36,605 nucleotides of DNA from Acidobacteriota bacterium (GTDB lineage: Bacteria; Acidobacteriota; Aminicenantia; UBA2199). Made by a program: the position numbers and the translations under genes. Numbering within the stretch: the stretch's first letter is position 1; every line of letters starts with the position of its first letter. A model generated the notes under the pieces. It worked only from the letters and a program-made list of their open reading frames with translations. It did no database searches and had not been told where the DNA came from. The stretch is taken from NCBI GenBank assembly GCA_018897435.1, contig JAHIKI010000093.1:1-36605 (forward strand). The letters are read 5' to 3'. Of this stretch, positions 1 to 36,605 are shown piece by piece.

Positions 1-21
1 GACTTTTGTGGGGTATCCCAT
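1..21 (-). CDS. 5' end of a leftward gene, cut by the window edge
   Basis: Only seven codons are visible (MGYPTKV). An AAAGGAGG Shine-Dalgarno sits at 27-34 with ideal spacing to the ATG at 21-19, and a promoter and a palindrome lie just upstream, so a real gene very probably starts here. The opening residues remind me of small AbrB-like proteins found beside some transposases. That is memory only; seven residues cannot identify a family. Confidence 0.55.
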
Positions 22-35
22 GCGAACCTCCTTTT

Positions 36-51
36 CTAGTTTATTAACTAG
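36..51. promoter_or_regulatory. Palindrome CTAGTT-TATT-AACTAG, possible operator
   Basis: Perfect 6-bp arms with a 4-bp centre lie between the putative -10 box (56-61) and the Shine-Dalgarno (27-34) of the leftward gene at the edge. A repressor bound here would block transcription. An operator role is inference; the symmetry is visible. Confidence 0.4.
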
Positions 52-55
52 ATTT

Positions 56-85
56 ATTATCGCATAGAAATCTTATTGAAATCAA
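56..85 (-). promoter_or_regulatory. Sigma70-like promoter for the left-edge gene
   Basis: On the minus strand TTGATT (85-80) is separated by 18 bp from GATAAT (61-56). It precedes the good ribosome-binding site of the edge gene. The match is moderate. Confidence 0.4.
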
Positions 86-138
86 TAGCCCATCTAATCT
101 TTTTTTATTTTTTACTTAGAAAAAGGCCAAACTCGAGA

Positions 139-158
139 GGGCGAATATTTATTCGCCC
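139..158. terminator. Hairpin after dedA (GGGCGAATA / TATTCGCCC)
   Basis: A perfect 9-bp stem with a 2-nt loop lies 12 bp beyond the dedA stop codon. The right flank reads GCCCCTAC, the same outer sequence as the elements at 22551-22596 and 35754-35890. It may be a short member of the GTAGGGGC repeat family acting as a terminator. There is no U-tract on the dedA side. Confidence 0.4.
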
Positions 159-170
159 CTACGGTTGGTT

Positions 171-818
171 TCAGACCTTCTTCCGCCTCTGCCGCAGATA
201 CTCGATCACTCCCGGGAGAATGGATATGAAAATGATCGCCAGGATCACCACGGTGAAGTTGCGCCTGACCAGGGGCAGATTGCCGAAAAAATAGCCGCCA
301 TAGACGAAGATGGCCACCCAGGCGATGCCGCCGCTGACGTTGTAGCTGATGAAGCGCCAGTAGGTCATGCGCCCGATGCCGGCGACGAACGGGGCGAAGG
401 TGCGGATGATGGGGACGAAGCGGGCCAGGATAATGGTGATTCCCCCGTATTTTTCGTAAAATTCGTGGGTCCGCTCCAGGTGTTCTTTTTTCAAAAAACG
501 AATCTTCTTCTGACTGAAAATTTTTGGGCCCACGGCATGGCCGATCCAGTAATTCACTGTGTCGCCGAGAATGGCCGCGCTGCTGAGGATCAGGAACAGC
601 CAGTGAACCTGAAGCGGGCTGCCGGGAGTTGCGGCCAGGGCCCCGGCGGCGAAAAGCAGCGAGTCGCCGGGGAGAAAAGGGGTGACTACCAGGCCGGTTT
701 CACAGAAGATGACCGCGAACAGGATCAGGTAGGTCCAAAGCTGGTAGGTGACGATCAGGGCGTTGAGGTGCTTGTCCAGGTGCACGAACAAATCAATCAG
801 TTTGGCGATCAATTCCAT
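171..818 (-). CDS. DedA/SNARE-associated family membrane protein
   Basis: This is a polytopic inner-membrane protein of 215 aa, normal for DedA. Family features visible are the motif around residues 40-60 (E[13 protein letters not shown]), the GDTVNYWIG segment near 85, and the [16 protein letters not shown] block near 130. A basic C-terminal tail follows the last membrane span. DedA proteins, including undecaprenyl-phosphate and phospholipid flippases, support envelope lipid recycling; the exact substrate cannot be told from sequence. The ATG at 818 is preceded by AGGAG. The gene diverges from the ATP synthase operon and has its own strong promoter at 882-910. Confidence 0.93.
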
Positions 819-881
819 ACCATCTCCTGGGGATGAATTTACGCGGCGGGATGTCCAAACCAGGCCCGGGTTGAATGTTCT

Positions 882-910
882 ATATTACCCGACGAGGGGG
901 AGTCTGTCAA
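882..910 (-). promoter_or_regulatory. Sigma70 promoter for dedA
   Basis: On the minus strand a perfect TTGACA (910-905), a 17-bp spacer and TAATAT (887-882) lie 64 bp upstream of the dedA ATG. This is one of the best promoter matches in the window. Confidence 0.7.
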
Positions 911-952
911 GGGCGCTTTTGTCGGAGGTCATGATCAAGCCGAGAAAATGTA

Positions 953-981
953 TTGATTTTTGGCAGTCGATATGATACATT
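953..981 (+). promoter_or_regulatory. Promoter of the ATP synthase operon, placed for a leaderless start
   Basis: TTGATT (953-958), a 17-bp spacer and TACATT (976-981) end 6 nt before the ATG of the first gene. Transcription would begin at or next to the start codon. No Shine-Dalgarno is present between the -10 box and the ATG, which fits a leaderless mRNA. Confidence 0.5.
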
Positions 982-987
982 TCCTCT

Positions 988-1401
988 ATGTTAGACCTTA
1001 ATTCATCCTTCATCTGGATATTTTTTCTGATCTGGCTCCTTTACCTCATTCTGAACAGAATTTTTTTCAAACCCATCAACGAGATCATTACTGCCCGGGA
1101 AACGAAAATTAGCGCCGATTCCAACCGCCAGGAAAGCATGGTAGCCGAGATCGAAACCCGGACTAGGGCCATAGAAGCCCAACTGAGCCAGGCCCGTAAA
1201 GAGGCGCAGCAGATCAAGGAAGGGTTGCTGAAGAACGGCGAAGAGATCCGCAGCAAAACCGTGACCTCGGCCAAGGAACAAGCGGTGCGAGTTTTGGATG
1301 AAAATATGTCCCAGCTGGAAAGCGAGATTGTGGCGGCCGAAAACACCCTGGAAATGCAGATTTCTGTTTTCAGCGATAAGATCAAACAAGCCTATTTATG
1401 A
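988..1401 (+). CDS. atpF: ATP synthase F0 subunit b (first of two b-type subunits, b'-like)
   Basis: A protein of 137 aa with one N-terminal membrane span (about residues 8-27, rich in I/F/W/L) followed by a long charged alpha-helix. This is the plan of the peripheral-stalk b/b' subunit that links F0 to F1. It is shorter than the usual 155-170 aa b subunit and has no signal peptide, so it is the b'-like member of the pair. There is no ribosome-binding site; the promoter -10 box ends 6 nt upstream. Its stop overlaps the next start as ATGA (1398-1401). It is the first gene of the operon, and no atpB (a), atpE (c) or atpI lies upstream. Confidence 0.88.
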   Translation: MLDLNSSFIWIFFLIWLLYLILNRIFFKPINEIITARETKISADSNRQESMVAEIETRTRAIEAQLSQARKEAQQIKEGLLKNGEEIRSKTVTSAKEQAVRVLDENMSQLESEIVAAENTLEMQISVFSDKIKQAYL

Positions 1402-1970
1402 AAAAAAACGTGCTTTTCCCGTTCCTTGTGCTGGCCCTGGCCATGAGCCTGTCGGCTGCCACTGAAGGCGGAACGTCGCACATTGACTGGTTCAACGTGC
1501 TGGGCAAGGTTTTCAATTCCACTGTGCTTTTCGGCGGTCTGATCCTGCTGCTGCGCAAACCCCTGATCCAGATGCTGTCCCAGAAAAGTTCGGCCATCCA
1601 AAATGATATCGTGGAGAGAGAAAAGAACCTGTCCGCCACATCGGCGCGGCTGCTGGACATTCAGCAACGCTTGGCCAAAGTGGCGTCAGAAGTCCAAGGG
1701 ATAAAAAGTACCGCCGAAGCGGCTGGGCGGGATGAACTGGCCCGCCTGGAGGAAGCCGGCCGCCTGGAAGCAGAGCGCATCATCGCCTTGAGCGAAGAAG
1801 AGATCCGCCAGCGGGTGGACGCCGCTGTGCGCGCGGTAAAGGGACGCATCGCCGATATGACCATTGAGCGCTTCAAGAACGATTTTACGCGGAGTTTAAA
1901 CGACGCTACCCAGCAAAGGATCATCGAGCGCAACATCGATTCTTGCGGAGACCTGGATGAAGGAAAGTAG
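1398..1970 (+). CDS. atpF: ATP synthase F0 subunit b (second, with N-terminal signal-like segment)
   Basis: A 190-aa peripheral-stalk subunit. Residues 1-21 form a signal-peptide-like segment (KK start, hydrophobic core, A-x-A-type end). A second hydrophobic span at about 40-53 (TVLFGGLILLLR) is followed by a long coiled-coil helix. Some deltaproteobacterial b subunits, as I recall, carry such an extra N-terminal segment, so it is probably real and may be cleaved. Together with the first subunit it should make a b/b' heterodimer. The gene overlaps its upstream neighbour by 4 nt and atpH by 14 nt, so the genes are translationally coupled. Confidence 0.88.
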   Translation: MKKNVLFPFLVLALAMSLSAATEGGTSHIDWFNVLGKVFNSTVLFGGLILLLRKPLIQMLSQKSSAIQNDIVEREKNLSATSARLLDIQQRLAKVASEVQGIKSTAEAAGRDELARLEEAGRLEAERIIALSEEEIRQRVDAAVRAVKGRIADMTIERFKNDFTRSLNDATQQRIIERNIDSCGDLDEGK

Positions 1971-2502
1971 CCTGGTCAAGCGTTACGCCAAGGCCTTGGC
2001 GCTGGCTATGGACGACCAATCCGAATTCGCTCGTGTCAAAGGTGAATTGCATGATTTCCTGGCCCTGCTTGCCGCCGATGAAAAATTGAAGATCGGGCTG
2101 GCGACTTTCCTGATTTCCCAGGCGGAAAAGATCATAGCCTTGGATATCGTTAATGCCAAGATGAACCTGCATGCCAAAACCTTTCAGTTCCTGCTGACCG
2201 TTACCGCCGAGAACCGCATGGTCTACCTCGAACAAATGGTGCAGCAGCTTCCCGATGCCTGGTATGCCGCGCGCGGCATCGAAAAAATAATCGTACACTC
2301 GGCCATCGAACTGGCTGGCGGGCAGAAAGAACGCTTGTTGGGCAAACTGAAAAAAGCCCTGGCCAGAAAAGTGGTCCTGGAATACCGGTTGCAGCCGGAA
2401 CTGATTGCCGGCATCAGTTTGAGCCGGGGATCGGTGCAATATGATTTTTCGCTGTCCGGCAGCTTGAAAAAACTGCGCGAAACGCTTGTAGGGGAAAAAT
2501 AA
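1957..2502 (+). CDS. atpH: ATP synthase F1 subunit delta
   Basis: A 181-aa protein with the OSCP/delta pattern: N-terminal helical domain beginning with a K-R-Y-A-K-A motif (residues 8-13) and a C-terminal segment with G-x-x-L-S-R-G-S-x-x-Y-D-F-S-x-S-G (about 156-172). It ties the b subunits to the top of the alpha3beta3 head. The start lies inside the preceding gene with GGAG upstream, and atpA begins directly after its stop. Length is normal. Confidence 0.93.
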   Translation: MKESSLVKRYAKALALAMDDQSEFARVKGELHDFLALLAADEKLKIGLATFLISQAEKIIALDIVNAKMNLHAKTFQFLLTVTAENRMVYLEQMVQQLPDAWYAARGIEKIIVHSAIELAGGQKERLLGKLKKALARKVVLEYRLQPELIAGISLSRGSVQYDFSLSGSLKKLRETLVGEK

Positions 2503-6354
<3,852 letters not shown>

Positions 6355-6355
<1 letters not shown>

Positions 6356-6783
6356 TGGCCGACGCGATCGAACTGGAGATCATCACTTCGCGCGAGGTGG
6401 TTTTGCGCACCGAGATCAAGGATCTTTACATCCCGGCTTTTTTGGGAGAAGCCGGTGTCCTGTCCCATCATTTGCCCTATCTCTCCCTGCTGAATGCAGG
6501 TGAGATCTCTTATCTCAAGCCGGACGGCACGCGGCTTTTTCTTTTCAGCGGTGAAGGATTCCTGGAAGTAAGGGATAACCGCATCGCCCTGATCATCGAT
6601 ACTTTCGAACACGGCGAGGATCTGCGGGAAGAAGATCTGCAAAAACAAATGCAGGAAACGGAAAAGCGGATCAAGTCGTCTTTCCAGGGTGCCATCACGC
6701 CTTCCGAGTTGCAGGTTGAACTGCTCCGGCAAAGGGAATTACGCTTGAAGTTGGCCATCTGTAAAAAGATCAAGGGCAAGTAA
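6355..6783 (+). CDS. atpC: ATP synthase F1 subunit epsilon
   Basis: A 142-aa protein with the N-terminal beta-sandwich pattern (L-E-I-I-T-S-R-E-V-V; F-L-G-E-A-G-V-L-S-H-H-L-P-Y; G-E-G-F-L-E-V-R-D-N-R) and a C-terminal helical pair that can regulate ATPase activity. It couples the gamma shaft to the c ring. It is the last gene of the operon; about 200 bp later hppA starts from its own promoter. No clear intrinsic terminator is visible. Confidence 0.94.
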
Positions 6784-6905
6784 ACGCCGCTGTTCAGTCC
6801 GGATGCCGGGATCATTCCAACCCTGCATTTTTTTACTCAATTCCAGTAAAAATCATGTTTCCTGGTGAGTTTGTCCATGAGCGGCGGCCGCCAACGTTCA
6901 AAACC

Positions 6906-6934
6906 TTGACTTTTCAGAGGAAATTTATTATAAA
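6906..6934 (+). promoter_or_regulatory. Sigma70 promoter for hppA
   Basis: TTGACT (6906-6911), a 17-bp spacer and TATAAA (6929-6934) lie about 50 bp before the hppA ATG. The rest of the 203-bp gap after atpC (6784-6986) shows no gene. Confidence 0.65.
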
Positions 6935-6986
6935 GTATCTTCATTCCGATATTTATCAAAAAGCATATTTTTTTGAGGAGAAAACT

Positions 6987-9221
<2,235 letters not shown>

Positions 9222-9269
9222 TCCCCCTGCTGGGGCCAAGGCCCGTCGCAGGAGGCTGCGGTCTCCGCT

Positions 9270-10013
9270 TCAGCGCTTCTCCAGGGTGAAGGTGACGGTG
9301 ACGGTGAAGCTCACCGGCTTGGGTATGCCGTTGACCAGGTAGGGCTCATAGATCCACTCCCTGACTGCTTCCAGTGCCGAGGCGCTGAGCAAGGCATGGC
9401 CGCTGACGACCCGGGTCTTGCGTACGCGGCCGTAGATGTCGGTGACCGCCTCGATCACCACCGAACCCGAAACATGGGCTGAGATCGCTATCGGGGAATA
9501 GACGGGATTCACCTTCTTGATCAGACGCGGCGGCCGGATGGTTGTGATTGCTTTTTCCAACGGATTCACTTCTTCGGGCAGAATATCCTTGCCCACGATC
9601 CATGGCGTTTTTCCATCGCCCTCTCCTCCTACGACTCCGGGTCCGCTAGGTTCCTCGACGATGAAATCAGACGGGTTTTCATCAATGATCTCGGTCGGAA
9701 TGTCGATCGGGGCCATGAATCCTCTCGGTTTGTTCGAGGGGGGAGGATTTTTTGGTCCTTTGGTGGTATCAATAGGACCGGTAGGAGTTTTTCCGCCGCG
9801 GCCGGGGCCGGGCGGTACGCCGGGCAGGACCGGCGGCGCGATCAGGACATCGATGAATTTGAATTCGGGCAGTTGGGCCTCGGCGCGCAGCAGCGGCACC
9901 ACGATGATGGCGGCGATCAGCAGGGCATGGAGGAGCAGGGAAAGGGAAAAGGTCAACCCCTTGCGCACATGGGTCTTACGGATCTCTTTTCCGGGAAGAA
10001 ACATGTCAAACAT
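9270..10013 (-). CDS. TonB-like energy-transducing protein
   Basis: A 247-aa protein with a basic cytoplasmic N-terminus, one membrane anchor (about residues 19-41), a proline/glycine-rich periplasmic stretch (about 59-150), and a C-terminal TonB domain (about 165-247). That domain carries the family pattern P-x-Y-S-P-I-A, x-G-x-V-V-I-E-A-V, G-x-V-R-K-x-R-V-V-S-G and A-L-E-A-V-R-E-W-x-Y-E-P. It should pass proton-motive energy to outer-membrane receptors. No exbB, exbD or receptor gene is adjacent. The start has a strong AAGGAGGTG site. The gene lies 125 bp downstream of the propeller/AraC regulator on the same strand, so the two may be co-transcribed. Confidence 0.9.
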   Translation of the reverse strand: MFDMFLPGKEIRKTHVRKGLTFSLSLLLHALLIAAIIVVPLLRAEAQLPEFKFIDVLIAPPVLPGVPPGPGRGGKTPTGPIDTTKGPKNPPPSNKPRGFMAPIDIPTEIIDENPSDFIVEEPSGPGVVGGEGDGKTPWIVGKDILPEEVNPLEKAITTIRPPRLIKKVNPVYSPIAISAHVSGSVVIEAVTDIYGRVRKTRVVSGHALLSASALEAVREWIYEPYLVNGIPKPVSFTVTVTFTLEKR

Positions 10014-10138
10014 GGTTCACCTCCTTGTTGATGTTCCGCAACCATTATGTGCTGAAGGCAGGGTGAACTGGTCCGGAATCGTGAATCAGGACACTTTTGT
10101 TGAAATAAATCGGCTGGGAAGCGTTCTCAGGCCCTGGC

Positions 10139-12895
10139 TCAGTCGCCGTTCAACAGCCGGCGGAATTCCGAGGGGCTGACGCCGGTGTTTTTCTTGAAGG
10201 CGATATTGAATACCGACTTGGAGTTGAAGCCTGCCTCGAAAGCGATGCGCAGCAATTTGAAATCCTTGGCCGCCGGATCGAGCAGTTTGCGTTTGGCCTC
10301 ATCAACACGGTAACGGTTGATGAAATCGTTGAAATTCAACTCGTATTGTTCGTTGATGATCTGCGACAGGTGTTTGGCCGGGATGGCCGTGCTTTCTGCC
10401 AGTTTCGTCAAAGTCAGGTCCGGATCGAGATAGACCTTGTCTTTTTCCATGGTCTTTTTGAGATACAGCAGGATTTCCTGTTTTTTATCGGCGCTTAAAG
10501 TGGAAAGCTTGTATTTATCCAGCTTTTGCCTTAGTGCCTTTCGCTGCCGGAAAAAAAACAGTCCGGCTGCCAACGCGGCGATCCCAGCCAGGATCAGGAT
10601 ATAAAACCAGACGGTCTGATGGAAGTAAGGCCTGATCGTGAAAGAAAACCTGTCTGCGCTTTCGTTCCAGATGCCGGCCTGGCCGCGGGCTTTGACCTGG
10701 AAAAGATAATGCCCCGGTGCCAGTCCGGTAAAATTTCTGCTGCGCTGCTTTTCCGGCCGGCTCCATTTGTTTTCCAAACCCTCCAGGCGGGTGGAGAATT
10801 CGATTTGCTGCGGGTCGGTGAAATGGATGGCCGTGTAAATGAAATCGAATCGATCCGTACCGGCTGGAAACAAGCCCAGGCCAGGCGTACCGATGGGCAG
10901 GGTGTTGGCCCTGACTGTTTCGATGCAGACGGCCGGCGGCCGCGGCACGGATCCCAGGGTTTTTGGATCGATCATGACCAGCCCCTTCTGGGTTGGGAAC
11001 CACAATCGCCCGTCGCGGCTCTTACACCCGGCCGGCTGGAAGCCTCCCGTGCAGACAGTACTTTTCAGTCCCGCCATTTCCGTGAACATACGGCAGTGAA
11101 TCAAATCCCCAGCCGACGCTGCGGATCCTGCCAATGCTGATTTCCTGACGCGAAAAATCCCTGCCGGGGAACTCATCCACAGATACCCGGAATCATCCTC
11201 GAGTATTTGCAGGATGGTGCCGTTCAAAGGCCCCGGTATTTCCCGGAAATTCGTGAAATTTTCATTGCGCAGCAGGCTCAATCCGCCGTTCGTGCCCAGC
11301 CAGACATTATTGCTTTCATCGATGTTAACGGAATAAACTGTGTCTCCGGCCAGGCCGTCGGCGGTGGTGTATTGGCGCCAGGCCCCTTTTCGCAAGACGT
11401 GCAGGCCGCCGCCGGAGCTTCCCGCCCAAATGTTTCCCTGGCGGTCCTGGTTGACCGCAATGATCACTTCGCTTTTCAGACCCCCGGCCAGGCCGTGGTG
11501 CTTCCAGGTACCATCGCGGAAGCGGTTCAAGCCGCCCCCGTCACTGCCGATCCAGAGATTGTCATCCCGGTCAATGAAAAGAGATAAAATCGCATCCTTG
11601 GCATGGCCTTTATTGGGGAGGAAAGAAGAAAATCTCCCCTGGTCCAGGCATTGCAGACCCGCATCCCGGGTGCCGATCCACAACCGGCCCTGACGATCGG
11701 CCACAAGGGAAGTGATGGCGTCGCTTGGCAACCCGTCACCCCGGGAAAAGGATCGCCATTGTCCTCCCGACAAAAGGTTCAAGCCTTGGTCGCGGGTGCC
11801 AACCCAGAGCCGCCCCCGGCCGTCTTCACAGATCGACTGGATATGGGGGGCCGACAGTCCGTCCTCCGTTGAAAAAACTCGCACTTCGTTCTTTTTCAGA
11901 AAGTTCAGGCCGCCGGCCGAAGTGCCGACCCACATGTCTCCCTCCCGGTCGCGGCAAATGGCCATGACCGAATCGCCCGCCAGGTTTTGCGGGATAGCAC
12001 AAACGACCGCGTCGTCCTGCTCCATGATGGTGACGCCTTTTTCGGTGCCGACCCACAGCCGGTCCAGCGTGTCCTGGCCGATGGAGCGGACCAGGTTGTC
12101 GGTCAGGCCGTCCGCTTTGAAAAAATTCCTGATCCCGTTTATATCGATGCAACTGAGGCCCGTGGTGGTCCCGACCCAGAGGTTTTCGCGGCTGTCTTCA
12201 AAAAGGCAATACACGTAATCACCGGCCAGGCCGTTGCGGGAAGTATAAAGTTTTTTCTTGCCTTTTTTGATGGATACAAGACCATCGCGGCTACCGATCC
12301 AGATGTTGTCGCCCCCGTCGCCGTTAATGGCGGTGATGCGGTTTTCGGCAATGCCGTCGACGATGACCAGGGCAGGGAATTTGCCTTTTTCCAGGAAGTA
12401 CATGCCGTTATCGATCGTCACAACCCAAAGGTTCCCGGCACCGTCCTGGCTGATCGACCAGATGGAATCGCTCCCCAGGCCCTCGATCCTGCTGAATAGC
12501 CCATCCCGAAAATGCAGCAGGCCGCCGCCGAACGTGCCGATCCAGAGCGAACCGTCGCGATCAGGGCACAAAGATGTGACCGAATTTTTCATGATGGCCC
12601 GCGTGTTGCTCCGGTTGAAAACGGTAAAATGGAAACCGTCGAAGCGGGCCAGTCCGCCTTCGCTGCCGATCCAGAGATAGCCGTCATTGGTTTGGGCCAG
12701 GGCATAGATCGTATTCTGTGGCAGGCCGTTTTCCGTGGTCCAGGTGCGCTGGACCCAGCGCTCGTACTCTGTTTTCAGTTCCGCGGCAGCGACCGGGAAC
12801 AACCGTTGCGGCGCCCTTGATCCGATAAGCAGAAGCAGAATGATCGCTTTGAATAGTTTTGAAAATTTCGGAGGAGATGCTTTCTCCAGCAACAT
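10139..12895 (-). CDS. Membrane-anchored two-propeller sensor fused to an AraC-type DNA-binding domain
   Basis: A protein of about 918 aa. A signal-anchor-like segment (about residues 10-25) is followed by 14 repeats, most built on the motif [LIMV]-W-[IVLMF]-G-[ST], matching two seven-bladed propellers. A Y_Y_Y-type domain follows (A-P-G-x-Y-x-F-x-V-K-A-R-G), then a single membrane span (about 760-782), a short coiled linker, and a C-terminal AraC-family helix-turn-helix (about 820-918, with A-F-E-A-G-F-N-S-K-S-V-F-N-x-A-F-K-K). The layout is that of hybrid two-component sensors, but the histidine kinase and receiver are absent. It would be a one-component transmembrane regulator. Several in-frame starts exist up to 13030; I chose the ATG at 12895 because AAAGG precedes it and a signal segment follows. 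Confidence 0.88.
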   Translation of the reverse strand: MLLEKASPPKFSKLFKAIILLLLIGSRAPQRLFPVAAAELKTEYERWVQRTWTTENGLPQNTIYALAQTNDGYLWIGSEGGLARFDGFHFTVFNRSNTRAIMKNSVTSLCPDRDGSLWIGTFGGGLLHFRDGLFSRIEGLGSDSIWSISQDGAGNLWVVTIDNGMYFLEKGKFPALVIVDGIAENRITAINGDGGDNIWIGSRDGLVSIKKGKKKLYTSRNGLAGDYVYCLFEDSRENLWVGTTTGLSCIDINGIRNFFKADGLTDNLVRSIGQDTLDRLWVGTEKGVTIMEQDDAVVCAIPQNLAGDSVMAICRDREGDMWVGTSAGGLNFLKKNEVRVFSTEDGLSAPHIQSICEDGRGRLWVGTRDQGLNLLSGGQWRSFSRGDGLPSDAITSLVADRQGRLWIGTRDAGLQCLDQGRFSSFLPNKGHAKDAILSLFIDRDDNLWIGSDGGGLNRFRDGTWKHHGLAGGLKSEVIIAVNQDRQGNIWAGSSGGGLHVLRKGAWRQYTTADGLAGDTVYSVNIDESNNVWLGTNGGLSLLRNENFTNFREIPGPLNGTILQILEDDSGYLWMSSPAGIFRVRKSALAGSAASAGDLIHCRMFTEMAGLKSTVCTGGFQPAGCKSRDGRLWFPTQKGLVMIDPKTLGSVPRPPAVCIETVRANTLPIGTPGLGLFPAGTDRFDFIYTAIHFTDPQQIEFSTRLEGLENKWSRPEKQRSRNFTGLAPGHYLFQVKARGQAGIWNESADRFSFTIRPYFHQTVWFYILILAGIAALAAGLFFFRQRKALRQKLDKYKLSTLSADKKQEILLYLKKTMEKDKVYLDPDLTLTKLAESTAIPAKHLSQIINEQYELNFNDFINRYRVDEAKRKLLDPAAKDFKLLRIAFEAGFNSKSVFNIAFKKNTGVSPSEFRRLLNGD

Positions 12896-13023
12896 ATTGA
12901 GGCCTTTATAACCAAACCCAGCCGCCATGTCAAGCCTGGGCAGGGGAAAGCAGTAGCATGTCTCACCTGAGCTCATTTCTCTTCCCGGTTCCCATCGGTC
13001 CAGCAACCCATTGCGCTTTTTAT

Positions 13024-13052
13024 TTGACAATGGTCAGCTCAGTTGCTATCAT
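13024..13052 (+). promoter_or_regulatory. Sigma70 promoter for the TMEM175-like gene and ABC exporter
   Basis: A perfect TTGACA (13024-13029), a 17-bp spacer and TATCAT (13047-13052) lie 60 bp before the ATG at 13112. If the regulator gene started at 13030 it would overlap this box, which supports its shorter form. Confidence 0.65.
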
Positions 13053-13111
13053 AAATCTTTGGTGCCGCCATATAAAATTCATTGCCGGATATGGTTTAAG
13101 AGGAGCGCAGA

Positions 13112-13678
13112 ATGGGAAAAGAACCAAAATCGGTTTTTAAAGGAGATGTCAGCAAGGCCCGGCTGGAGTTTTTATTTGACGGAGTTTTTGCCATCGCCAT
13201 GACCATCATGGTGCTGGAGCTCAAGCTACCGGAGTTGCAGGACCGCAAGTCGGTCCATGAGCTGGGAACGGCGCTGCTGCACCACGGCCGGACCTTCTTC
13301 AGCTACATTATCAGCTTCATCATATTGAGCAGCTTCTGGATCAGCCACAACCAGATCTACGCCAATTTGAAGCGGATCAGCAAAACCGTCCTGGCCATCC
13401 ACATCTGGCTGCTGGCCACGGCCGCATTCTTTCCATTTTGCGCCCATTTGTATGGCCGCTACCCGAGCAACCCGCTGGCTAGCCTGATCTATTTTGGCGG
13501 TGTCATCGTCTTTTTCCTGGGCATGCTGGCGCTGGTCATCGCGGCTAAAAGACAGAAACTGTTCGATCCGGAAATCCCTGCCAGGGACGTGAAGAAGCTG
13601 CGACGCGGCTTCCTGTGGTCGGTGGCGATCTTACTTTTCGCTTACGTGTTCATTTTTGTTTTGCCGGTCTGGAAATAG
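13112..13678 (+). CDS. TMEM175-like (DUF1211) membrane protein, possible K+ channel
   Basis: A 188-aa protein with several hydrophobic spans. The first span carries the family hallmark in altered form, R-L-E-F-L-F-D-G-V-F-A-I-A-M-T-I-M-V-L-E, where bacterial TMEM175 channels have R-x-x-x-F-S-D-G. The later block S-F-W-I-S-H-N-Q-I-Y is also typical. Characterised bacterial members are K+-permeable channels. The FS to LF change sits in the helix that lines the pore, so ion selectivity cannot be assumed. AGGAG precedes the ATG. The ABC exporter ATPase begins 12 nt after the stop, so they share an operon. Confidence 0.85.
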   Translation: MGKEPKSVFKGDVSKARLEFLFDGVFAIAMTIMVLELKLPELQDRKSVHELGTALLHHGRTFFSYIISFIILSSFWISHNQIYANLKRISKTVLAIHIWLLATAAFFPFCAHLYGRYPSNPLASLIYFGGVIVFFLGMLALVIAAKRQKLFDPEIPARDVKKLRRGFLWSVAILLFAYVFIFVLPVWK

Positions 13679-13690
13679 AAGGCGGCGAGC

Positions 13691-14593
13691 TTGGAACACA
13701 CCGTGATCCGGACCGAGCACTTGTCCAAGAACTACGGGCGGCATCTCGGCATCGCCGATATCGGCATCGAAGTTCATGCCGGCGAAGTTTTTGGCTATCT
13801 CGGGCCGAACGGGGCCGGCAAAACCACCACCATCCGTATTTTGCTCGATTTCATCAGGCCGGGAGCGGGAAAGGCTGAAATTTTCGGACGCGACGCGCGC
13901 CGCTGCGGCTCCGAAATCCGCCGTCGCGTCGGTTTTTTGCCGGGCGAACTGCATTTGTACGAAAACCTGACCGGCAACGATTTTCTGCGCTTTTTCGCCA
14001 ATCTGCGCGACGGTGTCGCCTGGTCTTACGTGGAAGAATTGGCTTCCCGACTAAACTGCCGGCTGGCGCAGCCGATCCATTCCCTCTCCCAGGGCAACAA
14101 GAAAAAGATCGGCCTGATCCAGGTTTTCATGCATAAACCCGAACTGATCATCCTGGACGAGCCGACCAGCGGCTTGGATCCGATCGTCCAGCACGAGTTT
14201 TACCAGCTACTGGCTGAAGCCCGGGCTCGGGGGCAGACCATATTTTTTTCTTCGCACAACCTGCCCGAAGTTGAGCGGGTCTGCGACCGCGTGGCTATCA
14301 TCCGCTCCGGCCGCCTGGTGGCCACGGAAAATGTCACCGTTCTGAAAGCCAGATCGCTGCGCAGCGTGGAGATCCGCTTCGGCGAGGACTTCGACGCCCG
14401 CGCTTTCGCCGCTGTAGCCGGCCTGGAGATCACCGCCCAGGACCGGCGTTCGCTCAAAGGGCGCATGAAAGGGGAGATGGACGCGCTGCTGAAAATGACG
14501 TCGCGGTTTAACATCAGCGATTTTAGAAGCCAGGAATCTTCTCTGGAGGAAATTTTCCTGGCCTATTATGGAAACAATGATCATGCTCAATAA
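13691..14593 (+). CDS. ABC exporter ATP-binding protein
   Basis: A 300-aa nucleotide-binding subunit. Walker A is GPNGAGKTT (about residues 38-46), the signature is S-L-S-Q-G-N-K-K-K, Walker B is LIILDEPTSGLDP, and the switch region is F-F-S-S-H. A C-terminal domain of about 80 residues follows, as in CcmA/YbhF-type drug or polymer exporters. The start appears to be TTG at 13691, since no ATG lies before the first conserved strand. It overlaps the permease gene by 26 nt, indicating a two-component exporter. The substrate is unknown. Confidence 0.92.
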   Translation: MEHTVIRTEHLSKNYGRHLGIADIGIEVHAGEVFGYLGPNGAGKTTTIRILLDFIRPGAGKAEIFGRDARRCGSEIRRRVGFLPGELHLYENLTGNDFLRFFANLRDGVAWSYVEELASRLNCRLAQPIHSLSQGNKKKIGLIQVFMHKPELIILDEPTSGLDPIVQHEFYQLLAEARARGQTIFFSSHNLPEVERVCDRVAIIRSGRLVATENVTVLKARSLRSVEIRFGEDFDARAFAAVAGLEITAQDRRSLKGRMKGEMDALLKMTSRFNISDFRSQESSLEEIFLAYYGNNDHAQ

Positions 14594-15380
14594 CCTTTTC
14601 CGGAAAACCCTGCGCGACCAGAGATTGTCGCTGCTTGGCTGGTCGCTCGGGCTGGTGGGGCTTTCGCTGTATCTGCTTTATGTCTACCCCTTCGTTAACC
14701 GGGCCGCGGCAATGATGAAAGTGCTGGACAACCTGCCCCCGGTCATAAAGAACCTGATCGGCAAAAGTAATTTCATGGCCACCCCTGAAGGATTTTTCAA
14801 CCTGCAGCCCTTTTCCATCCTGGCGCCATTGCTGTTCATCGTCTTCGCCGTGGCCAAGGGCAGCGACGCCACGGCCGGAGAAGAGGAGCGCGGCACGCTC
14901 GATCTGCTGCTGGCCAATCCGCTGCGGCGTCGGCAGGTGGTGCTGCAGAAGTCCTTGGCCCATGGCGCGGCCTTGTTCGTACTGTCGGTCGTCTTCTGGG
15001 TGGGCATGGCCGGAGGCACGTGGCTTTTCGGCATCGCCCTGAACCGGCTGCGTCTGGCCGCGGTGATCTTCAGCTGCTGGTTGTTGGGATTGGTCTTCTA
15101 TTCTCTCTCATTGGCCTGCGGTTGTTGGCGCGGAAAAAAGAAATTCAGCATCGGCGTCAGCGGCGGCCTGGCGGTAATCACCTATCTGATCAACGCCTAC
15201 GCCCCCATGGTGGAGAATTTGCGGCCCTACCGGATTTTTTCACCTTTTTATTTTTACAACGGCAACAATGTCCTGAGCAATAGCTTGCATCCCGTCCATG
15301 TCCTGGTGCTGGCTGGGCTGATCGCCTTTTTCTTCAGTGCCGCGCTTTTTGCCTTCAGCCGCCGCGACCTTTCGACCTGA
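14568..15380 (+). CDS. ABC-2 type permease, partner of the upstream ATPase
   Basis: A 270-aa membrane protein with about six hydrophobic spans. The segment E-E-E-R-G-T-L-D-L-L-L-A-N-P-L-R-R-R (about residues 104-121) is the hallmark of ABC-2 permeases such as NatB/YhgE-type exporters. Three in-frame ATGs (14568, 14577, 14583) make the exact start uncertain. It ends 23 bp from the convergent lipoprotein gene. The substrate cannot be inferred. Confidence 0.88.
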   Translation: METMIMLNNLFRKTLRDQRLSLLGWSLGLVGLSLYLLYVYPFVNRAAAMMKVLDNLPPVIKNLIGKSNFMATPEGFFNLQPFSILAPLLFIVFAVAKGSDATAGEEERGTLDLLLANPLRRRQVVLQKSLAHGAALFVLSVVFWVGMAGGTWLFGIALNRLRLAAVIFSCWLLGLVFYSLSLACGCWRGKKKFSIGVSGGLAVITYLINAYAPMVENLRPYRIFSPFYFYNGNNVLSNSLHPVHVLVLAGLIAFFFSAALFAFSRRDLST

Positions 15381-15403
15381 TCGGGGTTGCCGTCATCTGC
15401 TCT

Positions 15404-16081
15404 TTATTTCTGCAGGGCGATGGCCAGGGTGAATTCATCCTGCTTGGGAACGCTGATCTCCTTGTTGTAGATCCTGAATCCAGGCTTGAAAGCGGCAAAG
15501 ACGTATTTGCCGGGCGGCAGGCGCAGGCTGGCGGTTTTACCCTCGGCCGGGGCCAGTCCCCAGAACTTGCCGTCGATGTACAGGGCGGCTTCCTCGGGGG
15601 TCACGGTCAGGGTGACCTGGGTCAGTGAGCGTTCCTCAACCGCTACCGGCTTTGCAACCGGCAGGGCGGGGATGGGTTCGCTCTTGGCCTCATAGGCTTG
15701 CTGTTCTTCTGCAGCGGAAACTTTTGCGACGGCGGGTTCGGCTGCGTCCATAATGTCTTCACTCTCCAAATTGATTTTCAGGGTGATATTGCGGGAAGAA
15801 TAGGAACGCAGGTCTATGGCTTCTTCGCGGAAACCTCGTTTCTTGAACACCAATTCGTTCTGCCGTGAGGCCAGGCGCAGGGCCGAGCCGGCTGAGGAAA
15901 ATTCGTAGGCGGCTCCGATAAGCCTGCCGTTGAGCAGCACGTCGGCGTCGTCGGGGCTGACGCGCATAACGACGCGCACGCCGTCATAATCATCCATTAT
16001 GTCCCAGGGGACATTGATGGAACAGGCGGCAGAAATGAAGATAAAAAACAAGACAACTGATATTAGGCTTATGTTTTTCAT
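15404..16081 (-). CDS. Lipoprotein with two PEGA-like repeats
   Basis: A 225-aa protein. An N-terminal hydrophobic segment ends in I-S-A-A-C, giving a probable lipid-modified Cys20, although -3 is Ser rather than Leu. Two PEGA-like beta repeats follow: about residues 34-95 (V-x-P-D-D-A-D-V-L-L-N-G-R-L-I-G) and about 150-225 (V-T-P-E-E-A-A-L-Y-I-D-G-K-F-W-G, then L-P-P-G-K-Y). An Ala/Glu/Pro-rich linker joins them. PEGA domains sit in envelope proteins and probably bind surface or cell-wall components. I chose the ATG at 16081, which puts the signal peptide at the N-terminus. A possible -10 box lies 6 nt before it. Confidence 0.82.
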   Translation of the reverse strand: MKNISLISVVLFFIFISAACSINVPWDIMDDYDGVRVVMRVSPDDADVLLNGRLIGAAYEFSSAGSALRLASRQNELVFKKRGFREEAIDLRSYSSRNITLKINLESEDIMDAAEPAVAKVSAAEEQQAYEAKSEPIPALPVAKPVAVEERSLTQVTLTVTPEEAALYIDGKFWGLAPAEGKTASLRLPPGKYVFAAFKPGFRIYNKEISVPKQDEFTLAIALQK

Positions 16082-16087
16082 ACCTTC

Positions 16088-16096
16088 ATGGTAGCA
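16088..16096 (-). promoter_or_regulatory. Extended -10 box (TG-C-TACCAT) next to the PEGA lipoprotein start
   Basis: On the minus strand TGCTACCAT (16096-16088) ends 6 nt before the ATG at 16081. Only a weak -35 (GTGATT) lies 17 bp further up. The placement implies a leaderless transcript. Confidence 0.4.
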
Positions 16097-16197
16097 CAAA
16101 TGGAAAAATGAATCACCTGGCAAGCTGGTTTCCTCCGGGCGCCGCAACCGCAATGTTTAAAAAAAACCGCGTTGCTATTGCCTAAACAGGGGGAAAT

Positions 16198-16215
16198 ATG
16201 TTAAACATTTATTAG
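16198..16215 (+). CDS. Five-codon upstream ORF before lptD
   Basis: ATG-TTA-AAC-ATT-TAT-TAG encodes MLNIY. A strong AGGGGG lies 4-9 nt upstream (16188-16193), whereas the lptD ATG, 2 nt after the stop, has no site of its own in range. This suggests ribosomes load here and reinitiate at lptD. It could also be chance; no expression evidence exists. Confidence 0.3.
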   Translation: MLNIY

Positions 16216-16217
16216 CA

Positions 16218-18371
16218 ATGAAAACAAAAGCGCTGCAATTCATCTTTTTCTCCCTATTGTTGGCAACGGCAGGGTTGCCGGCAGCGCAGCAGGACCGCGA
16301 CGAACCGATCGTTTACGCCGACCATAAAAAAATCAGCGAAGATTCGCTCCGCGCCTATGGGAATGTGGAAGTCATATGGCAGGATTACATCATCTATGCC
16401 GACGTGATCGAATTCAACCTGAAGACCAGGGAATTGTTCGCCGAAGGAAGGGTGACCATGTCGGCCAAGGACATGGTTCTGAGCGGTGAAAAGCTCAATT
16501 TCAACTTGAAAACAAAAAGCGGCGAACTGGTCGACACTTATGGCCTGATCACCCCTTTTGTCCGTTACGAAACCGGCCGCCTGATCCAAACCGACCTGAA
16601 GACGCTGACTTTTCAGCGCCTCAATTTCACTTCCTGCACCCAGATCTTCCCGCGCTGGAAGATCACCAGCCGCCGCGGCAAGATCATAAAAGAAAAATAT
16701 ATTGAAATGCACGACGTGCTGTTCCGCGTCAAAAACATTCCGGTTTTCTACCTGCCCTACCTGCGCTATCCTATCCAAAAAGACGGCCGGGCCACGGGCC
16801 TTTTGTTCCCCAATATCGGCAATTCTTCGCTGCGTGGTTTTTTTTTCCAAAACGCCCTCTTTTTGGATGTTAAGCCCAATATCGACATGACCTTCGGCCT
16901 TGATTATTTCGCCAATCTGGGGATCGGCGTCAGCGACGAATTGCGCTACCTGTTTCGCAACACCAGCGGCAGCGCCCGCTTTTACTATCTCAAATACCGG
17001 AAAGACAATGGCGTATATAACGATTCGGCGAGTGATTATTATGTAGAAGCAGATCACAAACAGACGCTGCCCTTCCTGAATTCCCGCCTGCTGCTGAATG
17101 TAAACCTCCAAAGTCGCCCCGGTTTCCTGCGCTTGTTCGATAACAGCTTTGACCGCAATCTCAGCACCAATTTTCAGTCTTCATTGGCGTGGACCATGTC
17201 TTTTTCCAACATCAATATTTCGCTGAGCGCGTCGCGCCGGGAAACGTATTATAACTTTCTCGACAGCTCAAGGATCATAGAATACCTGCCGGCGCTGGCT
17301 TTCAATTTGAACCAGCAGAAACTGGGAAAGCTGCCCGGCTATTTTTCCCTGGGAGTCGATTATCAAAGGGTGCGCCGCAGCGGTGTGGTCTATGAAGAAG
17401 AGCCATTATTCGTGAACGATTTCCGTTCCCAGCGCCTGACCGTGACCCCGGCCTACCAGCTGCCGCTGCTGAAACTGCCCTGGCTGAACTGTTCGCTGAA
17501 CCTCCTGGCCAAAAACACCTTATACGCCAAAAGCCTGGATCCCGCGAGCAAAAAGATCGTTGACGAGCCCCTGTATATGAAGTACCAGACGGCCACTCTT
17601 TCCTTGCAGGGACCGATTTTTTTTCGTATTTTTAATTCGGGCCATAGCAAACTGAAGCACGTGATCGAACCCGGATTTGAATTCCGCTACGCCACCAAGG
17701 CCGATAATCGCGACCGCCTGGTTCCGGTCGATTATTTCGATTACCCATCCTATTCCTATGCCGGTTTCTCGCTTACTTCGCGCCTGCTGACCAAAGGCGG
17801 CGACAGCAACGCTTCGTCCAGCGAAATGCTCTCATATACGATCGCCCAGGAATATTATTTCGACGCGGCCGAAGCCAATTTATTCCGCAAGATTAAAGGG
17901 GAATATCCGCGTTTTTCTGAATTGAGCAACAGGCTGCGCTTCCAGCCTGTTGCCAATATTAGCTTCGACGCCACGCTGGCTTACAATTATTATATCCATG
18001 GCCCGACACGTTTGAATCTGCGCGCTTCCTATGACCGTCAAGGCGCGCCGCTGACCGGTTCCCTTTCCTACAACATTTACCGTAACCCCTATACCGCAAC
18101 CAATTACTATTTCAACCGCAGTGTAATAAGAGGAGTCATTAATCTGGATTTTCCCAAGTTCCCTCTGAAATTGCGGACCGGAGTCGATTACGATCTAACG
18201 GCCAAAGAATTCCGTTATGGTTCCATCAACGCCAGTTTCGATTACCAGTGCCTGGTCTTTAGCACCGAGTGCAAAGTATTTTCGTATCTGGGGCGATCCG
18301 AGTTCCAGTTCCGTTTCGGTCTTTCCCTGGGCAACCTGGGCATGGTCAGCGATTTTTTTGGAGACAAATGA
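16218..18371 (+). CDS. lptD: LPS-assembly outer-membrane protein LptD (OstA/Imp)
   Basis: A 717-aa protein with a signal peptide (about residues 1-23), a periplasmic OstA/LptA-like beta-jellyroll (about 30-125, Y-A-D-H-K-K-I-S-E-D-S-L-R-A-Y-G-N-V-E-V) and a long C-terminal beta-barrel region full of alternating aromatic strands. The junction motif F-Y-L-P-Y-L-R-Y-P near residue 180 is typical of LptD. It inserts lipopolysaccharide into the outer leaflet. Length is near the family norm (about 750). The end is an ATGA overlap with the next gene. Its partner LptE is not in the window. Confidence 0.92.
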   Translation: MKTKALQFIFFSLLLATAGLPAAQQDRDEPIVYADHKKISEDSLRAYGNVEVIWQDYIIYADVIEFNLKTRELFAEGRVTMSAKDMVLSGEKLNFNLKTKSGELVDTYGLITPFVRYETGRLIQTDLKTLTFQRLNFTSCTQIFPRWKITSRRGKIIKEKYIEMHDVLFRVKNIPVFYLPYLRYPIQKDGRATGLLFPNIGNSSLRGFFFQNALFLDVKPNIDMTFGLDYFANLGIGVSDELRYLFRNTSGSARFYYLKYRKDNGVYNDSASDYYVEADHKQTLPFLNSRLLLNVNLQSRPGFLRLFDNSFDRNLSTNFQSSLAWTMSFSNINISLSASRRETYYNFLDSSRIIEYLPALAFNLNQQKLGKLPGYFSLGVDYQRVRRSGVVYEEEPLFVNDFRSQRLTVTPAYQLPLLKLPWLNCSLNLLAKNTLYAKSLDPASKKIVDEPLYMKYQTATLSLQGPIFFRIFNSGHSKLKHVIEPGFEFRYATKADNRDRLVPVDYFDYPSYSYAGFSLTSRLLTKGGDSNASSSEMLSYTIAQEYYFDAAEANLFRKIKGEYPRFSELSNRLRFQPVANISFDATLAYNYYIHGPTRLNLRASYDRQGAPLTGSLSYNIYRNPYTATNYYFNRSVIRGVINLDFPKFPLKLRTGVDYDLTAKEFRYGSINASFDYQCLVFSTECKVFSYLGRSEFQFRFGLSLGNLGMVSDFFGDK

Positions 18372-19327
18372 TGCAGGTTGCCGGGCACAGGATCAAAAAG
18401 ATTATGGTCACCGGCTGTTCCGGCTTTTTGGCCTCGCACCTATTAAAACTGCTGCTGAGGCAGGATCGCAACAAACTTTTCGGCATCACCGAGGTGCCGG
18501 GATTCACCTATCCCGAAGTCGAGGTTTTCCAGGTGGACATCCGCCGCCGAGACGATATTTCCCACGTGCTGGGGCTCATTCGCCCCGATGTCACTTTTCA
18601 CCTGGCGGCGGTGGCCAACGTCGGTTTCGCCTGGAAAAATCCGCAGCTTACTTATGATGTGAACTTCATGGGTACTTCGAACCTGCTGGAAGCACTGCAG
18701 GCGTCGGCGCCCGACTCGCGGCTGCTACTGATGAGTTCGGCCGAAGTCTACCAGACCGGAGGCGACGAGCCTATATCCGAAAACAGTTCCACGGTCTGCC
18801 AGAACCCCTACGCCTTGTCCAAGCTAGCCATGGAGATGCTGGGCGACCTGTACTGGCGCGCCTTCGCCATGAATGTCTGCAAGATCCGCGCTTTTAATTT
18901 CACCGGCCCCGGACAGGATACGAAATTCGTGGCTTCGGATTTTGCCAGCCAGATCGCCAAGATCGAGAGGGGCGAGCAGCCGCCGGTCATCCGCGTCGGC
19001 AACCTGGCCGCGGTCCGCGATTTTTCCGATGTCCGTGATGTGGCCCACTACCTGCAGGTCATCGGCGGCAAAAGCGTGGGCGGCGAGGTTTTCAACCTGT
19101 GTTCCGGCTGGGCTTATTCGATTCGCCAGGTACTGGACATCCTGCTGGCCCAGGCGCGCGTGCCCATCCGGATCGAAGTGGAAGCCAACAGGTTTCGCCC
19201 ACTGGACAATCTCCGGATCCTTGGCGACTGCCGGTTGATGCGCTCGCGTTTCGGCCTGCGCCCGGAATTTTCTATCGAGCAGACCCTGCTTGACCTGCTG
19301 GACTACTGGCGGCAATCGCCGTGCTGA
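18368..19327 (+). CDS. rmd: NAD(P)-dependent sugar epimerase/dehydratase, GDP-4-keto-6-deoxymannose reductase-like
   Basis: A 319-aa extended short-chain dehydrogenase. The nucleotide loop reads V-T-G-C-S-G-F-L-A-S-H-L (about 13-24), with Ala where Gly is usual. The catalytic S-S-A-E-V-Y and Y-A-L-S-K are present near 120 and 147. The blocks F-N-F-T-G-P-G-Q, S-D-F-A-S-Q-I-A-K-I-E-R-G and V-G-N-L-A-A-V-R-D-F-S-D-V-R-D-V match RMD enzymes that make GDP-rhamnose. It is translationally coupled to lptD by ATGA, suggesting a role in surface polysaccharide or LPS sugar supply. Another SDR sugar activity cannot be excluded. Confidence 0.82.
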   Translation: MMQVAGHRIKKIMVTGCSGFLASHLLKLLLRQDRNKLFGITEVPGFTYPEVEVFQVDIRRRDDISHVLGLIRPDVTFHLAAVANVGFAWKNPQLTYDVNFMGTSNLLEALQASAPDSRLLLMSSAEVYQTGGDEPISENSSTVCQNPYALSKLAMEMLGDLYWRAFAMNVCKIRAFNFTGPGQDTKFVASDFASQIAKIERGEQPPVIRVGNLAAVRDFSDVRDVAHYLQVIGGKSVGGEVFNLCSGWAYSIRQVLDILLAQARVPIRIEVEANRFRPLDNLRILGDCRLMRSRFGLRPEFSIEQTLLDLLDYWRQSPC

Positions 19328-19383
19328 AAGTCCTGGTCATTAGGATCGCGGCCGGTCGTCTGCAACGACTCGGGACCGATTAG

Positions 19384-19782
19384 TTATATTTTAAACAATT
19401 TGCCGCTGGCCTGGGCATAGATTGTCCCGGAAGAATCACATATGCGGCTTTCGGCCGTGACGATGCGGCCGCGCGCTTCCAGCATTTTTCCCGCTGCCAG
19501 GTAAGTTTCGCCGGTCAGAGCCGGCTTTTTGAATTTAACGGTGATCTCGGCGGTGACGCATTTAATTCCAGCTGCGGCCGCGGCCTTGATCATGGTCTCG
19601 TCGAGCACCGTGGCCAGCAGCCCACCGTGCACCGTGTTCTGCCAGCCTTGCAGCCGGGTGGGGAACACTATCTTGGCCTCGGTTTCGCCATTTTGCCGGT
19701 TTTCATAAAATTCAAGCTGGAGCCCGGCCGTGTTCTTTTTACCGCAGACAAAACAGTTTTGATCGTCGCTAAAATCCTTCAT
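19384..19782 (-). CDS. PaaI-type hotdog-fold thioesterase
   Basis: A 132-aa hotdog protein. It has the C-F-V-C-G-K-K-N N-terminal motif found in one PaaI-like subgroup and the hotdog core H-G-G-L-L-A-T-V-L-D-E-T (about residues 51-62), with the Asp/Glu that serves catalysis. It probably hydrolyses an acyl-CoA; the substrate is unknown. The ATG at 19782 has no Shine-Dalgarno but has TATAAA 7 nt upstream, which would give a leaderless mRNA. An alternative start at 19872 adds 30 residues unlike the family. Confidence 0.85.
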   Translation of the reverse strand: MKDFSDDQNCFVCGKKNTAGLQLEFYENRQNGETEAKIVFPTRLQGWQNTVHGGLLATVLDETMIKAAAAAGIKCVTAEITVKFKKPALTGETYLAAGKMLEARGRIVTAESRICDSSGTIYAQASGKLFKI

Positions 19783-19789
19783 GGCAATA

Positions 19790-19795
19790 TTTATA
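19790..19795 (-). promoter_or_regulatory. -10 box next to the thioesterase start
   Basis: TATAAA on the minus strand ends 7 nt before the ATG. No good -35 is visible 16-18 bp upstream, so confidence is low. Confidence 0.3.
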
Positions 19796-19896
19796 CACCA
19801 AATCTGCTTTTTATGGAAGGTGTGAACCGGTGAGGCCGCGGAAATCCCATAAAGGCGATCCGGCAGGCGCACCTATTACCGCGTACGGTTTTTCAC

Positions 19897-19925
19897 TTTA
19901 CAAAAGCAGCTGTTTTTCATACAAT
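19897..19925 (+). promoter_or_regulatory. Sigma70 promoter for the M20 peptidase
   Basis: TTTACA (19897-19902), a 17-bp spacer and TACAAT (19920-19925) lie 29 bp before the ATG, leaving room for the GAGGTG ribosome-binding site. Confidence 0.65.
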
Positions 19926-19954
19926 GAAAATGAAATTAAAAACGAGGTGAAAGC

Positions 19955-21031
19955 ATGGGAAAAAGAATGATAGACCAATTCATGGAAATGGTCCAAATCG
20001 ATAGCGAATCGGGCCATGAGGCTGAATTCATCGATTATCTCTTGGTGGAATTTAAAAAGTTGGGCGCCGACGCCCACAAGGATACTTACGGCAACCTGCT
20101 GGCCAAGTTTCCGGCCAAAAACAGCGTCGGCAAGGAGCCGATCCTCCTTTCCTGCCACGCCGACACGGTCATGCCCGGCCAGGGCATCAAGCCAAAAATA
20201 GAAAATGGTGTGATCCGTTCCCAGGGCGATACTATTCTGGGTGCCGACGACAAGGCGGGCATAGCCGAAATGCTCGAAGCGTTGCGCACGGCCGAGGTGC
20301 GGCCGCCGGTCGAGGTGGCCATCAGCCGCCAGGAGGAAGTGGGACTTTTGGGTGTCAAGAACCTGGACTTCAGCTTTTTGCATGCCAAACGCGGCTTTCT
20401 GTTGGACAACGACACGCTCGATACCATCGTCATCGGCGGCCCTTCATATTTCGCCATTGACGTCGATGTCCAGGGCCGCTCGGCCCATGCCGGCATGGAG
20501 CCGGAAAAGGGCATCAACGCCATTGCTGCCGCGGCCAAAGCCATCGCCGCCCTTAGGCTGGGCCGGCTCGACCACGAAACCACGGCCAACGTCGGCGTGA
20601 TCAAGGGCGGGATCATCCGCAACGGCGTTCCCGCAGCGGCCGTTTTTTTGGCCGAATGCCGCAGCCTGCAGCATGACAAAGCCCAGGCCCTTGCCGACGA
20701 GATGGAACGGATCATCAAACGGGAAGTGGCTGCGGTTGGCGCCCAAGTCGAAATAAAAACCAACAACCTTTGCCGGGCAGTGCAGATCGCCCCCGACGCC
20801 TGGACCGTGAACACGGCGCAAAAAGCCCTGGTAACAGTAGGCATCAAAGCCAAAACCACTTTTATCACCGGCTTTACCGACGCCTCCATCTACAACAATC
20901 ACGGTATTGAAATGGCGGTGGTGGGCATCGGCGCCCGTGACGAACACTCCAGCGAAGAACATATCCATATCGCTGATATGGAAAAAGCCCTGGCCATGCT
21001 GATAGAAATATTGAGGCTTTCGGCCGCCTGA
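19955..21031 (+). CDS. M20 family metallopeptidase (peptidase T/tripeptidase-like)
   Basis: A 358-aa cytoplasmic dipeptidase/tripeptidase-like enzyme. The di-zinc ligands are visible: S-C-H-A-D-T-V (about residues 66-72), G-A-D-D-K-A-G (about 96-102), the catalytic Glu pair in Q-E-E-V-G-L-L-G (about 128-135), D-N-D near 151, and the final His in E-H-S-S-E-E-H-I near 330. A lid/dimerisation domain with G-R-S-A-H-A-G-M-E-P-E-K-G lies between. It resembles YqjE/PepT-like M20 proteins. GAGGTG precedes the ATG. It is a single-gene unit with its own promoter and terminator. Confidence 0.9.
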   Translation: MGKRMIDQFMEMVQIDSESGHEAEFIDYLLVEFKKLGADAHKDTYGNLLAKFPAKNSVGKEPILLSCHADTVMPGQGIKPKIENGVIRSQGDTILGADDKAGIAEMLEALRTAEVRPPVEVAISRQEEVGLLGVKNLDFSFLHAKRGFLLDNDTLDTIVIGGPSYFAIDVDVQGRSAHAGMEPEKGINAIAAAAKAIAALRLGRLDHETTANVGVIKGGIIRNGVPAAAVFLAECRSLQHDKAQALADEMERIIKREVAAVGAQVEIKTNNLCRAVQIAPDAWTVNTAQKALVTVGIKAKTTFITGFTDASIYNNHGIEMAVVGIGARDEHSSEEHIHIADMEKALAMLIEILRLSAA

Positions 21032-21055
21032 AGCGGCGTGACAGTCGCTGTTTTT
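21032..21055 (+). terminator. Intrinsic terminator after the M20 peptidase gene
   Basis: AGCGGC pairs with GTCGCT (one G-U) around a 6-nt loop, followed by GTTTTT. It begins directly after the stop codon. The stem is short, so strength is uncertain. Confidence 0.5.
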
Positions 21056-21184
21056 CGACGTTATTCTTCTCTCAGGCTGCACCATATTTTATTCTCAGAA
21101 TTTCCCAGAAATGCATATTGTGGGGCTTTTTCCGACATCCCCTTCAGCTAAATCCCGTCCGCATTCCGGCCGGGAAGCGACTTC

Positions 21185-21233
21185 GCCCATTTTTCGTTAA
21201 AATGGGCTGCGTACGCCGCTGCAGGCTGCGAAG
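21185..21233. repeat. Nested inverted repeats in the gap before the PFK gene
   Basis: The gap 21056-21311 holds no gene. GCCCATTTT / AAAATGGGC (21185-21193 and 21199-21207) form a perfect 9-bp stem, enclosed by CTTCGC (21181-21186) and GCGAAG (21228-21233), which overlaps the stem by two bases. It looks like a palindromic interspersed repeat or a decayed mobile fragment. A search of the rest of the genome would decide. Confidence 0.4.
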
Positions 21234-21311
21234 CGTCCCCAGCGGGGGAGGATAGTCGGAAGCGCCCCAACTTCCAATTTTGAAAAACGGGGTGACGCCA
21301 GCCGCTTCGCC

Positions 21312-21340
21312 TTGACAGGGTGGGGCAAATCCGCTACCAT
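21312..21340 (+). promoter_or_regulatory. Sigma70 promoter for pfp, placed for a leaderless start
   Basis: A perfect TTGACA (21312-21317), a 17-bp spacer and TACCAT (21335-21340) end 7 nt before the ATG at 21348. AAGGG touches the start codon, too close to act as a normal ribosome-binding site. Confidence 0.6.
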
Positions 21341-21347
21341 CAAGGGT

Positions 21348-22547
21348 ATGCTGGATTTAAAAAACCACAAGAAAGTGGCCATCCTGTTTTCGGGCGGACC
21401 GGCGCCTTCGGCCAATGCCGTCATCTCTTCGGTGGCCCTGAATTTCATCAACGCCAAGGTGCCGATCATCGGTTTTTTCTTCGGTTTCGAATTCCTGGAA
21501 AATTATGACCACAAAAACCGCTACTCGCTGTCCCCCAACGTCCATTACCAGGCTCTGGATGCCAACATTTCCGCTATCCGCAACCGGCGCGGGGTGTATT
21601 TGAAAACCTCGCGAGCCAATCCGGGCCGGCTCATCAAGTCCCCTGAAGACCTCCAGGATACCGAAAAATCCAGGAAGCTGCAAAACATACTCCAAGCCCT
21701 CGACAGTTTGGGCATCGGCTGCCTGATCACCATCGGCGGCGACGACACGCTGAAAACCGCCAATTTCCTGGCCCGTCTCGGCCTGCCGGTGATACACATT
21801 CCCAAGACCATCGACAACGATTATTTCGGCATCGCCTGGACCTTCGGCTACTGGAGCAGCGTCCAGGCCAGTCAGGAGGCCCTGCTCAACCTCAAGGCCG
21901 ATGCTGAGAGCACCAGTTCCTATTTTATCGTAGAACTGATGGGGCGCAAGGCCGGCTGGCTGACCTACGCGGCCGGCATCGCCGGCGAAGCGGTGCAGAT
22001 GATCTCCACCGAGGATGTTGAGGAAGATACTCTGGATATCGGCAAACTGGCTGAAAAGATTGTGGATACCATCCTCTGGCGCGAAAAAAACGACAAGTAT
22101 TACGGAGTGATCTGCGTGGCCGAGGGGCTGGCTGACAAACTGCCCGACAAATACCGGCCGACCGAAAAAGACCGTCACGGCAATGTGATTCTGGGAACGG
22201 CTGAAGTGGGTCGGGTTTTGCGCGACGCCGCCGAGGAGGTCTACAAGAACCGCTCCGGGCGCAAGAAAAAGCTCATCTACAAGCAGATCGGCTACGAAAC
22301 CCGCAATGCCCTGCCCATTAGTTTCGACGTGGTCCTGGCCAGCATGCTCGGCTTCGGCGCCTACAAACTCTATAAAAACAGTCAGTTCGATTGCATGGTC
22401 TCGGTCTCGGACAATTTCCAGATCGTAGGCGTGCCTTTCAGTGAACTAATCGATCCCCAGACCCTGCTGACCCGCCTGCGCAATGTACCGCGCGGCAGCG
22501 ATTTTTATGAATTGAAGGAAGCCCTGTCCTATAAATTGTCTGAATAA
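21348..22547 (+). CDS. pfp: 6-phosphofructokinase, PPi-dependent type
   Basis: A 399-aa PfkA-family enzyme that phosphorylates fructose 6-phosphate. Two residues that set the phosphoryl donor are of the pyrophosphate type: G-G-D-D-T (Asp where ATP enzymes have Gly) and P-K-T-I-D-N-D (Lys where ATP enzymes have Gly). The substrate block M-G-R-K-A-G-W is intact. The N-terminal loop reads S-G-G-P-A-P-S-A-N instead of G-G-x-x-P-G-x-N. The reaction would be reversible and use PPi. I placed the start at 21348 because the promoter overlaps the longer ORF. With hppA it points to a PPi-based economy. Confidence 0.88.
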   Translation: MLDLKNHKKVAILFSGGPAPSANAVISSVALNFINAKVPIIGFFFGFEFLENYDHKNRYSLSPNVHYQALDANISAIRNRRGVYLKTSRANPGRLIKSPEDLQDTEKSRKLQNILQALDSLGIGCLITIGGDDTLKTANFLARLGLPVIHIPKTIDNDYFGIAWTFGYWSSVQASQEALLNLKADAESTSSYFIVELMGRKAGWLTYAAGIAGEAVQMISTEDVEEDTLDIGKLAEKIVDTILWREKNDKYYGVICVAEGLADKLPDKYRPTEKDRHGNVILGTAEVGRVLRDAAEEVYKNRSGRKKKLIYKQIGYETRNALPISFDVVLASMLGFGAYKLYKNSQFDCMVSVSDNFQIVGVPFSELIDPQTLLTRLRNVPRGSDFYELKEALSYKLSE

Positions 22548-22550
22548 TGG

Positions 22551-22596
22551 GTAGGGGCACGGCCCCCATGTGGGGACAAGCGCGCCGTGCCCCTAC
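22551..22596. repeat. Short GTAGGGGC palindromic element, possible bidirectional terminator
   Basis: A 13-bp perfect inverted repeat (GTAGGGGCACGGC / GCCGTGCCCCTAC) encloses a smaller hairpin CCCCA-TG-TGGGG. It fills the 68-bp gap between the convergent pfp and ABC permease genes. The outer sequence is the same as in the element at 35754-35890. Confidence 0.6.
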
Positions 22597-22615
22597 ATCC
22601 AAACGCGAATCGATC

Positions 22616-23926
22616 CTATTTGTATCGCACCCAGCGCAGGATTTCTCCAAGCGTAGGTTTTTTTCCGTACATCAGCATGCCCACGCGGAATATCTTTGCC
22701 CCCAGCCAGGCCAAGCCCCAGATGGTCAGCGAGCAGAGGGCGATCGACGTGACGATCTGCCACAGCGGCGGCGTGGATGCAGTGATGCGCATGAACATCA
22801 GGATGGGGCTGAAGATAGGGATGAGCGAGGCTACCAGGGCCAGGGTAGTGTTCGGGTTCTGGGTGGCCGAGAAACCGATGAAATAGGGGATGAGCATCAT
22901 CCAGACGATGGCTGTCGAGAACTGCTGCGCCTCCTGGTCGGTATTGACCGCGGCGCCGACGATGGCGTAGGGGATGGCGTAAATGAAGAAGCCGAGGATG
23001 AAGAAGACGACGAAGTAGAGCCCGATCTCGGGGGTCAGGAAAGAAAGGATAGAAGCGTCGACGGCGCCGGAGAAACGCGACACTAGGATAATGGATAGGA
23101 GTATCCAGAGGGCCACTTGGGTCAGCCCGGCCAGGCCGATACCCAGTACCTTGCCGTAAAAGAGGTGGGTGGACTTGGCCGACGATATGAGGAGCTCGGA
23201 GATGCGGCTACTCTTCTCCTCCAGTACGCCGCGCATGATCATTTGGCCGTAGCCGATCAGCACACCGAAAAGAATGATCATCATGAACAGCGACATGATG
23301 TAATCCATGCCCGAACTGGACTTGGTGGTGCCTTCCTTCTTGACCTTGAAAGTGTCGACCAGGACGTCGCGGGTGGCCTCGAGCACCACTGCCGGGTCGA
23401 TCTGTTTTTCCAGCAGCAGCTGCTGCGAGATGACCGTGCGCAGGGTGGAGGCGATAAAGCTGTTGGTGGCGAAATCGGAAATGGAGGTCGCATAGTAGGA
23501 GACCTGGCGGCCGGACTTGACATCGGCCGGGATAAGCAGCAGTCCGTCGATCTCCTTTTTCAAGACCTTCTGCTCATATTCACGGACTACGGCGGCGGCG
23601 TCCCGACCATTCAGCTTAACCGGGCGGAAACTGATCAAACCAGCCACTTCCGACTCGCGCGGTTTGCGCATTGAACCTTCCAGATCGAAGCCCGGCTTCC
23701 CGGGCTCCTGCCGCGTCGTGGGTTTGGCGGTCAGGGCCTGGTAATAGCCGCCGGCGAAGTCGGCCACGGCGATCTTCTTTTCGGTGCGGCCCACTTTCAT
23801 CAGCAGCACCGGCACGAACATCATGCCCCCCATCAGCACGGGCGTCAGGATGGTCATGATGATGAACGACTTCTTCTTGACGATGGCCTTGTATTCTTTT
23901 TTTATGACGGCGAAGATCTTCTTCAT
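22616..23926 (-). CDS. ABC-2 type permease (NatB/YhaP-like)
   Basis: A 436-aa membrane protein. One N-terminal span (about residues 21-43) is followed by a large extracytoplasmic domain (about 45-220) and five to six C-terminal spans. The motif E-E-K-S-S-R-I-S-E-L-L-I-S-S (about 253-266) is the ABC-2 hallmark and matches NatB-type Na+/drug exporters. It overlaps the ATPase gene by 4 nt. The substrate is unknown. Confidence 0.9.
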   Translation of the reverse strand: MKKIFAVIKKEYKAIVKKKSFIIMTILTPVLMGGMMFVPVLLMKVGRTEKKIAVADFAGGYYQALTAKPTTRQEPGKPGFDLEGSMRKPRESEVAGLISFRPVKLNGRDAAAVVREYEQKVLKKEIDGLLLIPADVKSGRQVSYYATSISDFATNSFIASTLRTVISQQLLLEKQIDPAVVLEATRDVLVDTFKVKKEGTTKSSSGMDYIMSLFMMIILFGVLIGYGQMIMRGVLEEKSSRISELLISSAKSTHLFYGKVLGIGLAGLTQVALWILLSIILVSRFSGAVDASILSFLTPEIGLYFVVFFILGFFIYAIPYAIVGAAVNTDQEAQQFSTAIVWMMLIPYFIGFSATQNPNTTLALVASLIPIFSPILMFMRITASTPPLWQIVTSIALCSLTIWGLAWLGAKIFRVGMLMYGKKPTLGEILRWVRYK

Positions 23927-24834
23927 GCTCTTTCTCCTTCCTGGACTTTGCGGATGAAAATGTTCTGCAGCGACGGCTCGCTGAGCAGGAAGCCGTTGAC
24001 CGTAACTTTTTCGAGTAAGTCGCGCAAAAGCTGCTCGCGCTTGGAGAGATCTGCCAGTTCCACCTCCATCTCGCGACCGGAGTCGCGCCAGGATTTGACG
24101 TAAGGCAAGGCGCCCACGAAACGGGCGTCGCCCTCGTACTGGATCTTGACGAACTTCTGGCCGTATTCGGCCTTGATCTCGGCCAGGGTGCCGTCGAGTA
24201 CCTTGCGGCCCTTGTCGATCATCACCAGCGAGTCGACCGTCTTCTCGGCGTACTCCATCAGGTGGGTAGAGTAGATAATGGTTGTTCCTTCGCGTTTGCT
24301 GGACAGGATGATGTCCTTGATCAGTTCAATGTTCAGGGGGTCGAGCCCGGAGAAGGGTTCATCGAGTATGAGCAGTTCGGGATTGTGCAGGATGGTGATG
24401 ATGAACTGGAGCTTCTGGGCCATGCCCTTGGAGAGCTCCTCCACTTTCTTTTCCTCGTAGCCGTCCAACTGGAATTGTTTCAGCAGCAGGCGGCCGCGTT
24501 CTTTGATAGCCGCGACCTTCATGCCTTTCAGCTCGCCCATGAAGAGCAATGTGTCCATCACCTGCAGTTTGCGGTAAAGGCCGCGCTCTTCAGGCAGGTA
24601 ACCGATGCGGTCCTTCACCTTCTCGGAAAAATTCTTGCCCAGGATCTCGATGTGCCCGGCATCCGGGGCGATGATGTTCATGACCATGCGGATGGTCGTG
24701 GTTTTGCCGGCTCCGTTGGGGCCCAGCAGGCCCAGGATATCTCCTCTGCGGACCGTGAAGGAAATATTGTCCACGGCCCTTTTGCCGTCGAAATCCTTGA
24801 CCAGATCCTTCAATGACAATGCCTGTTCATTCAT
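23923..24834 (-). CDS. ABC transporter ATP-binding protein (NatA-like)
   Basis: A 303-aa ATPase with Walker A GPNGAGKTT (about residues 38-46), signature L-S-K-G-M-A-Q-K, Walker B L-L-I-L-D-E-P-F-S-G-L-D-P and switch Y-S-T-H. A C-terminal domain of about 85 residues follows, as in NatA/YhaQ proteins. The ATG at 24834 follows AAGGAG. With the overlapping permease gene it forms a complete exporter. The gene lies 84 bp downstream of priA on the same strand and also has a possible own promoter at 24883. Confidence 0.93.
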   Translation of the reverse strand: MNEQALSLKDLVKDFDGKRAVDNISFTVRRGDILGLLGPNGAGKTTTIRMVMNIIAPDAGHIEILGKNFSEKVKDRIGYLPEERGLYRKLQVMDTLLFMGELKGMKVAAIKERGRLLLKQFQLDGYEEKKVEELSKGMAQKLQFIITILHNPELLILDEPFSGLDPLNIELIKDIILSSKREGTTIIYSTHLMEYAEKTVDSLVMIDKGRKVLDGTLAEIKAEYGQKFVKIQYEGDARFVGALPYVKSWRDSGREMEVELADLSKREQLLRDLLEKVTVNGFLLSEPSLQNIFIRKVQEGERA

Positions 24835-24882
24835 GACTGCTCCTTGTGTTTTTTTCAGCAATGCGGGGGGTTCCCGTTTTTT

Positions 24883-24904
24883 ATTATACGGCCGACATGT
24901 CGGC
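24883..24904 (-). promoter_or_regulatory. TATAAT box with adjoining 14-bp palindrome
   Basis: On the minus strand a consensus TATAAT (24888-24883) is preceded, after 2 bp, by the perfect palindrome GCCGACATGTCGGC (24891-24904). The palindrome fills the spacer, and no good -35 lies 16-20 bp upstream. This suggests a regulated promoter for the ABC exporter, repressed or activated by a dimeric regulator. The function is inference. Confidence 0.45.
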
Positions 24905-24918
24905 AAGGTTTTATTTTG

Positions 24919-26799
24919 CTAACCGGCTGTCAACTGCAGGTGGCTTCTTTTTATCTTGTGCAGCCCGGCTTGGGCGATCTTTTCCGCCGAGGTGTGCAGT
25001 TCCAGGATGCCCCGGTAGGTCCCCCGCAGTGGCTGCCGTGAAAGCAGATAAATTCTTTTTATTTGCAAATCCTCCTTGTGCTTGAGGTTCAGGCCGCGCA
25101 TGGCGGCGGCCAGTGAGCGCAAGCTGGTTCCTTTCAGTTCAAGCTGATACACACTGGCGAACGGGGGCAGGATGAACCATTGGCGGTATTTCAATTCCCG
25201 CTCGAAAAACTTTTCTTCGTCAATGAGGAACTGCAGCGCGTAATGAAAGTGGAAAACCGAGAAGACGTGCAATTCCCCTCCGGGCTTAAGTGTTTCTCCG
25301 ATCTCGGCCCCGGTGGCGTAGATCATTTCGGCGGCATTGAATTCTTCCATGTTGAAGAAGGATTCGGGCTTGATGTAGATGACGGCGGCGAACATTTCCC
25401 TGAAAAAAGGATTGAGGGCAGCCGGGGTGGCAATGATTACGGGACTGGCGTTCGCGGCGGCTACGGTTGGCGCGGCAGTTTTGAGATCGGCCGCGGTCAT
25501 GACCAGCGCCGCTTTTTCGCCGACGGCGCGTTCCACGGCCCGGGACAGGGAGTCGATGCTGATATCGTGGAGCAAGGTGAGGTTTTTTCCGCAGCGGGGG
25601 CAATCGTTCAGCGTCTCTTTGTGGAACGTGCAGCGGCGGCAGGCGGCCCGTTGCGTTTCTTCCACCTGCAGGTTGCCGCCGCAGCGTGGACAGGAAGCGA
25701 TCTTGCGGCATTGGCCGCAGAACAAGTGCAGCACAGGCTGGATGCGGTTGACCAGGACCAGGGTCTTCTTTTTTTCCAGGACATTTTGACGGATCATGTC
25801 CACGATGTCACTTGGGATGCCGCGTTCCTTGCCTTTGAGCATGTGAACCTGGCAGGAGATGCTGCGCTCCCGGCGTCGGTCGCTGATGTGCTGATCCTTA
25901 CGCTGCCAATACGTGACGCAGGAGTGGGACGCCGCACCGCGCAGCAGGGGAATGCGGCCCGCTTGCGCCCGCATCGCGGCCAGGTGGTCGATGCGGAACG
26001 GCGAAGCGAAACCGCGTTGGTAAAGCGGCGACGCCGCCCGGTCGACGATCAGCAGGCCCGGATCGGTCAAGGGCAGCATAAGCGCCGAAAGTCCGCCGCA
26101 AACTACGCCGCTTTTCCCCAGTCGGTATTGCCGCCAGATGTTTTCCTTGGCCGCGGTTTTAACGCCCGAATGATATAGATCAAGTCCGGGTATAACAGTC
26201 TGCCAGTAGCTGGCCGTGGCGTTGTCGGGAACCAGCAGGATGACACTGCGGCCGCGGGCCAGGGTCTGCCGGCACATATCCACGTATTCGCGGTCGCGCC
26301 CCGGACCCAGGAGCAGGCGGGAAAACAAAGCATCGTCTTCAGGCTGCGGAACGGCGGCGATTGGACCGGCCTCGGTTCCAACCTTGAAAAAAAAGCGCAG
26401 CGGGCCGGCAGCGGCCAGTTTTTCCAATTGCCCGGGACCGAATTCAGCCATTTTCCGCACCTGTCCGTCTGCTTCCAGGCGCAAATTCTTCAAGTTTTTC
26501 TGGCTGGGAGGCAGGCAGTGGTCGAGCACGCTGCCGGCCGAGGCGAAATAGGCGGCGGCAGTTTGCCGGGCGAACTCCAGAAAGGCCCGGTCGGGGCAAA
26601 AAGGATCGTCGATGAAACCGATGATGCTTTTCAACCTGCCGCTGTAGGGCGAATCCAGGTCCAGCACCCAGCCGAGCACGATGCGCTTGCCCAGCGGCAC
26701 CAGCACGCGCATGCCGGCTTTCAATCCAAGCGGGGCGTCTTCGCACCCGTAGGTCAGTGGTTCAAAGATGTTGTAGGAAAGGGCGACGCTGATCTTCAA
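24919..26799 (-). CDS. priA: PriA-like replication restart protein with degenerate helicase motifs
   Basis: A 626-aa protein with the PriA layout: N-terminal DNA-binding domain (K-I-S-V-A-L-S-Y-N-I-F-E-P-L-T-Y), helicase-like core and C-terminal domain. All eight zinc-binding cysteines are in PriA spacing (about C361, C364, C370, C373, C387, C390, C400, C403). The ATPase motifs are lost. The P-loop position (about 165-171) reads G-P-G-R-D-R-E instead of G-x-x-G-S-G-K-T. The DEEH box reads D-R-A-A (about 252-255). The arginine-finger motif G-R-A-G-R reads G-A-E-I-G-E. It probably keeps a structural role in restart without unwinding DNA, as proposed for actinobacterial PriA. The start is a TTG in a TTGA overlap with the UDG stop. 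Confidence 0.85.
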   Translation of the reverse strand: MKISVALSYNIFEPLTYGCEDAPLGLKAGMRVLVPLGKRIVLGWVLDLDSPYSGRLKSIIGFIDDPFCPDRAFLEFARQTAAAYFASAGSVLDHCLPPSQKNLKNLRLEADGQVRKMAEFGPGQLEKLAAAGPLRFFFKVGTEAGPIAAVPQPEDDALFSRLLLGPGRDREYVDMCRQTLARGRSVILLVPDNATASYWQTVIPGLDLYHSGVKTAAKENIWRQYRLGKSGVVCGGLSALMLPLTDPGLLIVDRAASPLYQRGFASPFRIDHLAAMRAQAGRIPLLRGAASHSCVTYWQRKDQHISDRRRERSISCQVHMLKGKERGIPSDIVDMIRQNVLEKKKTLVLVNRIQPVLHLFCGQCRKIASCPRCGGNLQVEETQRAACRRCTFHKETLNDCPRCGKNLTLLHDISIDSLSRAVERAVGEKAALVMTAADLKTAAPTVAAANASPVIIATPAALNPFFREMFAAVIYIKPESFFNMEEFNAAEMIYATGAEIGETLKPGGELHVFSVFHFHYALQFLIDEEKFFERELKYRQWFILPPFASVYQLELKGTSLRSLAAAMRGLNLKHKEDLQIKRIYLLSRQPLRGTYRGILELHTSAEKIAQAGLHKIKRSHLQLTAG

Positions 26800-27449
26800 G
26801 GGCGTTTCTTGGGGATGAGGGCAAGCACTTTCTCCATGTCCTCCCACACTTCCCACTTGGCCCGCGATATTTCTTCCTTTTCCTTTTTATGCAGGATATA
26901 AGCCGGATGGTACGTGGCAATGAGCGGGATATCGTGAAAGTACAGGAGATGGCCGCGGATGCGGCCCATGCTGTGGCTGGTTCCCAACAGGTTGTTCAAG
27001 GCGACTCTACCCAGACAGACGATGACCTTGGGTTGAAGAATGGATATCTGTCTTGACAGATAGGGCAGGCAGGTTTCCACTTCGTCTTTCTGCGGTTCGC
27101 GATTGTTGGGCGGGCGACATTTGACCACGTTGGCGATGAACACCTCCTCACGCTGCAGGCCCATTTTCTGGATGATCTTGTCCAACAGCTGCCCGGCCTT
27201 GCCGATAAATGGCCGGCCGAACTGGTCTTCGGTTTCTCCCGGCCCCTCGCCGACGAACAGGATGTCGGGACGGTTGCTGCCTTCGCCGGGGACGTAGTGG
27301 GTCTTGCTCTCATGCAGCCGGCAGCGCCGGCACTGCCGGATCTCCCGGTCCAATTCGGCCAGGTCGGCGCGCGGATCGCTTCCCGGCAGGTGCAGGAATT
27401 CGGCGCCCATTTCCCCGAAAAATTTCAATATTTCCCGTAATTCATTCAT
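26796..27449 (-). CDS. Uracil-DNA glycosylase, family 4 (Fe-S type)
   Basis: A 217-aa base-excision repair enzyme that removes uracil from DNA. The four [4Fe-4S] ligands are visible (C40, C43, C111, C127). Motif A is G-E-G-P-G-E-T-E-D-Q-F-G-R-P-F-I-G (about 67-83) and the C-terminal motif is H-P-A-Y-I-L. These define the UDGa/family-4 group. The ATG at 27449 lies 19 nt after the coaB stop, and an upstream ORF extension inside coaB looks spurious. The gene overlaps priA by 4 nt. Confidence 0.93.
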   Translation of the reverse strand: MNELREILKFFGEMGAEFLHLPGSDPRADLAELDREIRQCRRCRLHESKTHYVPGEGSNRPDILFVGEGPGETEDQFGRPFIGKAGQLLDKIIQKMGLQREEVFIANVVKCRPPNNREPQKDEVETCLPYLSRQISILQPKVIVCLGRVALNNLLGTSHSMGRIRGHLLYFHDIPLIATYHPAYILHKKEKEEISRAKWEVWEDMEKVLALIPKKRP

Positions 27450-27468
27450 GAAGCTCCGGCTGCTGTTC

Positions 27469-28113
27469 TCAGGACCGGCCGGCCAGGCTGACGATGTCAT
27501 CCCAAATGATGGCGGCGATATGCGCTTTGTTCATTTTTTCCAGTTTGCGCACCCCGTCGGGGCGCACCAGGTAGACCTGGTTCTCCTCGCAGGCGAAGGC
27601 CGGGTTGGCCTCTGATATTTCATTCAGGATCAGCAGGTCCAGGTTCTTGTCAATGAGTTTTTTCTGGGCGTTGGCGAAGATATTCTCGGTTTCGGCGGCG
27701 AAACCGACCAGGATCTGGTTTTTTCTCTTGTGACGGCCGAGTTCGAGCAGGATGTCGGGATTTTTCACCAGCTCAAGAGTGATGCGATCGCTGTTTTTCT
27801 TCATTTTATCCGGATAGTATTTCAGGCTGCGGTAGTCGCTGACCGCCGCGGCCATGATGATCACTTCGGCCTGGCGGAAATGTTCGCCAATGGCGGTGCG
27901 CATCTCCTGCGCGGTTTCCACCTGGATCACTTCCACCTGGGCGGGGAGGTAGGTAGTGGGCCCGGTGATGAAGGTGATCGGACCGATGCCGCGCATCCTG
28001 GCTTCCATGGCCAGGTGGTAGCCGGTTTTGCCGGAAGAGCGGTTGGAGATGAAGCGCACCGGATCGATTGGTTCTAGGGTGGGGCCGGAAGTGATGACGA
28101 TTTTTTTAAACAC
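27469..28113 (-). CDS. coaB: Phosphopantothenate-cysteine ligase (CoaB domain, separate ORF)
   Basis: A 214-aa protein matching the C-terminal half of CoaBC: V-I-T-S-G-P-T-x-E-P-I-D-P-V-R-F-I-S-N at the start, S-S-G-K-T-G next, and N-P-D-I-L-L-E-L-G and G-F-A-A-E-T-E later. It joins cysteine to 4'-phosphopantothenate in CoA synthesis. In most bacteria CoaB is fused to CoaC. Here it starts with GTG at 28113, overlapping the coaC stop by 8 nt in another frame. The junction is a TTT plus A7 homopolymer; removing one T would fuse the two frames exactly at the domain boundary. It may be a true split, a frameshift or a sequence error. Confidence 0.9.
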   Translation of the reverse strand: MFKKIVITSGPTLEPIDPVRFISNRSSGKTGYHLAMEARMRGIGPITFITGPTTYLPAQVEVIQVETAQEMRTAIGEHFRQAEVIIMAAAVSDYRSLKYYPDKMKKNSDRITLELVKNPDILLELGRHKRKNQILVGFAAETENIFANAQKKLIDKNLDLLILNEISEANPAFACEENQVYLVRPDGVRKLEKMNKAHIAAIIWDDIVSLAGRS

Positions 28114-28636
28114 CGGCGATCTTCAGGCAATGACGGTAGATGGCTTCAGCATCCGGCATCCGGCCCTTACCGATCTCACGGTTGGCCAGTAAGCCTTCAA
28201 CCGCTTCAATGATCTCAACGCCGCGGCTTTTCAGGCGGGCAATGTTGTCGCTGACGGCCGGGTTTTCCAGCATGTGGGTGTTCATGGCCGGGGCAACGAC
28301 CACGCGCTTGAAAAAGGCGCAGAACAGGGTCGATAGCAGGTCGTCGGCAATGCCGTTGGCCATTTTGCCGATGGTGTTGGCCGTGGCCGGCGCCACCAGC
28401 AGCAGGTCGTTATCCCGGCTCAAATTGATGTGCAGCAAAGGGTCCTGCCGTTCCGCGAACAGCTCGCTATAGACCCTGCCCGGGGCAAAAGTCTCAAAAG
28501 TGAGCGGGACGATGATCCGCGTCGCCGCCCGGGTCATGACCACGGTTACGTCATGATCATTTTTTTGAAAAAACCGCATGATATCTACAGCCTTGTAAGC
28601 GCCGATGGAGCCGCTGACACCCAGTATGAGTTTCAT
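28106..28636 (-). CDS. coaC: Phosphopantothenoylcysteine decarboxylase (CoaC domain, separate ORF)
   Basis: A 176-aa flavoprotein of the HFCD family. Visible motifs are G-V-S-G-S-I-G-A-Y-K at the N-terminus, H-I-N-L-S near residue 68, A-P-A-T-A-N-T near 82, P-A-M-N-T-H-M near 115, and L-A-N-R-E-I-G-K-G-R-M near 150. It decarboxylates phosphopantothenoylcysteine with FMN. The ATG overlaps the gmk stop by 4 nt. The rpoZ gene often found between gmk and coaBC is absent. Confidence 0.93.
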   Translation of the reverse strand: MKLILGVSGSIGAYKAVDIMRFFQKNDHDVTVVMTRAATRIIVPLTFETFAPGRVYSELFAERQDPLLHINLSRDNDLLLVAPATANTIGKMANGIADDLLSTLFCAFFKRVVVAPAMNTHMLENPAVSDNIARLKSRGVEIIEAVEGLLANREIGKGRMPDAEAIYRHCLKIAGV

Positions 28637-29238
28637 TTTTGACCTCTCAAAAGTTTTTTTATCTTGTCCCGGTTACGGGGCATTTGCAGGCAAAAAGCGG
28701 CATAAATGCAGCGCAGGTCGGCCTGGGCCTTCGCCAGCTCATCGTTGACGACCACGTAGTCATACAGTTCGTAGGCGTGCAATTCCTTCAGGGCGGCACG
28801 CAGCCGCAGCCGTGTTTCCGGGTTCAGTCTCGTCTCGCGCTGGCGCAGCCGTTTTTTCAGTGCAGCCAGCGTGGGTGGGATCACGAAAATGGCCATGGTT
28901 TTATTGAACTGGCGTTTGATATTGCGCGTCCCCTGGACATCGATATCCAGGACCAACGTCTGGCCTCTGCCCGATTTGGCGCGGACCTCCTTCCAGCTGG
29001 TGCCGTAGCGGTGGCCGTGCACATCGACCCATTCGACGAATTGGCCAGCGTCGAGCATTTTTTGAAATTCACGTTCGGAAATGAAATGGTAGTCCTTTCC
29101 GGAAATTTCGTTTTTTCGCAGCGGCCGGGTGGTGTGCGACACCGAAAAATTCAGTTCGGAAAACTCGCTGAGCAGTCCATGAATCAAGGTCGATTTCCCG
29201 CAGCCCGACGGGCCCGAGATGATAATGATGTTGTTCAT
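28633..29238 (-). CDS. gmk: Guanylate kinase
   Basis: A 201-aa kinase converting GMP to GDP. The P-loop I-S-G-P-S-G-C-G-K-S-T (about residues 6-16) and the GMP-binding block S-H-T-T-R-P-L-R-K-N-E-x-x-G-K-D-Y-H-F are intact. The ATG at 29238 fits the family N-terminus; a longer ORF adds 18 unrelated residues. It lies 10 nt after yicC, the usual yicC-gmk pairing. Confidence 0.96.
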   Translation of the reverse strand: MNNIIIISGPSGCGKSTLIHGLLSEFSELNFSVSHTTRPLRKNEISGKDYHFISEREFQKMLDAGQFVEWVDVHGHRYGTSWKEVRAKSGRGQTLVLDIDVQGTRNIKRQFNKTMAIFVIPPTLAALKKRLRQRETRLNPETRLRLRAALKELHAYELYDYVVVNDELAKAQADLRCIYAAFCLQMPRNRDKIKKLLRGQK

Positions 29239-29248
29239 GATGGGCGCC

Positions 29249-30133
29249 TTACTCGATATTTTGCACCTGCTGCCTGATCTTCTCGATTTCACGGCGGATC
29301 AGGAGGATCTGCTTGTGGATATCCAGGCAACTGGTTTTGGCGGCGATGGTATGGGTTTCACGCTGCATTTCCTGGGTAAGGAAATCGGCCTCGCGGCCCT
29401 GGGTGGCGATGCTTTTGTCCTGCAGCAGGCGCTTCAGTGTCTGGGTATGGGTTCTAAGGCGGTTGATCTCCTCGGCGATCGAGGTTTTGTCGGCGCTGAT
29501 GGCGGCTTCCTGGGCGATGCGTTTCTCGTCGATGGGCAGGTCCTTGACGTATTTTTCTATTTTTTCCCGGTAATTGCGGAACACCTCTTTTTCAAAGTCC
29601 TTCTCCCGGGCATGGATGCTTTTGGAGTGATTTTCGATTGCGGCGATGCTGTCCAGCAAATCCTTCAGGATACACTGACCTTCCTGGCGGCGGTTTTCCA
29701 GGAAAGCGGCGAAAACCTTGGCGATCGCCTTTTTTATATTGAGTTGGTCTTTTGGGCTCAAGCGCTCCGGGTCGTGATCCAGGTGGAAAACCATGGGCAG
29801 TTTGAACAGGGAATCGAGCGACAAGTTCAGTCCCGGGCCGTATTTTTTCTGCAGGGGTGCAATTTTGTCCATGATCTCTTCGAGCAGGTCGGTGTTTAAC
29901 TTGATATCCCACTGCCTGGGGTCGCGCTGGAACAGGTCGAGAACGATTTCGATTTTTCCGCGATGCAGTTTGCCCTTGAACATTTCCTTGATGATCTTTT
30001 CGCTGGCCGCTGAAATGCCGCTGCCTCTGAAGTTGGTCTCAAGATAGCGGTTGTTGTAGGACTTAAAAGATATGAAAAGCGAAACATCCTTGAAATTGAA
30101 CCTGCCTTGAGCGAATCCGGTCATGCTTTTCAT
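29249..30133 (-). CDS. yicC: YicC/YloC-family endoribonuclease
   Basis: A 294-aa protein with the hallmark N-terminus M-x-S-M-T-G-F-A, the L-E-T-N-F-R-G segment near residue 32, and a C-terminal DUF1732 domain that includes R-L-x-T-H and E-A-D-F-L-T-Q-E-M-Q-R-E-T-H-T-I-A-A-K. Family members are RNases, and some are linked to sRNA decay. The start follows the msbA stop by 3 nt, with no clear Shine-Dalgarno; the in-frame ATG at 30124 is an alternative. Confidence 0.93.
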   Translation of the reverse strand: MKSMTGFAQGRFNFKDVSLFISFKSYNNRYLETNFRGSGISAASEKIIKEMFKGKLHRGKIEIVLDLFQRDPRQWDIKLNTDLLEEIMDKIAPLQKKYGPGLNLSLDSLFKLPMVFHLDHDPERLSPKDQLNIKKAIAKVFAAFLENRRQEGQCILKDLLDSIAAIENHSKSIHAREKDFEKEVFRNYREKIEKYVKDLPIDEKRIAQEAAISADKTSIAEEINRLRTHTQTLKRLLQDKSIATQGREADFLTQEMQRETHTIAAKTSCLDIHKQILLIRREIEKIRQQVQNIE

Positions 30134-30136
30134 GGG

Positions 30137-31939
30137 TCACATTATAATATTCATTTCCGGGAATTGCAAATTGTATAGGGAATAGTAGAGGCCGCGTTTT
30201 TTCAGGAGTTCGCGGTGGTTGCCGCTCTCCTTGATCTCCCCGTTTTCAATGACCAGGATGCGGTCGGCCTCGATGATGGTGCTCAGTCGGTGGGCAATGA
30301 CGAAGGTGGTCCGGTCTTTCATGACCTCGGCCATGGCTTCCTGGATCAGCTTTTCCGATTCCGAGTCTAGAGAGGAAGTGGCTTCATCGAAAATGAGCAG
30401 GCGCGGTTTTTTCAACACGGCCCTGGCGATGGAAATGCGCTGGCGCTGGCCGTTGGAAAGGAAAATACCGCGTTCTCCGACCACGGTTTCATATTGCAAC
30501 GGCATTTCAGCGATGAAATCGGCGGCGCGGGCGATGGCGGCGGCCTGGTGAATATCCTCCGGCGAGTACTTTCTGCGGCCGTAGGCGATGTTGTTGAGAA
30601 TGGTGTCGTTGAAGAGAAAAACGTCCTGGGTGACCAATCCGATCTGTTCACGCAGCGATTTCATGGTAATGGAGCGGATGTCACGGCCGTCGATGAAAAT
30701 TTCACCGTTCTCAGATTCATAAAAGCGCAGCAGGATATTCATGATGGTTGTCTTGCCCGAGCCGCTGGCCCCGACCAGGGCCACCATTTCGTTGGGTGCG
30801 GCCAGAAAAGAGATGTTTTTCAAGACCGGAATACCCGGCTGGTAAGCGAAGTGCACGTTCTTGAATTCCACCTCACCGCGAATGCTCTTTATCTCAATGG
30901 CCGAGGACCTGTCCTTGATGGTATTTTCGGCATTGATGATCTGTCGCACCCGCTCATAGCCGGCCTTGCCCTGTTGGTAATCGTTGTGGGCCAGGGAGAG
31001 CCGTTTGATCGGGCTGTACATCATGAACAAGGCGGTCAGAAAGGAAAAGAATTGCCCAGGTGAAAGGGTGCCCCGGGAGATGCGGTGCATGCCCACAGTG
31101 AACAAGCCGGCCGCCACCAGGCCGCCTATGATGTCCATGACCGGAGCCACCAGCGAATAGGCCAGCGCGATCTTGGCGTTGATGCGGAAATGCTTCTGGT
31201 TGAGCTGGCGGAATTTGTTGATCTCGAATTCCTCCATGTTGTAGGCCTTGACGATCTTGTTGCCCATGGCCGATTCACTCATGAAGTTGGCCAGGTCGCC
31301 GATGGTTTCCTGGGACTGGATGCCGCGCTTTTTCACCTTGCGTCCGAAATAGACCAAGGGGACGGCGGCCATCGGCATCAAAACAAGCGAAAGCGTGGCC
31401 ATTTTCCAGTCCTGGAAGAAAACCACGGCCAGCAGGCCGACCAGGGTCAGGCTTTCCCTGATATAGACGGCCAGGGTTTCGGCTACGGCCAATTTGATCT
31501 TTTCGATATCGTTGGATATGCGCGACACCAGGTCACCGGTCCGGGCCTTGCTCAAGAAATCGATGGACTGGTGGATCAGGTGGCGGTAGAGTTTGTCGCG
31601 GATGTTGCGCACCACCTTCAGTCCCAGCGTTTTCATCGAATACAGGGAAAAAAATGAGAATATCGCCTGGCCGAGAAAGGCCACGAACAACAACTGCGGC
31701 AGGACCAGGACCATTTTATCTTCCCCGACATGCAGCACGCTCATGATCAGGTTGCGGATGAATTTACTTTTTTCGGCCAAGCGGCCGCCGCCCTGGATGA
31801 ACAATTCATCGATGACCGGCTGGATGATCACGGCGAAAAAGGCGGTGAAGACAGCCACCATGGCCATGAAAAAAAGGGCCAATATAAAACGTTTCAGGAA
31901 AGGCCGGAAATAACTATACAGCGAATTCTCGTCTGTCAT
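30137..31939 (-). CDS. msbA: Lipid A/lipid exporter ABC protein MsbA-like
   Basis: A 600-aa half-transporter. Six membrane spans (about residues 15-330) are followed by an ATPase domain. Walker A is G-A-S-G-S-G-K-T-T, Walker B L-L-I-F-D-E-A-T-S-S-L-D and the switch V-I-A-H-R-L-S-T. The signature reads L-S-N-G-Q-R-Q-R, with Asn for the usual second Gly. It should flip lipid A or core LPS across the inner membrane, in line with lptD in the window. It lies 10 nt after pssA, so membrane-lipid genes are grouped. Confidence 0.92.
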   Translation of the reverse strand: MTDENSLYSYFRPFLKRFILALFFMAMVAVFTAFFAVIIQPVIDELFIQGGGRLAEKSKFIRNLIMSVLHVGEDKMVLVLPQLLFVAFLGQAIFSFFSLYSMKTLGLKVVRNIRDKLYRHLIHQSIDFLSKARTGDLVSRISNDIEKIKLAVAETLAVYIRESLTLVGLLAVVFFQDWKMATLSLVLMPMAAVPLVYFGRKVKKRGIQSQETIGDLANFMSESAMGNKIVKAYNMEEFEINKFRQLNQKHFRINAKIALAYSLVAPVMDIIGGLVAAGLFTVGMHRISRGTLSPGQFFSFLTALFMMYSPIKRLSLAHNDYQQGKAGYERVRQIINAENTIKDRSSAIEIKSIRGEVEFKNVHFAYQPGIPVLKNISFLAAPNEMVALVGASGSGKTTIMNILLRFYESENGEIFIDGRDIRSITMKSLREQIGLVTQDVFLFNDTILNNIAYGRRKYSPEDIHQAAAIARAADFIAEMPLQYETVVGERGIFLSNGQRQRISIARAVLKKPRLLIFDEATSSLDSESEKLIQEAMAEVMKDRTTFVIAHRLSTIIEADRILVIENGEIKESGNHRELLKKRGLYYSLYNLQFPEMNIIM

Positions 31940-31949
31940 GAGCCGACTT

Positions 31950-32810
31950 TCAGGCTCCGCTCTTGGTTACTTGGGGTGACGCTGCTTTTTTATCGCCGCC
32001 GGAGGCTTCAGTGTTTTTGGATTTCCTGTTGAACAAATAGAATAACAGCGGCGACAGCATGTATGAAAAAGTCAGGATGGGGATGGTGATATCGGGGAAG
32101 ATGACCAGGCAACCGACGATCAGGGCCAGCAGAAAAAGTGTTCTCAGGCTGTTTTTTAGAACTAATTTTTTCATGGTCCTGTATTTGACGTTGGAGATCA
32201 TCAACCATGAGATCAGGAGGATATAAAGAGAAAAAAACAGGATGCCCGTCCGCGTCCCCGGCGATTTGCCGCCGAACACAAGCACGAGGGAACAGATGGC
32301 TAGGGCAGCGGTGGGAATGGGCATGCCGATGAAAATATTGGCCGGGAAGGCCTGCGCTTCCTTGAACACATTGAAGCGGGCCAAGCGGATCAGCCCGGCG
32401 CTCAGGAATACGAAACTGACGATGCTGCCGATCTGGGTAAAGCCTGATTGAAAACCCCATTCGAATGCCAGCATGGAGGTGACCAGGCCGAAAGTGACGG
32501 CGTCGACCAGAGAATCAAGCTGCATGCCGAAATTGGATTCCGTATGGGTCAGACGGGCGATGGTGCCGTCGAAGCCGTCCATGATGACGCTGGCCGTGAT
32601 ATAGTAAATCGCGGTTTTGAAATTCTGCTTGGGGCCGATGATGAAGATAAGGGCCTTATATCCCAGGAAAAGGTTCAGCATGGTGAACAGCGAGGGCAAA
32701 AAGGAGATGCGGGTCAGAGTCGAGAGCTTGGGTTTGCTGATTCTTTTTCTTTTCATTTTCGTTAATGGTTTCGACTCGATGCTGCCCTCCCGTGAATTAT
32801 CTTTATCCAT
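31950..32810 (-). CDS. pssA: CDP-diacylglycerol-serine O-phosphatidyltransferase
   Basis: A 286-aa integral membrane enzyme that makes phosphatidylserine. The CDP-alcohol phosphotransferase motif D-G-x2-A-R-x8-G-x3-D-x3-D is complete (D-G-T-I-A-R ... G-M-Q-L-D-S-L-V-D) near residues 79-102. About eight hydrophobic spans follow. The N-terminus is unusually charged for 30 residues. The start overlaps the DUF465 gene by 8 nt. With serC upstream, the operon joins serine supply to phosphatidylserine synthesis. Confidence 0.93.
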   Translation of the reverse strand: MDKDNSREGSIESKPLTKMKRKRISKPKLSTLTRISFLPSLFTMLNLFLGYKALIFIIGPKQNFKTAIYYITASVIMDGFDGTIARLTHTESNFGMQLDSLVDAVTFGLVTSMLAFEWGFQSGFTQIGSIVSFVFLSAGLIRLARFNVFKEAQAFPANIFIGMPIPTAALAICSLVLVFGGKSPGTRTGILFFSLYILLISWLMISNVKYRTMKKLVLKNSLRTLFLLALIVGCLVIFPDITIPILTFSYMLSPLLFYLFNRKSKNTEASGGDKKAASPQVTKSGA

Positions 32811-33036
32811 TGCCGCCAGTTTTTTTCTTGAAGGAGTATATCTGTTTTTGCATGGCGTCTTTCAGCTTGAGTTTTTCCTTCTTTATGTTCTGAGCCTCGA
32901 CCAGTTCTTCTTCGGACTTGAACTTTTTCTTCAGGAAATATTGCAGTTTTTCCTCAAGTTCCTGATGTCTTAAGAACAACTTTTTAAAAGCACTGTCCTT
33001 TTCAATTAAGATCTCTTTTATTTTTTGATCCTGCAT
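32803..33036 (-). CDS. Small DUF465/YdcH-like coiled-coil protein
   Basis: A 77-aa, highly charged helical protein with the DUF465 pattern: K-D-S-A-F-K-K-L-F-x-x-H-x-E-L-E-x-K-L, then L-K-K-K, and K-K-E-K-L-x-L-K-D-x-M. Its function is unknown in any organism. AAAGGA lies upstream of the ATG. It overlaps the upstream gene by 35 nt, which is large, and pssA by 8 nt. Confidence 0.75.
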   Translation of the reverse strand: MQDQKIKEILIEKDSAFKKLFLRHQELEEKLQYFLKKKFKSEEELVEAQNIKKEKLKLKDAMQKQIYSFKKKTGGNG

Positions 33037-33850
33037 CCTTTATTCCTTTTAACTTTAATTCTTTGTGATTGCGGCAATATTTCAAGTAGGCCTGCAGGTT
33101 CTTGTCCTTGCCGATAATCGACATGGTGGTGATGATCGATTCGATGAAGTTTTCATCCAGGACGTTGGTGACGATGTAGTCGAGCCCCTTGGCGATGGCC
33201 AGCGAAACAAAATAGGAAGCAATCAGGTGGCGTTTGGGCAGGCCTTCGGATAGTAGTGACACGTTGGCCATGGTCTTGACCTGCGGGAAATCCAGTTTGA
33301 ACAATTCCAGCGTGTCAAGGAAGATACGGCCGCTGTTGAAATTCTCTTCCAGTGGGCAAATTTGGGGATCCAAAAGGATATCCTGCCGCTTCATACCGCG
33401 GTCGAGCAGGTAATCGATGTATTTTTGGGCGATCAGCAACGATTTTTCCGGAGTGTTGGAATGGTTGTTGCGCTTGTCCTTGATCAGGGCGATGATCTTG
33501 GCGTTCTTCTCCATGACCGTGTCGATGAGATAATCGATCTTTTCAATGTTGTATTCAACGGCGCCGATGATGATCGGATTCTTGGCGATCAGCATGGCTT
33601 CCTTTAGGGCCTCGACATTTTCACTGACGATCACCAGTTTGGAACCCAGCTTTTCCAGCATGGGAATGATCTCGCGCAGGAACGGGGTTTCGTTGTGCAG
33701 CAGTGACAGCGCGTTGATCTCGATATACTCGGCCCCGGCTTCGAGCTGGGTCAGGGCCTCTTTCCTGATGAATTCGATGTCCATCTTGTTCATGCGGTCC
33801 AGTATTTTCTTGTTAGCGGAATTGAGTTTATTGCCGACGATGGTTGTCAT
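33002..33850 (-). CDS. Divergent pterin-binding (AcsE/MeTr-like) protein
   Basis: A 282-aa TIM-barrel-type protein resembling methyltetrahydrofolate:corrinoid methyltransferase. It has the opening I-V-G-N-K-L-N-S-A-N, the L-L-D-P-Q-I-C-P segment near residue 161, and M-A-N-V-S-L-L-S-E-G-L-P-K-R near 195. Compared from memory with Moorella MeTr, several pterin-contacting residues are changed: the L-D-x-N-V-G-P strand reads I-E-I-N-A-L-S, the L-D-S-T strand reads I-V-S-E, and the I-N-S strand reads I-G-A. The Asp near 161 and the Asn in N-V-S remain. It may bind folate differently or be inactive. It follows the serA fragment by 30 nt, hinting at a link to one-carbon metabolism. Confidence 0.72.
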   Translation of the reverse strand: MTTIVGNKLNSANKKILDRMNKMDIEFIRKEALTQLEAGAEYIEINALSLLHNETPFLREIIPMLEKLGSKLVIVSENVEALKEAMLIAKNPIIIGAVEYNIEKIDYLIDTVMEKNAKIIALIKDKRNNHSNTPEKSLLIAQKYIDYLLDRGMKRQDILLDPQICPLEENFNSGRIFLDTLELFKLDFPQVKTMANVSLLSEGLPKRHLIASYFVSLAIAKGLDYIVTNVLDENFIESIITTMSIIGKDKNLQAYLKYCRNHKELKLKGIKDAGSKNKRDLN

Positions 33851-33880
33851 GTTTTTTTCGCCTGCTTGAAATGAATTGTT

Positions 33881-34243
33881 TTAAACATTGAAAAAATCTT
33901 TCAGGATCGCGATTGCATTTATTCCTGCCGTTTCTTCGGGTTGGGCAATACTGTGCCCCACAGCGGTGCGGATCTCAATATTCTTGCGTTTGGCGGCCGC
34001 CGTGTCGATAGGGCCGGATCCGTCGCTGCTGCGAACGATCAATTTCAGATCGCCGCCCTGATTGAAGGTTTCTTCGCTCAGCGGCATGGAGCCGCTGATA
34101 ATTATGGCATCGGCGTTTTTTATTTCCTCCTGCAACTGCGCGGAGGTCAGGCCGGATTTTTCGATGATCTCGAATTCGGAAATTTCATTGAGCAGGTCAA
34201 TGGTTTTGGCATGCAAACGGTCGGCGATCAGAATCCTGATCAT
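33881..34243 (-). CDS. serA: Truncated D-3-phosphoglycerate dehydrogenase (N-terminal domain only)
   Basis: A 120-aa protein matching only the N-terminal substrate domain of SerA-type 2-hydroxyacid dehydrogenases: M-I-R-I-L-I-A-D, the D-A-I-I-I-S-G-S block, and D-L-K-L-I-V-R-S-S-D-G-S-G-P-I-D-T-A-A-A-K-R. The NAD-binding domain (G-x-G-x-x-G and the catalytic Arg/Glu/His) is missing. The next 30 nt lead straight into another gene, so no frameshifted remainder is visible. It lies in the serC neighbourhood. It has no Shine-Dalgarno and starts in an ATGA overlap with a 31-codon leader ORF. It could be a decayed gene or a ligand-binding regulatory domain. Confidence 0.7.
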   Translation of the reverse strand: MIRILIADRLHAKTIDLLNEISEFEIIEKSGLTSAQLQEEIKNADAIIISGSMPLSEETFNQGGDLKLIVRSSDGSGPIDTAAAKRKNIEIRTAVGHSIAQPEETAGINAIAILKDFFNV

Positions 34244-34335
34244 AAGTTTGTAAAGTTCGCAGTCCCCGGATTGGCAGGGGAGACTGGAGGTTGGCTTTGG
34301 TTTGAGGTATTCGGGAATGAAAAAACCGTCTGCAT
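34240..34335 (-). CDS. 31-codon leader ORF upstream of the serA fragment
   Basis: The ATG at 34335 has a strong GGGAGG site upstream. The product is 31 aa (M-Q-T-V-F-S-F-P-N-T start), rich in Pro (5), Asn (5) and Ser (4). Its stop overlaps the next ATG as ATGA. It resembles no family I know. It may be a translational-coupling leader. Confidence 0.4.
   Translation of the reverse strand: MQTVFSFPNTSNQSQPPVSPANPGTANFTNL
34260..34286 (-). promoter_or_regulatory. Leader hairpin before the serA fragment
   Basis: In the minus-strand transcript CAGT-CT-CCCC pairs with GGGG-ACTG around a 9-nt loop (8 bp with a 2-nt bulge). No U-tract follows, so it is not a normal terminator. It lies 17 nt before the serA start. 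Confidence 0.4.
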
Positions 34336-34349
34336 GACTAAAATACCTC
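34304..34349 (-). promoter_or_regulatory. Inverted repeat that could hide the leader ribosome-binding site
   Basis: GAGGTATT (34349-34342 in the transcript) contains part of the leader Shine-Dalgarno and is perfectly complementary to AATACCTC (34311-34304). If they pair, the ribosome-binding site is masked. This is visible symmetry; regulation is inference. Confidence 0.4.
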
Positions 34350-34371
34350 CCTTGTTCAATTCCAGGTTAAA

Positions 34372-34400
34372 ATAGTAGCAGATTTTTTCATTCCTGTCAA
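34372..34400 (-). promoter_or_regulatory. Strong sigma70 promoter of the large leftward operon
   Basis: On the minus strand a perfect TTGACA (34400-34395), a 17-bp spacer and TACTAT (34377-34372) give a transcript start near 34365 and a leader of about 120 nt. Twelve genes follow with gaps of at most about 30 nt or overlaps down to priA. Confidence 0.75.
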
Positions 34401-34476
34401 CTTTTTAACGAAAAAACCTATTCTCTTTGCGGCTTTTACCGGTTTCAGCAAAAAACGGGTTATTCTGATATCGTCC

Positions 34477-35553
34477 TTATTTGTTTTCCTTGGCGAATTT
34501 TTCCATGAATTGGGTCAGGGCCAAAACTCCATCCAAGCCCATGGCGTTGTATATGGACGCCCGGCAGCCGCCGACGCTGCGGTGCCCCTTCAGGCCGATG
34601 AATCCGACTTTCTTGGCATCATTGATGAATTTCTCTTCCAGTTCCTCCGATGGCAGGCGGAAGGTGACGTTCATCCTGGAGCGGTCCGAGACATTGGCGG
34701 TGCCTTTGTAGTAGCCACCGCTGTTGTCGATGGCGTCGTACAGGGCCTTGGCTTTCTTCTCGTTGATTTCTTCAATGGCCGCCAGGCCGCCCAGGCCCTC
34801 GATCCACTCCATGACCAGCTTGATAATGTAGATGGCGAAGCAGGGCGGGGTGTTGTACATGGATTTTTCCTTGGCGTATGTCTTGTAGCTGAGCATGGTG
34901 GTCAGACCTTCCGTACAGGCTTCGATCAGGTCGTTGCGCATGATGACCAGGGTGACTCCGGAAGGGCCGATGTTCTTCTGGGCGCCGGCGTAGATCATGC
35001 CGATGTTCTTGAAATCGATCTTGCGGCTGAAGATATCCGAGGACATGTCGATAATCAGGGGCACGTTTCCGGTGTCGGGGAACTTGGAGAACTGGATGCC
35101 GCCGATGGTCTCGTTGGAGGTGATGTGCACATACCGGGCGTCGGGGGAGAACTTCAGGTCCCCGGGGACATAGGAAAAATTCTTGTCTTCGGAACTGGCA
35201 ATGACGTTTACGGTTCCGAACAGCTTGGCTTCCTTGATGGCCTTTTTGGCCCATTCGCCTGTGTGAACATAGTCGGCCTTCTTGCCGATAAGCAGGTTCA
35301 TGGGCAGCATGCCGAACTGCAGGCTGGCGCCGCCCTGCAGGAACATCACGCTGTAGTTTTCCGGCACGCCGAGCAGGGCGCGGATCTTGGTCTCGGCGGC
35401 GGTGATCACGCTTTCAAAATCCTTGGAGCGGTGGCTGATCTCCATGATCGACAACCCGATACCGTTGAAGTCCAGCAGTTCCTCTTGCGCCTTCTTCATC
35501 ACTTCCTGGGGCAGGATCGCCGGACCGGCATAGAAATTATACTTTTTAGCCAT
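34477..35553 (-). CDS. serC: Phosphoserine aminotransferase
   Basis: A 358-aa class V PLP enzyme converting 3-phosphohydroxypyruvate to phosphoserine. The N-terminus K-Y-N-F-Y-A-G-P-A-I-L-P is typical. S-H-R-S-K-D-F, G-G-A-S-L-Q-F, D-M-S-S-D and the PLP lysine block A-G-A-Q-K-N-I-G-P-S-G are intact, as is the C-terminal G-H-R-S-V-G-G-C-R-A-S-I-Y-N. The ATG at 35553 follows AGGAGGG. It has its own promoter. The downstream operon starts about 75 bp after its stop, and no strong terminator is visible between. Confidence 0.97.
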   Translation of the reverse strand: MAKKYNFYAGPAILPQEVMKKAQEELLDFNGIGLSIMEISHRSKDFESVITAAETKIRALLGVPENYSVMFLQGGASLQFGMLPMNLLIGKKADYVHTGEWAKKAIKEAKLFGTVNVIASSEDKNFSYVPGDLKFSPDARYVHITSNETIGGIQFSKFPDTGNVPLIIDMSSDIFSRKIDFKNIGMIYAGAQKNIGPSGVTLVIMRNDLIEACTEGLTTMLSYKTYAKEKSMYNTPPCFAIYIIKLVMEWIEGLGGLAAIEEINEKKAKALYDAIDNSGGYYKGTANVSDRSRMNVTFRLPSEELEEKFINDAKKVGFIGLKGHRSVGGCRASIYNAMGLDGVLALTQFMEKFAKENK

Positions 35554-35588
35554 ATTTGTAACCCTCCTTTTTTTAATTAACAAAACAA

Positions 35589-35617
35589 ATTTTACCCTGC
35601 GCCGCATGAAAAAGCAA
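35589..35617 (-). promoter_or_regulatory. Sigma70-like promoter for serC
   Basis: On the minus strand TTGCTT (35617-35612), a 17-bp spacer and TAAAAT (35594-35589) lie 35 bp before the ATG. Confidence 0.6.
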
Positions 35618-35700
35618 TATGAACGGCATCTGCATATTTCCAACTCAGCCATTCTTTTCCTGCGCAGTGAAAGGTAAATAGAAATATATCCCCCCTTTGT

Positions 35701-35720
35701 CCCCCCTTGGGTAAGGGGGG
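35701..35720. repeat. Hairpin CCCCCCTT-GGGT-AAGGGGGG
   Basis: A perfect 8-bp stem with a 4-nt loop, preceded by another C6TTT run. It is the first of four adjacent palindromic units in the gene-free stretch 35618-36245. Confidence 0.6.
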
Positions 35721-35753
35721 AGGTGGAGGCAGACAAAGAAGAATCTAATCAGG

Positions 35754-35890
35754 TGTAGGGGCGACCCGGCGGGTCGCCCTGTATTGATCGTGTCCGGTGT
35801 CCGGATCAGGGCGACCCGCCCCCTGCGAGGACGGACAAATCAGATCCGCCAAGGTCGGCAGATGATTTGTGCGGCCGGGTCGCCCCTACA
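35754..35890. repeat. 137-bp MITE-like element with 17-bp terminal inverted repeats
   Basis: The ends TGTAGGGGCGACCCGGC (35754-35770) and its exact reverse complement (35874-35890) are perfect inverted repeats. A second 14-bp inverted repeat lies inside (35768-35781 and 35807-35820), plus ACAAATCA / TGATTTGT (35835-35842 and 35863-35870). There is no ORF of its own and no clear target duplication. It shares its outer sequence with 22551-22596. Confidence 0.65.
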
Positions 35891-35912
35891 TAAAGATGAT
35901 CCATCCCCCAGC

Positions 35913-35938
35913 CCTCTTCTCTTCCCGAAGAGAAGAGG
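35913..35938. repeat. Perfect 12-bp hairpin CCTCTTCTCTTC / GAAGAGAAGAGG
   Basis: Two bases separate the arms. With the next hairpin (35950-35973) it forms a purine/pyrimidine-rich repeat unit bounded by CCCCCAGCCC and GGGTTGGGGTGAG. Confidence 0.6.
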
Positions 35939-35949
35939 AGCGGGACTTA

Positions 35950-35973
35950 CCCCTCTCTTTGGGAAGAGAGGGG
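35950..35973. repeat. Perfect 10-bp hairpin CCCCTCTCTT / AAGAGAGGGG
   Basis: A 4-nt loop (TGGG) separates the arms. It adjoins the 35913-35938 hairpin and probably belongs to the same dispersed repeat. Confidence 0.6.
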
Positions 35974-35999
35974 TTGGGGTGAGTTGAAAACTTTCCCAC

Positions 36000-36016
36000 T
36001 GTCCCAAAATGGGACA
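36000..36016. promoter_or_regulatory. Enhancer-like palindrome 1, TGTCCC-AAAAT-GGGACA
   Basis: A perfect 6-bp dyad with a 5-bp centre, about 264 bp upstream of the predicted sigma-54 start site. It is the first of three copies. The format is like the NtrC-type site TGCACC-N5-GGTGCA. Confidence 0.75.
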
Positions 36017-36071
36017 CATATTTTTGCCCGCATTCCAGGTCTGGACAGAGTTTCTGCCTTTTCTCCCCGGC

Positions 36072-36088
36072 TGTCCCGAAACGGGACA
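36072..36088. promoter_or_regulatory. Enhancer-like palindrome 2, TGTCCC-GAAAC-GGGACA
   Basis: The arms are identical to copy 1 but the centre differs, so the arms are what is conserved. It lies about 192 bp upstream of the predicted start site. Confidence 0.75.
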
Positions 36089-36152
36089 CTTTCGGGCTAT
36101 AGTTTGGAAAGGCTTGTTCGCGCTGCGTTTCCGGTTATTATGGTGTTCCATC

Positions 36153-36169
36153 TGTCCCAAAATGGGACA
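36153..36169. promoter_or_regulatory. Enhancer-like palindrome 3, TGTCCC-AAAAT-GGGACA
   Basis: Identical to copy 1. It lies about 111 bp upstream of the predicted start site, a normal distance for a sigma-54 activator site. Confidence 0.75.
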
Positions 36170-36245
36170 TAATGGAATATTGGTAATAAATCGCCGTTTC
36201 CTTCAAAGCCATGGCAGACAATGTTTTTGGGGCGACGATTCCATT

Positions 36246-36260
36246 TGGCACCGCAATTGC
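36246..36260 (+). promoter_or_regulatory. Sigma-54 (-24/-12) promoter
   Basis: TGGCAC (36246-36251), 5 bp, then TTGC (36257-36260). The GG and GC dinucleotides are exactly 10 bp apart, and the flanks (T before, TTT after) also fit the consensus. Transcription should start near 36272, about 100 nt before the ATG at 36375. It requires RpoN and an AAA+ activator. Confidence 0.8.
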
Positions 36261-36374
36261 TTTGTGAAATTCTCATATTGAATGTGATTGATATTTCTCT
36301 GTCTGCTTGGCTTCATTTCAACGGCGGTAGCTTGCCTATAGAAATCTGTAGTTGACTTTATTAATGAGGAAAAA

Positions 36375-36605
36375 ATGCTGATCCAATCGATCAAAGACAG
36401 TATCTGGGATTGCATCAAGGATAAAGAGGTCGCGCTGTTCATGATCTTCAGCGACCAGGGCGAGATCCTCTGGCACCAGGGCCGCGGGGTCAGGGGCCGA
36501 AACATTATAGACGGCAAGGGCTTTTGCCGCAGTTACTGCCTGGAGGCCCTGAAAAAAAACCGAGAAATTGCCGAGGTTGATTGCCTGATCAATCTCAACG
36601 GTCAC
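36375..36605 (+). CDS. 5' part of a sigma-54-controlled gene, cut by the window end
   Basis: 77 codons are open to the window edge. GAGG lies 5 nt before the ATG. The product begins M-L-I-Q-S-I-K-D and contains A-L-F-M-I-F-S-D-Q-G-E-I-L-W-H-Q-G-R, R-N-I-I-D-G-K-G-F-C-R-S-Y, and several Cys. I do not recognise a domain with certainty. It looks like a small ligand-binding or sensor N-terminus, as could precede the AAA+ domain of a sigma-54 activator. If so, the gene may be autoregulated. That is a guess until the rest is seen. Confidence 0.7.
   Translation, partial: MLIQSIKDSIWDCIKDKEVALFMIFSDQGEILWHQGRGVRGRNIIDGKGFCRSYCLEALKKNREIAEVDCLINLNGH

Follow-up and report, generated by a model that had tools for sequence, protein, structure and literature searches.

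The window analysed here, a stretch of 36,605 bp, is the full extent of contig C63 of a Candidatus Aminicenantes MAG (G000; 2.19 Mb, 60%-complete) belonging to an uncultured genus, and its forward strand ends in a compact control module followed by the start of a gene. Three operators, all matching TGTCCC-N5-GGGACA with zero mismatches, occupy positions 36000-36016 (distal, TGTCCCAAAATGGGACA), 36072-36088 (middle, TGTCCCGAAACGGGACA) and 36153-36169 (proximal, again TGTCCCAAAATGGGACA) of the + strand. Since the outer bases of the 5-bp centre also pair (A-AAA-T, G-AAA-C), the operator arms are effectively 7 bp long. A sigma-54 -24/-12 promoter follows on the same strand at 36246-36261 (TGGCACCGCAATTGCT; -24/-12 element TGGCACCGCAATTGC at 36246-36260), with the GG and GC of the -24/-12 present, a match to TGGCAC-N5-TTGC and a score of 0.97. 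With the predicted start set 12 bp past the -12 GC, the operator centres lie at about -264, -192 and -111, the distal one being at -252 and the proximal one at -99 when counted from the -12 GC itself. A ribosome-binding site, GAGG (36366-36369, +), stands 5 bases before an ATG at 36375, from which 77 codons of a bEBP gene run to the contig end (36375-36605, +). An earlier note on this DNA had proposed a sigma-54 control module consisting of three such palindromes at these distances from a near-perfect -24/-12 promoter, with a good ribosome-binding site behind it; the palindromes were correct to the base, the distances came out at the same figures when recomputed, the promoter and ribosome-binding site were confirmed, and the reading as a sigma-54 control module is supported, operators and sigma-54 promoter recurring together in the genome and its relatives. 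Directly upstream of the module, positions 35754-35969 hold nested inverted repeats with a REP-like mobile or structural look, made up of TGTAGGGGCGACCCGGC and its complement 103 bp apart and of a further TCTCTTCCCGAAGAGA pair.

The remainder of the window gene was located on contig C21 (L143:2-1246), which shares a 58-bp exact overlap with the window and brings the protein to about 472 aa. Pfam recognises its AAA+ domain as Sigma54_activat (E 8e-58 on G000:C21, and also present in orthologs), and the activator loop reads GSFTGA, a variant said to retain activating ability (PMC4641369). The domain and loop that the earlier note looked for beyond 36605 are thus in place; the Fis-type HTH that it also looked for was not recognised, Pfam giving no HTH_8 in two full-length orthologs and the C-terminus giving a weak profile match to Fis HTH (hhalign probability 62%). 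Downstream on C21 lie genes for a 52-aa cysteine-rich GG-leader peptide (ELTSAEMEEVTGG-QPVMGCACCWCNP...), a radical SAM protein, a beta-propeller protein, a C39-peptidase ABC exporter and an HlyD-like adaptor, a predicted biosynthesis and export cluster for a small modified peptide (RiPP). The radical SAM protein of G000 scored 177 bits for the TIGR04148 system (cut-off 300), its best NCBIfam match being CcpM at 302 bits, below the cut-off of 500, and the GG-leader precursors fell under the TIGR04149 cut-off at 19.6 and 17.1 bits vs 25. In the congener G015 the genes after a similar activator encode another GG peptide and a radical SAM maturase scoring 407 bits, above the TIGR04148 cut-off, and the exporter is 91% identical to that of G000. 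The cluster adjoins the serC region in G000, G013 and G015 (truncated in G011), and its interior varies from genome to genome, as though cassettes had been exchanged. When L143:1500-7809 is set against L083:3-5395, the activator (66%) and exporter (91% identity) are conserved and the peptide and radical SAM genes differ.

The module recurs in the genome. G000 holds nine exact sites, vs about 0.13 expected by chance for an exact 12-base palindrome in 2.19 Mb and none for a reversed-pattern control, and all nine are confined to four clusters. Each cluster comprises three sites, some of them carrying one or two mismatches, and is accompanied by a sigma-54 promoter on the same side. Exact-site counts in 16 genus genomes and in nine genomes from other genera of the same family gave exact sites in 15 of the former and in none of the latter. 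From the genus we drew a set of 41 clusters with 112 sites passing a filter, the clusters not being independent, with many promoters orthologous and the set coming down to about four operon families and a few singletons; three sites were present in 32 clusters, two in seven and one in two (within the filter). Spacing between sites ranges from 66 to 82 bp (mean 74 +/- 4 bp across the 41 clusters), and in 39 clusters the distance between the -12 GC and the centre of the proximal site falls at either 96-100 or 106-111 bp; in the other two the proximal site had failed the filter. These two distance groups (about 98 vs 109 bp) differ by about one helical turn. The -24/-12 promoter is conserved at the 41 clusters, and the TGTCCC/GGGACA arms are kept in nearly all 112 sites. 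The middle base of the centre is A in 98 of 112, and the symmetry of the arms does not extend to the centre, which reads AAAAT or AAATT toward the promoter in 84 of 112. The pattern is shared by no fewer than four unrelated operon families. In seven congeners a relaxed pattern hit almost nothing but members of such clusters, among them, in G002, a cluster not seen before that proved to belong to a class-B operon (see below) with its own TGGCAC-N5-TTGC. Operators and promoter together make up a predicted genetic switch of near-fixed geometry, found at about four places per genome in this genus, and such near-constant geometry (three sites, about 98 or about 109 bp, an oriented centre) offers a natural series for studying enhancer looping. 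The relaxed pattern also picked out a further two-site cluster at G013:C47:40350-40433.

A scan of 85,000 species genomes, in which two tandem sites were required, returned 53 tandem loci. Strong sigma-54 promoters, taken at a score cut of 0.88, stood beside the sites at the Aminicenantes loci vs about 1 of 41 other loci, and one Aminicenantes locus (L074) scored 0.87, slightly under the cut; among the genomes scanned, the combination of tandem sites with a nearby sigma-54 promoter is essentially confined to the Aminicenantes group. The co-occurrence anticipated in the earlier note for the genome and its relatives is repeated, at four clusters in G000 and 41 in the genus, with sigma-54 promoters adjoining. 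Tandem palindromes in Burkholderiaceae, Coriobacteriaceae, Ruminococcus and others were set aside as unrelated, having no strong adjacent sigma-54 promoter apart from one borderline exception. Groups of as many as 10 TGTCCC-N5-GGGACA palindromes within 8 kb, without sigma-54 promoters, occur at L036, L046, L042, L054 and L078 in Cupriavidus, Caballeronia, Clostridia and Ruminococcus, with differing cores (GACTT, TCCGA, ACGGT, AAGTC). The earlier note would have counted a genome without rpoN against the module; on the surface this is what was seen, rpoN (Sigma54_DBD) not being found in the 60%-complete G000 MAG, yet of the 12 other genomes of the genus that were tested, 11 carry Sigma54_DBD.

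The genes behind the switches fall into four recurrent classes, some of the class A and class B proteins being characterised by sequence reading alone. The class A operon encodes a CarboxypepD_reg-like protein, a receiver-domain protein, a protein of about 210 aa and a predicted ABC permease/ATPase pair, and the class B operon a protein of about 70 aa with CPKCG-type cysteines and another of about 210 aa without family matches; the neighbours of the class B operon in L011 include a histidine kinase and two putative solute-binding proteins. Class C is a stand-alone AraC-type HTH protein of about 118 aa, present in many congeners, and class D is the window gene; singleton targets were found at L012, L109 and L111. 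In several congeners a gene for a hybrid histidine kinase (PAS-GAF-PAS-HK-REC; L092:7576-10059 and orthologs) ends directly upstream of the class A operators, and this kinase could feed the same pathway.

The best candidate for the reader of the sites is P0004 (G000:C6), an NtrC-type response regulator in which REC, AAA+ and HTH_8 are all present, together with its kinase. Both genes lie tail-to-tail with a site-bearing class A operon at 10 of 10 loci that are contiguous and take in the site cluster (tail-to-tail HK-RR loci: L010, L081, L092, L101, L112 and L184-L188). An ortholog of P0004 at 67-94% identity occurs in 14 of 16 congeners, vs at most 48% outside the genus; in G004 and G009 sites are present and P0004 was not found, the contigs breaking at that locus. 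Within the genus the recognition helix reads ISR[ST]SLYRK, and in the family outgroups, whose best matches to P0004 reach 44-48%, Pro replaces the genus Ser/Thr in this helix. One outgroup, G020, keeps the kinase-regulator-transporter locus and is missing the sites. Linkage and distribution thus point to P0004 as the protein that would bind TGTCCC-N5-GGGACA.

It is less probable, though still deserving of some weight, that the sites are read by a different activator of the genus, either the C95 orthogroup or one absent from our inventory, in which GAFTDA variants were included. Within the genus, the response regulator of C95 shows 81-84% conservation, and two outgroup genomes yielded no reciprocal best hit for it, a distribution that would suit a genus-specific reader, but it and its kinase adjoin a NuoF/hydrogenase-type redox operon without TGTCCC sites, and it was rejected as the reader for having no sites nearby. 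Of the other genus-wide activators, C13, C64 and C51 are matched by orthologs at 60-66% in each of the two outgroups, and for C92 one outgroup has an ortholog at 68%; no exact site occurs in those outgroups. Autoregulation, in which the window gene product would activate its own sites through a divergent DNA-reading C-terminal domain and control the other clusters as well, we consider improbable. A sigma-54 activator does follow the sites immediately in G000, G013 and G015, and its C-terminus aligns weakly to Fis HTH as described above, but close orthologs (66-77%) occur in just 3 of 16 congeners vs exact sites in 15 of 16, and on this distribution the gene was rejected as a universal reader. 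Moreover, the C-terminus varies, its putative recognition helix differing among the three genomes, whilst the sites are near-identical, and the 66% paralog G013:C26 and 43-49% homologs are without such sites upstream. The earlier suggestion that the driven gene is the activator itself is supported in so far as it encodes a sigma-54 activator, and not supported as regards its activating these sites; because it is missing from most site-bearing genomes, the window activator is probably a target of the sites and not their reader. Repressor operators, too, typically show perfect inverted repeats, and an A-rich centre could bend DNA, so that the palindromes would fit a repressor or nucleoid protein, but three regularly spaced sites at about -260 to -98 that never overlap the promoter have the geometry of enhancers, and we regard this last possibility as very unlikely.

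We therefore favour, with a probability of roughly 0.68, the reading that the window module serves as enhancer and promoter within a small sigma-54 regulon spanning the genus, one that would be read by phosphorylated P0004 and whose output at the window would be a second activator. A stimulated histidine kinase would phosphorylate P0004 (REC-AAA+-Fis HTH), dimers of which would bind the three TGTCCC-AAAAT-GGGACA operators and assemble into a hexamer that loops to the sigma-54 polymerase waiting at the -24/-12 element. The output at the window would be the sigma-54 activator without a recognised HTH that forms the first gene of the predicted RiPP cluster, giving a two-tier activator cascade. 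P0004 would also drive the class A operon adjoining its own gene (CarboxypepD_reg protein, receiver protein and ABC transporter), the operon for the short Cys-containing and ~210-aa proteins and, in many congeners, the AraC-type HTH protein. More tentatively, the arrangement may be a genus-specific cascade in which a response regulator reads an orientation-locked triple operator and switches on an atypical HTH-less activator that is exchanged with RiPP cassettes beside serC, a fuller picture that we think more doubtful than not. For an uncultured genus this defines a regulon whose operator, promoter geometry and regulator are predicted and can all be tested in a heterologous reporter, and the data suggest that peptide natural-product clusters of Aminicenantes are under sigma-54 control via a family of activators in which no HTH is recognised.

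The regulon belongs to a known type, its less usual part being the proposed cascade, in which the peptide cluster's HTH-less activator is itself a target. The NtrC enhancer, TGCACC-N5-GGTGCA, occurs in multiple copies upstream of sigma-54 promoters, and the sites described here share its 6-bp arms, N5 spacer and presence in several copies; unlike it, and as the earlier note had pointed out, their arms are TGTCCC/GGGACA, so they do not match the NtrC operator. The glmY promoter of Enterobacteriaceae has three putative QseF sites with the consensus TGTCN10GACA (PMC8745638), and GlrR/QseF-glmY resembles the Aminicenantes system in combining a sigma-54 promoter, three upstream TGTC...GACA palindromes and an NtrC-type response regulator with its kinase. 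The spacing differs, however, TGTC-N10-GACA there being replaced here by TGTC-N9-GACA with a conserved CC/GG, the Aminicenantes targets are protein operons as opposed to the glmY small RNA, and P0004 is only a general NtrC-family relative. Comparative genomics of Desulfovibrio found sigma-54 regulons of mostly one to four operons per activator, and three groups of activators there have TGT/ACA half-sites 9, 11 or 12 bp apart (PMC4641369); TGT-N11-ACA applies here too, in differing organisms and with different regulators, and the main text of that paper has no TGTC or GGGAC string. No description of the motif or regulon was found in the literature searched, in keeping with the earlier view that it may be undescribed. 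PMC7910581 reports a sigma-54 system that controls natural-product genes, there of the polyketide and non-ribosomal peptide kinds; the cluster here is of the radical-SAM GG-leader type and its own activator gene is the sigma-54 target. With TIGR04148/TIGR04149 systems the cluster shares a GG-leader peptide, radical SAM maturase, C39 ABC exporter and beta-propeller protein, but its peptides score below the TIGR04149 cut-off and a sigma-54 activator heads it. In another genus, a 64-aa cysteine-rich GG-leader peptide (MKQKRTNKLRLTKATVDNLSDAEMAKNMGG...; L149:256-450) is encoded near a homolog of the window activator, and at L157, L160 and L161 further homologs have C39-ABC or radical SAM genes in their vicinity.
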